Shown: piece by piece, positions 1-64,000 of the stretch | How positions within the stretch are numbered: the stretch's first letter is position 1 | Layout of the letters: every line of letters begins with the position of its first letter | Assembly: GCA_028278525.1 (NCBI GenBank) | Contig: JANQEE010000006.1 | Span: 124,001 to 188,000, forward strand | Source of the DNA: Minwuiaceae bacterium | GTDB taxonomy: Bacteria > Pseudomonadota > Alphaproteobacteria > Minwuiales > Minwuiaceae | Direction of reading: 5' to 3' | Length of the DNA stretch: 64,000 nt | The notes under the pieces: generated by a model | What the model saw: the letters and a program-made list of their open reading frames with translations, nothing else | Told to the model about the DNA's origin: nothing | Database searches by the model: none | Translations under genes and position numbers: made by a program

Positions 1-453
1 GGTGGTGATGCCGGGCAGGTCCGCCGCCTCCTGATACTTCGCGATCGGATCCTGCCAGATCTCGTACGCGAAGCCCGCCGTATGCGTGAGCAGGTGGCGC
101 AGTGTGATCGGCCGTTTCGCGCCGCGGGTAATCGGGTGTCCGTCCTTATCGAAGCCTTCCAGCACCGGTACGTCGGCCAGGTAGGGGATGACGTCGCTGG
201 CCGGCGCGTCGAGGTCGAGTTTGCCCTGCTCGACCAACTGCATCGCCGCAGCGCCGGTGACCGCCTTGGTCATGGACGCGATCCAGACCACGGTGTCGGG
301 TGTCATGGTCTCGCCGGCGCCGAGTACGCGCTCGCCGAACCCGCCTTCGTAGATGGTCTCGTCGCCGTTGGTCGCCAGCGCGACGACGCCGGGGACGCCG
401 CCGTCGGCAACGGATGCCTGCAGCAACGTGTCGACTGATTGCTGTAAGGACAT
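1..453 (-). CDS. Serine hydrolase of the beta-lactamase / class C family (N-terminal part, cut by window start)
   Basis: The reading frame begins with ATG at 453 (MSLQQSVDTLL) and runs off the window edge without a stop, so only about 151 N-terminal residues are visible. A GGAGGAAC ribosome binding site lies just upstream. The SMTK tetrad at about residues 60-63 matches the SxxK nucleophile/base motif of class C beta-lactamases, D-Ala-D-Ala peptidases and related esterases, and is followed by the family-typical TLRHLLTHTAGF stretch. No signal peptide is visible, so a cytoplasmic esterase (EstB/LovD-like) is more likely than a periplasmic beta-lactamase. The YxN and C-terminal motifs are outside the window. 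It is transcribed divergently from the TRAP receptor gene. Confidence 0.85.
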   Translation of the reverse strand, partial: MSLQQSVDTLLQASVADGGVPGVVALATNGDETIYEGGFGERVLGAGETMTPDTVVWIASMTKAVTGAAAMQLVEQGKLDLDAPASDVIPYLADVPVLEGFDKDGHPITRGAKRPITLRHLLTHTAGFAYEIWQDPIAKYQEAADLPGITT

Positions 454-710
454 GATCGGGGTTCCTCCAAAGATCTGTTCTTTTATCGAAATCGCCAGAT
501 TGGCGACAATGGCACAGTTTCGTGCAACCGGCAGCCATTTTTAGGGCAAATGAGATATGTCGAATGAGCTATCTCTCTGCGCCGAACCGTCTTACTTGCG
601 GTGGGCGCGGCGGGATGCAACTCTTGCCCTAATCCGGCTTTGAAGCTGGAAGTTGAATTGCCGCGAACCACCGGTTCACAGGCGGCTAGGGATTGAAAGG
701 GAGGAAGCGC

Positions 711-1682
711 ATGAAAACCGTATCCAAGATATTGTCGTTCGCCGCGCCGCTGGCGCTTGGCGTAACACTCGCCGCGTCGGCCCAGGCCGACACGTTCGTC
801 CGTATGGTCTCGGGGCCGGCCGGCGGGAGCTGGTATCCGCTTGGCGCGAAGATCTCGGAAGTGCTCGGCAAGACGGTGCCGGGCATCGCCACGTCGAACG
901 GGCCGGGCGGCGGCGTGTCCAATGTGCAGGACGTGAACAAGGGCGAGGCCGAGATCGGCTGGTCCTATGCGCACACCGCTTACAACGGCTTCAACGGCCA
1001 GGGCAAGTTCACCAAGCCGCAGAAGAACATCCGCTATTTCGCGACACTCTACCCGGCGGCCCTGCAGACGGTGGTGCCGAAGGATTCGAAGGTCGAGTCC
1101 TACGCCGAACTGAAAGACAAGAACATCAGCCCGGGCAAGGCGAAATGGTCCGGCTATGCGGCGACCGAACGCCTGCTGACCTACTACGGCTATTCAGTGG
1201 AGGACGTGCGCAAGAACGGCGGCACGGTGCACAACGTGTCGTACAGCGATTCCGTGGCGCTGATGAAGGACGGGCATATCGAGGCTTTCATGGCGCTGAC
1301 CAGCGTGCCGCAGGCGTCTCTGATCGACCTGAACTTCAATCCGGGCGTCCGGTTCCTGGGTGTGGACGACGATGTGCGCAAGAAGTTCCTGGCCGACAAC
1401 CCGGGTTACATCGACACGGTGATCCCGCAGTCCGCTTACGAAAATCTACCGGGCGATGTGCCGACGCTCGGCGTCGTCACCGTGCTGCTGGTCAACAAGG
1501 ACCTGCCGGACGACATCGTCTATCAGATGGCCAAATCGCTCTGGGATAACCACGGCGAGTTCGTCAAGGTCAAGGACATCTGGAACAGCGTGAAGATGGA
1601 AGACGGCCTGCTCGGCGCGTCCGTGCCGATCCATCCCGGCGCGAAGAAGTTCTACGACGAGGTCGGCGTTCAGCAGAAGTAG
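711..1682 (+). CDS. TAXI-family TRAP transporter solute-binding protein
   Basis: Periplasmic receptor of a tripartite ATP-independent periplasmic (TRAP) transporter of the TAXI subfamily, 323 residues. The first 26 residues form a Sec signal peptide ending ASAQA. The mature start, with VSGPAGGSWYPLGAKI, is the typical TAXI opening, followed by the conserved NGPGGGVSNVQDVNKGEAEIGW region. I chose ATG 711 because GGGAGGAAG sits at the right spacing; an in-frame ATG at 693 lacks such a site. The fused permease and a small membrane protein follow on the same strand but are separated by about 270 nt of palindromic repeats. TAXI systems commonly import organic acids or glutamate-like substrates; the ligand cannot be read from the sequence. 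Confidence 0.92.
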   Translation: MKTVSKILSFAAPLALGVTLAASAQADTFVRMVSGPAGGSWYPLGAKISEVLGKTVPGIATSNGPGGGVSNVQDVNKGEAEIGWSYAHTAYNGFNGQGKFTKPQKNIRYFATLYPAALQTVVPKDSKVESYAELKDKNISPGKAKWSGYAATERLLTYYGYSVEDVRKNGGTVHNVSYSDSVALMKDGHIEAFMALTSVPQASLIDLNFNPGVRFLGVDDDVRKKFLADNPGYIDTVIPQSAYENLPGDVPTLGVVTVLLVNKDLPDDIVYQMAKSLWDNHGEFVKVKDIWNSVKMEDGLLGASVPIHPGAKKFYDEVGVQQK

Positions 1683-1702
1683 GCTGGCGGTGCCGGTTGC
1701 CG

Positions 1703-1740
1703 CCCTTCGAGACGGCCCTTCGGGCCTCCTCAGGACGAGG
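1703..1740. repeat. Palindromic repeat, TTCGAGACGG family (copy B1)
   Basis: Begins CCCTTCGAGACGGCCC and ends GGGCCTCCTCAGGACGAGG. The inner GGCCC/GGGCC forms a short hairpin, and related copies occur near 7982, 8330, 8394, 54399 and 54463. It lies 20 nt after the receptor stop codon. Confidence 0.8.
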
Positions 1741-1753
1741 CCTGTGCCTGGTT

Positions 1754-1796
1754 CCCTCTCCCTCCGCTTGCGGGGGAGAGGGTAGGGTGAGGGGGG
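1754..1796. repeat. Palindromic repeat, CCCTCACCC family (copy A1)
   Basis: CCCTCTCCC...CGGGGGAGAGGG hairpin followed by TAGGGTGAGGGGGG. It is close to the reverse complement of the copy at 4336-4380, so the two form an outer inverted pair around the permease genes. Confidence 0.8.
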
Positions 1797-1888
1797 CGTC
1801 GACGTAGATTGCTGGCGGTGGCGAGTTGTCGTAGAGCCGGGACAGGTGTTGTTTCAATTGCGGCTTCCCGTTTCGCGTTGAGGGGCTT

Positions 1889-1931
1889 CACCCCCTCACC
1901 CAACCCTCTCCCCCTCTAGGGGGCGAGGGCT
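1889..1931. repeat. 43-bp inverted repeat, left copy (A2)
   Basis: Same family as A1. Read by eye, positions 1889-1931 are the exact reverse complement of 4211-4253. The element lies between the TRAP receptor and the permease start, 25 nt before ATG 1957, and contains its own hairpin around CCCCCTCTAGGGGG. Confidence 0.88.
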
Positions 1932-1956
1932 TTCTCTGACCTCAGTGCGGGTGTTC

Positions 1957-3969
1957 ATGAGCGAAACAACGCAACGCATCGAATACGAGGAGACGAAGAG
2001 CTTCTCGTTGCTGGAACTCAGTCTGCGCGAGCGCGGGCTGAACCTGGCGAAGACCGTCGCGATCGTCTGTTCGGTGCTGAGCGTCGCGCTCGCCCTGTTC
2101 CACCTCTACGTCGCCGCGTTCGGCACGCCGGAATCGCGCTCGTTCCGCTCGACCCACCTGACCGTGATGCTGGTGCTGGCGATCCTGCTCAACCCGCTGT
2201 TCCGCCGGTCGATGCACGACCGGCTGGTCGTCGCGGGCGATCCGGATAACTGGAAACGGGTGCTGGGTTTCGGGGTCGATCTTGTCCTGGTCGGGCTCGG
2301 TCTGTTCGTCCAGGTCTATACGCTCCACGACGTGCAGGCCTTCCTGGAACGGCAGGGCGACATCTCGGGCACGGATGTGGTGGTCGGGACCATCATGGTG
2401 CTGCTGGTGCTGGAGGCGACGCGGCGCACGGTCGGCGTGGCGATGGTGCTGATCACCGCGTTCTTCATCGTACACACGCTCTATACGCCGCACTTCTTCG
2501 GCATCTTCTACGGCCCGCCGACGTCGTTCCAGAAGTACATCGACCTGATCTTCATGCGGACGGAGGGGATCTTCGGCATCCCGATCTTCGTCGCTTCCAC
2601 CTATATCCTGCTGTTCATCCTGTTCGGCGCGGTGCTGCTTCGGTCCGGCGCCGGGCGGTTCTTCATCGACCTGGCGATCTCGCTCACCGGCCACCGCATG
2701 GGCGGGCCGGCCAAGGCTTCCGTTGTGGCCAGCGCCTTCATGGGCACGGTCTCCGGCTCGGCGGTGGCCAATGTGGTGACGACCGGCTCGTTCACCATCC
2801 CGTTGATGAAGCGGCTCGGCTACCGGCCGAAATTCGCCGGCGCGGTCGAGGCCTGCGCGTCGTCGGGCGGACAGATCACGCCGCCGATCATGGGCGCCGC
2901 GGCGTTCATCATCGCCGAGTTCCTGCATGTCAGTTACCTGTGGGTGGTGGTCGCGGCGGTGATCCCGACCTTCCTCTATTTCGCCACCATGTACTTCATG
3001 GTGCATCTGGAGGCGGAGAAGCACGGCATCGAGAAGGTGCCGAAGGAGCGACTGCCGCGCTTCGGCGAGGTCATGCGCGGAGGCTGGCATCTGCTGTTGT
3101 CGCTGGCTGTGCTGGTGGCGTTGTTGGTGGTCGGCTACACGCCGATGCTGTCGGCGTTCTGGGCGATCATCACGCTGGTCGCGTTAAGCTTCATTTCGAA
3201 GTCGACGCGGATGAGCGCCGCCGACCTGCTCGCGGCGTTCGAGACCGGCGTGCGCAGCACCGTGCCGGTGACCATCGCCTGCGCCTGCGCGGGCATCATC
3301 ATCGGCTCGGTCTTCACCTCGGGCCTGGGGCTCAAGTTCACCTACTCGGTGATCGACCTCGCCGGCGGGCAATTGCTGGTGCTGCTGGTGCTGACGGCGC
3401 TGGCCGGCATCCTGCTCGGCATGGGTATGACCACGACGGCGGTCTACATCACCGTCGCGGCGCTGATCGTGCCGGCGCTGGTGGAGATCGGCGTGACACC
3501 GATGGCGGCGCATCTGTTCGCCTTCTATTTCGGCGTGGTCTCGTCGATCACGCCGCCAGTGGCGCTGGCCTCGTTCGCCGCCGCGGCGATCGCCGGCAGC
3601 CGGCCGATGGCGACGGCGGTGGAATCGGCGCGCATCGGTATCGCCAAGTACCTGGTGCCGTTCGCCTTCGTCTATAACCCGAGCCTGCTGTTCGAAGGCC
3701 CGGTCTGGCTGACCGCCTATTCGGCGACCGCGGTGCTGATCGGCGTCTGGGCGCTCTCGGTCGGGCTGGAAGGCTGGTACCGCGGCGCGGTCCGGGCGTC
3801 GACCCGGATCGTCATGCTGGCGCTGGCGGCGCTGATGTTCTTTCCGCCGACGGGCTCTTTCTTCGGCCTGCCCGGCCACGCCCTGGTGCTGACGGGCGGG
3901 GCGCTGATCGGCGGCTTCTACCTGCTGCGCGGTCGCGCGGCCGCGCGCGAACAGGCGGTGCGAACATGA
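1957..3969 (+). CDS. TRAP transporter fused permease (4TM + 12TM)
   Basis: Integral membrane protein of about 670 residues, combining the small DctQ-like and large DctM-like subunits of a TAXI-TRAP carrier, which is usual for this subfamily. Many hydrophobic segments are visible. The M-domain carries repeated glycine-rich stretches such as MGTVSGSAVANVVTTGSFT and GILLGMGMTTTAVYITVAAL, typical of the inverted-repeat transport core. I prefer ATG 1957 over the in-frame GTG 1945; neither has a strong ribosome binding site, and the start sits directly after a palindromic repeat. The stop overlaps the next gene by 4 nt (ATGA). Works with the receptor at 711-1682 in sodium-driven uptake (family knowledge). 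Confidence 0.93.
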   Translation: MSETTQRIEYEETKSFSLLELSLRERGLNLAKTVAIVCSVLSVALALFHLYVAAFGTPESRSFRSTHLTVMLVLAILLNPLFRRSMHDRLVVAGDPDNWKRVLGFGVDLVLVGLGLFVQVYTLHDVQAFLERQGDISGTDVVVGTIMVLLVLEATRRTVGVAMVLITAFFIVHTLYTPHFFGIFYGPPTSFQKYIDLIFMRTEGIFGIPIFVASTYILLFILFGAVLLRSGAGRFFIDLAISLTGHRMGGPAKASVVASAFMGTVSGSAVANVVTTGSFTIPLMKRLGYRPKFAGAVEACASSGGQITPPIMGAAAFIIAEFLHVSYLWVVVAAVIPTFLYFATMYFMVHLEAEKHGIEKVPKERLPRFGEVMRGGWHLLLSLAVLVALLVVGYTPMLSAFWAIITLVALSFISKSTRMSAADLLAAFETGVRSTVPVTIACACAGIIIGSVFTSGLGLKFTYSVIDLAGGQLLVLLVLTALAGILLGMGMTTTAVYITVAALIVPALVEIGVTPMAAHLFAFYFGVVSSITPPVALASFAAAAIAGSRPMATAVESARIGIAKYLVPFAFVYNPSLLFEGPVWLTAYSATAVLIGVWALSVGLEGWYRGAVRASTRIVMLALAALMFFPPTGSFFGLPGHALVLTGGALIGGFYLLRGRAAAREQAVRT

Positions 3970-4181
3970 GACGGATCTTCCTCGGCCCGCCGGCCTATTG
4001 GCTGATCTGGATCGCGGTGATCGCGGTGCTCTACCTGCTCGGCGCGAACGGTATGCATGTGCGGTCGTTCGTGCCGTTCATGTTCGCCGTGCTCGCCATC
4101 GCGGCGGCGGCGGTGCTGACGATTGTCATCACCTACCGGCCCGGCCAGCGGATTACGCGCGAGCCGTTCGAGGAAGAGTGA
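3966..4181 (+). CDS. Small two-helix membrane protein coupled to the TRAP permease
   Basis: 71 residues, begun by an ATGA overlap with the permease stop, so almost certainly translationally coupled. Two hydrophobic segments (about residues 9-27 and 34-56) are joined by a short loop and followed by a charged C-terminus ending FEEE. The fused permease already contains a Q-like domain, so this is not the missing small subunit. I do not recognise a named family; by position it may be an accessory or assembly subunit. The high-GC codon use is the same as in its neighbours, and no signal peptide cleavage site is obvious. Confidence 0.75.
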   Translation: MRRIFLGPPAYWLIWIAVIAVLYLLGANGMHVRSFVPFMFAVLAIAAAAVLTIVITYRPGQRITREPFEEE

Positions 4182-4210
4182 GGCGGGAAAATCGCCACAT
4201 CCGCGCAAAT

Positions 4211-4253
4211 AGCCCTCGCCCCCTAGAGGGGGAGAGGGTTGGGTGAGGGGGTG
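4211..4253. repeat. 43-bp inverted repeat, right copy (A3)
   Basis: Exact reverse complement of 1889-1931, beginning 30 nt after the small membrane protein stop. Contains GCCCCCTAGAGGGGGAG, a hairpin. With A2 it brackets the permease and the 71-aa gene. Confidence 0.88.
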
Positions 4254-4335
4254 TACGACTCCAATATCGGAAGATCCGACGGGTTTAGCCAAAGCTCAGA
4301 GTTGACTTGTTACCAGCAGGGCTCTTCGATCGGCA

Positions 4336-4380
4336 CCCCCCTCACCCTAACCTCTCCCCCCGCAAGCGTGGGGAGAGGGG
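4336..4380. repeat. Palindromic repeat, CCCTCACCC family (copy A4)
   Basis: CCCTCACCCTAACCTCTCC followed by CGCAAGCG and GGGGAGAGGGG. Near-complete inverse of A1, giving a nested order A1-A2-permease genes-A3-A4. Lies between convergent genes. Confidence 0.8.
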
Positions 4381-4403
4381 AGTGGCGGGATTTGAGCCAA
4401 CGG

Positions 4404-7400
4404 TCACTCCGCCGCGCTCGGCATTGTGTCGGGGCGGTGCCAGGTGGCGAGGAGGTCGGATTCGTGGGCCTTGGCTTCCATCAGGTGGCGTTCCTTGACG
4501 CGGCCGTAGCCGCGGATGCGTTCGGGGATTGAGGCGATCTGGACGGCCAGGGCGTGGTTGTCGTGAGTGAGGTCCGCGATCAGTTCCGCGACCGTCGCCT
4601 CGTAGTCGGCGATCAATTGCCGTTCCTGTTTGCGTTCGGCGGTGTAGCCGAACGGATCGAAAGCGGTGCCGCGCAGGCGTTTGAAGCCGGCCAGCAGGCG
4701 CATCGCCGGTAGAATCCACGGGCCGTACTCGCGCTTGGTCAACAGGCCGGTTTCCTGGTCGCGCGGGGCGAACAGCGGCGGCGCCAGATTGAATTGCAGT
4801 TTGTAGTCGCCTTCGAAGCGTTCCTTCAATTCGCTGACGAAGCGGCCGTCGGTGTAGAGGCGCGCCACCTCGTACTCGTCCTTGTAGGCCATCAGCTTGT
4901 AGGCGTAGCGGGCGACGGCTTCCGCGAGGCCGGTCATGCCCGGCGCTCGGTCGGCCTCCGCGGACTGAACGCGGCCGACCAAGTTGCGATAGCGTTCGGC
5001 GTAGGCCGTGTCCTGATAGGCGGTGAGGTCTTGCACGCGGCGGTCGATCAGCGCTTCCAGACTTGTTGAGATATTGGGCGCGCGGGTGGGTTTGAGCGCG
5101 ATCTCGGTCACCGCTCCTAAGTCGAGGGCGGCGCGGCGGCCCCAGTCGAAGGCCTGCTGGTTCATCGAGACGGCAACAGCGTTGAGTTCGATTGCCCTGG
5201 CGATGCCGTCGGCCGTTACCGGCACCAGGCCTTTCTGATAGGCGTAGCCGAGCACGAACAGGTTGGTGGCGATGGAATCGCCGAGCAGGCCGGTCGCGAT
5301 GCGGGTTGCGTCGAGGAAATCGACGTCCTTGTCGTCGAGTACCTCGCGAATCCGGTGCGTCACCTCGGCGCCGGGGAACTGCAGGTCGGGGTCGCGGGTG
5401 AAGTGGCCGGTGATCGCCTGGTAGGTGTTGATCACGGCGCGGGTCTTGCCGGCGGCCATGGTGTCGAGCGCCAGCGCGTCGCCGGTGACCAGGCTGTCGC
5501 AGCCGAGCAGCAGATCGGCGCCGCCAGTGTTCAGCCGTGCGGCGTGGATATCGTCCGCGCTGTTGGCGATGCGGATGTGGCTGGTCACCGCGCCGCCCTT
5601 CTGCGCCATGCCGAACTGGTCGACGGTGGAGAACGCCTTGCCCTCCATATGCGCCGCCATGGTCAGCAGCGCGCCGATGGTGACGACGCCGGTGCCGCCG
5701 ATGCCGGTGACCAGCACGCCGTAGGTCTCGCCGTCGGCGATGGCCGGCACGGCCGGCTCGGGCAGGTCGGTCAGGTGCGCCGGCGCCTCGGCCCGGGCGG
5801 CGATACGGCGCGGCTTGCCGCCGATCACGTCGACGAAACTGGGGCAGAAGCCTTCGACACAGGAATAGTCTTTGTTGCAGGACGACTGGTCGATCTGGCG
5901 CTTGCGGCCGAATTCGGTGTCGAGCGGCAGCACCGACAGGCAGTTGGACTTGGCGTTGCAGTCGCCGCAGCCCTCGCAGACGCGGTGGTTGATGAAGATC
6001 CGCTTCGGCGGGTCGACCATCAGGCCGCGCTTGCGGCGACGGCGTTTTTCCGCGGCGCAGGTCTGGTCGTAGATGATGACCGAGACGCCCGGCCAGTCGC
6101 GGCATTCGCGCTGCACCCGGTCCAGAGCGCGGCGATGTTCGATCCGGGTGCCTGGCGCGAAGCTTACGCCGACCGGGTATTTATCCGGCTCGTCGGAGAC
6201 CACGACGATCTTGCGGATGCCTTCCTCGTAGACCTGACGCGCGATCATGTCGGGGGTCAGCGGGCCGTCGACCGGCTGGCCGCCGGTCATTGCAACGGCG
6301 TCGTTGAACAGGATCTTGTAGGTGATGTTGACCTTGGCGGCGATTGCGGCGCGGATCGCCAACAGGCCGGAATGGTAATAGGTGCCGTCGCCGAGGTTCT
6401 GGAACACGTGGTTCGATTCGACGAACGGCGCCTGGCCGATCCAGTTGGCGCCCTCGCCGCCCATATGGGTGTGCGCCCAGGTGTTGCGGTCCATGTAGGA
6501 GGCCATGAAGTGGCAGCCGACGCCGCCGTGGGCGCGGCTGCCTTCGGGCACTTTGGTCGAGGTGTTGTGCGGGCAGCCGGAGCAGAAATAGGGCAGGCGG
6601 GTAACTTTCAAGGCCTCGCGCTCGGCGGCAGCCTTGGCCTTGGCTTTGATGAAGGCGAGGCGGGCGGTAATGCGGTCGCTGGTGTGGAAGGGTTCGATCC
6701 GCCGGGCGATGGCGCGGGTCACCTGCTCCGGGTCGGTCTCGCCGATGCCGGCGATCAACTGCCGGCCGTGCTCGTCGTAATGGCCGACCACGCGCGGGCG
6801 GCGGCTGTCGGGCAGCGCATAGAGCGCGTCCTTGACCTGGGTCTCGATGAAGCGGCGCTTCTCCTCGACGACGAAGACCTCTTCCAGGCCGTCGGCGAAG
6901 TCGCGCACCATGTCCAGGTCGAGCGGATGCGGCATGCCGATCTTGAGAAGCGTGATGCCGAGTTCCGCCGCCATGCGGCTGTCGATGCCAAGCTCGTGCA
7001 GCGCCTGACGGGTGTCGACATAGGCCTTGCCGGACGCGATCAGGCCGAGGCGCGGGCGCGGGCTTTCGATGGCGACGCGGTTGACGCCGTTGGCGCGGCC
7101 GAAGGCGAGCGCCGCCGGGATCTTGTAGCGGCGGAGGCGTTCTTCCTGGTGGTACCAGAAGTCGCCGATGCGGACATGCACGCCGTCCGGCGGGAACTCC
7201 ACGTCGTTCGGCATGACCAGTTCGGGCCGGCCGATGTCGGCGCCGATGGAGGCGGCGGTGTCGACCGTGTCGGCGGTAACCTTGTAGCCGGTCCAGCAGC
7301 CGGAGAAGCGCGACATGGCCCAGCCGATCAGGCCGAAATCGACCACCTCCTGCACCGTCGCCGGATAGAGCACCGGCATCATCAGGTCCTGGAAGGTCGG

Positions 7401-7880
7401 CTCCGACGTCGCCGGCACGTCGGTCGACTTCATCGCGTGGTCGTCGCCGACCACGGCGAGCACGCCGCCGTGCTTGGAGGTGCCGGCCAGGTTGGCGTGG
7501 CGGATCGCGTCCAGGCTGCGGTCAAGCCCCGGGCCCTTGCCGTACCACATGGCGAACACGCCGTCGTAGCGGGCGTCGCCGAACATCGACGATTGCTGGC
7601 TGCCCCAGCAGGCGGTGGCGGCGAGGTCTTCGTTGATGCCCGGCTGGAAATGGATGTGCCGGTCTTCGAGCAGTTTGCCGACGCGCCAGAGCTCCTTGTC
7701 GATGTTGTGCATCGGCGAGCCGCGGTAGCCGGAAATGAAACAGGCGGTGTTGAGGCCGGCCGTTTTGTCGCGCAGAAACTGCATCATCGCCAGACGCACC
7801 AGCGCCTGGCTGCCGGTGATGTGGACGCGGCCTTGTTCCAGCAGGTATTTGTCGTCGAGGGTTACCGCCGCAAGCGCCAT
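4404..7880 (-). CDS. Indolepyruvate ferredoxin oxidoreductase, fused single chain
   Basis: 1158-residue thiamine-diphosphate enzyme that oxidatively decarboxylates aryl or branched 2-oxo acids to acyl-CoA, reducing ferredoxin. It starts with ATG 7880 (MALAAVTLDDKYLL), with GGAGG upstream. The N-terminal half holds the pyrimidine-binding-like region. A TPP-binding region with HMGGEGANWIGQAPF lies near residue 475. A cysteine cluster CEGCGDCNAKSNC near residues 635-650 is a 4Fe-4S site. The C-terminal part starts with the gamma-subunit motif LVTGIGGTGVVTIGALL. Archaeal IorA and IorB are separate; this long fusion is the usual proteobacterial form. It stands alone, so its ferredoxin partner must be elsewhere; the 7Fe ferredoxin at 15815 is a possible candidate. 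Confidence 0.93.
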   Translation of the reverse strand: MALAAVTLDDKYLLEQGRVHITGSQALVRLAMMQFLRDKTAGLNTACFISGYRGSPMHNIDKELWRVGKLLEDRHIHFQPGINEDLAATACWGSQQSSMFGDARYDGVFAMWYGKGPGLDRSLDAIRHANLAGTSKHGGVLAVVGDDHAMKSTDVPATSEPTFQDLMMPVLYPATVQEVVDFGLIGWAMSRFSGCWTGYKVTADTVDTAASIGADIGRPELVMPNDVEFPPDGVHVRIGDFWYHQEERLRRYKIPAALAFGRANGVNRVAIESPRPRLGLIASGKAYVDTRQALHELGIDSRMAAELGITLLKIGMPHPLDLDMVRDFADGLEEVFVVEEKRRFIETQVKDALYALPDSRRPRVVGHYDEHGRQLIAGIGETDPEQVTRAIARRIEPFHTSDRITARLAFIKAKAKAAAEREALKVTRLPYFCSGCPHNTSTKVPEGSRAHGGVGCHFMASYMDRNTWAHTHMGGEGANWIGQAPFVESNHVFQNLGDGTYYHSGLLAIRAAIAAKVNITYKILFNDAVAMTGGQPVDGPLTPDMIARQVYEEGIRKIVVVSDEPDKYPVGVSFAPGTRIEHRRALDRVQRECRDWPGVSVIIYDQTCAAEKRRRRKRGLMVDPPKRIFINHRVCEGCGDCNAKSNCLSVLPLDTEFGRKRQIDQSSCNKDYSCVEGFCPSFVDVIGGKPRRIAARAEAPAHLTDLPEPAVPAIADGETYGVLVTGIGGTGVVTIGALLTMAAHMEGKAFSTVDQFGMAQKGGAVTSHIRIANSADDIHAARLNTGGADLLLGCDSLVTGDALALDTMAAGKTRAVINTYQAITGHFTRDPDLQFPGAEVTHRIREVLDDKDVDFLDATRIATGLLGDSIATNLFVLGYAYQKGLVPVTADGIARAIELNAVAVSMNQQAFDWGRRAALDLGAVTEIALKPTRAPNISTSLEALIDRRVQDLTAYQDTAYAERYRNLVGRVQSAEADRAPGMTGLAEAVARYAYKLMAYKDEYEVARLYTDGRFVSELKERFEGDYKLQFNLAPPLFAPRDQETGLLTKREYGPWILPAMRLLAGFKRLRGTAFDPFGYTAERKQERQLIADYEATVAELIADLTHDNHALAVQIASIPERIRGYGRVKERHLMEAKAHESDLLATWHRPDTMPSAAE

Positions 7881-7981
7881 GGGGTGGCCTCCGTTGGTGG
7901 TGCCGGCCGACTGCGAATCAGCGACTCGATAGCGCTAGTTTCGCCGAGCAGGCCGGTGGAGACAATGGGGGGTGCGTCTGG

Positions 7982-8021
7982 CGCTTCGAGACGGCCGCTT
8001 TGCGGCCTCCTCAGCGTGAGG
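7982..8021. repeat. Palindromic repeat, TTCGAGACGG family (copy B2)
   Basis: CGCTTCGAGACGGCCGC...GCGGCCTCCTCAGCGTGAGG. It overlaps the 3' end and stop codon of the GIY-YIG gene and has the same orientation as the copy at 8330-8367 on the other side of that gene. Confidence 0.85.
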
Positions 8022-8319
8022 TTTGTTCTTTGATATTGGAGCGGCGTTGTGCGAGGACGCGGATCGTTTCAAAGTCGCTGGCGATTAGGGCTTCTTTCTT
8101 GGCGCGGCTCCAGCCTTTCAGTTGGCGTTCGGTGGCGACGGCGTCGGTTATGCGGTCGAAGTCCTGGGAAAAGACGAGGCGGACGGGGCGGCGTTGTGCG
8201 GTGTATCCGTCGAAGGTTCCCGCATTGTGTTCGGCAATGCGTTTGTCCAACGAGTCTCTCGTGCTGCCGACGTAGTAGCTGCCGTCGCAGCAGTGCAGGA
8301 TATACACGAAGGCGTTCAT
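8011..8319 (-). CDS. Small GIY-YIG nuclease-domain protein
   Basis: 102-residue stand-alone GIY-YIG domain starting at ATG 8319. The opening FVYILHCCDGSYYVGST supplies the GIY and YIG-equivalent strands (YIL and YVG). An arginine (about R27) in DKRIAEHNAG and the glutamate in ATERQLKGW fit the catalytic Arg and metal-binding Glu of the UPF0213/SLX1-like group. Longer readings of this frame only translate the upstream palindrome, so they are not the start. The gene is framed by two direct copies of one palindromic repeat (7982-8021 covers its stop codon; 8330-8367 lies 10 nt before its start). Expected activity is cleavage of branched or hairpin DNA; its cellular role is unknown. Confidence 0.88.
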   Translation of the reverse strand: MNAFVYILHCCDGSYYVGSTRDSLDKRIAEHNAGTFDGYTAQRRPVRLVFSQDFDRITDAVATERQLKGWSRAKKEALIASDFETIRVLAQRRSNIKEQTSR

Positions 8320-8329
8320 TCCTGTTGGG

Positions 8330-8367
8330 CCCTTCGAGACGGTCCTGCGGACCTCCTCAGGGTGAGG
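8330..8367. repeat. Palindromic repeat, TTCGAGACGG family (copy B3)
   Basis: CCCTTCGAGACGGTCC...GGACCTCCTCAGGGTGAGG. It lies immediately upstream of the GIY-YIG start and pairs in inverted orientation with B4, 26 nt away. Confidence 0.85.
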
Positions 8368-8393
8368 ATTATATTGGGAATCAGCAAACACCG

Positions 8394-8437
8394 CCTCATG
8401 CTGAGGAGCCTGCGCAGCAGGCGTCTCGAAGCATGGG
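8394..8437. repeat. Palindromic repeat, inverted copy (B4)
   Basis: CCTCATGCTGAGGAGCCTGC...GCAGGCGTCTCGAAGCATGGGC, opposite orientation to B3. The B3-B4 unit resembles a bacterial interspersed mosaic element; a matching pair occurs at 54399-54507. It ends 16 nt from the mutase stop codon. Confidence 0.82.
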
Positions 8438-8453
8438 CAACGCGCTCCGCCCT

Positions 8454-10607
8454 CTACGCCGCCGCTTCCTTCCGCTGTTTGCGGATCAGGCCGAGAATCT
8501 CCGCCGCGGCCGTCGGGATGTTCGTGCCCGGGCCGTAGACGCCGGCGACGCCGGCGTTGATCAGGTAGTCGTAGTCCTGCGGCGGGATGACGCCGCCGCA
8601 GATCACCAGCACGTCGCCGGCGCCCTGTTCCTTCAACGCGGCGATCAGGTCCGGCACCAGGGTCTTGTGGCCGGCCGCGAGCGACGAGACGCCGACGACG
8701 TGCACGTCGTTTTCGATCGCGTCGCGGGCCGCTTCGTCCGGCGTCTGGAACAGCGGGCCGACGTCGACGTCGAAGCCGATGTCGGCGAAGGCGGTGGCGA
8801 TCACCTTGGCGCCGCGGTCGTGGCCGTCCTGGCCGAGCTTGACCACCAGCATGCGCGGCCGGCGGCCTTCCTCTCCGGCGAAGGCCTCGACGTCGGCCTG
8901 GATCTTGGCAAAGCCTTCGTCGCCGTCGTAGGCCGAGCCATAGACGCCGGAGACGGATCGGATCACCGCACGGTGGCGGGTGAAAACCTTCTCCATGGCG
9001 TCGGACATCTCGCCGACGGTGGCGCGGGCGCGGGCGGCATCGACGCAGAGGTCCAGCAGGTTGGCGTCGCCGGCGGCGCCCTCGGTCAGGGCCTGCAAGG
9101 CCGCCTGGGTCTTGGCCTCGTCGCGGGTCGCGCGAATCTGCTCCAATCGCGCGATCTGGCTGTTGCGCACTTGCGTGTTGTCGACTTCCAGCAGGTCCGG
9201 CATGGCGTTGTCGTCGGTCTGGTACTTGTTGACGCCGACGACGACTTCCTCGCCGCGGTCGACGCGGGCCTGCTTGCGCGCGGCGGCTTCCTCGATGCGG
9301 AGTTTCGGCATGCCGCTCTCGACCGCCTTGGTCATGCCGCCGAGTTCCTCGACCTCGTCGATCAGCTTCCAGGCTTCGGCCGCGAGCGAGTTGGTCAGCG
9401 CCTCGACGTAGTAGGAGCCGCCGAGCGGGTCGACCACCTTGGTGACGCCGGTCTCTTCCTGCAAGATCAACTGCGTGTTGCGGGCGATGCGGGCGGAGAA
9501 GTCGGTCGGCAGCGCCACGGCTTCGTCCAGCGCGTTGGTGTGCAGGCTCTGGGTGCCGCCGAGCACTGCGGCCATCGCTTCGTAGGCGGTACGCACCACG
9601 TTGTTGTAGGGGTCCTGCTCGGTCAGGCTGACGCCGGAGGTCTGGCAATGGGTGCGCAGCATCCTGGAGCGCGGGTCCTTCGGCTCGAACCGGTCGATCA
9701 TCTTCGACCAGATCATGCGCGCGGCGCGCAGCTTGGCGACCTCCATGAAGAAGTTCATGCCGATGGCGAAGAAGAACGACAGCCTGGGCGCGAACCTGTC
9801 GATGTCGAGCCCGCGATTGGCGGCGGTGCGGGCGTATTCCAGGCCGTCGGCCAGGGTGAAGGCAAGCTCCTGCACCGCCGTCGCGCCGGCCTCGTGCATG
9901 TGGTAGCCGGAAATCGAGATCGAATTGAACTTCGGCATCCGCCGGGTCGAATAGTCGATGATGTCGGCGACGATCCGCATCGACGGCTCCGGCGGGTAGA
10001 TATAGGTGTTGCGGACCATGAACTCCTTGAGGATGTCGTTCTGGATGGTCCCGGCCAGCTTCTCCGGCGGCACGCCCTGTTCCTCACCGGCGACGATGTA
10101 GTTGGCCATGGTCGGCAGCACCGCGCCGTTCATGGTCATCGAGACGGTGACCTGGTCGAGCGGAATTTGGTCGAACAGGATCTTCATATCCTCGACCGAA
10201 TCTATCGCGACGCCGGCCTTGCCGACATCGCCGACGACGCGCGGATGGTCGGAATCGTAGCCCCGGTGGGTAGCGAGATCGAAGGCGACCGAGACGCCCT
10301 GCTGGCCGGCGGCCAGGTTGCGCCGGTAGAAGGCGTTGGATTCCTCGGCCGTGGCGAAACCGGCATATTGGCGGATCGTCCAGGGCCGGCCGGTATACAT
10401 GGTGCCGCGCACGCCGCGCAGGAACGGCGCGAAGCCGGGCAGGCTGTCGACGGCCTCCATCCGCTCCAGGTCGGCGGCCGTGTAGAGCGGCTTGACCGGG
10501 ATGCCCTCCGGCGTCTGCCAGACCAAGTCGTCCGGGTCGCGGCCCTTAAGCTCTTTCTCGGCCAGGGCGCGCCAGTCGTCCAGCGTCTTGTTCGGGGAAT
10601 CGGTCAT
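8454..10607 (-). CDS. scpA: Methylmalonyl-CoA mutase, single-chain
   Basis: Adenosylcobalamin enzyme that interconverts (R)-methylmalonyl-CoA and succinyl-CoA, linking propionyl-CoA catabolism to the TCA cycle. 717 residues from ATG 10607 ([12 protein letters not shown]); an upstream in-frame ATG at 10658 would add 17 residues of atypical sequence. The N-terminal TIM barrel shows [20 protein letters not shown] and [12 protein letters not shown]-like blocks. The C-terminal cobalamin domain has DGHDRG (about residue 595), VSSLAAGH and GGVIPPQDY, the DxHxxG/SxL/GG lower-ligand motif. No separate small subunit, MeaB chaperone, epimerase or propionyl-CoA carboxylase is adjacent; the gene is a singleton. 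Confidence 0.96.
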
Positions 10608-10732
10608 CGTTTCCGCCCGTTCGGTTCCGTTGCTTGTTGGGACCCCGAATTGTCGCACTGCAACATAAATCCGTCAAATAGAGGTCATCCAAGGTAAATT
10701 ATACATCATTTGGTGTTATTCGCTTTAATGCC

Positions 10733-13297
10733 GTGCTTGAAATGCGGCAGCCGAAACCCGATGGTAGAGGGGTGATGAGGCGAGTAGCGACGCCCGAAGG
10801 ACGCGGCCACGTGAAAGCCGTGCTCGGGCCGACCAACACCGGCAAGACCCACCTGGCGGTCGAACGCATGCTGGGTCACGCGACCGGCGTTATCGGCCTG
10901 CCGCTTCGCCTGCTGGCGCGGGAGATCTACGACCGCGTGGTGGCGGCGCGGGGCGCCCGGTCGGTCGCGCTCGTGACGGGCGAGGAGAAGATCGTCCCGC
11001 CCAATCCCGCCTATTTCGTCTGCACTGTGGAATCCATGCCGCTCGGCCGCGACTTCGACTTTTTGGCCGTCGACGAGATCCAGCTTTGCGCCGACCCGGA
11101 GCGCGGGCACGTGTTCACCGACAGGCTGTTGCGGGCGCGCGGCCGCGAGGAGACGATGTTCCTGGGCGCCGACACCGTCCGGGGCTTGCTGACGCGGCTG
11201 CTGCCGGAGGCGGAGGTGATTTCCCGGCAGCGGTTCTCGACGCTCGCCTACGCCGGATCGAAGAAGCTGTCGCGGCTGCCGAGGCGCTCGGCGGTGGTGG
11301 CGTTCTCGGCCGACGACGTCTACGCCATCGCGGAACTGATGCGGCGCCAGAGGGGCGGCGCGGCGGTGGTGATGGGGGCGCTCAGCCCGCGCACGCGCAA
11401 CGCCCAGGTCGCCATGTACCAGGCCGGGGAAGTCGATTTCATGGTCGCGACCGACGCCATCGGCATGGGCCTGAACATGGATATCGACCATGTCGCCTTC
11501 GCGTCGTTGAAGAAGTTCGACGGCGCCTACCGGCGCGCCCTGACGGCGGCGGAGATCGGCCAGATCGCCGGGCGGGCGGGGCGGCATATGAACGACGGCA
11601 CCTTCGGCACGTCGGTGGATATCGGCGACATGGACCCGGACCTGGTGGAGTTGGTCGAGGGACACAAGTTCGACCCGCTGAAGCAGATCCGTTGGCGCAA
11701 CGCCGACCTGTCGTTCGCCAGCCCGGCGTCGCTGATCCAGTCGTTGGAGGCGCCGCCGCCGCGCAAGTTCCTGCTTCAGGCGCGCGACGCGGTCGACATG
11801 ATCAGCCTGCGCGCGCTGGCCCGCGACGACGAGATCGCGGCGCGGGCGGGCAGCCCCGCGATGATGCGACTATTGTGGGACGTCTGCCAGGTGCCGGACT
11901 TCCGCAAGACCATGCACGACCACCATGTACGGCTGCTCGGCCAGATCTATCGGCACCTCACGGAAGCCGACGGGGTCCTGCCGGCGGACTGGGTGGCCAA
12001 GCAGATCGATGCCTTAAGCCGGACCGAGGGCGATATCGACACCCTGGCGACGCGGATCGCGCATATCCGCACCTGGACCTACATCTCCCATCGCAGCGCC
12101 TGGACCAGGGACCCGGTGCATTGGCAGGAGCGGGCGCGGGCGATCGAGGACCGGCTGTCGGACGCGCTGCACGAAGGCCTGACCCAGCGTTTCGTCGACC
12201 GGCAGACCGCGATCCTGATGCGGCGGATGAAGGACCGGACGGAGCTGACCGCTTCCGTGTCCGGCGCCGGCGAGGTGCAGGTTGAAGGCCATTATGTCGG
12301 CCGGCTGGCGGGCCTGACCTTCGTGCCGGAGGCGGAGACGGACGGCCGCGCCGCACGCGCCGCGGTCAACCGCGTGCTGGGCGGGGCCGTCGTCGCGCGC
12401 GGCCGGCGGCTGGCCGGCGACGAGGATGCGGCGTTCGTGCTCGGCGGCGACGGGCGGATCGAATGGGACGGCGCGCCGGTCGCGGAGCTGGTGGCCGGCG
12501 ACGACGTATTGCGGCCGCGGGTCAGGCTCAAGCGCAACGATCACCTGGGCGGCCGCGACGCCGACCTGGTGCGCACCCGTCTGCAGAAATGGATTGATGG
12601 ACGGATCGACAAGCTGCTCGGGCCGCTGAAAAAGCTCGGCTCGATCCCGTTCACCGGCGCCGGGCGGGGGATCGCGTTCCAGCTTGTCGAGAATTTGGGC
12701 GTGCTGGACCGGGGGCGGGTGGTCGAGCAATTTGGCCAGCTCGATCCAAAGGACTTCGGCCGGTTCAAGTACAACGGCGTCACCCTCGGCCGGGAGATGA
12801 TCTTCCTGCCCGTGCTGCTGAAACCGGAGGCGACGCGGCTCCGCTGCCTGCTGTGGGCGATCCGGGAAGGCGTCACGCCGCTGCCGGAGCCGCCGCCGGC
12901 GGGGGCGGTGTCGTTCCCGTTGGAGGATGGGCAGTCGCGGGCGCTGCAGCGGGTGGCCGGCTACCGCATATTCGGCGGCCGGGCGGTGCGGGTCGACATG
13001 CTGGACCGGGTCTCCGACGCCGCGCACCGCGCCGCCCGGCGCGGTCCGGTGGCCAACGCCGCGGAGCTTATGTCGCTAATCGGCTGCGGGCCGGACGACT
13101 TCCAGGCTGTGATGGTCGGCCTGGGCTACCGCCGGGTCGAGCCGAGGCCGCCGGCGGACAGCGAGCAGTTGATCTTCCTGCCGAAGCACAAGCGCAAATC
13201 AAGTAAACGGCCTAAGAACAAGGGCAAGTCGGAACGGGACGCGAAGCGCGCCGAGGATTCGCCATTCGCGGCGCTGCGCCACCTGGGGGGCGGATGA
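10733..13297 (+). CDS. SUV3-like DEAD/DEAH-type RNA helicase
   Basis: About 854 residues. Walker A GPTNTGKTH lies near residue 33, VDEIQLC (Walker B) near 114, and QIAGRAGRHMNDGTFG (motif VI, arginine fingers) near 275-290. The TNTGKTH signature and the C-terminal SUV3 domain region match the mitochondrial Suv3/alphaproteobacterial family, which unwinds RNA or RNA-DNA duplexes and can assist 3'-5' exonucleases. The C-terminus is Lys/Arg-rich (KHKRKSSKRPKNKGKSERD), probably for nucleic-acid binding. The start is uncertain: GTG 10733, ATG 10742 and ATG 10775 are all possible, none with a well-spaced ribosome binding site. The stop overlaps the S4 gene (ATGA), implying coupling. Confidence 0.9.
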   Translation: MLEMRQPKPDGRGVMRRVATPEGRGHVKAVLGPTNTGKTHLAVERMLGHATGVIGLPLRLLAREIYDRVVAARGARSVALVTGEEKIVPPNPAYFVCTVESMPLGRDFDFLAVDEIQLCADPERGHVFTDRLLRARGREETMFLGADTVRGLLTRLLPEAEVISRQRFSTLAYAGSKKLSRLPRRSAVVAFSADDVYAIAELMRRQRGGAAVVMGALSPRTRNAQVAMYQAGEVDFMVATDAIGMGLNMDIDHVAFASLKKFDGAYRRALTAAEIGQIAGRAGRHMNDGTFGTSVDIGDMDPDLVELVEGHKFDPLKQIRWRNADLSFASPASLIQSLEAPPPRKFLLQARDAVDMISLRALARDDEIAARAGSPAMMRLLWDVCQVPDFRKTMHDHHVRLLGQIYRHLTEADGVLPADWVAKQIDALSRTEGDIDTLATRIAHIRTWTYISHRSAWTRDPVHWQERARAIEDRLSDALHEGLTQRFVDRQTAILMRRMKDRTELTASVSGAGEVQVEGHYVGRLAGLTFVPEAETDGRAARAAVNRVLGGAVVARGRRLAGDEDAAFVLGGDGRIEWDGAPVAELVAGDDVLRPRVRLKRNDHLGGRDADLVRTRLQKWIDGRIDKLLGPLKKLGSIPFTGAGRGIAFQLVENLGVLDRGRVVEQFGQLDPKDFGRFKYNGVTLGREMIFLPVLLKPEATRLRCLLWAIREGVTPLPEPPPAGAVSFPLEDGQSRALQRVAGYRIFGGRAVRVDMLDRVSDAAHRAARRGPVANAAELMSLIGCGPDDFQAVMVGLGYRRVEPRPPADSEQLIFLPKHKRKSSKRPKNKGKSERDAKRAEDSPFAALRHLGGG

Positions 13298-13677
13298 GCG
13301 AGAGCATCCGCATCGACAAGTGGCTCTGGTTCGCCCGGTTCTTCAAGAGCCGCAGCCTGGCGACCAAACTGGTGCAGGGCAACCGGGTGCGGATCAATCG
13401 CGAGGTCATCGCGAAGGCGAGCGCGACCGTCAAGGCGGGCGATGTGCTGACCTTCCCGCAGGCGCGGGAGATCCGAGTAATCAAGGTGCTGGCGCTGGGC
13501 GAACGGCGCGGCCCGGCGTCGGAAGCGCAGGGTCTTTATGAGGATCTGGATCCGCCGAAGCCGAAATCGGCGGAGGAGAAAGCGGTTGCCGTATCCGGCC
13601 GCCGGGAGTTCGGCGCGGGAAGGCCGACGAAAGCCGACCGGCGCGCCCTGGACCGACTGCGTGGCAGCGGCGACTGA
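13294..13677 (+). CDS. S4-domain RNA-binding protein (HslR/Hsp15 type)
   Basis: 127 residues; the start overlaps the helicase stop by 4 nt. The N-terminal S4 domain (RIDKWLWFARFFKSRSLAT, then VRINREVIAKASATVKAGD) is the HslR/Hsp15 type, known in E. coli to bind stalled 50S-peptidyl-tRNA complexes. The C-terminal about 40 residues are basic and low-complexity, likely extra RNA contacts. The helicase-S4 pairing suggests a shared job in RNA or ribosome quality control (inference from context). Confidence 0.88.
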   Translation: MSESIRIDKWLWFARFFKSRSLATKLVQGNRVRINREVIAKASATVKAGDVLTFPQAREIRVIKVLALGERRGPASEAQGLYEDLDPPKPKSAEEKAVAVSGRREFGAGRPTKADRRALDRLRGSGD

Positions 13678-13699
13678 CGGCGGACGCGGTCAGCCCACC

Positions 13700-15163
13700 T
13701 TAAAGCCAAAACCACAACACCACCGCGATGGCGGCAACGTTGGCCACCGCGACCGCAAGGGCCGGCCGCATCAATGTGCCTTCCTGACCGGTGAGGCCGG
13801 TCACCGAGGCGGCGAGCACGACGCGGCCGGGCGAGGCGAGGGTAACGTTGGCCCCGGCGGCGTTCTGTGCCGCCGCCACGATGTCGACCGGCAGGCCGAG
13901 CGCTACGGCGCTGGCTTTCTGGAACGACGCGAACATGGCGTTCGAGCCGGCATTGCTGGCGGTGAGGAAGCCGCCGGCACCTCCGATCACCGGGACCAGC
14001 AACGGATAGAGCGGACCGACCGCCGCGGCAGTCGCGACCGCGAGCGCCTGGATCATGCCGGCGGCGAGCATCACCTGGGAAAAACAGATGAAGCCGGCGA
14101 TTGCCGCCGATGCGATTAGCCATTGGCGTGCCGCGGGCAGGGCGATCGACGCGATGCGCGGCATGGGGATCTGCAAGATCGGCACCGACAGAATGGCGGC
14201 GACAAACAGCCAGAAGCCGGGGTGGTAGAGCATCGGCAATCGGAAGCCGAGTGTCGGGACGTCTATCTGCGCGGCGGATTGCAGCCAGACCTGTAACGGC
14301 CCGATAAGCCGGGTGAGCAGTAGCAGGACGAGCAACAAGGCCAGTGGCGATATGGCCTGAAGCAGCGACGGTCCGGCCGCGGCGTTCTGTTGCCCCGTCT
14401 GTTTGGAGCGGCCGAGCAGTAGCCCCATGGCGGCGACGGCGAGACCGGCCAGGCAGCCGGCCAACTCGACGCCGATGAAGTGGGAGCCTGCCGCCAGGAT
14501 GCCGCAGAGCAGGAGCGCCAGTACGGTCATGTCGATGGCGCGGCGCCGGAGCAGGGCCACGCCGCCGGTGAGCCAGAGCGCCGCGCCGCCGCAGACCAGG
14601 ATCAACGGCAGGGACAAAGGCGCGGCCAAGACGCCCTGCTGCGCCGCCGGTACGCCGAACAGCTCCGCGCCGAGGATGGTGCCGATGCTGAGGGCGCCCC
14701 AGGGCACGGCGCATTGACCGAGCAGCGCCAGCAGGGCGGCGCGGCGCGGATCGAAGCCGAGCGCCAGGAACAACGGCGCCGTCACCACGATGCCGATGCC
14801 GAAACCGGTGGCGGATTCGAAAAAGACCGACAGGCCCAGCACCAGGACCAAAGTCCGGCGGCCCGGGTCCGGCAGGGCGTCGGCCAGCCGCCGTGCGATG
14901 ACCGCCAGCGCGCCGCCGGCCTGCAGAACCTGATAGAGGGCGATGCCCCCGGCGAGGACGTAGGCGACGTTCAGCGTGATCAGCAGGCCGTGGCCAATCG
15001 CGGCGCCGACGGCGTCCGGCCGCAGATGAAAGGCATCGACGAGCCAGACGGTCAGCAAGGCGACGGCGAGCCCGGCCGAGCCGGCGCGAATGGCGCTTTG
15101 GCGAAAGAAGAGGATAAGGAGAACCGAGACGGCAAGAGGGCCGCTGGCGAGTAGTAGGTGCAT
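13700..15163 (-). CDS. lldP: L-lactate permease family transporter
   Basis: 487-residue polytopic membrane protein of the LctP family (lactate/glycolate:proton symporters). More than ten hydrophobic segments are visible. Characteristic blocks include FFESATGFGIGIVVTAPLF and AGGFLTASNAGSNAMFASFQK, both seen in LldP/GlcA homologues. It starts at ATG 15163 (MHLLLASGPLAVS). No lactate dehydrogenase gene is adjacent, although an FMN hydroxy-acid oxidase is present at 63066. Substrate range (lactate, glycolate or another short hydroxy acid) cannot be decided here. Convergent with the S4 gene, 22 nt apart. Confidence 0.9.
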   Translation of the reverse strand: MHLLLASGPLAVSVLLILFFRQSAIRAGSAGLAVALLTVWLVDAFHLRPDAVGAAIGHGLLITLNVAYVLAGGIALYQVLQAGGALAVIARRLADALPDPGRRTLVLVLGLSVFFESATGFGIGIVVTAPLFLALGFDPRRAALLALLGQCAVPWGALSIGTILGAELFGVPAAQQGVLAAPLSLPLILVCGGAALWLTGGVALLRRRAIDMTVLALLLCGILAAGSHFIGVELAGCLAGLAVAAMGLLLGRSKQTGQQNAAAGPSLLQAISPLALLLVLLLLTRLIGPLQVWLQSAAQIDVPTLGFRLPMLYHPGFWLFVAAILSVPILQIPMPRIASIALPAARQWLIASAAIAGFICFSQVMLAAGMIQALAVATAAAVGPLYPLLVPVIGGAGGFLTASNAGSNAMFASFQKASAVALGLPVDIVAAAQNAAGANVTLASPGRVVLAASVTGLTGQEGTLMRPALAVAVANVAAIAVVLWFWL

Positions 15164-15284
15164 AAGAGCCGACTACGACGGTGTGGAGCGAGGACAATAT
15201 CCCGTTTCGGCCATGCTCGCCCTAAATTGTGGGAATGCGAGCCGAAAGCTTGAACTGAGGGCCTTCGGTGTGATACCGCGAGCC

Positions 15285-15746
15285 ATGATTTCACGCATCA
15301 AAGCTCTGTTTCAGGCGGTCGATCCGCAAGCCGGTTCGGCCAAGGCGCATAGTCACGACGAGAAGGCGCTGGCCGCGGCGGCGCTGATGGTCGAGGCGGC
15401 GCGATTGGACGAGAAGTTCGACGAGGCCGAGCGGGCGACGATCACCGCCGTCGTGCAACGGCACTTCGGGCTTGACGGTAAAGAGGCAGCGGAGCTGATC
15501 GAAGCGGCCAGCGAGGCCCAGGCGGAATCCAGCCAACTGCTGAGTTTCACCCGCGCCGTAAAGGACGCCTACCCACCCGAAGAGCGGGTCGAGATCATCG
15601 AGATGCTGTGGGAGGTTGCCTATGCCGACGGCGAATTGCATCCATACGAGGCCAACCTCTTGCGTCGGATCGGTGGATTGATTTACGTATCGGACCGCGA
15701 GCGCGGCGAGGCCCGGAAACGGGTGCTGGCGCGGCTCGGACTATAA
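15285..15746 (+). CDS. TerB-like (DjlA/tellurite-resistance fold) protein
   Basis: 153 residues, all-helical. ATG 15285 (MISRIKALFQAV) was chosen because homologous sequence begins here; the longer frame from 15090 reads non-homologous leader. Acidic helix pairs typical of the TerB fold are visible: ALMVEAARLDEKFDEAERATI, and a second symmetrical copy LWEVAYADGELHPYEANLLRRI. These proteins are small, cytoplasmic and possibly metal-binding; tellurite resistance is not proven for stand-alone members. No ter operon is nearby. Confidence 0.85.
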   Translation: MISRIKALFQAVDPQAGSAKAHSHDEKALAAAALMVEAARLDEKFDEAERATITAVVQRHFGLDGKEAAELIEAASEAQAESSQLLSFTRAVKDAYPPEERVEIIEMLWEVAYADGELHPYEANLLRRIGGLIYVSDRERGEARKRVLARLGL

Positions 15747-15814
15747 CCGCGCTCAGGGCTTGAGGCCGAAGACAAACGCGGTATGTTGATGACGGAATAC
15801 AGCGGAGAGCAGCA

Positions 15815-16153
15815 ATGACTTACGTCGTCACGGACCCCTGCGTTAAGTGCAAGTATATGGATTGCGTGGAGGTCTGCCCGGTAGATTGCTTCTATGAGGG
15901 CGAAAACATGCTGGTCATTCACCCGGACGAGTGCATCGATTGCGGTGTTTGCGAGCCTGAATGCCCGGTCGAGGCAATTTTGCCGGACACGGACGGTGCA
16001 GCCGAATCCTGGGTCGAGCAGAACCGGGAATACTCGGAAAAATGGCCGAATATCACCAGAAAAGGTGACTCTCCGCCGGATGCCGATAAATTCAAGGACG
16101 AGACCGGCAAGTTCGACAAATACTTCAGCCCGGAGCCGGGTGCCGGGAGTTGA
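15815..16153 (+). CDS. fdxA: 7Fe ferredoxin (3Fe-4S + 4Fe-4S)
   Basis: 112-residue soluble electron carrier. The N-terminal cysteines [19 protein letters not shown] build the 3Fe-4S site and part of the second cluster; [16 protein letters not shown] supplies the 4Fe-4S cluster. The long C-terminal extension after residue 60 is characteristic of FdxA of alphaproteobacteria. It lies about 310 nt upstream of carD and appears to be its own transcription unit. It could supply electrons to or from the indolepyruvate oxidoreductase; that link is inference. Confidence 0.96.
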
Positions 16154-16463
16154 TTTTCGGCAGAAATCAGTCACTTACGACGGGGTAGCAACCTGAATCG
16201 TTCGCGCGTCGCTGGGAATTCCCTCATTTTTGTGGTATAGTATTCTGTAACGATATGTCGAATCGCGCTCGTGGCTATGACCGAGGACGGTCCTGCGGGC
16301 GATTTTTATTGCCTTGATTCGTCGGCCAATGGCCCGCAAAGGGCCAATGGTCTGCAACGGGTACGACATCGAGTGATGCCGCGGCTTTTCGGTTGCATGC
16401 CCGGCGTGTGGTTCAACCTTTCCCGCTTCGGCGGGACTTTGGGAGTCCGAAGAGAATCTGAAC
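16154..16463 (+). promoter_or_regulatory. 310-nt leader region upstream of carD with two hairpins
   Basis: No convincing gene. A GGCCC-GCAAA-GGGCC hairpin is at 16331-16345. At 16421-16436 is TCCCGC-TTCG-GCGGGA, a 6-bp stem closed by a UUCG tetraloop, 27 nt before the carD start. TATAGT at 16236-16241 could be a -10 element, but I see no good -35 box. The hairpins are directly visible; their use as a regulated leader is inference. Confidence 0.45.
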
Positions 16464-16958
16464 ATGGCGAAGCAGCTGGAATTCTCGAAAGATGATTATG
16501 TGGTGTACCCGACCCACGGCGTGGGCCGGATCAAAGGGATCGAGGAAGAAGAGATTTCGGGCGCAACTCTGAAGCTGTTTGTGATCGAATTCTCGCAGGA
16601 CAAGATGATTCTTCGGGTCCCCGTGGGCAAGGCGAAGAATACGGGTATGCGGGCTTTGAGCTCGCCGAAGAAGATGAAATCCGCGCTCGACACGCTCAAA
16701 GGCCGGGCGCGCGTGAAACGCACCATGTGGAGCCGGCGGGCTCAGGAATACGAAGCCAAGATCAATTCGGGCGATCCCGTTTCGATTGCGGAGGTCGTGC
16801 GCGACCTGCATCGCAATGCCGGTCAGCCGGACCAGTCCTACAGCGAGCGCCAGATTTACGAAGCCGCGAAGGACCGTCTGGCGCGCGAGGTGGCGGCTGT
16901 CGAGGATATCGACGAGTTTGCCGCGAACGACAAACTGGACAAACTTCTGGCCGCCTGA
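16464..16958 (+). CDS. carD: CarD-family RNA polymerase-binding transcription regulator
   Basis: 164 residues. The N-terminal RNAP-interaction domain shows the hallmark DYVVYPTHGVGRIKGIEEEEI, as in CarD/CdnL and the Mfd RID. A basic linker with KGRARVKRTMWSRRAQEYEAKI follows, then a helical C-terminal domain that contacts promoter DNA in the family. CarD stabilises open complexes, often at rRNA and stress promoters. It sits directly upstream of a phosphatase-like gene and rpoH, so this block looks like a transcription or stress module. Confidence 0.95.
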   Translation: MAKQLEFSKDDYVVYPTHGVGRIKGIEEEEISGATLKLFVIEFSQDKMILRVPVGKAKNTGMRALSSPKKMKSALDTLKGRARVKRTMWSRRAQEYEAKINSGDPVSIAEVVRDLHRNAGQPDQSYSERQIYEAAKDRLAREVAAVEDIDEFAANDKLDKLLAA

Positions 16959-17127
16959 CCGTTCCGGCTCCGTTGGGGACGTCTACCGATAGGGTTTGAA
17001 GCGTCCGCCAACGAGAGCTTTCAGATAGGACATTTGATTCCGCGACGCGCCGGGCTGTTGTCGCGCCTGGCCGTCGTCTATATGGTTGAACGGGTGCCCG
17101 GTCCGGGCGTAGCGCGCGTGGTTCCGG

Positions 17128-17934
17128 ATGTCGCCTCGGTCCCAAAACATTCTGGCAAAGTTAGAATGCCCAAGCCGGGTTTGGGCGGTCGCCGCCATAC
17201 ATGGCCAGGCCGAGCAGTTGGCCGACCTGCATGGCATTCTGGAGACCAGGATCGCGCGCGGAGACCGGGTCGTCTATCTGGGGAACTATCTGGGGCACGG
17301 CGAAGCGATCCTTGCGACCCTGGACGAGCTGCTGTCCTTTCGCCATAGCTTTCTGACGATCCCCGGCGTGGAGCCGCAGGACATTGTTTATTTGCGTGGC
17401 GCGCAGGAGGAGATGTGGCGGAAGCTGCTGCAGATCCAACTCGCCAGCGCGCCGGCCGAGGTGTTCGACTGGATGATCGGCCAGGGGGTGGGCAGCACGC
17501 TGCGCGCCTATGGCGGCGATCCCGACGCGGCCTATGCCCGATTCCGGGAGGGTGTGCTGTCGACCACGAAATGGACCGGACAGTTGCGCGAGCAGGTCAA
17601 ATCCCGCCCCGGGCACGACCAGTTGCTGGCGTCGCTGCACCGCGCCGCCTGCAGCGAGGGCGGCGAACTGCTGCTGGTGCATGCCGGCATCGACCCGCAC
17701 CGGCCGCTCTCCGAGCAGGGCGATGCGTTCTGGTGGGGCAGCGGCTACTTCGCCGATATCGTCGAGCCGTTTCAGGGGTTTCGCCGGGTTATCCGGGGCT
17801 ACGACCGGGATCATTCCGGCGTGCAGTTCGGGCCGGTGACGGCCAGCATCGACGGCGGCTGCGGCTTTTCCGGCCCGCTTAACGCCGTTTGCTTCGATCT
17901 GACGGGACGCATCGCGGACCGCATCGAGGTCTGA
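17128..17934 (+). CDS. Catalytically degenerate metallophosphoesterase (PPP-like pseudophosphatase)
   Basis: 268 residues with the clear layout of a Ser/Thr protein phosphatase/calcineurin-like enzyme, but with altered motifs. The usual GDxHG reads AAIHG (residues 22-26), losing the metal-binding Asp. GDYVDRG reads GNYLGHG (52-58), losing both Asp and the Arg. RGNHE reads RGAQE (90-94), losing Asn and the catalytic His. The later VHAG histidine is kept. The frame is intact with normal coding character, so it looks maintained rather than decaying. It is unlikely to hydrolyse phosphoesters; a binding or regulatory role is inferred from its position between carD and rpoH. The start could also lie further upstream in the same frame. 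Confidence 0.82.
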   Translation: MSPRSQNILAKLECPSRVWAVAAIHGQAEQLADLHGILETRIARGDRVVYLGNYLGHGEAILATLDELLSFRHSFLTIPGVEPQDIVYLRGAQEEMWRKLLQIQLASAPAEVFDWMIGQGVGSTLRAYGGDPDAAYARFREGVLSTTKWTGQLREQVKSRPGHDQLLASLHRAACSEGGELLLVHAGIDPHRPLSEQGDAFWWGSGYFADIVEPFQGFRRVIRGYDRDHSGVQFGPVTASIDGGCGFSGPLNAVCFDLTGRIADRIEV

Positions 17935-17949
17935 CCCGAAGTATCCGGC

Positions 17950-17972
17950 CCGGCGGCGCCGGCTTAATCTTT
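17950..17972 (+). terminator. Possible weak terminator after the pseudophosphatase gene
   Basis: CCGGC-GGC-GCCGG hairpin followed by CTTAATCTTTT, 15 nt after the stop codon. The stem is short and the T tract interrupted, so this is tentative. Confidence 0.35.
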
Positions 17973-18089
17973 TCGTAATAAATGTTTCATCATCCCGGCG
18001 GTGATCCGGGACAACAACCCCACCGTATATTTTTTAGGGCGCATTACTCGTCTAAACGACCGGCAAAACCGGCTCTGGAGGGGATGAGC

Positions 18090-18974
18090 ATGGCAACTTC
18101 GGAATTTCCACAAGCTAACCGCGCCAACCAGAGGTTCATCGGCGCCGCCATGAAGGCGCCGCTTTTGTCGGCGGAACACGAGCTCGACCTGGCGCGGCGA
18201 TGGCGTGACGACGGCGACGAGGCCGCCCTGCAGGAACTGGTGACGGCCTATATGCGCCTCGCGATCGCAGCGGCACTGCGTTTTCGCCACTATGGACTGC
18301 CGGTCGGCGACCTGGTGCAAGAGGGCAATGTCGGCCTGATGATGGCGGCGGCGCGGTTCGAGCCGGAACGCAACGTTCGCTTTTCCACCTATGCGTCCTG
18401 GTGGGTTCGCTCCGCGATCCAGGATTATATTCTGCGCAACTGGTCGATCGTCCGTAACGGGACGACCGCCGCGCACAAGTCCCTGTTCTTCAATTTGCGG
18501 CGGCTGCGCGCCAAAATCGAAACCGACGTGGATGGACCCCTGAGCCCGGAAAGCAAACGGCGGATCGCCCGCGAGCTGCGGGTCAAGCTGGCCGATGTGG
18601 ACATCATGGAAAGCCGGCTGTCCGCCCAGGACAGTTCGCTGAACGCGGTGGTCGGCGAGCAGGGCGAGGCGGAGCGTCAGGATTTCCTGCCCGACGAGCG
18701 GCCCAACCCGGAAGACGTGGTGTTGGCGATGCGCGATGCGGAAACCCGCGCCGCCTGGCTGAACGAGGCCCTGAACAGCCTGAGCCCGCGCGAGCGCACG
18801 ATCATCGGCAGGCGGCGGTTGCAGGACGAAGGCGTCACCCTTGCCGTGCTGGGCGAGGAACTCGGCATCAGCAAGGAGCGGGTGCGCCAGATCGAGCAAC
18901 AGGCGATGGTCAAACTCAGGGCCGCCATTGTCGATCAGGCGGGCGATCCGGTCGCGGCGGGGCTGATAAGCTGA
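18090..18974 (+). CDS. rpoH: RNA polymerase sigma factor RpoH (sigma-32 type)
   Basis: 294-residue group 3 sigma factor for heat-shock or oxidative-stress promoters. Region 2 shows LVQEGNVGLMMAAARFEPE and FSTYASWWVRSAIQDYIL, followed by the RpoH-box-like RNGTTAAHKSLFFNLRRL. Region 4 ends in LSPRERTIIGRRRL and GISKERVRQIEQQAMVKL, a helix-turn-helix for the -35 element. ATG 18090 is preferred over ATG 18084 because GGAGGG at 18077-18082 is correctly spaced only for it. Alphaproteobacteria often carry two RpoH paralogues; this may be the second (RpoH2-like), which I cannot verify. Confidence 0.94.
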   Translation: MATSEFPQANRANQRFIGAAMKAPLLSAEHELDLARRWRDDGDEAALQELVTAYMRLAIAAALRFRHYGLPVGDLVQEGNVGLMMAAARFEPERNVRFSTYASWWVRSAIQDYILRNWSIVRNGTTAAHKSLFFNLRRLRAKIETDVDGPLSPESKRRIARELRVKLADVDIMESRLSAQDSSLNAVVGEQGEAERQDFLPDERPNPEDVVLAMRDAETRAAWLNEALNSLSPRERTIIGRRRLQDEGVTLAVLGEELGISKERVRQIEQQAMVKLRAAIVDQAGDPVAAGLIS

Positions 18975-19011
18975 AATAGCCGCCAGCGTCCGGCCCGAAA
19001 GCGCAGCGTAG

Positions 19012-19593
19012 TTAGCGGAACAGCGTGCTCATAAGACGGTCCGCCCGCGTAAGTCGGCGTTTAACGAAGGCGCGGGTTTTTGCCTGGTCTTCCAAGCGGT
19101 CGAACAGCCAATAGGCCAGCGTCGCCACCATCAGCGCGCTCAAGCCCACTTCCTCGATCTGGCGCTGGCGGCCGACGGCGTCCAGTCGCGCCGCCTCGCG
19201 CAGCCATTGAACGGTACGCGACAGGCCGACGATCATGGCGGCCTGATGGTGAACATGCGCCGGCTGGACCTTGTAGCGCAGCATCGCCGCGACGGCCGGG
19301 CGATGCGGCTCCAGCACCTGCAGCCACGCGGCAATGGCGAGGAAGATACGCTCGGACGCTGGCAGCTCGGTGTAGCCCGCGGCGTCGCCGGCGGCCAGCA
19401 TCGCCGCGTTGGCGCGGGCGAACAGCGCGTTTCCGACGGCATCCAGGTCCGGATAGATGTCGTGGATGCGTTGCAGGGGGATATCGAGCCGGCCGGCCAC
19501 ATTGTGCAGACGGACGCGGTCCCAGCCGTCTTCGCCGGCAAGCCGCAGCGCCTCATCCAGTATGTCCTGCCCCTGGTCGGTCCGCGTCGCCAT
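19012..19593 (-). CDS. TetR-like regulator with a COQ9-like C-terminus
   Basis: 193 residues. The N-terminus ILDEALRLAGEDGWDRVRLHNVAGRLDIPLQRIHDIYPD reads as a TetR-type helix-turn-helix. The C-terminal helices end AYWLFDRLEDQAKTRAFVKRRLTRADRL, recalling the lipid-binding half of COQ9, itself a TetR-fold protein. It may be a DNA-binding regulator or a lipid/ubiquinone-related protein; the intact HTH favours regulation. Convergent with rpoH, and 9 nt upstream of the M48 protease stop on the other side. Confidence 0.75.
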   Translation of the reverse strand: MATRTDQGQDILDEALRLAGEDGWDRVRLHNVAGRLDIPLQRIHDIYPDLDAVGNALFARANAAMLAAGDAAGYTELPASERIFLAIAAWLQVLEPHRPAVAAMLRYKVQPAHVHHQAAMIVGLSRTVQWLREAARLDAVGRQRQIEEVGLSALMVATLAYWLFDRLEDQAKTRAFVKRRLTRADRLMSTLFR

Positions 19594-19602
19594 GGCGGCT
19601 TT

Positions 19603-21105
19603 CTACTCCGAAATGATCTTCACCTTCTGGCCGACGCGAAGGCGGTCGTTCTGGCCGAGGGCATTGAGCGTGTCGAACCAGGCCTGCGGGTCCTTGTCCA
19701 CGATCATACGCCGCGCCATGCTCTGGCGCGTATCGCCGGACCCGACCGTGACCACGCGGATGCGAAGCGGCTTGATCGCGTCGGCCTGCTTCTGGTTGAG
19801 TTTGCGAAAGCTGTAGGTCGTCCGCTTGAGGCCTTCGGCCAGTGCCGCGGTCCGCTTCGGCGGGGTCATGAAGAGAAAGCGAAAAATGCGCCGCTCTTCG
19901 AAGCGAATGGCGACCAGCCGTGCATCCATTGCGCCGGACCTGGTGTTGACGCGGGCGTAGCCGGTTGCGGCCGGGAGCCCGTTGATCTCGATTCTTTCGA
20001 TGCCCCGAACGTCGATCTTGCGGCCCCAGCGGTTGGCCAGGTAGCTCGCCATGTCGCGTGCGCGCGCCGCTTCGGTCTTGTCGGACTCCTGGTCGAACAC
20101 GATGACGGCATCGCCCGGCCCTCTGGCGTAGACGGCGGTCGGGCTGTTGACCAGGCGGTAGCCGTCGGGCACTTGGAACGAGAAGCGCAGGATCGGGTGC
20201 AGAAACTCACGGCCACGGATGATGCCTTCCTCAGGCGAGTCGCCGAAGATCATGCCGTTGATCTGTTTCAGGAAGGCCTCGCGGCGGAACGGCGCGTTCG
20301 GCGGCGCGCCGGATTTGTTGGCAATCGCGACAGCGCGGCGGACCCGGTCCGGCGTTTGCGGGTGGGTGGCGAAGAAGTCGTTGCCCCGGTCTTTCCGGTC
20401 GTTCAGGCGCCGCTGCAGCGCATCGTAATTGCCGAGGCTTTGCAGCAACTGCGCCTGTCCGATGGGGGCGTACCCCGCCCGGGCCATATAGCGGATGCCA
20501 AGCGAGTCGGCCTGATACTCCTGGTCGCGCGAAAAGCTGGCGAGGTAACCCTGGGCGCCGAGTTGGGTGAGCTGCGCCGCCGCGTTGCTGCCGGTCAGAA
20601 TGCCCACCGCCGTCGCCGCCAGATTGCCGCCGATCGCCCGGTTGTAGCGTTGCGCGGTATGCCGCGCCGTGACATGGCCAACCTCGTGCGCCAGAACGCC
20701 GGCGACTTCGGCCTCACTGTTGGCCAAAGCCAGCAGCCCGCGGGTGATGTAGACGTACCCGCCGGGCAGGGCGAAGGCATTGACCGTCGGCGTGTCCAGC
20801 ACGGTGATGGTGAAGTTGGTCGCCGGCAGTTCGGAATTGGCCGCGACCCGGCCGCCGATCGCGGCGATATAGCCGCTCAACGCCGGGTCTTCGTAGGGAC
20901 CGCCGAACTGTTCCAGGATTTTCGGGTGTTCCGAGGCGCCGACCTGTTTCTCCTGGTCCGGCGACATGAACGGCGTGAACTGGGATTCCCCGGTCGCGGG
21001 GTTGGTCGTCATGCAGCCGGACAGCATCAGCATTGCCGCCAGCGCGCAGACCGCGGCAAATATGCCGGCACGGCGCGGGGCTATCGGGGCGCTTGGCATG
21101 GTCAT
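19603..21105 (-). CDS. M48-family zinc metalloprotease lipoprotein with LysM-like C-terminus
   Basis: 500 residues from ATG 21105, which shares one base with the upstream stop codon (TGATG), so coupled translation is likely. The N-terminal lipoprotein signal ends LMLSGC. The HEXXH zinc site is in VLAHEVGHVTARHTAQ, with a following glutamate-containing helix (QEYQADSLGIRYM) supplying the third ligand, as in BepA/YcaL-type periplasmic proteases. The C-terminal about 50 residues (VVTVGSGDTRQSMARRM ... RLRVGQKVKII) look like a LysM peptidoglycan-binding motif. Likely role: quality control of outer-membrane proteins in the periplasm. Confidence 0.92.
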   Translation of the reverse strand: MTMPSAPIAPRRAGIFAAVCALAAMLMLSGCMTTNPATGESQFTPFMSPDQEKQVGASEHPKILEQFGGPYEDPALSGYIAAIGGRVAANSELPATNFTITVLDTPTVNAFALPGGYVYITRGLLALANSEAEVAGVLAHEVGHVTARHTAQRYNRAIGGNLAATAVGILTGSNAAAQLTQLGAQGYLASFSRDQEYQADSLGIRYMARAGYAPIGQAQLLQSLGNYDALQRRLNDRKDRGNDFFATHPQTPDRVRRAVAIANKSGAPPNAPFRREAFLKQINGMIFGDSPEEGIIRGREFLHPILRFSFQVPDGYRLVNSPTAVYARGPGDAVIVFDQESDKTEAARARDMASYLANRWGRKIDVRGIERIEINGLPAATGYARVNTRSGAMDARLVAIRFEERRIFRFLFMTPPKRTAALAEGLKRTTYSFRKLNQKQADAIKPLRIRVVTVGSGDTRQSMARRMIVDKDPQAWFDTLNALGQNDRLRVGQKVKIISE

Positions 21106-21872
21106 CAGTCGAGCAGCTCGATCTGTTGCGGATGGGTAGCCTCGATCATCGGGCCGTTGAAGCTTTTCAGCCAGCCGCGCACGCGAATGCGCCGGCCTTT
21201 CCAGTGCGCAGGCTCGCCCAGCGCGCCGGGGAACCGCTTCATGTCCCGGGGCGACATGGTTACCGTGAAATCGCTGCGCCAATCCTCTCCGAAATTGAGA
21301 TACATCCGGCCTCTCACGCGCGCCGCGTCCAGAATGCGCCCCTCGACCAAGCGGAACGTATCGATAAATTTAGGCGTTTCCGTGGCGTTTAACACCCGAT
21401 AGTAGCGGTTGTTCCAGATGCCGCGCCGTCCTGCGCGGGCGTCCCGTTCCAGGGCCAGCATGTCGTCGACCAGGGCCGTGTTGTCGTGAAAGCTGTAGAC
21501 ACGGGCGAACCCGAGCCGGAGCATCTCGCCCTGGGCCCAGCCGCCGTCCCGGTCATGCAGGTGGGCGAGGGCGCGCCCATGGCGGTCCATGCGCCGCCCG
21601 CCGTAGGAAAGGGTCACCGTTTTACCCAGGATCAGCCGTTCCAGGGCGGCTTTCGCCTCCTCGGCGAGCGGCCAGGCGACGAAGCCTGCGCGGCCGAGCG
21701 GCAGCTTCGGCGCCTGGATTCCAACCATGCGGACTTCGACGCCGTCGTCGAGCATCACGGTATCGCCGTCGACCACCTCGACCACGCGCCCGCTGCCGCC
21801 GGCGGCAAGCGGTTCGGCCAGGGCGGGCGTGGCCAACGCCACGAAAACCAGCAGGAGGGCAATGAACCGCAT
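21105..21872 (-). CDS. Secreted thermonuclease-family (SNase) protein
   Basis: 255 residues with a Sec signal peptide (FIALLLVFVALATPALA). The OB-fold nuclease core is recognisable from VVDGDTVMLDDGVEVRMVGIQAP, LERLILGKTVTL and RMDRHGRALAHL, corresponding to the SNase calcium-binding Asp residues and the catalytic Arg pair. The C-terminal about 90 residues continue as a second domain, seen in many alphaproteobacterial homologues. Its stop overlaps the start of the M48 protease gene, so the two envelope proteins are co-translated. Confidence 0.9.
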   Translation of the reverse strand: MRFIALLLVFVALATPALAEPLAAGGSGRVVEVVDGDTVMLDDGVEVRMVGIQAPKLPLGRAGFVAWPLAEEAKAALERLILGKTVTLSYGGRRMDRHGRALAHLHDRDGGWAQGEMLRLGFARVYSFHDNTALVDDMLALERDARAGRRGIWNNRYYRVLNATETPKFIDTFRLVEGRILDAARVRGRMYLNFGEDWRSDFTVTMSPRDMKRFPGALGEPAHWKGRRIRVRGWLKSFNGPMIEATHPQQIELLD

Positions 21873-21908
21873 CGAGCGATCATAGCGCCGGCGCGACGGC
21901 GGCGTCGA

Positions 21909-22562
21909 TCAGGCCCAGTTCAGGCGGCGCAGCACCGTCATCAGCAACAAACCGGTGATGAAACCGCCGAGATGGCTTTGCCAGGCGATCGCCGCGCCGC
22001 CGGTCAGCAAGCCGCCGCCGAACAGGCCGAGCACAAGGTTCAGGCCCATGATCACGGCGATGAAAATCAGCGCGCGCTTGCGCGTCGAGGCAAGGTTGCC
22101 GCTGAACAGGAGCGGGACCGCCGCGCCGATGGCCCCGTAGGCGCCGGCCGACGCGCCGAGGACGACGGCGACCTGCGGGCCGGTCATCAGCAATTGCGCG
22201 ACGCCGCCGCCGACGCCGCAGAGCAGAAACAGCGACAGGAACAGGCTGGTGCCGACATGGCGCTCGATCAGGCTGCCGAATGCCAGCAGCATGGCGGCGT
22301 TTATCAGCACATGCATCCAGTCGTGATGCAGAAAGTTATAGGAGAGCAGCGGCAGCAGGGCCGCCGGGTCGAAGCCGCCCCGGAGCTGCGCGTAGAACAG
22401 CACCGGGATCAGCGCCAGGTTCTCCAGCGTCCAGTTCTGTGCCGCGACCGGCGCCAATCGATAGACCGCGAAGATCGCGACCAGTCCGATGCAAAGCCAC
22501 ATCGCGCCGGGGGGCGCGTTGAAGATCGGCTGGCGGCCGGACGGTTGATGGGCGAAAGACAA
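21909..22562 (-). CDS. Rhomboid-family intramembrane serine protease
   Basis: 217 residues with about six transmembrane helices. HHDWMHVLINAAMLLAFG is the conserved first active-site loop, GASAGAYG carries the catalytic serine, and the histidine is in AWQSHLGGFITGLL, completing the Ser-His dyad. It starts at ATG 22562. Substrates of bacterial rhomboids are mostly unknown. It lies upstream of the nuclease gene on the same strand with a 36-nt gap. Confidence 0.93.
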   Translation of the reverse strand: MSFAHQPSGRQPIFNAPPGAMWLCIGLVAIFAVYRLAPVAAQNWTLENLALIPVLFYAQLRGGFDPAALLPLLSYNFLHHDWMHVLINAAMLLAFGSLIERHVGTSLFLSLFLLCGVGGGVAQLLMTGPQVAVVLGASAGAYGAIGAAVPLLFSGNLASTRKRALIFIAVIMGLNLVLGLFGGGLLTGGAAIAWQSHLGGFITGLLLMTVLRRLNWA

Positions 22563-22722
22563 AATGGATCACATAACAATCAAAACGGCCTGGGGCGGGC
22601 ATGCCGCCGTTACATAGTCGGCCCGGCGGCCGACGGCAAGCGCCGCGTCCCATGCGGGCTTACGCCAAGCAGCCGGGTGCGCTTCATTTCGGGCAGCGAA
22701 ATGCCGCCTTGAGGGGATCGTC

Positions 22723-23232
22723 GTGAGCAGTCCGCTGATACGCAACTTTCAGACCCTGGCCCGGTATAACCGACTGGCCAACCAGCGTCTTTACGATGTT
22801 TGTGCCGAGCTTGGCGACGCCGAGCGCAAACGGGTTCGGCCGGCATTCTTCAAGAGCATTCACGGTACGCTGAACCACATCATGGTGGGCGACCGCGTGT
22901 GGCTGGCCCGGTTCGAAGGCGGCGAGGCGCCGTCGGCCGCGCTAGACGCGATCCTGTATGACGACTTCGGTGCGTTGCGCGAGGCACGCGAAGCGGAGGA
23001 TGCGCGGATCGAGACCTTCGCGGCTGGCCTGACCGAGGATTTCCTTAGCAGCAGCATCCGGTATGTGAACAACGAGGGTCGTGTATTCGACGACCCGAAC
23101 GACCTGCTGCTCGCCCATTTCTTCAATCACCAGACCCACCATCGCGGGCAGGTCCACGACATGCTGACCCAGACCGACGCGGCGCCGCCGGTGCTGGACA
23201 TGCACCGGGTGATCCGGCCCGATCCTGGCTAG
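22723..23232 (+). CDS. DinB-family protein
   Basis: 169 residues from GTG 22723 with GAGGGG upstream. The four-helix DinB fold shows its metal-binding histidines in FKSIHGTLNHIMVGDRVWL and FFNHQTHHRGQVHDML. Family members include thiol-dependent S-transferases using bacillithiol or mycothiol and damage-inducible proteins of unknown function; the E. coli polymerase DinB is unrelated. Convergent with the DUF35 gene, ending 2 nt before it. Confidence 0.9.
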   Translation: MSSPLIRNFQTLARYNRLANQRLYDVCAELGDAERKRVRPAFFKSIHGTLNHIMVGDRVWLARFEGGEAPSAALDAILYDDFGALREAREAEDARIETFAAGLTEDFLSSSIRYVNNEGRVFDDPNDLLLAHFFNHQTHHRGQVHDMLTQTDAAPPVLDMHRVIRPDPG

Positions 23233-23234
23233 GT

Positions 23235-23756
23235 CTATTCCTGCGGGTAGCGCCAGGGATTGGCCGGCTGCTCCGCGTCCTCGTCGATGGTCCAGTGGGG
23301 GATGGCGAGGCCGTCGGCGGCGTCCTTGAAGACCATGCGCATGCGGCTGCCGATCCCGACCCGGGCCACCATCTCGGGCGGGGCCAGGTTGCCGTCCGGC
23401 GTGACCAGGTTGCCGGCGACGCGGAGCGCCTCGTGCTCGGTCGGCTTGCCGTTCTGCGTGTCCAGGTCGACCAGCAGGATCAGGTAGGGAGTGAACGCCT
23501 TGAAGGCCGGCTGGATGGCGTGGTGGACCTCGCTGTAGGAATGCACCGCGCCGCGGCCCTCGACCGGTTTCCAGGTGGAGTCCGGGCTGGTGCACCAGGG
23601 GCAGGCGGTGGTCGGCGGATAGCGGTAAAGGTCGCAACTGCCGCAATGCTGCAAATGGAAGGTGTGGTCAGCGCAATGGCCGAAATAGGCCAGGTTCTCT
23701 TTGTCCAGATCGTCGATCTGCAGATTCATGCCGAGATAGTCGGCGCTGATGCTCAT
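23235..23756 (-). CDS. DUF35 zinc-ribbon/OB-fold protein, partner of the thiolase-like protein
   Basis: 173 residues. The N-terminal rubredoxin-like zinc ribbon uses two CxxC pairs (QHCGSCDLYRYPP and ACPWCTSP); an OB-fold follows (GRGAVHSYSEVHHAIQPAF ... PYLILLVDLDT). DUF35 proteins bind thiolase-superfamily enzymes and position acyl-CoA, for example ChsH2 with Ltp2 in sterol side-chain cleavage and the DUF35 subunit of archaeal thiolase/HMG-CoA synthase. It starts 26 nt after the thiolase-like stop, as the last gene of the eight-gene minus-strand cluster. Confidence 0.9.
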   Translation of the reverse strand: MSISADYLGMNLQIDDLDKENLAYFGHCADHTFHLQHCGSCDLYRYPPTTACPWCTSPDSTWKPVEGRGAVHSYSEVHHAIQPAFKAFTPYLILLVDLDTQNGKPTEHEALRVAGNLVTPDGNLAPPEMVARVGIGSRMRMVFKDAADGLAIPHWTIDEDAEQPANPWRYPQE

Positions 23757-23782
23757 AACTTTACGTGCCTCGTTGAAATGGG

Positions 23783-25036
23783 TTAGCCGCGGCGCATGAC
23801 CATGGCGGAGCCGGTGCCGGGGGTGGCCCAGCCGAGATTGGCGCTGACTTCCACGTCTCGCACCTGGCGGCAGCCGCCTTCCGAGTAGTCATAGGTGTGC
23901 TGGCGCTTGCCGTCCGGCCCGATGGGGCAGGAATCGTCGGCGTCGTGGCGCAACTGCCGGACGTTTTCGACCACCATGTTCAGGCCGTGGGTATAGCCCT
24001 CGCAGAGATGGCCGCCGCTGGTGTTGTTCGGCCGCTTGCCGCCGAGGCGGATCGTGCCGTCGCTGACATAGTCGCCGCCTTCGCCCTTCTTGCAGAAGCC
24101 GTAGTCTTCCAATTGCAGCATCGTGGTGAAGGTGAAGGCGTCATAGGAACCGGTGATGTCGATATCCTCCGGCCCGAGGCCGGCGTTGGTCCACAGGATG
24201 TCCTTGGCGTAGTGGCCGGCGACGGTGGAGATCGGCCCTGTCTGGTAATGCATGTCGATGCGCGGCTTGCAGCAGCGGCCGACCACGCTTTGGATCAGCG
24301 CCGGGGTGTGGCGGCAGTCGCGGGCGCGTTCCGCCCGGGTGACGATGATCGCCGTCGCGTTGTCGGTCTCGACGCAGCAGTCGAGCAGGTGCAGCGGTTT
24401 GCAGATCATCCGGCTGGACAGCACGTCGTCGACGGTGACCCGCTGCTTGTAATAGGCTTTCGGGTTGTTGGAGGCGTGCTCGCTGTGCGCCGCCTTGACC
24501 GCCGCCACCTGTTCCGGCCTGGTGCCGTAGTCGTACATGTGGCGCATGAAGGTCGGCGCGAAAAGCTGGCCGGGGCTCTGCCAGCCGTAGGTGCGGTCGT
24601 GCAATTGGTTGGCGCTGATCGGGGCGACGGCGCGCGCGCCGGTGCCGCCGACGCGGACCTGGCTGTAGCCGTTCATCGCCCGGAAGATCACGACAGTGTT
24701 GCACATGCCGGCTTCGATCACGCCGATGGCGATGCCGACCAATGCCTCGGTGCTGGAGCCGCCGCCGAACACGTCCATGTAGAAGTTGAGCCGGATGCCG
24801 AGGTCGCCGGCGACGAACGGCGAGAAGGTGGAATCGCCGGACGAATAGGACAGCATGCCGTCGATGTCGCCGGGCTTCAGGCCGGCGTCTTCCATCGCGT
24901 TGCGGATCGCCCAGGTGGCGAGCCCGCGGGTCGTTCGGTCGGAGCCGCGGACATAGGTGGTCTCGCCGACGCCGCAGATAGCGTATTTGTCGCGCAGCCC
25001 CTTGGAACTGGTGGCGTCGATATCGGTACTGCTCAA
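23783..25036 (-). CDS. Thiolase-like protein (SCP2/Ltp2 type, lacking the canonical nucleophilic Cys)
   Basis: 417 residues starting at TTG 25036, chosen because CGGGAG lies 6 nt upstream and homology begins at once (KYAICGVGETTYVRGS). The fold is thiolase-like (SYDAFTFTTMLQLEDYGFC, and the C-terminal GGHLCEGYTHGLNMVVENVRQLR). Where degradative thiolases have CxSG with the reactive cysteine, this reads DVFGGGSSTEAL, with glycine at the aligned position. The C-terminal GHPxG and CxGGG motifs are also replaced. This pattern fits Ltp2-type retro-aldolases that work with DUF35 partners, so cleavage of a beta-hydroxyacyl-CoA is more likely than thiolysis (inference). Confidence 0.88.
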   Translation of the reverse strand: MSSTDIDATSSKGLRDKYAICGVGETTYVRGSDRTTRGLATWAIRNAMEDAGLKPGDIDGMLSYSSGDSTFSPFVAGDLGIRLNFYMDVFGGGSSTEALVGIAIGVIEAGMCNTVVIFRAMNGYSQVRVGGTGARAVAPISANQLHDRTYGWQSPGQLFAPTFMRHMYDYGTRPEQVAAVKAAHSEHASNNPKAYYKQRVTVDDVLSSRMICKPLHLLDCCVETDNATAIIVTRAERARDCRHTPALIQSVVGRCCKPRIDMHYQTGPISTVAGHYAKDILWTNAGLGPEDIDITGSYDAFTFTTMLQLEDYGFCKKGEGGDYVSDGTIRLGGKRPNNTSGGHLCEGYTHGLNMVVENVRQLRHDADDSCPIGPDGKRQHTYDYSEGGCRQVRDVEVSANLGWATPGTGSAMVMRRG

Positions 25037-25077
25037 ACTAGTCTCCCGTCTGTATGCGAATGACGCCAGCGCGCCGG

Positions 25078-26613
25078 TCAGTCCAGCAGGGCTTCGACCT
25101 CGTGGCGCTGGATTTTGCCGGTGGTGCTGCGCGGCAGGTCCTCCAGAGCGACGAAGCGGATTTCCTTCGGCTGTTTGTAGCCGGCCAGGCTCTCGCGGCA
25201 GCGGGCGGTAAGATCCGCCTCGGTCAGGCTGTCGTCTTTGCGGGCGACCACGGCGACCGGCACCTCGCCCCATTTGTCGTCCGGGCGCCGCACCACCACG
25301 GCGTCGGCGACGCGGGACTCGCTCAACAGCACGCGCTCGATCTCGGCCGGGTAGATGTTCTCGCCGCCCGACTTGATCATGTATTTGACCCGGTCGACGA
25401 AATCGAGCGTGCCGTCCGGGTTGCGCACGAACATGTCGCCCATATGGAACCAGCCGCCGCGGAAATCCTTGGCGTTGGTCTCTTCGGCGCGCCAGTAGCC
25501 GTTGAACACGGTCGGCCCGCGGATCGCCAGTTCGCCCGGTTCGCCGTCGGCGACGTCGTTGTCGTCCGGATCGACCAGGCGGATCTCGCAGAAAGAGTTG
25601 ATCGTCTTGGAGAGGCGGTTCGGCACCTGGCCGACCGGGATCAAGGCACGCGATGCGGGCGGCAGGCCGGTCTCCGTCGCACCGAAAGTGTTGACGTAGG
25701 GCGCATCCAGCAGCGTCGTGATCTCGGCGATCTGGTGCGCCGGCACCAGATCGGCCATGGCGCCGCAGAGTTTCACGCCCTTCGGTTTGGCGTTGCGTTG
25801 CTTCAGCTCGGCGATCAGCGGCTCGATCGCGCCGGGCATCAGCACCAGCCAGCCGAGTTCGTGTTCGATCGCGATATCCGCGATCCGTACCGGGTCGAAA
25901 CCGTCGACGATGAACACGGTCCCGCCGTTCAACAGCGTGGTCAGCATCGGCTCGGTCGCGCCCATATGGAACAGCGGCGGCCAGGCGACGAACGGGTCGC
26001 CGGGCTCCAGATCGAAGTCGGAGCCGATCAGCAGATAGCGGGCGATCTCCGCGCGATGGCTCAATACCGCGCCTTTCGGCAGGCCGGTGGTGCCGCTGGT
26101 ATAGAGGATCAGCAGGCCGTCTTCCGGTTGCGCCGCGATGGGCGGCGGTGCGGTCTCGGCATCGGCCAGCCGCGCTTCATAGGCGTCGCCGAATTCCATC
26201 ACCGGCACGCCGCCGCAATCCACCTCGGCCAGCAACCCTTTATGGCGCGGCGAGGAAATCACGATCTTCGGTTCGACCAGGCTGACGCAATGCTGCAGTT
26301 CCGGCGGCGCGAGCCGCCAGTTCTGGCAGGCGAGAATGGCGCCGAGTTTCGCCGCCGCAAGCTGCAACTCGACGAATTCGGCCCGGTTCTCCGACAGGAT
26401 GGCGACCCTGTCGCCCCGCGCGATGCTGTGGCCGGCCAGCATGTTGGCGGTTCGGTTGACCCGCTCGTCCAGCGTGGCGAACGTAATCCGCCGGTTTCCG
26501 TCGTCGATGGCTATTGCCGCCGGATTGGCCGCGGCGCTCGCCTGGAAGAGACTGCCGACCGTGCCGCTGCCGGCCGCAGCAATCAGCGCCGCCGCTCCGT
26601 TCCCACTACTCAT
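25078..26613 (-). CDS. Acyl-CoA synthetase (AMP-forming, ANL superfamily)
   Basis: 511 residues. The P-loop-like motif ILYTSGTTGLPKGAVLSHR (about residues 165-185) binds ATP; NTFGATETG is the A5 motif, and ADGEPGELAIRGPTVFNGYW, GWFHMGDM and FVDRVKYMIKSGGENIYPAEIE mark the hinge and C-terminal domain. The final lysine for adenylation is in STTGKIQRHEV. It activates a carboxylic acid to its CoA ester; family alone does not give the substrate. It sits between the MaoC-like and thiolase-like genes and presumably makes their CoA substrate. Confidence 0.93.
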   Translation of the reverse strand: MSSGNGAAALIAAAGSGTVGSLFQASAAANPAAIAIDDGNRRITFATLDERVNRTANMLAGHSIARGDRVAILSENRAEFVELQLAAAKLGAILACQNWRLAPPELQHCVSLVEPKIVISSPRHKGLLAEVDCGGVPVMEFGDAYEARLADAETAPPPIAAQPEDGLLILYTSGTTGLPKGAVLSHRAEIARYLLIGSDFDLEPGDPFVAWPPLFHMGATEPMLTTLLNGGTVFIVDGFDPVRIADIAIEHELGWLVLMPGAIEPLIAELKQRNAKPKGVKLCGAMADLVPAHQIAEITTLLDAPYVNTFGATETGLPPASRALIPVGQVPNRLSKTINSFCEIRLVDPDDNDVADGEPGELAIRGPTVFNGYWRAEETNAKDFRGGWFHMGDMFVRNPDGTLDFVDRVKYMIKSGGENIYPAEIERVLLSESRVADAVVVRRPDDKWGEVPVAVVARKDDSLTEADLTARCRESLAGYKQPKEIRFVALEDLPRSTTGKIQRHEVEALLD

Positions 26614-26635
26614 AAAGCCGATCGCCTCCTCGCCG

Positions 26636-27010
26636 TCACGATTTTATCAGGGCGACCGTGCCCTCGATCACGCTGTCGCCGTTCTGGTTCCTGACCCAGA
26701 CCTGCCAGACGCCCGGCCGGTCCGGCACCGGCACGCCGCCGGCGGTCACCACATCGCCGACGCGCACCGGCCGGACGAAGCGAATATCCAGTTCCGATGT
26801 CGCTTCCGCCTGCGGGCCGAAGGTTTTGCCGATGGATCGCCAGATCAGGTTCATCGACATGGTGCCGTGCGCGATGACGCCGCCCATTTCCGTCTTGGCC
26901 GCGAAGTCGGGGTCGACGTGGATCGGGTTGTGGTCGTCGGTGATGTCGGCGTAGAGATCGATCTTCGCCTGATCGACGGCCAGGCTGCTTTCCACCAACT
27001 GCTCGGTCAT
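26636..27010 (-). CDS. MaoC-like hydratase with intact hydratase-2 motif
   Basis: 124 residues, single hotdog domain. ATG 27010 (MTEQLVESS) has GGAGG at good spacing; a longer start at 27034 overlaps the upstream gene. The motif ADITDDHNPIHVDPDFA contains the Asp and His of the (R)-specific hydratase-2 active site. Family members hydrate trans-2-enoyl-CoA. It directly follows a second hotdog gene that lacks this motif, which suggests a heteromer with one active site per pair, as in ChsH1-ChsH2. Confidence 0.9.
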   Translation of the reverse strand: MTEQLVESSLAVDQAKIDLYADITDDHNPIHVDPDFAAKTEMGGVIAHGTMSMNLIWRSIGKTFGPQAEATSELDIRFVRPVRVGDVVTAGGVPVPDRPGVWQVWVRNQNGDSVIEGTVALIKS

Positions 27011-27021
27011 CCTCGCCTCCC

Positions 27022-27402
27022 TCAGCGCGACCATATCGACGTCGTCGCGCCGACCGCCACCAGGTCGTCGCCGACATTCACGACAACGTCGAAATAGGCC
27101 CAGCGGCGGCCTTTGCGTATTTCCTTACGGCGACAGGTTAGCCCGATGTCGAGGCGGTCGCCAATCCGCGGCAGGCGGTGCATTTTAAGTTGCTGGCCGG
27201 CGTGAATCCCGCCCGGCGGCGAATCCGCCAACGCCATATAGGCGCGCATGATCGATACCATGACCAGGCCCGACGGCAGGCCGGGCGCGTAGGCGGCGTC
27301 TTCGGGATACAGCCGGACCCAACGGTCGAACGCCGCCTGATCGATTCGGTATTGGTGCGGGCCGAGCGCTCTGCCTGGCGCCAGCTCATCGAACGTCAAC
27401 AC
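27022..27402 (-). CDS. MaoC-like hotdog protein without hydratase-2 motif
   Basis: 126 residues from ATG 27402 with GGAGG upstream. The hotdog fold is suggested by PHQYRIDQAAFDRWVRLYPED, then GLPSGLVMVSIMRAYMAL and the C-terminal beta pattern ending AVGATTSIWS. The DxNPxH catalytic motif is absent; the equivalent stretch reads YPEDAAYAPG. It is probably a structural partner of the adjacent catalytic hotdog protein, 11 nt downstream. Alternatively it is a thioesterase-like hotdog enzyme of unknown activity. Confidence 0.78.
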   Translation of the reverse strand: MLTFDELAPGRALGPHQYRIDQAAFDRWVRLYPEDAAYAPGLPSGLVMVSIMRAYMALADSPPGGIHAGQQLKMHRLPRIGDRLDIGLTCRRKEIRKGRRWAYFDVVVNVGDDLVAVGATTSIWSR

Positions 27403-27477
27403 GGTTCCTCCCTCGGCCGGCCGGTGCCGGCTGGATAAAGAGTACCCACGTTGGCCGCCGGGACAACCCGGGCGGTC

Positions 27478-28983
27478 CTAACCGGATCGTTTCAGTCGGT
27501 TGACGATGAGCCGGGCCAGGGGCAGGAACAGGAGAACGAGCGCGATTGCCGTGATCGGGCCCGCGATGGGGCGGGTGAGGAACACCGTCATGTCGCCGTT
27601 GGAGATCAGCAGGGACTGGCGCAGCGCCGGCTCGGCGATCGGGCCGAGCACGATGGCGAGCACCGCCGGCGCGACCGGATAGTCGAGCTTCCGCAGCAGA
27701 TAGCCGCCGATGCCGAAGATCAGCATCAGCCATACGTCGTGCATATCCTGGGTCGGCGCGAACCCGCCGACCAGGCTGAGCACGAAGATCAACGGCGCCA
27801 GGATGGTGAACGGCATCCGCAGCATCCACAGAAATACCGGGATGCAGAGGATATTGATAAGCACGGCGAACAGGTTGGCCGCGTACAGGCTGGCGATCAG
27901 GCCCCAGACGAATTCCGTTTCTTCGACGAACAGCATCGGCCCCGGCACCAGGCCCCAGATCACCATCCCGCCGAGCAGGATCGCGGTGGTCGGGGAGCCG
28001 GGGATGCCGATGGTCAGCATCGGCAGCATGCTGCCCGTGGAAGCGGCGTTGTTGGCGGCTTCCGGCGCGACCACGCCGGCGATATGGCCGTGGCCGAACT
28101 GTTCAGGCTCGCGCGACGTCAGTTTGGCGACGCCGTAGGCCATCAGCGAGCCGGGCGTTGCGCCAGCCGCCGGCAGGATGCCAACGAAGAAGCCGAGCAC
28201 GGATCCCATCACGCCGGTTTTCCAGGCGCCCAGCAGATCCTTCAGGTTTCGGGCGATCCGGTCCACGCTGATAACGGCCTTCGACATGGTGGTCTGGCCG
28301 CGGTTGACCTCGATCGTCCACAGCATCTCGCCGATGCCGTAGATGCCGATGGCGAGCACCAGGAAGTTGATGCCGTGCATGAAGCCGACAATGTCGAAGA
28401 AGATAAGGCGGGGCTCGCCGCTCATGATGTCCAGGCCGACCGCGCTGAACACCAGGCCGATGCAGATCGAGAAGATCGTCTTCGGTATGTCCTCGCCACC
28501 GAGCCCGACGAAGGTGGCGAAGGCCAGCAGCATAAGCGCGAAGATCTCCGGATCGCCGAAGTCGAGCGCGATGTCGGCCAGCGGCGGTGCGAACGCGGTA
28601 AACAACACGATCGAAATCGTACCGCCGAAAAAAGAGGCGACGGCGGCGGCGATCAGGGCTTTGTCCGCCTTGCCTCCCAGCGCCAGGGGACGGCCATCGA
28701 ACGTGGTTGCGACCGCCGTGGATGCGCCGGGGATGCCCAGCATGATGGAACTGATCGCACCGCCGTACATGGCGCCGTAATAGATCGCCGCCAGGAAGAT
28801 GATTGCCGAGGTCGGCGGCACCAGGAACGTCATCGGCAGCAGGATGGCGACGCCGTTGACCGAGCCGAGACCCGGCATCGCGCCGATGAACAGACCGATC
28901 GAAACGCCGGCGATGACGAGCACGAGATTGATCGGCGCGAAGGCGGTGGCGAAGCCGTCAAGGAGCAGCGTCAGGATTTCCAT
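27478..28983 (-). CDS. tctA: TTT transporter large permease, TctA family
   Basis: 501 residues, about 12 transmembrane segments. The conserved TctA opening INLVLVIAGVSIGLFIGAMPGLGSVNGVAILLP and the GIPGSPTTAILLGGMVIWGL block are clear. It forms the secondary carrier of a tripartite tricarboxylate transporter with TctB and the periplasmic TctC encoded just upstream. TTT substrates include citrate, tartrate, terephthalate and other carboxylates. Confidence 0.95.
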   Translation of the reverse strand: MEILTLLLDGFATAFAPINLVLVIAGVSIGLFIGAMPGLGSVNGVAILLPMTFLVPPTSAIIFLAAIYYGAMYGGAISSIMLGIPGASTAVATTFDGRPLALGGKADKALIAAAVASFFGGTISIVLFTAFAPPLADIALDFGDPEIFALMLLAFATFVGLGGEDIPKTIFSICIGLVFSAVGLDIMSGEPRLIFFDIVGFMHGINFLVLAIGIYGIGEMLWTIEVNRGQTTMSKAVISVDRIARNLKDLLGAWKTGVMGSVLGFFVGILPAAGATPGSLMAYGVAKLTSREPEQFGHGHIAGVVAPEAANNAASTGSMLPMLTIGIPGSPTTAILLGGMVIWGLVPGPMLFVEETEFVWGLIASLYAANLFAVLINILCIPVFLWMLRMPFTILAPLIFVLSLVGGFAPTQDMHDVWLMLIFGIGGYLLRKLDYPVAPAVLAIVLGPIAEPALRQSLLISNGDMTVFLTRPIAGPITAIALVLLFLPLARLIVNRLKRSG

Positions 28984-29010
28984 TGCGCTGTCGCCGCCCC
29001 GCCAGCCGCC

Positions 29011-29508
29011 CTAGAGGAAAATGTCGTAAAGGGGCAGGAACCAGGGTTCCAGGTAGCCTTTCGGCAATACGATCCGAAGCGCGACGTCGAAGAAGAAGAA
29101 AGCGACCACCGGCGTCCCTGCGGCAACGGATACGGTCGTCCGCCAGGAATGCCCGCCCAGATATCTGATGTAGTAAATCAGAAAGACGAAGATCGCACCG
29201 TACATCCCGACGAAATGCACAAGCCCGACCATCGCCGTGACGCCGCCGCCGACCAGCAGGAACATCTTCAAGACGCCGGGTTCCATGAACCGCCGGGTAG
29301 ACTGCGATTGCGGCGACGTACGCCGCACCCAATTGACCACGATCCAGAGGCAACTGCCCAGCATGGCTGCCGCCAGCCAGAACGAGAACGCGCCGCCGCC
29401 CGGACCTTCATCGGGTATCCAGCCGATGGGCAGTTCGGCGCTTTTCCACATCAGGTAAATGGAAAGGGCCGCCATCAGCAGCGCGGTTACCAGTTCCGCA
29501 CGCCGCAT
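29011..29508 (-). CDS. tctB: TTT transporter small permease, TctB family
   Basis: 165 residues with four hydrophobic segments and the typical N-terminal helix ALLMAALSIYLMWKSAELPIGW. Small, poorly conserved subunit of the TctABC carrier; identified by helix pattern and by position between tctC and tctA. Confidence 0.9.
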   Translation of the reverse strand: MRRAELVTALLMAALSIYLMWKSAELPIGWIPDEGPGGGAFSFWLAAAMLGSCLWIVVNWVRRTSPQSQSTRRFMEPGVLKMFLLVGGGVTAMVGLVHFVGMYGAIFVFLIYYIRYLGGHSWRTTVSVAAGTPVVAFFFFDVALRIVLPKGYLEPWFLPLYDIFL

Positions 29509-29547
29509 CGTGGCAGCCCTTCGCCCGACGTTCTCGATGCCGGCCGG

Positions 29548-30540
29548 CTACAGTGCGCCCATCTTCTCCAGCATCTGGCGGTGGATTTCGCGCTCCGCCA
29601 TCCAGTAGTCCATCAGTTCCTTGCCGCTTAAGAACGCGCCGCGCAGGCTCTTCTTCTTGCGATAGGCCTGCCATTCTTCCGAATCGTAGACCTTTTTGAA
29701 CAGGTCCCGGTAGTAGGCGCTGGCCTCATCGCTCATGCCTGGCGCGCCGACGACGCTGCGCTGCATGAAATAGACCATGTCCGCGCCCGCCTCACGGAAG
29801 GTTGGCGTGTCGGGGAATAGTTCCAGCCGGTCGGGCGTGAACGCGGCCAGCGGGACGGTCTTGCCGGCGGCGAAGAAGCCTTCCTGCTCGGACGGGTTGT
29901 TCACGGTCGAATTGGCGTGCTGTCCGGCCAACTGCTTGGCGACCTTGCCGCCGCCCTTGTAGGGCACGTACTTCATGTCGAGCCCGTAGGAGGCATTGAG
30001 AAAGTCGGTCAGCAACTGGTCTTCCTGCAATTTGCCGGTGCCGGCCATGACCCAGCCGTTGCCGGCGGCCTTGGCCGCTTTGACGAAGTCGTCCAGCGAC
30101 CCGATGCCGGAATCCTTGTGGACCCAGAGCAGAAACGTGTCTTCGGCCATGCGCGCGATCGGCGTGAACGTGGCGATGTCCACCTCCAGCTTCTTCTGGC
30201 GCATCGGTGTGGTGTAGAAGCTGTTCAGCGTGACCATGATCGTATGGTCGGGGTCGGACTGGCCCTTGCTCTTCAGGTGCACCAGCGCCTCGGCGCCGGA
30301 CCCGCCGGGTTTGTTGATCGGCGTCAGCGGCTTGGACGACCAGTTGTGCTTCTCGATTACGGTTTGCATCAGCCGCGCCATCTTGTCGGCGCCGCCGCCT
30401 TTACCGGCCATGATGACGAACTCGACGGGCTTCTTCGGCTCCCATTCGGCGCGGGCGCCATCGGGCGCGGCCACTGTCAACGACGCTGCCAGAACGACGG
30501 CGCCGGCAAGGCTGAGCAGGGGTTTTTCGAGGTGTCGCAT
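29548..30540 (-). CDS. tctC: TTT transporter substrate-binding protein, TctC/Bug family
   Basis: 330 residues with a Sec signal peptide (LSLAGAVVLAASLTVAAPDGARA). The Bug-type fold is shown by WEPKKPVEFVIMAGKGGGADKMARL, NKPGGSGAEALVHLKSKG and YVPYKGGGKVAKQLAGQH, which line the carboxylate-binding cleft. First gene of the eight-gene minus-strand cluster; its ligand should be the substrate of the acyl-CoA synthetase downstream. It is divergent from the amidohydrolase gene. Confidence 0.94.
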   Translation of the reverse strand: MRHLEKPLLSLAGAVVLAASLTVAAPDGARAEWEPKKPVEFVIMAGKGGGADKMARLMQTVIEKHNWSSKPLTPINKPGGSGAEALVHLKSKGQSDPDHTIMVTLNSFYTTPMRQKKLEVDIATFTPIARMAEDTFLLWVHKDSGIGSLDDFVKAAKAAGNGWVMAGTGKLQEDQLLTDFLNASYGLDMKYVPYKGGGKVAKQLAGQHANSTVNNPSEQEGFFAAGKTVPLAAFTPDRLELFPDTPTFREAGADMVYFMQRSVVGAPGMSDEASAYYRDLFKKVYDSEEWQAYRKKKSLRGAFLSGKELMDYWMAEREIHRQMLEKMGAL

Positions 30541-30774
30541 CGCAATTTCTCCCAGGCTGTCTATCTATTTTTGATTGCTTAGACTGGACGCGTATACGCT
30601 AGGGAACCATACCCGGTTAGGTTTGTCACGTAACACCGACAACAACGGTAAGAAAGTTTTGTTTCGTTTGAACGGTGGGCGCCGCCTGCTCTCAGAAAAC
30701 GAGGCAGATGCATCGACAAGAGCGGCCGACCAAGTCACAGTTCGTGAGGCGAAACATAACGGCGGGAGGTGGCG
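30541..30774. promoter_or_regulatory. Divergent intergenic region between tctC and the amidohydrolase
   Basis: 234 nt that must hold promoters in both directions. It is less GC-rich than the coding DNA. A 10-bp palindrome GCGTATACGC lies at 30590-30599, 50 nt from the tctC start, and could be an operator; no regulator gene is adjacent. I cannot place a -10/-35 pair with confidence. Confidence 0.4.
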
Positions 30775-32463
30775 ATGCACGATTTGCTAATTGAAAACGC
30801 GATCATTTGCGACGGGATGGGCAATCCGGCGAAAGCCGGTTCGCTGGCCGTCAAGGACGGGCGCATCGCCGCGGTCGGCGACGGCGATTTCGGGCCGGCG
30901 GTCGAGACCGTGGACGCCGACGGGCTGACCCTGGCGCCGGGCATCATCGATCTGCACACCCACTACGACGCGCAGCTAACCTGGGACTCCTCGGCCACGC
31001 CGTCGTCGTCGCTCGGCGTCACTACGGTGGTAATCGGCAATTGCGGCTTCACCATCGCGCCGTGCAAGCCCGACCACCGCGATATCACCATGCGCAACCT
31101 GACCCATGTGGAAGGCATGTCGCTGGCGGCGATGCGCGAGGGTATCGACTGGGACTTCGAGAGCTACCCGGAATATCTCGAGTCACTCAGCCGGCGCGGC
31201 GTGGTGCCGAACGTCGCCTCGTTTGTTGGCCATTCCTCGGTACGCACCTACGTGCTGGGGGACGACGCATCGAAGCGGGCGGCGACGGCGGCGGAAGTGG
31301 CGGAGATGAAGAAGCTCGTCGCGGATGCGGTGCGCGCCGGCGCGATCGGTTTCGCCACGTCGACCCTGGAACAGCACAACGGCGAGAACGGCGTGCCGAT
31401 GCCGTCCAGGCTGGCCGACGACCACGAGATGCGGGAGCTGACCGGCGCGCTGGGCGAGGTCGGGCGCGGCCTGTTCATGCTGACCAAGGGCAACGGCTCG
31501 CCGGTGCCGTATCTGGAGGAGATCGCGGCTGCGAACGGCCGGCCGGTGGTGGTCGCAGCGATGTTCCTGGACCCGTCGGACCCGGAGCGGGTGTTCAACG
31601 AGATGGCGGAAATCGGCGCGGCGCACGGGCGCGGCCGGGAAATGTATGGCCAGGTCGGCTGTTTCCCGCTGGCCATGGACTTCACCATGAGGCATCCCTA
31701 TCCGTTCGAGGCGTTCCAGGCCTGGCGCCCGGCCATGGAGGCGGAAGGCGGCGACGACTACAAGCGCGTGCTGGCCGATCCGTCGTTCCGCGCGGCGCTG
31801 AAGGCCGAGGCCAAGGTGCCGGGGGTGCCGAACCGGTTCTCCGATCAATGGGACCAGTTGGAGGTGGTCGAGGTGGCGGATGCCGCCAACGCCGCGCTGG
31901 AAGGGCGGACCATCGCCGCGCTGGCGGCCGAGCAGGGCAAGGAACCGTTCGACTGTTTCCTGGATGTCGGGCTGCTGGAGGATCTTCAGACCCGGTTCAC
32001 GGTGCGCATCCTCAATGCCGACGAGGACCGCGTGCTGAACCTGTTGAAGCATCCGCAGGCGGCGGTGGCGCTGTCGGATGCCGGCGCGCATCTCTCGTTC
32101 CTGTGCGACGCGGGCTATGGCCTGCACCTTATGGGCCATTGGGCGCGGGAGCGGGGCGACTTCACCCTGGAGGAGGCGGTGCAGGCGATCACCAGCCGGC
32201 CGGCCGACATCTACCGCATCAAGGACCGCGGCCGTCTGGTGCCTGGCACCCACGCCGACCTGATGTTGTTCGATCCGGCGACGGTCGGGCGCGGCAAGAA
32301 GCGCCGCGTGCAGGACCTGCCGGCCGGCGCCACCCGGCTGGATACGCCGGCGGTCGGCCTGCACGGCGTCTGGGTCAACGGCCGGCGCACGGTCGGGCCG
32401 GACGGCCTGCTCACCGATTGCGGCAAGCCGGGGCAGGTGTTGCGCGACTTCGCGGACAGCTAA
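30775..32463 (+). CDS. N-acyl-D-amino-acid deacylase-like amidohydrolase
   Basis: 562 residues from ATG 30775; GGGAGG at 30764-30769 favours this over GTG 30769. Metal-dependent amidohydrolase superfamily: IIDLHTHYDAQLTWD is the HxH site, NCGFTIAPCKPDHRD follows as in D-aminoacylases, and DAGAHLSFLCDAGYG carries the late Asp. The C-terminal beta-sandwich ends LPAGATRLDTPAVGLHGVWVNG. These enzymes hydrolyse N-acyl-D-amino acids or related amides and ureido compounds. The stop codon overlaps the stop of the convergent MFS gene. Confidence 0.92.
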   Translation: MHDLLIENAIICDGMGNPAKAGSLAVKDGRIAAVGDGDFGPAVETVDADGLTLAPGIIDLHTHYDAQLTWDSSATPSSSLGVTTVVIGNCGFTIAPCKPDHRDITMRNLTHVEGMSLAAMREGIDWDFESYPEYLESLSRRGVVPNVASFVGHSSVRTYVLGDDASKRAATAAEVAEMKKLVADAVRAGAIGFATSTLEQHNGENGVPMPSRLADDHEMRELTGALGEVGRGLFMLTKGNGSPVPYLEEIAAANGRPVVVAAMFLDPSDPERVFNEMAEIGAAHGRGREMYGQVGCFPLAMDFTMRHPYPFEAFQAWRPAMEAEGGDDYKRVLADPSFRAALKAEAKVPGVPNRFSDQWDQLEVVEVADAANAALEGRTIAALAAEQGKEPFDCFLDVGLLEDLQTRFTVRILNADEDRVLNLLKHPQAAVALSDAGAHLSFLCDAGYGLHLMGHWARERGDFTLEEAVQAITSRPADIYRIKDRGRLVPGTHADLMLFDPATVGRGKKRRVQDLPAGATRLDTPAVGLHGVWVNGRRTVGPDGLLTDCGKPGQVLRDFADS

Positions 32464-33701
32464 CCTTTGGCGATGGACCGGATGAAAAGGAACGGCAGCG
32501 CGGCCAGCACGATGGAGGCCATGCTGACGGCGATGCCGGTCTGGTAGCCGCCGGTCTGGTCAAGCAGGAAGCCGCCGAGCCAGGCGCCGAGCGCGCCGCC
32601 GATGCCCATGCCCATGGTAATGAAGCCGTAGATGCGGCCGAAATGCGGCCCCTGGAAGATGGCGGCGGCGATGGTCGAGACGGCCGGGCCGCGCGAGCCG
32701 AAGGTGCCGCCGAACATGATGACCAGGCCGGCCAGCAGCACCGGCGAAGGACCGGCCCGCAATCCAGCCATGCAGGCCATGCCGCCGAGCGTCAGAGCGT
32801 AGGACAGCAGGACGGCGCGGCGCCGACCGATGCGGTCGCCGAGCCAGCCGAAGCCGATCATGCCGATCGGCAGCAGCAGGCCGACAAGGCCGAACGCTTC
32901 CGCCGCTTCCTGCGCGGTGTAGCCGATCTCGACCAGATAGGCGGGCGTTTGCAGGCTGACCGAGAACATGGCCGTGCTGGTGAACAGGAACGACCAGAAG
33001 ATGCCCCAGGCGGCAGGATGCCGCGCCGCTTCGGCAAGCGTCGCCGCGTCCGCAGGCCGGTCTTCCGATTTCGGTGCGTCGCGCCGGTAGGCCGGATGGC
33101 CGGCGGCGGCTGTCCGCCATTTCACGGCGAAGAACACCGGCAGCAGGATCAGCAGGCCGATGCCCAGCACCAGATAGGCGGAGCGCCAGCCGTCCCAGTC
33201 GATCAGCAGTTGGGTGGTTGGCGCCAGCATCAGCATGCCGAGCCCGTGCGAGGAGTGGGAGACGGCGAGCGCCGAATTGAGCCGTTCCCGAAACCAGCGG
33301 CTCAACAACGCGGTCATCGGCACGTAACCGACGCATGCGGTGCCGAGACCGAGCAGGATGCCGAGCGAGAGGTAGACCTGCCAAAGCGCCGTGACCTGCG
33401 ACCCGATCACAGCCGAAAGCGATGCAAGCAGCACGCCCGCGAGCAGCAGGCGTAAGGGGCCGAACCGGTCGAACAGCCAGCCGATCATCGGCCCCGACAG
33501 GCCGAATACCAGGAACGCGACCGAATAGACGCTGGAGACCTGCGCGCGTGACCAGCCGAAATCCGCGGTTAGCGGCAGCAGGAAAACCGGGTAAGCCTCC
33601 ATCACGCCGCGGATCGCGGCATGAAGAAGAAAGCAGATCGCCAGCAGGGTGAGGGCGGTGCGCGCCGGATTGGCGGGTTTGTGCAGCGTGTCGGTGCTCA
33701 T
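32460..33701 (-). CDS. MFS transporter (monocarboxylate/oxalate-type)
   Basis: 413 residues with twelve predicted helices. The loop 2-3 motif GWLFDRFGPLRLL and the second-half GWLGDRIGRRRAVLLSY are the MFS signature A positions. The sequence resembles the MCT/OFA-like group (TRAALTLLAICFLLHAAIRGVMEAYPVFL). Substrate unknown. The downstream DMT gene start region overlaps: its upstream neighbour ends at 33698 with an ATGA junction, so the two transporters are co-translated. Confidence 0.92.
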   Translation of the reverse strand: MSTDTLHKPANPARTALTLLAICFLLHAAIRGVMEAYPVFLLPLTADFGWSRAQVSSVYSVAFLVFGLSGPMIGWLFDRFGPLRLLLAGVLLASLSAVIGSQVTALWQVYLSLGILLGLGTACVGYVPMTALLSRWFRERLNSALAVSHSSHGLGMLMLAPTTQLLIDWDGWRSAYLVLGIGLLILLPVFFAVKWRTAAAGHPAYRRDAPKSEDRPADAATLAEAARHPAAWGIFWSFLFTSTAMFSVSLQTPAYLVEIGYTAQEAAEAFGLVGLLLPIGMIGFGWLGDRIGRRRAVLLSYALTLGGMACMAGLRAGPSPVLLAGLVIMFGGTFGSRGPAVSTIAAAIFQGPHFGRIYGFITMGMGIGGALGAWLGGFLLDQTGGYQTGIAVSMASIVLAALPFLFIRSIAKG

Positions 33702-34618
33702 TCGGCCGCGGCCGGTACGGGCACGCGCCTGGCGACCGCTTCGCGGTGCGCGATATAGCTGGCACTGGCGACGATCACCGCGCCGCCGATCCAGGTGAAG
33801 GCGTCCGGCACCTCGCCGAAGACGTAGAGGCCGAGCAGGGTGGCCCAGACAAGCTGCAGGAACTCAACCGGCTGGGTGACACTCAAATCGGCGACCTTGA
33901 AGGCCTGGGTCATGGCGAGGTGGCTGAGCGTCGCCAATATCGCGGTCAGGCTGATCCAGCCCAGCTCTTCCAGGGTCGGCATGCGCCAGACCAGCAGCGC
34001 CGGCACCAGGGTCACGAAGGTAACGATGACCGACAGGATGGCGACGATGGCCGGGCCGGACTCGGTCCGCGTCAGCAATTTGGCGATCAGCTTGGAGCCG
34101 GCGAACATCGGCGCGGCGATCACCATGGCGACGGCGCCGACATCCACGTCCACCATGCCGGGCCGCAGGATGATCAGCGCGCCGGCGAAGCCCATCAGCA
34201 CCGCGCCGATCCGGCGGATATGCAGCCGTTCGCCGAGGAACATGGCGGCGCCGACGGTGGAGAAGATCGGCGCGGTGAAGCCGAGCGCGGTGACCTCGGC
34301 GATCGGGATTCGGGTCATGGCGTAAAACCACAGCATCACCGCCACGCCGTGGATCAGGCCGCGCAGACCGTGCCAGCCGAACCGGGCGCGGCGCATTTCC
34401 GCGCCCAGCCGCAGCCGCATGATCAGCGGGATCAGCAGTACAGTTCCGATCAAGTAGCGCAGGAACGCTGCCTGGACCGGGTTCATGTCGCTGCCGACAT
34501 AGCGGACGATCCCGGTGAACACGACGAACATCATGCCGGCCAATGCCAGCCAGAGCATACCGACCAGATTGCCGGAAAGGTTGGCCGTTGCGGATCGAAA
34601 CGCGGTTACGGGGGACAT
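33698..34618 (-). CDS. DMT-superfamily (EamA) transporter
   Basis: 306 residues, ten hydrophobic helices in two EamA repeats (residues about 15-145 and 155-290). TAPIFSTVGAAMFLGERLHIRRIGAVLMGFAG and the equivalent second-half VEFLQLVWATLLGLYVFGEVPDAFTWIGG are the hallmark helix 3-4 blocks. It probably exports metabolites such as amino acids. It ends with a 4-nt overlap into the MFS gene. Confidence 0.92.
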   Translation of the reverse strand: MSPVTAFRSATANLSGNLVGMLWLALAGMMFVVFTGIVRYVGSDMNPVQAAFLRYLIGTVLLIPLIMRLRLGAEMRRARFGWHGLRGLIHGVAVMLWFYAMTRIPIAEVTALGFTAPIFSTVGAAMFLGERLHIRRIGAVLMGFAGALIILRPGMVDVDVGAVAMVIAAPMFAGSKLIAKLLTRTESGPAIVAILSVIVTFVTLVPALLVWRMPTLEELGWISLTAILATLSHLAMTQAFKVADLSVTQPVEFLQLVWATLLGLYVFGEVPDAFTWIGGAVIVASASYIAHREAVARRVPVPAAAE

Positions 34619-34763
34619 GCGGATGACGTGCCCAGGCTCCAGATCAATCGGCCCTTATCGCACGAACCGCCTTGCCCCGGCCACCCGGCCCGGCGCAGCC
34701 CTGCTATGCACTTGGCCTATACTCTCGGTTGGACGGGATTCGGCAAAGCGGAGGCACGGCATC

Positions 34764-35558
34764 ATGGCGGGACGGCTGCAGGACAAAGTCGCGATCGTGA
34801 CGGGGGCGGGGTCGGTCGGCGCCGGCTGGGGCAACGGCAAGGCGACCGCGGTGCTGTTCGCGCGCGAGGGCGCCCGGGTGCTGGCGGTGGACCTGAACGC
34901 GGAAGCGGCGGAGGAAACCCGCGCGATCATCGAGGACGAGGGCGGTACCTGCACCACGTTCCGGGCCGACGTGTCGGAGGCGGCGGAGGTCGAGGCCATG
35001 GTGCAGGGCTGCCTGGACGCGTTCGGCCGGGTCGACATCCTGCACAACAACGTCGGCATCGGCGCGCTGGGCGGCGCGGTGCAGACCACGGAAGAGGACT
35101 GGGACCGGCTGCACAAGGTCAACCTGAAGTCGATCTTTCTCTGTTGTAAGGCGGTGCTGCCGGAGATGGAGCGCCAGGGCGGCGGCGCCATCGTCAACAT
35201 CTCCAGCGTCGGCGGCATCCGCTGGATCGGCATTCCCTATATCGCCTACGCCTCGTCGAAGGGCGCGATCCTGCAGGTGACGCAATCCATCGCGCTGGAA
35301 TACGCGGCGAAGGGCATCCGCTGCAATGCGGTGCTGCCCGGTCTTATGGATACGCCGATGATCTACGCCTCGATCGCCGACCACTACGGCGACCGGGAAG
35401 AGGTCGCGAAACGGCGCAACGCCGCCTCACCGACCGGCAAGATGGGCGACGCATGGGATGTCGCTTATGCGGCTTTGTATTTGGCGTCCGACGAGGCGAA
35501 GTATGTCAACGGGACGCACATTATTGTCGACGGCGGTTTGAGCGCTCGGGCGGTTTGA
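34764..35558 (+). CDS. SDR-family NAD(P)-dependent oxidoreductase
   Basis: 264 residues from ATG 34764, with GGAGG at 34750-34754. Rossmann motif TGAGSVGAGWGNGKATA is slightly expanded relative to TGxxxGxG. NNVGIGALGG, the catalytic serine in NISSVGG and YIAYASSKGA (YxxxK) complete the tetrad. The acidic residue after beta-2 (VLAVDLN) suggests NAD(H) preference. Substrate unknown; convergent with the crotonase gene. Confidence 0.94.
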   Translation: MAGRLQDKVAIVTGAGSVGAGWGNGKATAVLFAREGARVLAVDLNAEAAEETRAIIEDEGGTCTTFRADVSEAAEVEAMVQGCLDAFGRVDILHNNVGIGALGGAVQTTEEDWDRLHKVNLKSIFLCCKAVLPEMERQGGGAIVNISSVGGIRWIGIPYIAYASSKGAILQVTQSIALEYAAKGIRCNAVLPGLMDTPMIYASIADHYGDREEVAKRRNAASPTGKMGDAWDVAYAALYLASDEAKYVNGTHIIVDGGLSARAV

Positions 35559-35564
35559 CCGCGA

Positions 35565-36374
35565 CTACTTGCCTTCAAAGTTCGGCTTACGCCGTTCCTT
35601 CATCGCCGCGACGCCTTCGGCGAAGTCGTCCGAGTCGATCAGCATCGCCTGGACGTAGACATTGTGTTCCCACTCCTGGGTGAGCGGCTGCTCCAGGCCG
35701 CGGCGGATGCCTTCCTTCATGGCGCGGAGGCCGAGCGGCGCGCCGGCGGCAAGGCGTTCGGCCAGCGCCGATGCTTCACCGGCCAGTTGGTCCCGCTCCA
35801 CCACCTTGTTGACCAGGCCGATCCGCGCCGCCTCTTCGGCGCCGACGGCCTCGCCCAGCAGCAGCATCTCGTTCGCCTTCGACAGGCCGACCAGTTGCGG
35901 CAGCAGCGACATGCCGCCGAGCGGGCTGATCAGGCCGAGATGGATCCAGGACTCCAGGAAGCTGGCGTCGGTCGCGGCGATGCGGAAGTCGCAGGCAAGC
36001 GCGATTTCGCAGCCGGCGCCGGCAGCCGAGCCCTGCACCGCGGCGACAGTCGGTTTCGGGCAGAGCTTGATCGCGCGGATGCCCGCGACGAAGCAGCCGT
36101 AGACCGTGCTTTTGATCTCGAACGGATCGTAGCCGGTCATATCGTCGAGGAAGCCCAGGTCGCCGCCGGTGGAGAACTGCCGGCCGTTGGCGTCGATCAC
36201 GATGGCGCGGACGGCGTCGTCGTTCGCCAGCATCTCCATCGCCTGGGCGAGCTCATCCATCATCGTCGGCGTCAACGCATTGCCGATGTCGGGACGGTTC
36301 AACGTCAACCGCGCGACCGCGGCGTTGCCGTCGACGGTGATATTCTCGTATGTCGTTGCTTCCGTATTCGGCAT
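35565..36374 (-). CDS. Enoyl-CoA hydratase/isomerase (crotonase) family protein
   Basis: 269 residues. Oxyanion-hole elements are NGRQFSTGGDLGFL and GSAAGAGCEIALACDF; the glutamate of GCE corresponds to Glu144 of rat enoyl-CoA hydratase. The second catalytic glutamate (PEILLG) appears replaced: the sequence reads FLESWIHLGLISPLGG. This points to isomerase-like or other crotonase chemistry. It shares one base with the stop of the aminotransferase gene upstream (TGATG), so the two are translationally coupled. Confidence 0.9.
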   Translation of the reverse strand: MPNTEATTYENITVDGNAAVARLTLNRPDIGNALTPTMMDELAQAMEMLANDDAVRAIVIDANGRQFSTGGDLGFLDDMTGYDPFEIKSTVYGCFVAGIRAIKLCPKPTVAAVQGSAAGAGCEIALACDFRIAATDASFLESWIHLGLISPLGGMSLLPQLVGLSKANEMLLLGEAVGAEEAARIGLVNKVVERDQLAGEASALAERLAAGAPLGLRAMKEGIRRGLEQPLTQEWEHNVYVQAMLIDSDDFAEGVAAMKERRKPNFEGK

Positions 36375-37699
36375 CAGTCGTCCTTTCCATTGGCGCTGGC
36401 GAGGTTCTTCAGGCTGTCGGTCAATGCCTCGCCGAACTGGTCGAGGTCGGCTTCCGTCATGACGCTGGAGAGGAAGCCGGCGCCGGTCGACGAGATGATG
36501 TGGCCGGCTTTCAGCAGCGCGCCATGCAGGGCGCGGAGCCCAGCGGCCTCCTCGGGCCGGCGGTAGGCGCTGCGGTAGTCGGTGATCGGGCGCTGGTGCA
36601 GGTGGATCAGGAACATGGCCCCGACGCCGGTGACCTGGCCGGGATAGCCGCTGTCGGCGAAGGCCTGGGCGATGCGCTGCCGGGCGTGGTCGCCGAGCGC
36701 TTCCAGGCGGTCGTAGCAGTCGGGCGTCAGCAACTGCATGGTGACCAGGCCGGCGGTCATGGTGACCGGGTTGGCGCTGAAGGTGCCGCTGGCCGGGGTC
36801 AAGGGTTTGCCGTTGCGGTGGTCGAACACGGCCATCGCCTCGCGCGTGCCGGCGATGGCGCCGACCGGGAAGCCGCCGCCGATGATCTTGGCGAAGGTGG
36901 TCAGGTCCGGTTCGCCGCCGAAACGGCCCTGCGCGCCGCGGTAGCCGAGCCGGAGCGCGATCACCTCGTCGAAGATCAAAAGCGCGCCGATCTCCCGCGT
37001 CACGGTGCGCAGCATCTTCAGGAATTCCGGCGACGCCGGGATCATGCCGCACATCGCCGGCACCGGGTCGATCAGTACGGCGGCGAGCTCGGCGGCGTTG
37101 GCGCGGATGATCCGCTCCGCCGCTTCCACGTCGTTGAACGGGATCACCACCACGTCGTCCAGCACCCCCTGCGGCGTGCCGGCGGCGAACGGCACCGCGC
37201 GCGGCGCGTTGCCCCAGTTATCGGGGTTCGAGTCCAGACTGACCTCGGCGTAGTCGTACATGCCGTGGTAGGCGCCCTCGATCTTGGCGATCTTCGGCCG
37301 GCCGGTGTGCGAACGGGCCGCCTTCATGGCGATCATCACCGCTTCGGAGCCGGTGTTGCAGAAGCGGATTTCGTTGACCCTCTCGATACGGTCGCAGAGC
37401 AACTCGCCCAGCAGGATTTCGGATTCCGTCGGCATGGCGAAGCAGGTGCCGAGTTGGATGCGCGCGGTCACCGCCTCTATCACCGCGGGGTGTGCATGGC
37501 CGTGGATCAGCGAGGCGAAATTGTTGGTGAAGTCGAGCCGCGTCACGCCGTCGACATCGGTGACGCGGGCGCCCGATCCCTTTTCTGCATAGACCGGAAA
37601 GGGATCGACCCAGACCTGAAGCCGGGTGTTGCCGCCGGCGAAAACCTGGGCGGCGCGTTCGTAAAGCGCGGCGGATTTTGATGCTGGATCGGGCCACAT
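36374..37699 (-). CDS. Class III aminotransferase (glutamate-1-semialdehyde aminotransferase-like)
   Basis: 441-residue PLP enzyme. ALLIFDEVIALRLGYRGAQ contains the PLP-pyridine Asp; the Schiff-base lysine is in TTFAKIIGGGFPVGAIAG. Group III features RFCNTGSEAVMIAMKAAR and DGVTRLDFTNNFASLIHG are present. The GSAM-like group also includes beta-amino-acid and omega-amine transaminases, and the catabolic neighbourhood favours those over tetrapyrrole synthesis. Coupled to the crotonase gene downstream; divergent from a class IV aminotransferase. Confidence 0.92.
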   Translation of the reverse strand: MWPDPASKSAALYERAAQVFAGGNTRLQVWVDPFPVYAEKGSGARVTDVDGVTRLDFTNNFASLIHGHAHPAVIEAVTARIQLGTCFAMPTESEILLGELLCDRIERVNEIRFCNTGSEAVMIAMKAARSHTGRPKIAKIEGAYHGMYDYAEVSLDSNPDNWGNAPRAVPFAAGTPQGVLDDVVVIPFNDVEAAERIIRANAAELAAVLIDPVPAMCGMIPASPEFLKMLRTVTREIGALLIFDEVIALRLGYRGAQGRFGGEPDLTTFAKIIGGGFPVGAIAGTREAMAVFDHRNGKPLTPASGTFSANPVTMTAGLVTMQLLTPDCYDRLEALGDHARQRIAQAFADSGYPGQVTGVGAMFLIHLHQRPITDYRSAYRRPEEAAGLRALHGALLKAGHIISSTGAGFLSSVMTEADLDQFGEALTDSLKNLASANGKDD

Positions 37700-37818
37700 G
37701 AAAACGTCTCCGGTTGGGTCGATGCCGTCAGGCGATGTCTGCTAAGCTGCCGCGTCGGCAGGGGCGAGAAGGGTCGGCGGCGGCGGGCGCGATGTCAACC
37801 GTATGACCGAGTGTCTGT

Positions 37819-37848
37819 CCGACAACGCGTCGAGAGACGCATTGTCGG
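37819..37848. repeat. Imperfect hairpin next to long palindrome P1
   Basis: CCGACAACGCGTC and GACGCATTGTCGG pair with one mismatch around a short loop, directly preceding palindrome P1 in the divergent intergenic region. Confidence 0.6.
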
Positions 37849-37936
37849 GTGCCATGCCGGCCCGCTCCCCCGTCCCAACCACCCATACAGGGTACCCTCG
37901 GGGTGGTTGGGACGGGGGAGCGGGCCGGCATGGCAC
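37849..37936. repeat. Long perfect palindrome P1 (36-bp arms, 16-nt loop)
   Basis: Left arm 37849-37884 and right arm 37901-37936 are exact reverse complements by eye; the 16-nt loop contains AGGGTACCCT, itself palindromic. It lies between divergent aminotransferase genes and ends 36 nt before ATG 37973. A related element P2 is at 53848-53929 with the same loop length. Confidence 0.9.
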
Positions 37937-37972
37937 TCTTAAACAGACTGGTAGAGCAAGCAGGGGATGGAT

Positions 37973-38899
37973 ATGGCAGAACTAGCAAACGAACGCGTCG
38001 CATACTTCAACGGGGAATTCGTGCCGGAGAGCCAGGTGCTGGTACCGTTCCGGGACCGCAGTTTCCGTTTCGGCGACGCCGGCTTCGACATGACGCGCAC
38101 CTTCAAGGGCGTCAGCTTCAAAATGGTCGAGCATGTCGAGCGGTTCTACAAGACGCTGAAGTATCTGCAGATCGACCCCGGTTTGACGCAGCAGGAAATG
38201 ATCGACGTTTCGGAGGAGACGGTGCGCCGCAACCTGCATCTGCTGGACGACAAGGACGACTACTGGGTCGGCCAGCGGGTCAGCCGCGGCGTCGACGCAA
38301 TCGGCGACGAGGGCTGGGACCATACCGGCCCCACCGTCATCGTCGAATGCATGCCGCTGCCGTTCAAGAAGCGGGCGGTGCATTACCGCGACGGCATCGA
38401 CGTGATCGTGCCGTCGGTCCGCCGCGTGCCGCCGGAATCGCTGACGCCTCGGGCCAAGACCCACAATTACCTGAACCTGATCATGGGCGACCTGGAGGTT
38501 AAGGCGCGCGATCCGCTGGCCTGGGCCATCCTGCTGGACGTCAACGGCAATCTCTGCGAAGGGCTCGGCAGCAACATCTTCGTCATCCGGGACGGCGAGC
38601 TGCTGACGCCGCATCAACGCTATGTGCTGCCCGGCGTCAGCCGTCAGACCGTGATGGACCTGGCCGAGGGCATCGGGCTTACCGTGCGCGAGACGGATAT
38701 CGACCTGTTCGACGCCTACAACGCCGAGGAAGCGTTCTTGAGCTCGACCAGCCTTTGCCTCTGCCCGGTACGCAGCGTGAACGGCGTCGAGGTCGGCGAC
38801 GGCACGGTGCCGGGCCCGATGACGGGTAAGCTGCTGAACGCCTATTCCGACTATGTCGGCCTCGATATTGTCGGACAATATCTCCGGCATTTGGATTGA
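37973..38899 (+). CDS. Class IV (branched-chain/D-amino-acid type) aminotransferase
   Basis: 308 residues from ATG 37973 (ATG 37967 is also in frame; AGGGG spacing favours 37973). Fold-type IV PLP enzyme: VLVPFRDRSFRFGDAGFDMTRTFKG opens the N-domain, the probable PLP lysine is in LTPRAKTHNYLNLIMGDLE, and the phosphate-binding blocks are NLCEGLGSNIFVIRDGELLTP and LPGVSRQTVMDLA. Substrates may be branched-chain amino acids, D-amino acids or (R)-amines. It stands 22 nt upstream of a class III aminotransferase, probably the same operon. Confidence 0.92.
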   Translation: MAELANERVAYFNGEFVPESQVLVPFRDRSFRFGDAGFDMTRTFKGVSFKMVEHVERFYKTLKYLQIDPGLTQQEMIDVSEETVRRNLHLLDDKDDYWVGQRVSRGVDAIGDEGWDHTGPTVIVECMPLPFKKRAVHYRDGIDVIVPSVRRVPPESLTPRAKTHNYLNLIMGDLEVKARDPLAWAILLDVNGNLCEGLGSNIFVIRDGELLTPHQRYVLPGVSRQTVMDLAEGIGLTVRETDIDLFDAYNAEEAFLSSTSLCLCPVRSVNGVEVGDGTVPGPMTGKLLNAYSDYVGLDIVGQYLRHLD

Positions 38900-38921
38900 A
38901 GACAGGGCGGGAAACGAGCGG

Positions 38922-40253
38922 ATGCAGCAGAACGTCACACGTAATCTGAGCCTCGATGCCGCGGTCGAGGATGCGGAACGGCGCTACGTCGCGGCCAATC
39001 CGAACAGCCAGGCGCGGTTCGAAGAAGCCTGCCGGACCATGCCGGGCGCCAATACCCGCTCGGTCCTGTTCTACGATCCGTTCCCGGTGACGATGACGTC
39101 GGGCGACGGCGCCACGCTGCGCGACCTGGATGGACACAGCTATACGGACTTCCTGGGCGAGTACACCGCGGGTCTCTATGGCCATTCCAATCCGATTATC
39201 CTGGACGCGGTGCGTAAGGCATTGGATGGCGGCGTGGTGCTCGGCGGCCCGAACCAGTACGAGAGCAGGCTGGCCGAATTGATGTGCGCGCGGTTTCCCT
39301 CGCTGGATATGGTGCGGTTCTGCAATTCCGGCACCGAAGCCAACCTGATGGCGATCAGCCTGGCCCGGGCGGCGACGGGGCGTAGCCAGATTATGGTGTT
39401 CGAGGGTGGGTACCACGGCGGCGTGTTCTATTACGGCCATGGCGGATCGCCGATCAACGCGCCGTTCCCGACCTTGGTCGGCACCTACAACGACCCGCAA
39501 GGCGCGGCCGACCTGATCCGCGAGAACGCCGACGATCTTGCCGCGATTATCGTCGAACCGATGCTGGGCAGCGGCGGCGGCATCCCGGGCAGCCCGGAAT
39601 TCCTGCAGGCGCTGCGCGACGGCGCCGATGCCTACGGCATCGTGCTGATCTTCGACGAGGTCATGACGTCGCGCCTGGCGCCCGGCGGCCTGCAGGAGAA
39701 GCTTGGGATCATTCCCGACCTGACGGCATTCGGGAAGTATCTCGGCGGCGGTATGACCTTCGGCGCGTTCGGCGGCAGGGCCGACCTGATGGGCCGGTTC
39801 GATCCGCGCCGCGCGGACGCCTTTCCCCATTCCGGCACCTACAACAACAACGTGCTGACCATGGCGGCCGGCGTCGCTGGCTTGAGCGAGGTGTTCACGG
39901 CGGAGGCCGCCGCGTCGCTTAACGGCGCGGGCGACCGCCTGCGCGAGCGTATGAACGAGGCCGGGCGCCGAACCGGTGCGCCGGCTTTGGTCACCGGGGC
40001 CGGATCCATTCTCGGAATCCACTTTCAGGATAAGCCGGTCCATCGGCCCGACGACACCGAGGCGACGCCGGCGGCGGCGCGCAAACTGTTTCACCTGGAA
40101 ATGAACCTGCGCGGGTTCTACCTGGCGCGCCGCGGCTTCATGAGCCTTTGCCTGCCGCTCACAGACCGCGACTACGACCGGTTTTCGGATGCTTTCGGCG
40201 AATTTCTGGAAACTTACGGCGACCTGCTGCGGGACGGTCGACAGGCACCCTAA
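38922..40253 (+). CDS. Class III aminotransferase (GSAM-like), second copy
   Basis: 443 residues. MVRFCNSGTEANLMAISLARAATGRSQI and GIVLIFDEVMTSRLAPGGLQ identify the family; the lysine is in LTAFGKYLGGGMTFGAFGGRADL. It differs clearly from the homologue at 36374 and belongs to the same broad group of omega- or beta-amino-acid transaminases. It follows the class IV aminotransferase by 22 nt. The stop codon overlaps that of the convergent response-regulator gene. Confidence 0.92.
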   Translation: MQQNVTRNLSLDAAVEDAERRYVAANPNSQARFEEACRTMPGANTRSVLFYDPFPVTMTSGDGATLRDLDGHSYTDFLGEYTAGLYGHSNPIILDAVRKALDGGVVLGGPNQYESRLAELMCARFPSLDMVRFCNSGTEANLMAISLARAATGRSQIMVFEGGYHGGVFYYGHGGSPINAPFPTLVGTYNDPQGAADLIRENADDLAAIIVEPMLGSGGGIPGSPEFLQALRDGADAYGIVLIFDEVMTSRLAPGGLQEKLGIIPDLTAFGKYLGGGMTFGAFGGRADLMGRFDPRRADAFPHSGTYNNNVLTMAAGVAGLSEVFTAEAAASLNGAGDRLRERMNEAGRRTGAPALVTGAGSILGIHFQDKPVHRPDDTEATPAAARKLFHLEMNLRGFYLARRGFMSLCLPLTDRDYDRFSDAFGEFLETYGDLLRDGRQAP

Positions 40254-40915
40254 CCGTCTCCGTTTGCGCCGAAGTGCCGGCCGGCGATGACGACCGCCTG
40301 CGTGCGGTTCTTGGCGCCGATCTTGGCGCGTATCGCCGAGATATGTATGCGCACCGTATGTTTGGACAGGCCGAGTTCGTCGGCAATCTCCTCGTTGGTC
40401 TTGCCCTTGCTGAGCAGTTCGAAGATTTCGTGCTGCCGGTCGGTCAGGACCGCTTTTAAACTGTTGCGGCCGACCAGAGGCATATCGGACCGGCGATCGT
40501 TCTCCCGCTGTCTTTCGCCGACCTCAATCAACGACCGGGGCAGAAAAATCCCGCCGCCCAGAACATGACGCAAACCCTTCAGGATCTCCGCGCCGTCGGC
40601 GGATTTCGGAATAAACCCCACGGCGCCCAGATTGATCGAATCGAGAATTTCCTGACGGCGCTCTCCGTTCGAAAACACGACGATCGGCACCTGCGGAACC
40701 CGTTCACGCAGGATCGCGAGCCCCTCCAGACCATCGACGTCCGACAGGAGGAGGTCCAATAGAATCAGGTCGAGGTCGCTGTTCGACGCAATTTCGCTGG
40801 TCGCTTCGGAAAGGCTGCCGGCTTCGGCAAGGACAAGGTCGCCTTCCAGGTCGCGCAGTACGTTCTTCATTCCCGCCCGTGCAACCCAGTGGTTGTCGAT
40901 CAATAGGATTCGCAT
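40250..40915 (-). CDS. NarL/FixJ-type response regulator (orphan)
   Basis: 221 residues. The receiver domain has MRILLIDNHWVARAGM with only one of the usual two N-terminal acidic residues, phospho-acceptor D54 in LDLILLDLLLSDVDG, and a conserved Lys in VGFIPKSADG. The C-terminal LuxR-type HTH is LTDRQHEIFELLSKGKTNEEIADELGLSKHTVRIHISAI. No sensor kinase is adjacent, so its input is unknown. Confidence 0.94.
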   Translation of the reverse strand: MRILLIDNHWVARAGMKNVLRDLEGDLVLAEAGSLSEATSEIASNSDLDLILLDLLLSDVDGLEGLAILRERVPQVPIVVFSNGERRQEILDSINLGAVGFIPKSADGAEILKGLRHVLGGGIFLPRSLIEVGERQRENDRRSDMPLVGRNSLKAVLTDRQHEIFELLSKGKTNEEIADELGLSKHTVRIHISAIRAKIGAKNRTQAVVIAGRHFGANGDG

Positions 40916-41638
40916 GTTTTAGACACCCCCTAACACTGCCTGTCAGCCTCCGTCGTGGCCAAACAAGCTGCCGGCGGCGCTGCCGCGCATGCCGGTCCCC
41001 TCCGATATTCCGATGCCAGTCCTTGCGCCGGCTTGTCGGTATCGGTCGTCATTGCGGTCCAGATTCGGTGATAGACCGGATTGTGCACCGGCTGTTGCAG
41101 CCGCCTCCCCGTTTGGTGGTTAGTACTTGCCTCTTGCCAAGGTGGGTCGGCCTGCTTTGACACGAAGGCCGAAGGAGTGTTCGGCGCAACACGCGCGCCA
41201 TATCACGCAGGAGATACTCGCAGACCGCTTGGCGATATGCCGGGAAGCTCGATCCCCCGTAGCTTTCCCAGGTGAATAGTGACGTGCCGTGCTGCGACAC
41301 CTGCGCCTGACAATAAGCGACGCCGTTTCCATCCATTTCAAAGAACTAGGCGCCATCGTTGAATCGTATTGACCACTGAGCCATATAAATCAAAATAGCG
41401 CAACGATGTCGAGGGCATTTCTCCACTTTTCTATTTGATCTGTCAGAAAAAATGTCGAAATGAACGTATAATTAAACGCGATTATTTGATGATTACTTCA
41501 AATTTTCCGAATACTAGTACATTAGACTATCGCATTAACCATATCATAGCTCCGTTCTTTGGGCTAGCTAAAACTTCGTCCTTATGGGTGGGTTATTACC
41601 GGCTGGGTTGTGTCGGGGTGCGAGCCGGTTTATGGCGC
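40916..41638. other. 723-nt region without a confident gene, partly AT-rich
   Basis: It lies upstream of the response regulator and downstream of the ABC permease. From about 41350 to 41590 the DNA is strikingly AT-rich compared with the rest of the window, with runs such as CATTTTTCTCC-like and ACTTCAAATTTTCCG. An inverted repeat ACCGGCT/AGCCGGT lies at 41598-41604 and 41623-41629, next to the permease stop, without a T tract. It may hold the response-regulator promoter or be a remnant of foreign DNA. Confidence 0.6.
41049..41336 (-). CDS. Possible small hypothetical protein
   Basis: 95-codon open frame from ATG 41336 (MDGNGVAYCQAQVSQHGTSL). I recognise no family. The middle part (SYGGSSFPAYRQAVCEYLLRDMARVL) reads like protein, but the C-terminus is cysteine- and arginine-rich and there is no ribosome binding site. 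It could be chance or a gene remnant. Confidence 0.2.
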   Translation of the reverse strand: MDGNGVAYCQAQVSQHGTSLFTWESYGGSSFPAYRQAVCEYLLRDMARVLRRTLLRPSCQSRPTHLGKRQVLTTKRGGGCNSRCTIRSITESGPQ

Positions 41639-42421
41639 CTACGTTTGGCGTCTCTCGCCGGCAAGCAGTTGGCTTACCAGAATCAGAGAAACCGAGACGA
41701 AGATAATGACGGTCGAGATTGCGTGGATCTTCGGCGTGAACTCGAACCTGATCATCGAGTAGATGTGGACCGGGATGGTCATGACTTCCGACCCGGCGAG
41801 CAGATAGGTGATCAGGAAATTGTCAAACGACACCGTGAATGCCAGCAGCGCGCCGCCGGCGATGCCTGGCATGATCAATGGCAGGGTGATTTTGCGGAAC
41901 GTCGTGACTTCGTCCGCGCCCAGGTCCATTGCGGCTTCCTCCAGCGACCGGTCGAAACCGTACAGACGTGCCGAAACGACGGTCAGGACGAACGGCAGTC
42001 CGATCAGCACATGGCCGATGATCACCAAAATCATCCCACCCTGCACGCTGAGCAACGTCGCGAAGCTAAGCAGGGCGATGCCGGTAATGATCTCAGGGAT
42101 GATCAGCGGCGACAAAAAGAACGCGCGCATGATCTCCCGCGACCGGAAGCTGTTGCGCACGAAACCCATCGCCGCCAGCGTGCCGACCAGAGTAGCGATC
42201 AGCGCCGCGACGATCGAGATTAGCAGGCTGGTTTGCAAAGCCGCGACGATCTTCTCGTCGCCGAACGCTTCCGAATACCACTTTGCCGTCCAGGATCGCA
42301 CCGGGAAGGTGGAGTATTTGGAGGTGCTGAACGACATCAGCACCACGGCGAAGATCGGCGTGAACAGGAACAGGTAGACCAGCCCCGCCCACAGCCTGAG
42401 AACGAAGCGTTCCAGCCGCAT
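41639..42421 (-). CDS. ABC transporter permease (PotC type)
   Basis: 260 residues, six helices. The EAA loop ESLEEAAMDLGADEVTTFRKITLPLIMPGI (given here only as its family hallmark region) couples to the ATPase. PotC-like inner-membrane permease of a polyamine/opine/quaternary-amine importer. Its ATG follows the TAG stop of the PotB-type gene with no gap. Confidence 0.93.
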   Translation of the reverse strand: MRLERFVLRLWAGLVYLFLFTPIFAVVLMSFSTSKYSTFPVRSWTAKWYSEAFGDEKIVAALQTSLLISIVAALIATLVGTLAAMGFVRNSFRSREIMRAFFLSPLIIPEIITGIALLSFATLLSVQGGMILVIIGHVLIGLPFVLTVVSARLYGFDRSLEEAAMDLGADEVTTFRKITLPLIMPGIAGGALLAFTVSFDNFLITYLLAGSEVMTIPVHIYSMIRFEFTPKIHAISTVIIFVSVSLILVSQLLAGERRQT

Positions 42422-43345
42422 CTATCGCTCCGCCATTCGGTCGAACTTAAAAGCGCGGTTGTAGGCCAGGATCATCGCCAGCGTGATGATCAGGAAGATT
42501 GAGGCAAGCGCGCCGCCGAAGGGCCAATTGAAGGTTACGTAATACTCGTTGCGAATGACATTGGAGATCATCAGTTCGCTCGGTCCGCCCAGGATATCCG
42601 GCGTCAGGTACGAGCCGATGGTCAGAATGAACACCAGCATGCAGCCGGTGCTGAGGCCCGGCAGCGACAACGGCAGGATCACGCGCAGGAACGTCCGCAG
42701 CCGATTGGCGCCGAGGTCCATCGCCGCTTCCTCCAGGGAGGGATCAATCTTCTCCAGCACCGCGTAGAGCGGCAGGATCATGAACGGCAGAAAAACGTGG
42801 GTCAGACCGACCAGCACCGCCTGTTCGGTGTAGAGAAACTTGACCGGCAGGTCGATCAGTCCGAGGTCGCGCAGTACGTAGTTCACCAGCCCGTTGGTGC
42901 CCAGCATGATCTTCCAGGCGAAGGTGCGCACCACGATCGACGTCCAAAACGGAATGATCAGCGCCAGAAACAGCAGGTGACGGCGCTTCGCCCCGGCGCG
43001 CGCCAGCACGTAGGCCACCGGATAACCGACCAGCAGACAGGCAATCGTCACGATCAGGCCGTAGCGCAGGCTTTTGAACAGGACGGTTCGGTAGACTTCG
43101 GTACCCAGCGCGCGCTGGTAGTTGTCCAGCGTCAGGACGCTGCTCATCTGCCCATCGGAGAACGAGTAGAAGCTGTAGACCAGGATCAAAAGGATGGGGA
43201 TCGCGAAGAAGGCGACCAGCCACGCCGTGCCGGGCCCAAGCTGGACGGCAAGCCTGGTCTTGCCGCTGGTCCGCGCCGTATCGAACAGGCTCGCGGTGCC
43301 GGCGGCGGCGCCCGTTCGCCCGGCCGGCTCGGCGCCAACGCTCAT
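42422..43345 (-). CDS. ABC transporter permease (PotB type)
   Basis: 307 residues from ATG 43345, which overlaps the ATPase stop by 4 nt; a longer start at 43387 would lie inside that gene. Six helices and the EAA loop EEAAMDLGANRLRTFLRV are visible. Forms the channel with the PotC-type permease. Confidence 0.93.
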   Translation of the reverse strand: MSVGAEPAGRTGAAAGTASLFDTARTSGKTRLAVQLGPGTAWLVAFFAIPILLILVYSFYSFSDGQMSSVLTLDNYQRALGTEVYRTVLFKSLRYGLIVTIACLLVGYPVAYVLARAGAKRRHLLFLALIIPFWTSIVVRTFAWKIMLGTNGLVNYVLRDLGLIDLPVKFLYTEQAVLVGLTHVFLPFMILPLYAVLEKIDPSLEEAAMDLGANRLRTFLRVILPLSLPGLSTGCMLVFILTIGSYLTPDILGGPSELMISNVIRNEYYVTFNWPFGGALASIFLIITLAMILAYNRAFKFDRMAER

Positions 43346-44427
43346 GGCGCGTGCTCCGGAATCAGAACGCCTCTTTCCGGTTCCCATCCCACCTTGATCG
43401 CGGCGCCGGGCGAGAAGCCGTCGCTTCGTTCGGTGTTCTGCACCGCCACATTGACGTCGCGGCCGTTGCCGAGGCGCACGCGATAGCTGGTCGTCGAGCC
43501 CTGATAGACGACGTCTTCGACGACGCCTTCGTAGGAATTGGTGAGCGTGTCGGAACCGGCACCGATCCGGATCTTCTCCGGCCGGACCGAGACGCTGGCG
43601 CGCTGGCCGTCCATGACCGGGCCGTTTGCCGCGACTTTTACAGCCAAACCCGCGCAGTCGACCGTCGCGGCGCCGTTGCCGTTGGACGACACGGTGCCGT
43701 CGAACAGATTGGTTTCGCCGATGAAGTTGGCGACGAAGACGGTCCGCGGATTCTCGTAGATCTCGCCGGCGTCGCCGATCTGCTCGACGATGCCGTTGTT
43801 CATCACCGCGATCGAGTTCGACATGGTGATGGCTTCTTTCTGGTCGTGCGTCACGTAGACGAACGTGGTGCCGACCTCGCGCTGGATGCGCTTCAGCTCA
43901 AGCTGCATCTGCTCGCGCAGTTTCAGGTCCAGGGCGCCGAGCGGCTCGTCCAGCAGCAGCACGGTCGGATGGTTGACCAGGGCGCGGGCGATGGCGATCC
44001 GCTGCTTCTGACCGCCGCTCAACTGGCTGATTTTGCGCTCGGCGTAGCCCTGCAACTGGATCAGGTCGAACATCTCGTCGACCCGCTTGCGGATTTCCGA
44101 CTTGGAGAAGCCTTTCATCTCCAGGCCGAAAGCGATGTTCTTGTAGACGGTCAGATGCGGGAACAGGGCCAGATGCTGGAACACCAGGTTGGTCGGCCGC
44201 TTGAACGGCACGCGCCGGCTCATGTCCTCGCCGCCGATCTCGATGACGCCCTCGGTCGGCGTTTCGAATCCGGAGACCATGCGCAAAATCGTCGTCTTAC
44301 CGCAGCCGCTTGGCCCCAGCAGAGAGAAGAATTCGCCTTTCTTGATGTGGAACGAGACGTTGTCGACGGCCGTCACGCTGCCGAACCGCTTGGTGACGCC
44401 GCGGAGTTCTACGTCAATGTCGCCCAT
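43342..44427 (-). CDS. ABC transporter ATP-binding protein (PotA type)
   Basis: 361 residues. Walker A LLGPSGCGKTTILR, signature ISQLSGGQKQRIAIARAL, Walker B VLLLDEPLGALD and the switch His in VYVTHDQKEA are all intact. The C-terminal TOBE domain (from about residue 280, ASVSVRPEKIRIG) is typical of PotA/spermidine-type importers. It hydrolyses ATP to drive uptake. Confidence 0.95.
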   Translation of the reverse strand: MGDIDVELRGVTKRFGSVTAVDNVSFHIKKGEFFSLLGPSGCGKTTILRMVSGFETPTEGVIEIGGEDMSRRVPFKRPTNLVFQHLALFPHLTVYKNIAFGLEMKGFSKSEIRKRVDEMFDLIQLQGYAERKISQLSGGQKQRIAIARALVNHPTVLLLDEPLGALDLKLREQMQLELKRIQREVGTTFVYVTHDQKEAITMSNSIAVMNNGIVEQIGDAGEIYENPRTVFVANFIGETNLFDGTVSSNGNGAATVDCAGLAVKVAANGPVMDGQRASVSVRPEKIRIGAGSDTLTNSYEGVVEDVVYQGSTTSYRVRLGNGRDVNVAVQNTERSDGFSPGAAIKVGWEPERGVLIPEHAP

Positions 44428-44440
44428 TCGACCCTCTTCG

Positions 44441-44489
44441 CCGCCCGGTCTGGGCGGTGTCGGCGCGTCCGTTCAACTACGGACGCGCC
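44441..44489. promoter_or_regulatory. Two tandem hairpins between binding-protein and ATPase genes
   Basis: GGCGCGTCCGT (44462-44472) and ACGGACGCGCC (44479-44489) form a perfect 11-bp stem with a 6-nt loop. CCGCCC-GGTCT-GGGCGG (44441-44457) forms a second hairpin. In transcription order they begin 15 nt after the binding-protein stop codon. No T tract follows, so mRNA stabilisation or partial attenuation that keeps binding-protein levels high is more likely than full termination. Confidence 0.65.
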
Positions 44490-44504
44490 TGCCTCCGACT
44501 TGTA

Positions 44505-45611
44505 TTACGCCTTGATTTTGTTGACCAGTTCGGTCCAGGCGTCGATATGCTTGAGGTTGTAAATCGGATCGACGAAGGTGATCCGCGACAGGATCTCCGG
44601 GCTCGCTCCAAGCAGGGCGGATTGGTCGGCCGCCAACTCGATCTTGCTGTTGGTCGGCGCGTAGGTGATGCCGTTGAGGACGAAGTTCTTCTGCACCTCG
44701 GGGCGGAGGGCGAAGTCGATCAAGGCTTCCGCGGCGACGCGGTTTTCGGCCGTGCTCGGGATTGCCATGGTGTCGACCCAGCCGGCGGTGCCTTCCTTCG
44801 GTTGCACGTAGCCGATCGGATGGCCTTCCTTGCGCAGGTTGTTGACGCGGCCGCGCCAGAAATCGCCGACCCAGGCCTCGCCGGTGGCGAACAACTCGGT
44901 GTTCTCCGCGCCGCCGGTCCACCATTTCAACAGGTTCGGCTTCAGTTTCAGCAGCCGGTCCTCGATGGCGCCAAGGTCCTTGATGTCGTTGATGTTCTGC
45001 CCCGTGATCAGCGCGCCGAGATAGATCGGGCCGGACCCGCTGCCGAAGGCCACCACGCGGCCTTTGTATTTCGGGTCCCACATGACTTCCCAGCTATCCG
45101 GCACCGGGCTGACCAGGTCCTCGTTATAGGCGATTGCCGTATCGCCGTAGAAATAGCCGCAGCAGTAGACCTCGGGGCCCGGGTCGTAGGGCGGCTGCCT
45201 GAACTTGTCGAACATCAGCTCGTAGTTGGGCACGTTCTCCGTGCGGATCGGGTGCAACACGCCGGCCTGCACGCCGCGCAGGATGTAGCTGTCGCTCATG
45301 AAGGTCATGTCGATGCGGGACCCGCCGGCCTTCAGTTTGGCCAGCAGTTCCGAGTTGTTGCCGAAGAACGAATGCTTGTAGTCGACGCCGGTCTCCTTCT
45401 TGAACGGCTCCAGGATGAAGGTCTTGACCGCTTCCGCGTAAGAACCGCCCCAGGATTCGACAAAGACGGTGCCTTCGACCTTGTTCTGGGCGCGAAGAAT
45501 AGCCGGCGCAGCCAGGCTTCCCGCGACCGCGCCGCCGGCAACCTGAAGGAAGCGGCGTCTGGCGATTCGGTTTTTCGTGTTGTTCGCCGGCTGTTTGGAT
45601 GTTCCGGACAT
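44505..45611 (-). CDS. ABC transporter substrate-binding protein (PotD/PotF-like)
   Basis: 368 residues from ATG 45611 (MSGTSKQPANNTKN). The N-terminus carries a Tat-type signal, RRRFLQVAGGAVAGSLAAPAILRA. The mature part begins VEGTVFVESWGGSYAEAVK, the pattern of family 1/PotD-like binders for polyamines, opines or related amines. First gene of the importer operon; the nearby FAD amine oxidoreductase (48973) could use the imported substrate, but lies beyond two unrelated genes. Confidence 0.92.
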   Translation of the reverse strand: MSGTSKQPANNTKNRIARRRFLQVAGGAVAGSLAAPAILRAQNKVEGTVFVESWGGSYAEAVKTFILEPFKKETGVDYKHSFFGNNSELLAKLKAGGSRIDMTFMSDSYILRGVQAGVLHPIRTENVPNYELMFDKFRQPPYDPGPEVYCCGYFYGDTAIAYNEDLVSPVPDSWEVMWDPKYKGRVVAFGSGSGPIYLGALITGQNINDIKDLGAIEDRLLKLKPNLLKWWTGGAENTELFATGEAWVGDFWRGRVNNLRKEGHPIGYVQPKEGTAGWVDTMAIPSTAENRVAAEALIDFALRPEVQKNFVLNGITYAPTNSKIELAADQSALLGASPEILSRITFVDPIYNLKHIDAWTELVNKIKA

Positions 45612-45714
45612 TCTAAGCCTCTCCTGCATTTGCGAATGAAAAGTATAGGCATGCGGAGAAGCGTCGCGCAAACGACGGCGGATCGGTTGGATTGAGGGCC
45701 GCCCGAGCGGCCGA

Positions 45715-45993
45715 TTAGCGGGACGAGGCGTTGATGCCGGTCTGGGACTGTCCCTGGCCGGCCTCGAATTCTCTCAGCGCGGCATCGCAATCCGCAATTG
45801 CCCGCATCAGGTCTTGCACCGTCGTTTCCATCACGTCGGCCATCGTCGGCACATGCTGATACAGAATCTGTTGCCGCGCTTTCACGCTATCAAGCGCGGC
45901 AATCAGATCGCGGCGCGTCTGCTCAAACGCATACAGGACGTGGGCGGCGTCATCGCGGTCATATTGGCCGAATTTGGTTTTCAGATGAGCCAT
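45715..45993 (-). CDS. Hypothetical helical protein
   Basis: 92 residues from ATG 45993 (MAHLKTKFGQYDRDD). Almost wholly amphipathic helix, with DRDDAAHVLYAFEQTRRDLIAALDSVKARQQ and a second helix ETTVQDLMRAIADCDAALREFEAG, suggesting a coiled-coil hairpin. No family recognised. 20 nt downstream of the periplasmic protein gene on the same strand. Confidence 0.6.
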   Translation of the reverse strand: MAHLKTKFGQYDRDDAAHVLYAFEQTRRDLIAALDSVKARQQILYQHVPTMADVMETTVQDLMRAIADCDAALREFEAGQGQSQTGINASSR

Positions 45994-46013
45994 GGCCCGG
46001 GCCGGATTTCCGT

Positions 46014-46373
46014 TCAGGAGAACTCGCCGGCGATTTGCGGCAGGACCTCCGTCCAGCCTTCGCCGGCTGCGACCACGCAGCTGGTTCCGTTCGGCATGGT
46101 CACGACCATGGTCCAACTGCCGCCGTCGCGGGTGGAGAAGACCTCCATTACCGTGCCGTTGTTGGCAAGGCCGCGGGCGACCGGTTTCTCGTCGAAACGC
46201 CCATCCAGCTGTTCCACCAAGTCGCTGTGGGCCGCGCAGGGCACGCGGTTCTGGGCGTTTGCCGACGTTGCGGCGGTCGCGCCAGTGAACGCCACAGCGG
46301 CGAATGTCAGGGCGCCGAACAGGCGGCCGCCGACGCTACGCGGCTTTCGGTCGAAACGGGCTTGTGTGGTCAT
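46014..46373 (-). CDS. Small conserved periplasmic protein of unknown function
   Basis: 119 residues with a Sec signal peptide ending ATSANA. The mature part is short, with two cysteines (VPCAAH and TSCVVAAGEGW) that could form a disulfide and the repeated beta pattern MEVFSTRDGGSWTMVVTMPNG. I recall similar small proteins in alphaproteobacteria but know no function. Confidence 0.75.
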   Translation of the reverse strand: MTTQARFDRKPRSVGGRLFGALTFAAVAFTGATAATSANAQNRVPCAAHSDLVEQLDGRFDEKPVARGLANNGTVMEVFSTRDGGSWTMVVTMPNGTSCVVAAGEGWTEVLPQIAGEFS

Positions 46374-46709
46374 GCTCCACTCCTTGGAAACAGTACGCGC
46401 AAGCCACTCAAATAGTTCAGTTTTCTTTTTGTTGCTGGTTTACGGTCACGTTTAACAAAAGCCATAGATTTAATATGGCGCTTTCCAGTTGATATTCAAT
46501 GCAGCGCCAGATCCCGTCACGTCGCCGTGACGTGAAATGATCCCACCGTGATCGCAGTCTTTTTTTGTTTTCGTTCTTTATTCTCTCGATCCCGCCTTCT
46601 GATGTGAATATTTGCGGGATTGGCCGATTCTTGTCGCGATTTCACGGCTTGCCGTAAGTCCGGCGCCTCTGCATTCTACACGGGGGATGCGGACAAGCGG
46701 GAGGCGACC
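46374..46709. promoter_or_regulatory. 336-nt divergent intergenic region with hairpin and T-rich stretch
   Basis: CGTCACG-TCGC-CGTGACG at 46515-46532 is a perfect 7-bp stem with a 4-nt loop. A T-rich run follows at about 46558-46585. It separates the periplasmic protein gene from the MscS channel gene and must contain both promoters; I cannot define them. The palindrome could be an operator. Confidence 0.45.
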
Positions 46710-48971
46710 ATGTTACGGAAGCTGCCGTATCGGACAGCTTTGTCGGGTCTGATGCTCATGTTGGTGCTATGGGCCGGCGATGCAATCGGCGATGACGGCG
46801 TTCGCGTGGCGCAGTTGTCGGCTGTCGTTGGATCGGGCGCGACGGCATCGGCGTCGGGCGAAGCGGTCAGCCTGCCCGACGATTTGACGCCGCAGGAGCG
46901 GGCCGATCTGTTGGCCCGGCTGTCGGACGGTCAGGTTCGCGCCTTGCTGCTGGATCAGTTGGCCAAAGCGGACGCGGCAGCCGGCGCCGATGCGTCGCAG
47001 GCCGGCATGATCGGCGGCGTGGACGCGGAGACGGCGCGCCTTCGGTCCCGGCTCGACGAAGTCGTATCCACGGCGCCGAGGTTGCCCGACGTTATCCCGT
47101 TCTATGTCGACCGCGTGACCCCGGACGATTGGGGGGCAAGCTTTCTGCTGGTGCTGACCGGGGGATTTATTCTGGTCTTTGCCGCCGCGGCCTTGGCGGA
47201 GTGGCTGTTCCGGCGGTTCTCGGCGTCGGTCCGCAGCCAGATCGAAGCGGCAATGCCGACGCAACTGGTGGCCAAGTGCGGCTATCAAATGCTCCGGTTC
47301 GGCCTGGATGCGCTGGCCCTGGTGGTCTTTCAGGTCGTGGCTATCGGCACCTTCTTCGCCATGTATCACGGTCATGAACCGGTGCGGCTTACCGTGCTTA
47401 CCTATATCGGCGCCGTCGTCGTCGTGCGGTGGACGTCGCTGATCACTCGTTTTTTGCTCGCGCCGGCCGCGCCGGCATTGCGTCTATTGCCGTTCGACGA
47501 CGGCGCGGCACGCAAACTTCATCGTGAGATCGTCTGCCTGGCGGCCATCGGTGCGGTCCTCATGCTGACGTCGTCGTTGCTGCAATCGCTCGAGCTGGAG
47601 CAGAACCTGGCGTCTCTCGTCGGGATGATCGCCGGAACGCTGTTCACCATCGCGATTATTGTCACGATCTGGCGGGCGCGGGCGCCGATTGCCGGATTGA
47701 TCTACGACGGGGCCGAGGAAAACGGGGCCGGCGGACGCGTGCGGCAGATATTCGCGCAGAGCTGGCACGTTCTGGCGAGTTTCTACGTTATTGTCATCGC
47801 GACGATGGCCACGGTCTCCGCACTGCTGGACGAAGTCAGCACGACGACGCCGGGCGTGGTCAGCCTGTTGATCGTGATCGCCGTCCCGCTGCTCGACGCC
47901 GCCATCGGCAAGGCGATCGAGGACGGCGGCAAAGCCGGGCCAAATCATTTCAAGCTCGCCATCCGGCGCGGCCTACGGCTGCTGATTATCCTGGTCGCGA
48001 TCATGATCTTCGCCCGTATCTGGGGCTTCGATGTCTTCGATATCGCGGCGCAGGGCGTTGGCGAACAGGTGTCCCGCGCCATTCTCGACATCGGTTTCAC
48101 TCTGTTGCTGGCCTATGTGGGCTGGGAAATTCTGCGCAGCGCCATCGACCGCTACATCGCGGAAGAGGACGTGGTGCCCGACGGCGAGTCGGGCGGCGAG
48201 GGCGGGGGGACCGGCACGTCGCGCCTGCGCACGCTGATGCCGCTGTTCCGCAACGCCCTGTTCGCGACGCTCTGCGTGATGGTGACGATGATCGTCTTGT
48301 CGTCGCTCGGCGTCGATATCGGCCCGCTGATCGCCGGCGCGGGCGTGATCGGCCTGGCGATTGGCTTTGGCGCGCAGACCCTGGTGCGCGACATCGTCTC
48401 CGGCGTGTTCTTCCTGATCGACGATGCGTTCCGGATCGGCGAGTACATCGACCTCGGCGACGTCAAGGGCACGGTGGAAAACATCTCGATCCGGTCGATG
48501 CGCCTGCGCCACCATCGCGGGCCGGTGCATACCGTGCCATTCGGCGAAATCCGCTTCCTGACCAATTACAGCCGCGACTGGACCATCGTGAAGCTGGACT
48601 TCCGGGTCACCTACGACACCAGTCTGAAACAGGTGAAGAACGTCTTCAAACAGATCAATCAGGAACTGGCCGCCGACCCGGAGATGGGGCCGAACCTGTT
48701 GGAGCCGTTGAAGTCCCAGGGCGTCAAGGCGATGGAGGATTCCGCGATGATCATCCGCGCTAAATTCACCGCCAAGCCGGGCCAGCAGTTCCTGATCCGT
48801 CGCGCCGTTTATATGCGGGTGCAGCAACTGTTCCGCGAGCAGGGCATCCAGTTCGCGCATCGGCGCGTGGCGGTCGAGATACCGAAAGGCGCGGAGAACG
48901 ATCCCAAGGCACTGGCCGACGCCGCTGCTGCCGCTTCCGCGGCCGAAGCCGAGGGCAAGGCGACGGCTTAA
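46710..48971 (+). CDS. MscS-family mechanosensitive channel, large form
   Basis: 753 residues from ATG 46710 with CGGGAGG upstream. An N-terminal signal-like segment and soluble region (about residues 30-130) precede several membrane helices. The pore helix and MscS core are LIAGAGVIGLAIGFGAQTLV and RDIVSGVFFLIDDAFRIGEY near residues 540-575, followed by the beta domain VKGTVENISIRSMRLRH. The C-terminus is alanine- and glutamate-rich. It opens under hypo-osmotic stress; the extra N-terminal helices resemble MscK/YbiO-type members. Confidence 0.94.
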   Translation: MLRKLPYRTALSGLMLMLVLWAGDAIGDDGVRVAQLSAVVGSGATASASGEAVSLPDDLTPQERADLLARLSDGQVRALLLDQLAKADAAAGADASQAGMIGGVDAETARLRSRLDEVVSTAPRLPDVIPFYVDRVTPDDWGASFLLVLTGGFILVFAAAALAEWLFRRFSASVRSQIEAAMPTQLVAKCGYQMLRFGLDALALVVFQVVAIGTFFAMYHGHEPVRLTVLTYIGAVVVVRWTSLITRFLLAPAAPALRLLPFDDGAARKLHREIVCLAAIGAVLMLTSSLLQSLELEQNLASLVGMIAGTLFTIAIIVTIWRARAPIAGLIYDGAEENGAGGRVRQIFAQSWHVLASFYVIVIATMATVSALLDEVSTTTPGVVSLLIVIAVPLLDAAIGKAIEDGGKAGPNHFKLAIRRGLRLLIILVAIMIFARIWGFDVFDIAAQGVGEQVSRAILDIGFTLLLAYVGWEILRSAIDRYIAEEDVVPDGESGGEGGGTGTSRLRTLMPLFRNALFATLCVMVTMIVLSSLGVDIGPLIAGAGVIGLAIGFGAQTLVRDIVSGVFFLIDDAFRIGEYIDLGDVKGTVENISIRSMRLRHHRGPVHTVPFGEIRFLTNYSRDWTIVKLDFRVTYDTSLKQVKNVFKQINQELAADPEMGPNLLEPLKSQGVKAMEDSAMIIRAKFTAKPGQQFLIRRAVYMRVQQLFREQGIQFAHRRVAVEIPKGAENDPKALADAAAAASAAEAEGKATA

Positions 48972-48972
48972 G

Positions 48973-50295
48973 CTAGATCCGGTCGAGACGGTCGCGCAGG
49001 CGGTAGGCCTGGACCATCGCCATCAGCATCGGCCGGCGCAGGAAGTGCAGTGGGATCTGCTTCGGGCGCGTCATCGGAAAGGGCACGTCTTTCGGATCGA
49101 CGCCGGTGGCAAGCTCGGCCAGGAACCGGCCCATCAGCGTCGCCATCGCGACGCCGCGTCCGTTGTAGCCGAGCCCGGCATAGAGGTTCGGCGCCAGTTC
49201 GTGCAGATGCGGCAGGTGGTCGGTGGTGACAGCGACGCGGCCGGCCCAGCGGAAATCAAGCTCGATATCGCCGAGCTGCGGAAACAGGCTGTGCATCGCC
49301 TTGCGGAGCGGCGCGGCGTCGGCGCTGCTCGGCCGGTCCTTGAACGGGCCGCGGCCGCCGATCAGCAGGCGTCCCGCCGCGTCGGTGCGGAAATAGGTCA
49401 GCAGGCGGTAGGTGTCGGACGCCGCCTGGCCTTCGGGCAGGATGCTGCGGCGCAGGTTCTCGCTGAGCGGCCGGGTCGCGATCTGCATGCTGTAAAGCGG
49501 TATCACCGTTTTACGGAGGCCGGGCCAAAGACCGTCCGTATAGCCGTTGGTGGCCAGCAACACGGCGCGTGCGGTGACGGCTCCTTTCGGCGTCTCCAGG
49601 CGCCAGCGGTCGCCGGCGCGCGTCAAGCCGGTGACATTGGTTCGCGCATGGATCGTCGCACCGTTCGACGCGGCCGCCCGGGCCAGTCCGCGGGCATAGC
49701 TCAGCGGCTGTACGGTGCCGGCGCGCCGGTCGATCCAGCCGCCGGCATAGACGTCCGTGCCGACCAGTGCCGCGGTCTGCTCCCGGTCCAGAAGGTCGAC
49801 CGGCGCGCCGCGCCGTTGCCAATCCTCCACGCGTGCGTGGACGTCTTTCAAATGGGCTTTGGCGTGCGCAGGCTGAATCCAGCCGGTCTGCACGGCGTCG
49901 CAGTCGATCGCGTGTTCGGCGACCAGGTCGAACACCAGATCGGCGGCGCGTCCCGCCGCGTCGGCCATGCGCCCGCCGGTCTCGGCGCCGAACATCCGTT
50001 CCAGTTCGCGCGGGTCGTACTTCAAGCCGGGAATGACCTGCCCGCCGTTCCGGCCCGACGCGCCCCAGCCGGCTTCCGCCGCTTCCAGCACCACTGGTTT
50101 GACGCCGCGCGCCGTCAGATGCAGGGCCGCGGACAAACCGGTGAAGCCGCCGCCGACGATCGCGATGTCCGTATCGGCATCGCCGTCCAGCGCCGGATGA
50201 TCCTCTGCGGGTGTCGCGGTATCCGCCCAAAGGGAGGGCGGCAGACTGGTATCGATCACGATAAGCTCGCCGGTTCGCTGTCGTAGGAGCGCCAT
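48973..50295 (-). CDS. FAD-dependent amine oxidoreductase (DAO/PuuB-like)
   Basis: 440 residues. The dinucleotide fold IAIVGGGFTGLSAALHLTARG lies near residue 45. WGASGRNGGQVIPGLKYD and the C-terminal YAGLGYNGRGVAMATLMG are typical of DAO-family gamma-glutamylputrescine or sarcosine-type oxidases. It oxidises a C-N bond in a primary or secondary amine; exact substrate unknown. It is divergent from the MDR reductase gene with a 54-nt gap and converges on mscS. Confidence 0.92.
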   Translation of the reverse strand: MALLRQRTGELIVIDTSLPPSLWADTATPAEDHPALDGDADTDIAIVGGGFTGLSAALHLTARGVKPVVLEAAEAGWGASGRNGGQVIPGLKYDPRELERMFGAETGGRMADAAGRAADLVFDLVAEHAIDCDAVQTGWIQPAHAKAHLKDVHARVEDWQRRGAPVDLLDREQTAALVGTDVYAGGWIDRRAGTVQPLSYARGLARAAASNGATIHARTNVTGLTRAGDRWRLETPKGAVTARAVLLATNGYTDGLWPGLRKTVIPLYSMQIATRPLSENLRRSILPEGQAASDTYRLLTYFRTDAAGRLLIGGRGPFKDRPSSADAAPLRKAMHSLFPQLGDIELDFRWAGRVAVTTDHLPHLHELAPNLYAGLGYNGRGVAMATLMGRFLAELATGVDPKDVPFPMTRPKQIPLHFLRRPMLMAMVQAYRLRDRLDRI

Positions 50296-50349
50296 TGTAC
50301 GTTAGTCTTGCGGGGTGATGGAAACGGGCGACGGCAGAGGGAGGTCGAT

Positions 50350-51366
50350 ATGTCCGACGACGTGAATCGTCAGGTTCTTTTGGCGGAACGACCGAAGGCG
50401 AAATTGGAAGAATCCCATTTCACCAGGCGCGACGTGCCGATACCGGAGCCCGGCGACGGCGAGGCGCTGACGCGCACGCTCTACATCTCGTTGGACGCGG
50501 CCAACCGCGCCTGGATGAGCCCGGTCGCAACCTATACCAAGCCGGTCGAGATCGGCGGGGTGATGGACGGCTTCACGCTGGCCGAGGTGGTGCGGTCAAA
50601 CGATCCGTCGCTTGCGCCCGGCGACATTGTCGAATGCATGAACGGCTGGCAGGACTACGGCGTCGCGCCGGCCCGGCACCTGCACAAGGTCTCGCCGATC
50701 AAACCGCTGTCGCGCTGGCTGAGCGCGCTGGGCGTTACCGGCAAGACGGCCTATTTCGGCTTGCTCGATATCGGCCAGCCTAAGGAGGGGGAGACGGTGC
50801 TGGTTTCGGCCGCGGCCGGCGCGGTCGGCTCGTTTGTCGGCCAGATTGCCAAACTGAAAGGCTGCCGCGCGGTCGGCATCGCGGGCTCGGACGACAAATG
50901 CCGCTGGCTGACCGACGAACTCGGTTTCGATGCGGCTATCAACTACAAAACCGAAGATATGACGCCGGCGCTGCGGGCCGCCTGTCCCGACGGTATCGAC
51001 GTCTACTTCGACAATGTCGGTGGTCCGATCCTGGAGGCGGCGCTTTTCCAGACCAATCAGAACGGTCGCATCGTCTGCTGCGGATCGGTGTCGCAATACG
51101 ACACGGCCACGCCTGATCCGGGCCCGCGCGGCGTGCCCGGCCTGCTGGTGGTCAAGCGCATCAAGATGCAGGGCTTCATCGTGATGGATTTCTATGCCCG
51201 TCGACAGCAGGCGGAGAGCGATCTCGCCGCCTGGATCGTCGACGGCAAGATCAAGGTCCGCGAGGACATCATCGAGGGCCTGGAGAACGCGCCCGCCGCG
51301 CTGATTGGTCTGTTGGCCGGGGAGAACACCGGCAAGCGCATGGTCCGCGTCGCGCCGGAGCCGTGA
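50350..51366 (+). CDS. Zinc-independent NADP-dependent MDR oxidoreductase
   Basis: 338 residues from ATG 50350 with GGGAGG upstream. MDR/leukotriene-B4 12-hydroxydehydrogenase-like group: no zinc cysteines, and the NADP fold is shown by ETVLVSAAAGAVGSFVGQIAKLKG and VYFDNVGGPILEAAL. Such enzymes reduce 2-alkenal or alkenone double bonds and detoxify carbonyls. Physiological substrate unknown. Confidence 0.93.
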   Translation: MSDDVNRQVLLAERPKAKLEESHFTRRDVPIPEPGDGEALTRTLYISLDAANRAWMSPVATYTKPVEIGGVMDGFTLAEVVRSNDPSLAPGDIVECMNGWQDYGVAPARHLHKVSPIKPLSRWLSALGVTGKTAYFGLLDIGQPKEGETVLVSAAAGAVGSFVGQIAKLKGCRAVGIAGSDDKCRWLTDELGFDAAINYKTEDMTPALRAACPDGIDVYFDNVGGPILEAALFQTNQNGRIVCCGSVSQYDTATPDPGPRGVPGLLVVKRIKMQGFIVMDFYARRQQAESDLAAWIVDGKIKVREDIIEGLENAPAALIGLLAGENTGKRMVRVAPEP

Positions 51367-51378
51367 TGGCGGCGACGC

Positions 51379-51744
51379 TCAGAACATATCCGGTTCGTAA
51401 CCGTTCTGCGCCAGCCAGGCCCAGCCCGGGCCGTCCCATTGCACGTCGGCCAACTTCACTCGGCCCTGCCGGTCGAAGCGCAGGCCTTCCTCGCGCAACA
51501 GCCGTTTCTGCCGGGCTTCGCCGCCGCCGCCTTTGCGCGGGCTGATCTTGCCCTGGGAATTAATCACCCGATGCCACGGCACGTCGCTGCCGCCCGGCAC
51601 CGCCGCCATGGCGTAGCCGGATACCCGCGCGGTGCAGCCGACGATGCGGGCGATCTGACCGTAGGTCGCCACCCGCCCCGGCGGGATCTCGCGCACCAGC
51701 GCGTAGATCCGTTCGTACAGGGCTTCGGTTTGGGTGGCGGCCAT
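51379..51744 (-). CDS. Alkyltransferase-like protein (MGMT family, no active-site Cys)
   Basis: 121 residues. The DNA-binding helix-turn-helix and active-site region match O6-alkylguanine-DNA alkyltransferase, but PCHRV reads VPWHRVI, with tryptophan replacing the acceptor cysteine. This is the hallmark of ATL proteins (E. coli YbaZ/Atl1), which bind O6-alkylguanine and recruit nucleotide-excision repair instead of repairing directly. RVATYGQIARIVG is the preceding conserved block. Convergent with the MDR gene. Confidence 0.94.
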   Translation of the reverse strand: MAATQTEALYERIYALVREIPPGRVATYGQIARIVGCTARVSGYAMAAVPGGSDVPWHRVINSQGKISPRKGGGGEARQKRLLREEGLRFDRQGRVKLADVQWDGPGWAWLAQNGYEPDMF

Positions 51745-51757
51745 ACGGCGGTCAGTC

Positions 51758-52567
51758 TCAGATCGGCGAGGTCTGGTCGAACTTCGGATCGCGCTTTTCG
51801 CGCAGCGATGCCAGGCCTTCCTGGATTTCCGGGCCGGTGAAGCCCAGCATTTCCAGCGCCGTAGAGGCGTCGTAGCTCGGACCCATGACGCGGTACCAGT
51901 TGTTCAGCGCATATTTGGTCCAGCGGATCGCCGACGGCGCGCCGTTGGCCAGCCGGGTCGCGATCTCCAAGGCCTTGTCCTGAAGCTGGTCGTCTTCCAC
52001 ACAGAGAGAGACCAGGCCGAGCCGTTCGGCTTCTTCGCCATAGACCGGCTCGCACAGCATCAGCAGGTATTTCGCCTTGGCCATGCCGCATAGCAGCGGC
52101 CAGTTGATCACCGCGTGGTCGCCGGCGGCGACGCCGAGCCGGGTGTGGCCGTCGATGATCCGCGCCGACTTGGCGGCGATCGGAATGTCACTCAACAGCG
52201 CCGCGACCAGGCCGGCCCCGACCGCCACGCCGTTGATCGCCGAGACCACCGGCTTCGAGCAGTTGATGATGTTGTAGACCAGGTCGCGCGCTTCCTTCCA
52301 GGCGCGGACGCGGGCCTGGTAGTCGTTGATGTTGGCCTCGATCATCGAGAAGTCGCCGCCGGAGGAGAACGCCTTGCCCTTGCCGGTCAAGATCACGGCG
52401 CTCAACTCCTCGTCCTCGTCGATGTCGCGCCAGATGTAGGTCATGTCCTTATGACCTTGCTGGTCCAGCGAGTTGTAGGTCTCCGGGTTGTTGATGGTCA
52501 TGCGCAGGACCCGTTCGGCCGGGCGGTCGAACTCGAAGGTCTCGTATTTGGCGTAACGGTCGGTCAT
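51758..52567 (-). CDS. Crotonase-family protein without both hydratase glutamates
   Basis: 269 residues from ATG 52567 with AGGAGG at ideal spacing. [16 protein letters not shown] and [19 protein letters not shown] form the oxyanion hole. The Glu144 position is Val, and the PE of the second site reads as [15 protein letters not shown]. This variant is a recognisable subgroup of the superfamily, so hydratase activity is doubtful; another CoA-thioester reaction such as isomerisation, decarboxylation or hydrolysis is possible. Confidence 0.9.
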
Positions 52568-52699
52568 CGGTGCTCCTCCTGTTGGAAATTTGTTTTGGGC
52601 GTCTGTTGCGGTTGTCATCGGTTTGGCCGACGCTGTCAATCCGGCGACGGGCGATAGTGCACCGGCCTGTGGCGGACAATGAATTTGGGAGGACGACCG

Positions 52700-53335
52700 A
52701 TGATCCATGAACTCAGGACCTACACGTTTCACCCCGGCGCGCTGCCGGCCTATCTGAAACTGGTCGCGGAGGTCGGCTCCAAGGTGCGCGGCGACGATTA
52801 CGGTAAACGCGTCGGCTCGTTCGTCGCCGATACCGGCTGGCTGAACCAGGTCTGGCATATCTGGGAATACGAGAGCCTGGACGAGCGCGCCCGGCTGCGC
52901 GCGGCGCTGGCGCAGAACAAGGCCTGGATGAACGAGTTCGTGGCCGAGATCGTGCCGTTGCTGCAGCGCCAGGAGATCCGATTCATGAACCCGGTGCTGC
53001 CGCTGAAGCCGCCGGCGGACAGCGGCAACATCTACGAGTTCCGCGTCTATCGCGCGCGCATGGGCCGGTTGCGCGAATGGGTCGCCAACATCACCGACGT
53101 GATGCCCGAACGCGAGAAACATTCGAACAACGTCTGCCTCTGGACGGTCGAGTCGCCGGAGCCGAACGGCGTCGTCCATCTTTGGAACTATCCGGGCTGG
53201 GACGCGCGCGCGGCCGCCCGCGGCGCGGCAATGCAGGACCCGGCCTGGCAGGCGTTCCTCGGCAAGGCGGGGCCGGCGCTGGAGGAGATGTACTCCACCA
53301 TCGCCTATCCCGCGCCCTTCTCGCCCATGCAGTAA
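52700..53335 (+). CDS. NIPSNAP-family protein
   Basis: 211 residues from ATG 52700, preceded by GGGAGGA; a second ATG at 52679 is upstream of that site. Two ferredoxin-like (dimeric alpha-beta barrel) repeats: [22 protein letters not shown], and [21 protein letters not shown] starting near residue 110. No catalytic residues are known for the family. Divergent from the crotonase gene. Confidence 0.9.
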
Positions 53336-53348
53336 TTAGCGCGACGGA

Positions 53349-53732
53349 TCAGCCGTCGTCGACGATGGCGTCGACCTCGATCTCGATCAGCATGTCGGGT
53401 TTCATCAGGGCCGCGACTTCGACCAGGGTGCCGGCTGGATCGACGCCACCCAGCACTTCGTTGTGCGCCTTGGAGAACTGCTCGACCTTGGAGATGTCGG
53501 TTGCGTAGGCGACGAACCGCACGACATCGTTGAAGCTCGCGCCCGCGTCCTTCAGCGCCGTCCCGATCTTGCGGTAGGTCTCCTTCGTCTGCTCGTACAT
53601 GTCGGCGCCGACCACGTTGCCGTTCGGGTCCGCCGATGTCGTGCCCGAGACATAGACGTTCCGGCCGACCCGATAAGCGCGACTGTAGCCACCGACCACT
53701 TCGGTGCCGTCCTTGATCTTGCGTCGTTCCAT
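53349..53732 (-). CDS. RidA-family (YjgF/YER057c) protein
   Basis: 127 residues from ATG 53732 with AAGGGG upstream; longer starts read non-homologous sequence. The trimeric chorismate-mutase-like fold shows YSRAYRVGRNVYVSGTTS and ASFNDVVRFVAYATDI, with the late motif ALMKPDMLIEIEVDAIV. The enamine-deaminase arginine of RidA is not clearly present where expected, so it may belong to another Rid subgroup. Confidence 0.9.
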   Translation of the reverse strand: MERRKIKDGTEVVGGYSRAYRVGRNVYVSGTTSADPNGNVVGADMYEQTKETYRKIGTALKDAGASFNDVVRFVAYATDISKVEQFSKAHNEVLGGVDPAGTLVEVAALMKPDMLIEIEVDAIVDDG

Positions 53733-53847
53733 GATGATCCCCTTGTTTCGAGTTGATCTTGGCTGCGCGCAAGATACCCGATTTCGGGTAGCCGTGTAGA
53801 CAGGGTGGGACACCGGCAGCACAATCGATCCCAACAGATTAGGGTGA

Positions 53848-53929
53848 CTTTACCGTCCCACTCCCCCACCCGGCCACCCACGGGAGTATCCTTGCATGGG
53901 CGGCTGGGTGGGGGAGTGGGACGGTAAAG
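53848..53929. repeat. Long palindrome P2 (33-bp arms, 16-nt loop)
   Basis: Left arm 53848-53880 and right arm 53897-53929 pair with two mismatches. Right-arm sequence aligns with that of P1 (shared GGGNGGNTGGG and GGGGGAG blocks), and the 16-nt loop is related to the reverse complement of the P1 loop. It lies in a divergent intergenic region, 34 nt before ATG 53964. Confidence 0.88.
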
Positions 53930-53963
53930 CCCCTTGCCATTCGGCAAATGTGGGGACGCGTTC

Positions 53964-54383
53964 ATGAGTGACACTATCGAAGACCTACTGAAGAGCTATC
54001 TGGCGACGGGATCGTTTCAGCGCTTTCTCGGCATGGAGTTCCAGTCCTGCGATGCGGAGAAGGGAGAGATCGTGATCCGGCTGCCGTACAAACCGGAGTT
54101 CGAGCGTGGCCCCGACACACGGCAGTGGCACGGCGGTCCGCTGGCGGCCTTCATCGATATCGTCGGCGACTTTGCGCTGATCGCCATGCTGGGCCGGGGC
54201 ATCCCGACCATCAACCTCAGGATCGACTACCTGCGCCCGGCGGTCGATACCGACCTGGTCGGCACCGGCCGCGTGCTGCGCGCCGGCCGCTCCGTCGGCG
54301 TGGTGGATGTGGAACTGACCGACGACAAGGGGCGCATTGTTGCGGTGGGGCGCGGGAGCTACAGTACGTTGCCGCCGGCTTAG
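53964..54383 (+). CDS. PaaI-family hotdog thioesterase
   Basis: 139 residues from ATG 53964. DTRQWHGGPLAAFIDIVGDFALIAML contains the HGG motif and catalytic acid region of PaaI-type acyl-CoA thioesterases; NLRIDYLRPAVDTDLVGTGRVLRAGRSVGVVDVEL is the typical C-terminal half. It hydrolyses aryl- or acyl-CoA, likely recycling CoA in the surrounding catabolic block. It begins shortly after palindrome P2. Confidence 0.93.
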   Translation: MSDTIEDLLKSYLATGSFQRFLGMEFQSCDAEKGEIVIRLPYKPEFERGPDTRQWHGGPLAAFIDIVGDFALIAMLGRGIPTINLRIDYLRPAVDTDLVGTGRVLRAGRSVGVVDVELTDDKGRIVAVGRGSYSTLPPA

Positions 54384-54398
54384 GGGGCGGAGGCGGTT

Positions 54399-54443
54399 GC
54401 CCATGTTTCGAGACGCACCCTTCGAGTGCTCCTCAACATGAGG
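54399..54443. repeat. Palindromic repeat, TTCGAGACG family (copy B5)
   Basis: GCCCATGTTTCGAGACGCACC...GTGCTCCTCAACATGAGG, after the thioesterase stop codon. Forms an inverted pair with B6 across a 19-nt spacer, like B3/B4. Confidence 0.8.
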
Positions 54444-54462
54444 ATTATGGAAGTGGCGCCAT

Positions 54463-54507
54463 CCTCATCTTGAGGAGCCGCCGGAGGCGGCGTCTCGAAA
54501 GATGGGC
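54463..54507. repeat. Palindromic repeat, inverted copy (B6)
   Basis: CCTCATCTTGAGGAGCCGCC...GGCGGCGTCTCGAAAGATGGGC, ending 11 nt before the stop of the convergent ligase gene. The pair may serve as a transcript boundary between convergent genes. Confidence 0.8.
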
Positions 54508-54518
54508 CACAAGCGGGA

Positions 54519-56081
54519 TCACCCGCCGATCACGCCCAATTCCTCGGCCATCCGTTTGGCAATACCCGACCGGTCGACCTTCGCAGCGCCGGTCAGCGGC
54601 AGTTCGTCGGTCGTCAGCACTCGGCGCGGGTGGGCGAAGGCGGGGCCGTTGTCGAGGCAGAAGCGTTTCAGGACGTCTTCGCCGACATCGATCCCGTCGC
54701 GCAGCACTACCAGCGCGACCGGGGCCTCTCCCTTGGTCGCGTGTTCGACGGGCACGACGCAGGCGTCGACCACGTCCGGGTGGGTCAACAACAGGTTCTC
54801 GACCTCCTTCGGGTAGACGTTCTCGCCGCCGCAATTGAACATGTCGTCGGTGCGGCCGCGAAAGTAGAAGAAGCCGTCGGCGTCGCGGCTGAACAGGTCG
54901 CCGGTCCTCAAATAGCCGTCCCTGTAGCGCTCGGCATTGACCTCCGGCAGGTTGTAGTAGCCGGGGCTGACGCCGGGGTTGCGCACCCAGAGCTCGCCGT
55001 AGGAGTCGTGCTCGTTGCCTTCCGTGTCGACCAGCTTCACGTCGCCTTCCGGCCAGGCGACGCCGCAGCTGCCGTTCGGCACCGGGCGGCCGTCGGTCGG
55101 CGCGCCGATCATCACCGGGCCGCCTTCGGTCAGGCCGTAGCTCTGCCCGACGGTGACGCCGAACGCCTCCGCCATCTGCTTCTCAAGCTCCTCGTGTACC
55201 GGGGCGGAGCCGACCACCGCCGCCTCCAGCGCCGAGAAGTCCAGGCTTTCCAGCAGGTCCTTTTCCTGCAGCAGCATGGTGAAGACGGTCGGCACGCCGC
55301 CGATATTGGTGCAGCGGTATTTCGCCACCGCCTCCAGGAAGGCGCGCGGTTCGAACGACGGCATCAGCACGAACGAGCCGCCGGTATAGAGGCGCGGTTT
55401 CACGGCGCCGGCCATGGCGTTCTTGTGATAGAGCGGCACCGCGACCAGGTTGCGCGCATCCGGCGATGGCGGCCAGTGCCGCACATAGGCGCGGATCCAC
55501 CAGAGCTGGCCGGCATGGGTGAGCGGCACGCCTTTCGGCCGCCCGGTCGAGCCGGAGGTGTAGGGCAGGAAGCTGAGATGGTCGTCATCCAGCGCCGGCG
55601 GTTCGAACGTGGGCTCGGCCGACGCCATCGCGGCTTCGTAGTCCTCCCAGTCGCCCGCGGCGCCGTCGATGGCGACGCGGACGTCGAGGCCGGCCTTGTC
55701 GGCTATACCTGAGATGAAGTCGTTGCTGGCGGGCTCGACCACCGCGCCGACGGCGCCCGAGTTCTCGGTGATGTAACCCAGCACGTCGGGGCCGAGCCGG
55801 GTGTTGATCGGCACCGGCACGATACCCGCGCGCATGGCGCCGAACATGACCTCGACAAACTCGACCCGGTTGCCGACGCAGAGGATCATGCGGTCGCCGG
55901 GTTTCAGTCCGCGCGCCGTCAACATGGCGGCGACCCGGTCCATCCGGGCGTTCAGGTCCGAATAGGCGACGACCCGCTCGCGCCCGCCGAACAGGTCGAT
56001 GATCGCCGGCTTGTCCGGGTATTTCAGCCCGGCCTCGCGGCAGTAATAGCCGAGATTGTCCTGATACCTGTCACCACTCAT
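54519..56081 (-). CDS. Class I adenylate-forming acyl-CoA ligase
   Basis: 520 residues from ATG 56081 (MSGDRYQDNLGYYCRE). LPYTSGSTGRPKGVPLTHA is the ATP-binding motif; SYGLTEGGPVMIG, YLRTGDLFSRDADGFFYFRGR, FNCGGENVYPKEVE and GAAKVDRSGIAKRM mark the later core motifs, with the adenylation Lys in AAKVD. It converts a carboxylic acid to acyl-CoA. It probably works with the thioesterase, crotonase and VOC genes nearby, though these are divergent or convergent units. Confidence 0.93.
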   Translation of the reverse strand: MSGDRYQDNLGYYCREAGLKYPDKPAIIDLFGGRERVVAYSDLNARMDRVAAMLTARGLKPGDRMILCVGNRVEFVEVMFGAMRAGIVPVPINTRLGPDVLGYITENSGAVGAVVEPASNDFISGIADKAGLDVRVAIDGAAGDWEDYEAAMASAEPTFEPPALDDDHLSFLPYTSGSTGRPKGVPLTHAGQLWWIRAYVRHWPPSPDARNLVAVPLYHKNAMAGAVKPRLYTGGSFVLMPSFEPRAFLEAVAKYRCTNIGGVPTVFTMLLQEKDLLESLDFSALEAAVVGSAPVHEELEKQMAEAFGVTVGQSYGLTEGGPVMIGAPTDGRPVPNGSCGVAWPEGDVKLVDTEGNEHDSYGELWVRNPGVSPGYYNLPEVNAERYRDGYLRTGDLFSRDADGFFYFRGRTDDMFNCGGENVYPKEVENLLLTHPDVVDACVVPVEHATKGEAPVALVVLRDGIDVGEDVLKRFCLDNGPAFAHPRRVLTTDELPLTGAAKVDRSGIAKRMAEELGVIGG

Positions 56082-56234
56082 CAAACGCCCGCCTGTTCGT
56101 CTTGTTCGGTCGAAGGCCCATAGCTCAATGCAAACGGCCGTCCCGCGCAAGGGGGCCATGAGGGTCATTTGCGTCAGCCGCGGGTTCGGGCCAGAGTCGG
56201 AGCAACGACAGTCCCACGCCAACGGAGTTTCGCC

Positions 56235-57092
56235 ATGTCCCGCCCACAGCATCTCACCGGCATCGACCACTGCGTGATCCTGGTCAACGACCTGGACGCC
56301 GCCTCGGCCACCTACAAGCGTCTCGGTTTCACCCTGTCGCCGCGCGGCACCCACAGCGAGCATATGGGCTCTGCCAACTACACGATCATGCTGGGCGAGG
56401 ATTATTTCGAACTGCTCGGCATCATCAACCCGACCGAGCGCAACCAGCGCTGGCGCGACGTGCTGACGCGGGGCGAGGGCCTGAACGCCATCGCTTTGCA
56501 GACCGACGACGCCGAGAAGGCCTGTGCTGAGATCCGCGGCTTAGGTATCGAGGCGAACGACCCGGTGCATTTCTCGCGGCCCGTGGATCTGCCGGGCGGC
56601 GGCACCGGCGAGGCGGCGTTCATCGTCACCCAGTTTCCGGCGGAGGCAACGCCATCGACGCAGATGTTCGTCTGCGGTCACCTGACCCGCGACACGGTCT
56701 GGATCCCGGAATTGCAGCAGCACGCCAACACCGCGAAGGCGCTGGCAGCGGTGACCGTCGCGACCGACCAGCCGGAGGCGGACGCGGAAGCCTATGGGCG
56801 GATTTTCGGCGCGGAAGCGGTCGGCGCGATCGACGGCGGTGCCGCGGTGCAGACCGGCGGCACGCCGATCGAATTCCTGACGCCGGCGGCACTGGCCGAA
56901 CGCTACGCCGGCGTGCCGCTCGGCAACATCCGCCTGTCGGCGCCGTTCGGTCTCAGCTTCCAGGTGGCGGATCTCGGCGCGGCGAAAGCGGCGCTGGAGG
57001 CGGCGGGCACCAAAGCGGTCGACGTGAACGGCAATGTCTGCGTCGCACCGGCCGATGCCTGCGGCACGCTGCTGGAGTTCCGCGCCGGCTAA
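56235..57092 (+). CDS. Two-domain VOC (glyoxalase-fold) protein
   Basis: 285 residues from ATG 56235 with CGGAG upstream. Two VOC modules: GIDHCVILVNDLDAASATYKRLGFTLSPRG at residues about 9-38 and a second from about residue 165. Metal-ligand His/Glu positions of the first module appear present (IDHC ... YFELLGI). The architecture resembles glyoxalase-like DUF domains and extradiol-dioxygenase relatives. Function unknown. Confidence 0.85.
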   Translation: MSRPQHLTGIDHCVILVNDLDAASATYKRLGFTLSPRGTHSEHMGSANYTIMLGEDYFELLGIINPTERNQRWRDVLTRGEGLNAIALQTDDAEKACAEIRGLGIEANDPVHFSRPVDLPGGGTGEAAFIVTQFPAEATPSTQMFVCGHLTRDTVWIPELQQHANTAKALAAVTVATDQPEADAEAYGRIFGAEAVGAIDGGAAVQTGGTPIEFLTPAALAERYAGVPLGNIRLSAPFGLSFQVADLGAAKAALEAAGTKAVDVNGNVCVAPADACGTLLEFRAG

Positions 57093-57117
57093 GTTTGTGT
57101 CCAATCTGACAAGCTGA

Positions 57118-57229
57118 CCCCTCACCCGACTACGGCTAGGGCTCGGCTTTACGCCTCGCCAAGCCTTCGTATCCCTCTCCCGGCGGGAGAGGGATGGGCC
57201 CCGGCGCGAAGCGCTGGGAGGGTGAGGGG
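57118..57229. repeat. Composite palindromic element, CCCTCACCC family (copy A5)
   Basis: Begins CCCCTCACCC and ends GGGTGAGGGG. Inside, ATCCCTCTCCC-GGC-GGGAGAGGGAT (57171-57195) forms a perfect 11-bp stem, with further stems on both sides. Located between convergent genes, where it may mark the 3' ends of both. Confidence 0.82.
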
Positions 57230-57248
57230 CTTAACGACCGGACGCCGC

Positions 57249-58364
57249 TTATTCGGCTAGCCGCTCCAGTTCCGCGACCACCGCGTCGCCCATCTGCGTG
57301 GTGCTGACCGGCTTCGCACCGGGTGCGACGATGTCCGCCGTACGGGTGCCGGCGGTGATGGCGTTGCCGACTGCCTGTTCCAGCATTGCCGCGTCGTCGG
57401 CGCGGCCTAGGCTTAAGCGCAGCATCATCGCGACGCTGAGGATCGCGGCGGTCGGGTTGGCGATGCCCTGGCCGGCGATGTCGGGGGCGCTGCCGTGCAC
57501 CGGCTCGTAGAGCGCCTGCCGGCGGCCGTCGGCGTCTGCCGGCCCGAGCGAGGCGGAGGGCAGCATGCCGAGCGAGCCGAGCACCGCGCCCGCGCCGTCC
57601 GACAGCAGGTCGCCGAACAGGTTGTCGGTGACCAGCACGTCGAACTGGCGCGGCGCCAGGATTAACTGCATGGCGCAGTTGTCGGCCAGCATGTTCGACA
57701 GTTCGACGTCGGGGAACTCGTCCGCGCCCACCGCGGCGACGACGCGGCGCCAAAGCGCGCCGCTCTCCATCACGTTCGACTTGTCGACGGAACAGAGCCG
57801 GCCGCTCCGGCTTCGCGCCAGTTCGAACGCGGCGCGCGCGACGCGGCGGATCTCGTCGGTCGTGTAAGACTGCGTGTTGATGGCGCGCTCGCTACCGTCC
57901 GGCAGTTTCTCCACACCGCGCGGCTCGCCGAAATAGATGCCGCTGGACAGCTCGCGCACGATCACCAGGTCGGTGCCCTGCATCACCTCGGGCTTGAGCG
58001 GCGAGGCGTCGGCCATGGCGTCGATCGCCTTGATCGGCCGCAGGTTGGCGTAGAGGTCGAGCTCACGCCGGATGCGCAATAGGCCGCCGGAGCGGCGGAC
58101 TTCCGGCGGCAGGTCGCCGTATTCGACGCCGCCGATGGCGCCGAACAGCACGGCATCCGCCGATTTGACTTCCGCCAGTGTGTCGTCCGGCAGCAGCGTG
58201 CCGTGTTCCAGGTAGGCCGGATAGCCGAACGGCTTATCGCGGACGTCGATCTCCAGGCCGCGGTTCGCACCGAACCAGTCGATCACGCGGCGCGCTTCCG
58301 CCGTTACTTCCGGCCCGACGCCGTCGCCGGAGAGGACCGCCAATACGGGTCTGTTGGATGTCAT
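57249..58364 (-). CDS. leuB: 3-Isopropylmalate dehydrogenase-like enzyme
   Basis: 371 residues of the beta-decarboxylating dehydrogenase family. Substrate-binding arginines are seen in GLLRIRRELDLYANLRP and in VRELSSGIYFGEPRG; SVDKSNVMESGALWR carries the catalytic Lys, and VTDNLFGDLLSDGAGAVLG the metal-binding Asp residues (canonical LeuB reads SDEA). NAD preference is suggested by VHGSAPDIAGQGIANP. It oxidises (2R,3S)-3-isopropylmalate to 2-oxoisocaproate in leucine synthesis, or a similar 3-substituted malate. Start overlaps the leuD stop by 4 nt. Confidence 0.93.
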   Translation of the reverse strand: MTSNRPVLAVLSGDGVGPEVTAEARRVIDWFGANRGLEIDVRDKPFGYPAYLEHGTLLPDDTLAEVKSADAVLFGAIGGVEYGDLPPEVRRSGGLLRIRRELDLYANLRPIKAIDAMADASPLKPEVMQGTDLVIVRELSSGIYFGEPRGVEKLPDGSERAINTQSYTTDEIRRVARAAFELARSRSGRLCSVDKSNVMESGALWRRVVAAVGADEFPDVELSNMLADNCAMQLILAPRQFDVLVTDNLFGDLLSDGAGAVLGSLGMLPSASLGPADADGRRQALYEPVHGSAPDIAGQGIANPTAAILSVAMMLRLSLGRADDAAMLEQAVGNAITAGTRTADIVAPGAKPVSTTQMGDAVVAELERLAE

Positions 58365-58999
58365 GCTGTCTCCAAACCGTCGGGCAGGTCGTAGATCCAG
58401 GGCCGCGCGTCCCGGTCATTGTTCTGGTAGGCGGCGATTTCGTCGCGGCGGCGGAGCGTAACGTCGATTTCGTCCAAACCCTCCAGCAACGCCTCGCGCC
58501 GCGCCGGATCGATATCGAACGGGACGGTATCGCCGTTCGGCGCGGTGACCGTGCAGGTCTGCAAGTCCACGGTGAACAGTGTGTCGTTCTTGTTCGCGCT
58601 GGCTTGGTCGGCGAAATCCTCGACGGTCTCCGCCGGCAGGGCAATCGGCAGCATGCCGTTCTTGAAGCAGTTGCCGAAGAAGATGTCGCCGAAGCTCGGC
58701 GCGATGACGCAGCGGATGCCCATCTGCCAAAGGCCCCAGACGGCGGTCTCGCGAGAGCTGCCGCAGCCGAAGTTGTCGCCGGCCAGCAGAACCGGCGCGT
58801 TGCGGAAGCGGTCCTGGTTCAAAACGAACTCGGGATTCTCGGAGCCGTCTTCGTTGAACCGCCAGGGCTCGAACGCATAGTTGCCGAGCTCTTCGCGCGC
58901 GACCGACACCACGCGGCCCATCGGCGTGATGATGTCCGTATCGACATTGCGGCGCATCAAGGGTGCGGCGATGCCGGTCAGTTTGGTGAACTTCTCCAT
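58361..58999 (-). CDS. leuD: 3-Isopropylmalate dehydratase small subunit
   Basis: 212 residues from ATG 58999. Swivel domain of the aconitase superfamily: VDTDIITPMGRVVSVAREELG, then GDNFGCGSSRETAVWGLWQMGIRC with the conserved GCGSSRE active-site loop. It pairs with the LeuC large subunit, encoded 2 nt upstream. LeuCD interconverts 2- and 3-isopropylmalate; related pairs act on other 2-substituted malates. Confidence 0.94.
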   Translation of the reverse strand: MEKFTKLTGIAAPLMRRNVDTDIITPMGRVVSVAREELGNYAFEPWRFNEDGSENPEFVLNQDRFRNAPVLLAGDNFGCGSSRETAVWGLWQMGIRCVIAPSFGDIFFGNCFKNGMLPIALPAETVEDFADQASANKNDTLFTVDLQTCTVTAPNGDTVPFDIDPARREALLEGLDEIDVTLRRRDEIAAYQNNDRDARPWIYDLPDGLETA

Positions 59000-59001
59000 G
59001 C

Positions 59002-60411
59002 TCAGCCTTCCAGTTTGCGGACGTCGGCGATACGGCCGGCAATCGCGGCGGCGGCGGCCATGGCCGGGCTGGCCAGATGGGTGCGCGCGCCCGGGCCCTG
59101 GCGGCCGACGAAGTTGCGGTTGGAGGTGGAGACGCAGCGCTGTTGCGGCGCCACGGTCTCGCCGTTGGCGGCGACGCACATGGAACAGCCGGGCTCCCGC
59201 CAGTCGAAGCCGGCCGCGCGGAAGACTTGGTCCAGGCCTTCCTGCTCGGCGGCGTGCTTGACCCGTTCGGAGCCCGGCACGATCCAGGCCTCCACACCGT
59301 CGGCGACCTTGCGGCCCTTGGCGACCGCCGCCGCAGCGCGCAGGTCGCTGATCCGGCTGTTGGTGCAGGAGCCGATGAAGACCCGGTCGACCGGCACGCC
59401 TTCAATCGGTGCGCCGGGGGTAAGGCCCATGTAGTCCAGCGCCGCTTCCAGTAAGGCGCGGCGCTCGGCATCGTCGGCCGCCGCCGGGTCGGGCACGCGA
59501 CCGTCAACGCCGATCACCTGTTCCGGGCTGGTGCCCCAGGTGATCTGCGGCTTGATGTCGCCGGCATCGATGGCGACTTCGCGGTCAAACACTGCGTCGT
59601 CGTCGCTCGGCAGGTCTTTCCAGGTCTTCAGCGCCCGGTCCCACATCTCGCCTTTCGGCGCGTAGGGCCGGCCGGCGACGTAATCGAACGTCACCTCGTC
59701 GGGCGCGATCAGTCCGATCTTGGCGCCGAGTTCGATCGACAGGTTGCAGATCGTCATGCGGCCTTCCGCCGGCATGGCGCGGATCACCGGGCCGGCATAT
59801 TCCACCGCATAGCCGGTGCCGCCGGCCGTGCCGATCTGCCCGATCACATAGAGGATCAGGTCTTTCGGCGTCACGCCCTCCTGGATCTGGCCGTCGAAGG
59901 TGATGCGCATAGTCTTCGGCCGTTTCTGCACGATGGTCTGGGTCGCCAGCACATGCGCTACCTCGGTCGAGCCGATGCCCCACGACAGCGCGCCCAGCCC
60001 GCCGTGGGTGCAGGTATGGCTGTCGCCGCAGACCAGCACCGAACCGGGCAGGGTGATGCCGAGCTCCGGCCCGATGATGTGCACGATGCCGTGCCCGTCC
60101 TCGCCCATGTCGAACAGGCGGATACCGAACTTCGCGCTGAGGTCGCGCAGATCCTTGGTCAGCTTCTCGCTTGGGTGGCCGGTCGGGCGGTAGCGGTCCG
60201 GCGCGCTGGAGACGGTGTGGTCCGGCGTCGCGAAGCAGAGCTCCGGGTTGCGCACCGACCGGCCGTTGGCGGCGACGTCGGCCAGGCCGCGCGCGCCACT
60301 CAGGTCGTGCAGCAGGTGGCGGTCGACATGGATCAGCGACATGCCGTCGCCGAGGTCCGCCACCTGATGCATGTCCCACACCTTGTCGAAAAACGTTCGG
60401 CCGGTGCTCAC
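59002..60411 (-). CDS. leuC: 3-Isopropylmalate dehydratase large subunit
   Basis: 469 residues. VCGDSHTCTHGGLGALSWGIGSTEVAHVLATQ, IGSCTNSRISDLRAAA and GFDWREPGCSMCVAANGE provide the three cysteines that hold the 4Fe-4S cluster. IHVDRHLLHDLSGARG and LFDMGEDGHGIVHIIGPE match the LeuC core. It starts 22 nt after the thiolase-like stop on the same strand, an unusual neighbour for a leucine gene. Confidence 0.94.
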   Translation of the reverse strand: MSTGRTFFDKVWDMHQVADLGDGMSLIHVDRHLLHDLSGARGLADVAANGRSVRNPELCFATPDHTVSSAPDRYRPTGHPSEKLTKDLRDLSAKFGIRLFDMGEDGHGIVHIIGPELGITLPGSVLVCGDSHTCTHGGLGALSWGIGSTEVAHVLATQTIVQKRPKTMRITFDGQIQEGVTPKDLILYVIGQIGTAGGTGYAVEYAGPVIRAMPAEGRMTICNLSIELGAKIGLIAPDEVTFDYVAGRPYAPKGEMWDRALKTWKDLPSDDDAVFDREVAIDAGDIKPQITWGTSPEQVIGVDGRVPDPAAADDAERRALLEAALDYMGLTPGAPIEGVPVDRVFIGSCTNSRISDLRAAAAVAKGRKVADGVEAWIVPGSERVKHAAEQEGLDQVFRAAGFDWREPGCSMCVAANGETVAPQQRCVSTSNRNFVGRQGPGARTHLASPAMAAAAAIAGRIADVRKLEG

Positions 60412-60433
60412 CGGTTGCCTCCTTTATGCCGAT

Positions 60434-61576
60434 TTACGGCGCTTCGTTGCTCATGATGATCGTGCCGCTGGCGCCGAACATGCCGCCGACGCCGTGCGCG
60501 ACCGAGATCTTGGCGTCGGGCACCTGGGCCGGCGCGATGCCGCGCATCTGGCGCACGCTCTCCTGCAGGGCATACATACCATACATACCGGAATGCATGT
60601 AGCTGAGCCCGCCGCCGTTGGTGTTGAGTGGCAGCTTGGCCCCTTCCACCGTGTTGCGCTCCGAGATAAACGCGCCGGCCTCGCCGCGGCCGACGAAACC
60701 GAGATCCTCCAGGCCGAAGATCGGCAGGTGGGCGAAGGCGTCGTAGATCATCAGGTGGTCGACGTCTTCCTTGGCGATGCCGGCCTCGTCGAAAGCCTTC
60801 TTGCCCGAGACACGGAAGGCGCGCGAGGTGGTGAAATCGGCCATCTGGCTGATCATCGGCGTCTCGACGCTTTCGCCGGTGCCGAGGATATAGACCGGCT
60901 TGGTCGGGAAATCCTTGGCCCGGTCCGCGCTGGTCAGGATCAGCGCACCGCCGCCGTCCGTCACCAGGCAGCACATCAGCAGCCGGAACGGATAGGCGAT
61001 CATCCGCGAATCCAGCACGTCGTCGACGGTGATCGGCTCCTTGAACGTGGCGCGCGGATTCTTCGCGGCCCATTCGCGCTGGACGACGGCGACCATCGCC
61101 AATTGCTCCTCGGTGAGCCCGAACTCCTTCATGTAGCGCAGCACCGGGATCGTGAACATGGTCGGCGGGCCCATCGGGCCATACGGCAGCTCGAACTGAC
61201 CGGCCAAGCTGGTCGGGGCCATCCGGCGCGGCGCGCGGTCGACGCCGGAGCGGCCGCTCTCGCCGTGGGTGATCAGCACGGTGGAGCAGAGCCCCTCGTT
61301 GATCGCGGCGGCGGCGTGGCGGACATGCAGCATGAACGAGCAGCCGCCGACCGCGGTGCCGTCGGCCCATTTCGGCGTGATGCCGAGATAGTGGGCGATC
61401 TCGGTCGGGGTGCGGCCGGCGGTGGCGACGCCGTCGATATCCTTCGGCGTCAAGCCGCAATCGGCCATAGCGTTCAGGGCCGCGTCCGCATGCATGGTGA
61501 TTTCGGAGATGTTGGGCGTCTTGCCGAGGTCTGTCGTTTCGGCGGCGCCGACGATGGCGATGGTGTTCGGACGCAT
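60434..61576 (-). CDS. Thiolase-like protein (SCP2 type) paired with DUF35, second copy
   Basis: 380 residues from ATG 61576. The thiolase superfamily fold shows IAIVGAAETTDLGKTPN, MIYDAFAHLPIFGLEDLGFVGRGE and GGGLSYMHSGMYGMYALQES. The canonical nucleophile region reads GTAVGGCSFMLHVRHAA; in my alignment the cysteine is one position from the usual one, so catalysis by classical thiolysis is uncertain. The C-terminal CxGGG motif is absent. Starts 3 nt after the DUF35 gene, which must be its partner. Confidence 0.9.
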   Translation of the reverse strand: MRPNTIAIVGAAETTDLGKTPNISEITMHADAALNAMADCGLTPKDIDGVATAGRTPTEIAHYLGITPKWADGTAVGGCSFMLHVRHAAAAINEGLCSTVLITHGESGRSGVDRAPRRMAPTSLAGQFELPYGPMGPPTMFTIPVLRYMKEFGLTEEQLAMVAVVQREWAAKNPRATFKEPITVDDVLDSRMIAYPFRLLMCCLVTDGGGALILTSADRAKDFPTKPVYILGTGESVETPMISQMADFTTSRAFRVSGKKAFDEAGIAKEDVDHLMIYDAFAHLPIFGLEDLGFVGRGEAGAFISERNTVEGAKLPLNTNGGGLSYMHSGMYGMYALQESVRQMRGIAPAQVPDAKISVAHGVGGMFGASGTIIMSNEAP

Positions 61577-61579
61577 CGC

Positions 61580-61990
61580 TCAGCCCTCCGCCGGACGGAA
61601 CAGGGGCAACGAGATCTCGTCGTTCATCGCTTCGAACGCGACTTCCAGCGCCATATCCAGTTGCAAGGCTTCCGGCGTCTGCGGCGTATCGACGATGTTG
61701 GTCATCATGCGCGGCCCTTCCTCCAGCTCGACCACGGCGATGGCGTAGGGCGCCTCGAAGCCCGGCGGCGCGCGGTGGTGGATCACGTAACTGTAGAGCG
61801 TGGCGCGGCCCGAGGCGGGAAAGACGCTGACCGAGCGCGAGCCGCATTCCGGGCAGAACGGACGCGGCGGGAAATAGACGTGGGCGCAGTCGTCGCAGCG
61901 CTGCAAGCGCAACTCGCCCGCCTTGGCGCCGTCCCAGAAATGCTGGGTCTCGGGTGTCGGTTGGGGAAGGGGTCTGCCGGGTTCAGCCAC
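61580..61990 (-). CDS. DUF35 zinc-ribbon/OB-fold protein, second copy
   Basis: 136 residues from GTG 61990, chosen because CGGAGAG lies just upstream; the longer frame to 62095 adds unrelated sequence. RLQRCDDCAHVYFPPRPFCPECGSR gives the two CxxC zinc pairs, followed by the OB-fold segment SGRATLYSYVIHHRAPPGF. Homologue of the protein at 23235 and partner of the adjacent thiolase-like protein. First gene of the run leading into leuCDB; divergent from a hotdog thioesterase. Confidence 0.9.
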   Translation of the reverse strand: MAEPGRPLPQPTPETQHFWDGAKAGELRLQRCDDCAHVYFPPRPFCPECGSRSVSVFPASGRATLYSYVIHHRAPPGFEAPYAIAVVELEEGPRMMTNIVDTPQTPEALQLDMALEVAFEAMNDEISLPLFRPAEG

Positions 61991-62127
61991 GATACTCTCC
62001 GATATGTTGGATGGTTTGGCGGAGTCTATGCGTGCCGGGCGGTCGAGGGAAGACGGGCTGGCGGTGGCTTCGGAAACCCGTAAGATGACGCCCAATTTGG
62101 CGGTTCAAGGCGAGAGAACGTGGCGTG

Positions 62128-63048
62128 ATGGATGAGATGATCGAGGTTTATGCCGGCTCGGTGCAGTCGTGGGAATGCGACCCGATGGGGCATATGAACG
62201 TGCAGTTCTATGTCGCACGGGCGACCGACGGTCTGGCGTCGCTGGCGCTCGCGCTCGGCCTCGGCCCGTCCTATAGCCGACGGGAAGGTGCCGGGCTGGT
62301 CGCGGTGGATCACCATATCCGTTTCCTGAAGGAATTCCGGCCGGGCGCGCCGTTTCGCGTTCGCGCCGGCGTTCTGGCGGTCGGCGACGACCGGCTTCAG
62401 GTCTTCGAGCAGTTCGAGAATTCGGCAACGGGGGTGCCGGCGGCCACGTTTATCGCCGATGTCCGGCTGGTCGACTTTGCGACCCGCGACGCGCGGCCGT
62501 TGCCCGATACCGTGCGCGTCCGGGCGCGGGACCTTACCGTTGCGCTGCCGGACCACGGCGCGCCGCGCGGCCTGGCCCTCGACCCGCCGGGGCCGGCGCC
62601 GACGCAGGATGACGCCGAGAGCAGCGGCATGCTGGCCGTCTATCAGGGCGTGGTCGCGCCGGCGGATTGCGACGCGCACGGCTATCTCGCGACGCCCAAC
62701 TACATCGCGCGGATATCGGCCGCTGTTCCCAACGTGATCGCGATGACCCGCGGCATCGACCGCTCCGCCGACGACAGCAGCGGCGGGGCGGCGCTGGAAT
62801 ACCGGCTGATCTATCGCGCCGTGCCGCAGGTCGGCGATATCCTGGTGCTGTACAGCGCCATCAAGTCGATCGGCGGCAAGACCTTCATCTGGGGCCACCG
62901 GCTGTTCGACAAGGAGACGGGCAAGGCGGTCGCGACGTCGGAAATCGTCGCGGTCAATCTCGATCTGGTAAACCGGCGCGCCAAAGAGATCCCCGACGAC
63001 ATGCGCACCGGTCTCGCTCGACATCTGGTGCCGGAACTCGCCGTCTGA
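62128..63048 (+). CDS. Double-hotdog acyl-CoA thioesterase
   Basis: 306 residues from ATG 62128; GTG 62125 is also possible. Two 4HBT-like hotdog domains: VQSWECDPMGHMNVQFYVARATDG, with the Asp used by 4-hydroxybenzoyl-CoA thioesterases, and a second, VVAPADCDAHGYLATPNYIARISAA, from about residue 175. It probably hydrolyses an acyl-CoA. It is 17 nt upstream of the FMN oxidase gene and so may share its transcript. Confidence 0.9.
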   Translation: MDEMIEVYAGSVQSWECDPMGHMNVQFYVARATDGLASLALALGLGPSYSRREGAGLVAVDHHIRFLKEFRPGAPFRVRAGVLAVGDDRLQVFEQFENSATGVPAATFIADVRLVDFATRDARPLPDTVRVRARDLTVALPDHGAPRGLALDPPGPAPTQDDAESSGMLAVYQGVVAPADCDAHGYLATPNYIARISAAVPNVIAMTRGIDRSADDSSGGAALEYRLIYRAVPQVGDILVLYSAIKSIGGKTFIWGHRLFDKETGKAVATSEIVAVNLDLVNRRAKEIPDDMRTGLARHLVPELAV

Positions 63049-63065
63049 AATAGGATTGACCATCG

Positions 63066-64000
63066 ATGGATCAGGCTCAAAACGACTTCCAGGTGTTGCA
63101 CGAGCTGTTCAAGGCGGCGCGCGCCAGGCTGGACGACAACATCTGGGACTACCTGATCGGCGGCACCGAGACGGAGACGACGGTCAAGCGCAACCGGCTT
63201 GCCCTCGATTCCGTCGGGTTCCGCCCGCGCGTGCTGCGCGACGTTTCGGCGGTCGACTGCTCGGTGACGTTCCTCGGCCACAAGCTCTCACTGCCGGTGG
63301 CGTTGGCGCCGATCGGCTCGCTGGAGTCGTTCGATCCGGATGCCGGTGCCGCCGCCGCCCGCGGCGCGGCTCGGGCCGGGGTCGTCAGCTTCCATTCCTC
63401 GGTCAGCCAGCCGTCGATGGAGGAGATCGGCACCGCCGCCGACAACCCGAAGATCTTTCAGCTCTACGTGCGCGGCGACGACGATTGGATCGGCGACTAT
63501 GCGAAACGCGCCATCGATGCCGGCTACGCGGCGTTCTGCATCACCGTTGACACCGCGCTCTACAGCCGGCGGGAGCGGGACATCGCCAAGCGGTTCGTCA
63601 AACCGTGGCGGCGCGAAATGACGGGGCTCGACTATCAGGCCGCGCTCAACTGGGACAACATGAAGCGGTTCAAGGACCGCCACGACATACCCCTGATCGT
63701 CAAGGGCATCGCTACCGCCGAGGATGCCGCCACCGCCTGCGAAGTAGGGGTCGACGGCGTCTACGTCTCCAACCACGGCGGGCGGCAGCTCGACCATGGC
63801 CGCGGCGCACTAGACGTGCTGCCGGAAGTGGTCGATGCCGTCGCCGGGCGCGCATTCGTCGTCGTCGATGGCGGCTTCATGCGCGGCAGCGACGTGGTCA
63901 AGGGCATCGCGCTCGGCGCCGACCTCGTCGGCCTCGGCCGGCTGCCGATCGCCGGCTTTGCGGCTGCGGGCGAGGCCGGTCTGACGCGCGCGTTCGAACT
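63066..64000 (+). CDS. FMN-dependent alpha-hydroxy-acid oxidase/dehydrogenase (cut by window end)
   Basis: At least 311 residues are visible from ATG 63066; the frame runs off the window. TIM-barrel flavoenzyme of the lactate/glycolate/mandelate group: LPVALAPIGSLESF opens the FMN site, and SNHGGRQLDHGRGALDVLPEV (residues about 234-254) carries the catalytic His and substrate-binding Arg; VVDGGFMRGSDVVKGIALGADLVGLGR binds the FMN phosphate. It oxidises an L-2-hydroxy acid to the 2-oxo acid. Confidence 0.93.
   Translation, partial: MDQAQNDFQVLHELFKAARARLDDNIWDYLIGGTETETTVKRNRLALDSVGFRPRVLRDVSAVDCSVTFLGHKLSLPVALAPIGSLESFDPDAGAAAARGAARAGVVSFHSSVSQPSMEEIGTAADNPKIFQLYVRGDDDWIGDYAKRAIDAGYAAFCITVDTALYSRRERDIAKRFVKPWRREMTGLDYQAALNWDNMKRFKDRHDIPLIVKGIATAEDAATACEVGVDGVYVSNHGGRQLDHGRGALDVLPEVVDAVAGRAFVVVDGGFMRGSDVVKGIALGADLVGLGRLPIAGFAAAGEAGLTRAFE

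Follow-up and report, generated by a model that had tools for sequence, protein, structure and literature searches.

In the Ssn family, reportedly described in 2025, a GIY-YIG nuclease of Neisseria is said to cut a dispersed repeat in single-stranded DNA. Ssn (SsnA/NTS of N. meningitidis) reportedly modulates transformation and has many homologues. Two further groups of dispersed palindromes are better documented. RAYT genes are reported to lie, without exception, between a pair of inverted REPs (PMC2817692), and a bulge in the REP is required by the E. coli RAYT (PMC8266576). CGTC-tagged REPs, which are common in alphaproteobacteria as short palindromes and dimers and are known in Neisseria as dRS3, "apparently lack a dedicated transposase" (Di Nocera 2013, PMC3733652). 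They are composed of a CGTC head, an 8-9 bp stem beginning with AT, a 4-5 nt loop and a CCA tail (PMC3733652), and dRS3 itself reads ATTCCC(N8)GGGAAT (PMC3898611).

The window, which is the whole stretch of 64,000 nucleotides that was analysed, was found to carry a small stand-alone GIY-YIG gene together with a palindrome (repeat A) that lies next to the gene and is dispersed in the genome. This is the arrangement reported for Ssn, a small stand-alone gene with its cognate repeat both dispersed and nearby. Nevertheless, the locus differed from Ssn as that family is described, because the window gene fell in a clade (clade A) separate from its sister clade, which is the one paired with GTCAT/dRS3-like repeats (100/100), and its repeat was of a bulged TGAG/TCGAA class. 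With this bulged stem and collar, repeat A also lay outside the described features of CGTC REPs. The GTCAT class and another repeat of the same genome (repeat C) did fit that description, with an AT-initiated stem and a CCA tail, and repeat C fitted most of the CGTC REP features. By its sequence, repeat C belongs to the dRS3/CGTC class, which is probably also the class of the Neisseria Ssn target. No dedicated transposase has been reported for CGTC REPs, but here the class was paired with clade B GIY-YIG genes. If the Ssn account holds, the pairs of repeats B and C with their genes would belong to the Ssn family, and clade A with its bulged repeat would be a variant.

Like a RAYT, the window gene lies between copies of a dispersed palindrome that forms inverted pairs and has a bulged stem; unlike a RAYT, it encodes a GIY-YIG hydrolase and not an HUH Y1 transposase, and the arrangement of repeat A was not always inverted (41/52 loci; direct in the window). 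By analogy, the clade A enzyme would resemble Ssn in chemistry and RAYT/REP systems in architecture. The RAYT analogy drawn in the preliminary description held for the architecture, that is, for the mostly inverted flanking repeats of the clade and the bulged hairpin; its statement that no established case of such a pairing existed was probably wrong, given the Ssn family.

The window gene and its flanking repeats

The gene consists of 102 codons plus a stop (Table 1). GIY-YIG was the sole Pfam match of its protein (PF01541, E=3.5e-15), and the HUH Y1 domain (PF01797) was not among the Pfam results. The conserved residues Tyr6, Tyr16, Gly18, Arg27, His31, Glu64 and Lys68 were present, and the AlphaFold2 model had a pLDDT of 89, so that domain, catalytic Tyr, Arg and Glu, and fold all place the protein in the GIY-YIG superfamily. 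Its best PDB matches were the UPF0213 proteins 1zg2 and 1ywl, with Slx1 less strong; these two were the closest solved structures both in sequence and in fold, although they are Firmicute proteins. The NCBIfam search returned nothing usable and no equivalog, and the PADLOC and PHROGs searches returned no match. A role in anti-phage defence was considered and rejected, because of this lack of PADLOC and PHROGs matches and because phage matches were at most 45% identical. The neighbouring genes suggest an indolepyruvate ferredoxin oxidoreductase-like protein on one side and a methylmalonyl-CoA mutase-like protein on the other.

Table 1. Coordinates of the window gene, the window copies of repeat A and the two other repeat-bordered GIY-YIG genes of the genome
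Feature	Position	Strand	Basis or location
Clade A gene for a stand-alone GIY-YIG nuclease (102 aa)	8011..8319	minus	Pfam, conserved residues, AlphaFold2 model
Repeat A at 3' end of gene, holding last codons and stop	7982..8021	+	Direct reading
Repeat A, 10 nt upstream of ATG	8330..8367	+	Direct reading
Repeat A, inverted partner of the 8330-8367 copy	8394..8437	-	Direct reading
Repeat A, dispersed single copy	1703..1740	+	Direct reading
Repeat A, dispersed inverted pair, variant core CTCAA instead of CTCAG	54399..54507	.	Direct reading
GIY-YIG gene L001, repeat B on both sides	C50:160255; locus C50:159980-160525		Same genome, outside window
GIY-YIG gene L003, 75 aa, repeat C on both sides	C28:19932; locus C28:19799-20264		Same genome, outside window

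Inside the downstream repeat the gene ends with ACC TCA CGC TGA, of which TGA is the stop, and this copy is computed to fold into a hairpin from which two nucleotides, GA, bulge out. Upstream of the gene, the segment 8330-8437 forms a REPIN-like inverted doublet; downstream there is a single repeat. The nearest two copies are direct and the inverted copy lies 81 nt upstream, so that, judged by nearest copies, the window gene has the minority (direct) arrangement. The preliminary description had presented the 102-residue gene as framed by direct copies of a palindromic repeat, one holding the stop codon and the other 10 nt from the start, with more copies at 1703, 8394 and 54399-54507. All of these copies were recovered by direct reading. 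The direct orientation stood for the nearest two copies, but the description was incomplete in that the upstream copy and the copy at 8394 together make up an inverted pair.

The gene that precedes the copy at 1703 is predicted to encode a TRAP-type solute-binding protein. A further family of inverted repeats, CACCCCCTCACCCAACCCTCTCCCCC... (43 nt, arms 100% complementary), was observed at 1772-1931 and 4211-4360, where it brackets a TRAP-transporter-like gene. Long hairpins were also seen at 37849-37936 (36-nt arms, 100%) and 53848-53929 (33-nt arms, 94%), which are CCCCC-rich, have 16-nt loops and seem to belong to a single family; Rfam returned no match for them.

Repeat families in the genome

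Repeat A is a bulged hairpin with the core TGAG-stem-TCGAA, present in ∼110 genome copies as against 2 for the reversed control. In the 5.95-Mb genome the pattern TTCGAGACG-N(4,30)-CCTCAG had 94 matches and its reversed form 0, and the looser pattern TSCTGAG-N(4,34)-TCGAAGS had 112 and 2, respectively. Most copies were held in inverted pairs, many with the common spacer tcgtcgtgttttcaacaagttagc, and six elements had additional tandem units of 36 or 40 nt. Among the 80 copies of the own genome that were read, 38 different stem-loops were found, and the GTAG tag was absent from all of them, the TGAG/TCGAA collar being found instead. Stem pairing in these copies was 94%, whereas in 1000 shuffles of the arms it averaged 77% and never exceeded 86%; the stem therefore varies freely while the collar is fixed. 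For single-stranded repeat A, the computed fold was a hairpin whose 3' arm carries the 2-nt GA bulge. Compared with shuffles, the fold of the gene's 3' copy was more stable (z=-3.0), and that of the upstream copy was not.

In the tandem-unit elements (L101, L106, L109, L110, L112 and L114) the stems differed while the element was otherwise identical, and the stems look to have been exchanged between copies. Many copies or pairs of repeat A were located inside a longer MITE-like element, for example in L089, L096, L099 and L121, whose outer terminal inverted repeats are CTAGCAGGCTGCTGAAAAAG / CTTTTTCAGCAGCCTGCTAG. A search of the own genome for an autonomous IS with the MITE-like ends CTAGCAGGCTGCTGAAAAAG found no IS-sized end pair; the embedded copies may owe their spread to an unrelated DDE transposase. 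Rfam gave no match, and a literature search for the repeat sequences themselves turned up nothing relevant to the A class.

Four PF01541 genes were found in the genome, UvrC and three stand-alone genes. No repeats were seen at the UvrC gene. Each of the three stand-alone genes was bordered by a different repeat family, with 112, 61 and 58 genome matches for A, B and C and 2, 0 and 0 for the reversed controls. Repeat B is CATTGCGAG...GAAGCAATC, and repeat C is GTCATTCCGGC...GCCGGAATCC. Three copies of repeat A fall in the 653 bp around the window gene, which at genome density corresponds to a Poisson P of 3e-7, and the B and C clusters at the other two genes gave 7e-8 and 7e-11; when pairs were scored as single elements, the values for A, B and C were 2e-5, 7e-8 and 7e-6. 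The L003 protein is shortened because an internal stretch is missing, and this nuclease may be decaying while the copies of repeat C stay.

A single Y1 transposase gene was present in the genome, away from the window gene, and no Y1 gene was detected in most of 16 other clade A genomes. Repeats A, B or C were found at 0/14 Y1 transposase loci (the own gene and 13 matches in other genomes). A RAYT as mobiliser of these repeats was rejected because of this lack of association.

Association across alphaproteobacteria

Two-sided DNA matches within 200 bp were found at 34/52 stand-alone GIY-YIG loci, a set in which a few loci were sampled twice, and at 0/208 shifted control intervals. Clade A was then represented by 80 loci from named alphaproteobacteria, and the A motif was required to have complementary outer trinucleotides. 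Within 300 bp the motif was found on the 5' side of 60 loci, on the 3' side of 68, on both sides of 52 and on either side of 76, while the reversed motif was found at 0 and the background farther out was 0.028 per 300 bp. At least one (L214) of the 4 loci without the motif has a visible variant, and Bradyrhizobium loci that at first appeared repeat-free carry longer-stem variants outside the first motif. The repeats were inverted at 41 of the 52 two-sided loci and direct at 11 (p=4e-5). The 3' repeat contained the stop codon in 18/68 loci, and the reading frame passed through it in 5/68.

The association was specific to the clade. Clades A and B were separated with a support of 100/100; the A motif was present at 13/17 clade A loci vs 1/43 clade B loci (10/17 vs 0/43 under a stricter rule), and the GTCAT hairpin at 30/43 clade B loci vs 3/17 clade A loci. 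After the catalytic Glu, clade A proteins had the segment KGWSRAKKEAL, those with GTCATnGCGA repeats had KAGSR, and most of those with GTCATnCC repeats had KxWxRxWK. In an exploratory, post hoc comparison, IK[AG]GSR went with GTCATnGCGA repeats in 4/6 vs 1/37 cases (p=6e-4), and the segment is a post hoc candidate for the specificity determinant.

Among 190 alphaproteobacterial relatives, a clade A orthologue (E<1e-20, with a clear gap before the next matches) was present in 16. An excess of at least 5 A repeats was observed in 16/16 genomes with the gene and in 34/174 without it (Fisher p=7e-11, a value that ignores relatedness, most of the genomes being from different families), and the median excess was 19 and 1, respectively. 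In the eight same-family relatives the clade A gene was absent, and A repeats were few or none above background. For the GTCAT class, genomes that carry a clade B/C gene had at least 5 repeats in 30/56 cases, and those that lack one in 9/134 (p=4e-12); a clade A gene was not clearly predictive of them (2/8 vs 7/126, p=0.09). In five genomes (G190, G112, G129, G079 and G024) there were 19-46 excess A-type repeats with UvrC as the only GIY-YIG protein, so that the gene is not needed for the repeats to persist. In such genomes the repeats may have outlasted the nuclease or may depend on a different enzyme, and gene loss or assembly gaps are also possible. The check proposed in the preliminary description, an enrichment of the repeat at GIY-YIG genes of related genomes, thus came out in its favour (76/80 loci, 16/16 genomes) and in a clade-specific manner. 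The pairing of gene and repeat is real, widespread and specific.

It was also found that the gene changes its surroundings. No neighbour gene within 3 kb was shared by 131/150 clade A protein pairs at 80-90% identity, and none by 10/26 pairs at 90% or more. The clearest case was Bradyrhizobium nitroreducens TSA1 (L187): compared with four other Bradyrhizobium, its locus showed homology over ∼2813-3405. This segment comprises the gene together with the inverted doublet upstream and the repeat downstream, and no homology was seen beyond it. When all pairs with homology reaching past the gene were counted, homology ended no more than 25 nt from the edge of a repeat at 21/34 ends vs ∼10 expected, a modest excess among non-independent pairs. 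Because in the clear cases homology between different insertion sites stops at the repeats, gene and repeats move together. A two-sided empty site was not found in a comparison of Rhizobium loci with plasmids, in which the left flanks were kept up to near the repeat.

Possible roles of the nuclease

The observations comprise a specific pairing and co-occurrence of gene and repeat, an architecture that is conserved, stems with compensatory changes, and a gene that relocates together with its repeats. Because each of three stand-alone genes in one genome has its own repeat and the pairing recurs throughout the clade, it is not a coincidence. We consider it probable that the window gene encodes the cognate hairpin nuclease for repeat A. 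The protein would be a small GIY-YIG endonuclease that binds folded, single-stranded repeat A, with its freely varying stem, conserved TGAG/TCGAA collar and 2-nt GA bulge, and cuts at or beside the collar. The repeat could become single-stranded while the lagging strand is replicated, while DNA is taken up or when a hairpin is extruded. Such cuts and their repair might allow repeat units to be swapped, to accumulate in tandem or to insert at other sites, and might let the repeat-gene-repeat block travel between loci and genomes. That the protein also mobilises the repeat in this way is a tentative suggestion, which we would sooner doubt than accept.

A bolder reading, to which we give rather little credence, regards the gene and its flanking repeats as an autonomous REPtron-like element, with the GIY-YIG protein as a dedicated mobiliser in the role that RAYTs have for GTAG REPs. 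The flanking repeats are inverted as at RAYT loci (PMC2817692), the gene relocates with its repeats, both were gained together in this lineage, tandem 36/40-nt units and REPIN-like pairs occur in the own genome, and no RAYT lies beside the A, B or C repeats. However, the repeats also exist without a clade A gene, the MITE-type ends point to a different mobiliser for many of the copies, and no empty site was seen. Moreover, a GIY-YIG enzyme hydrolyses DNA and is not known to perform strand transfer, so insertion would need host repair. In its general form, the proposal would make GIY-YIG genes with flanking repeats a second class of REPtron that does without an HUH enzyme: a hydrolytic nuclease, evolved independently of RAYTs, that recognises a folded repeat and drives both repeat copying and its own movement, with clades tuned to repeat classes including CGTC/dRS3. 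This is speculative, though conceivable.

Two further accounts leave part of the data unexplained. The repeats are intergenic and, being dispersed, are targets for recombination, and the gene is short and mobile, so the association might be passive, with intergenic repeats accumulating, recombination between them moving the gene, and the nuclease acting on some other substrate. We regard this as quite improbable, since it explains neither the three genes with their own repeats in one genome, nor the clade-specific pairing, nor the absence of repeats near Y1 transposase genes. Even less credible is a purely cis-regulatory function of the flanking repeats, which would then act as terminators, as hairpins for mRNA stability or as sites through which the nuclease gene is autoregulated. 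Their placement shortly before the start codon and at the stop codon, which the 3' repeat contains in 18/68 loci, would suit such a function, as would the terminator-like scan matches at the same place on the opposite strand, but ∼110 dispersed copies, genome-level co-occurrence and clade-specific repeat types would be left unexplained.

The finding bears on how the palindromic repeats that abound in alphaproteobacterial genomes are spread or maintained, and on the transposase gap noted for CGTC repeats (PMC3733652). A one-to-one pairing of nuclease and repeat class can be tested with a protein of 100 residues and synthetic oligonucleotides, and it would provide many natural enzyme/target pairs for studying how GIY-YIG nucleases choose their sites.
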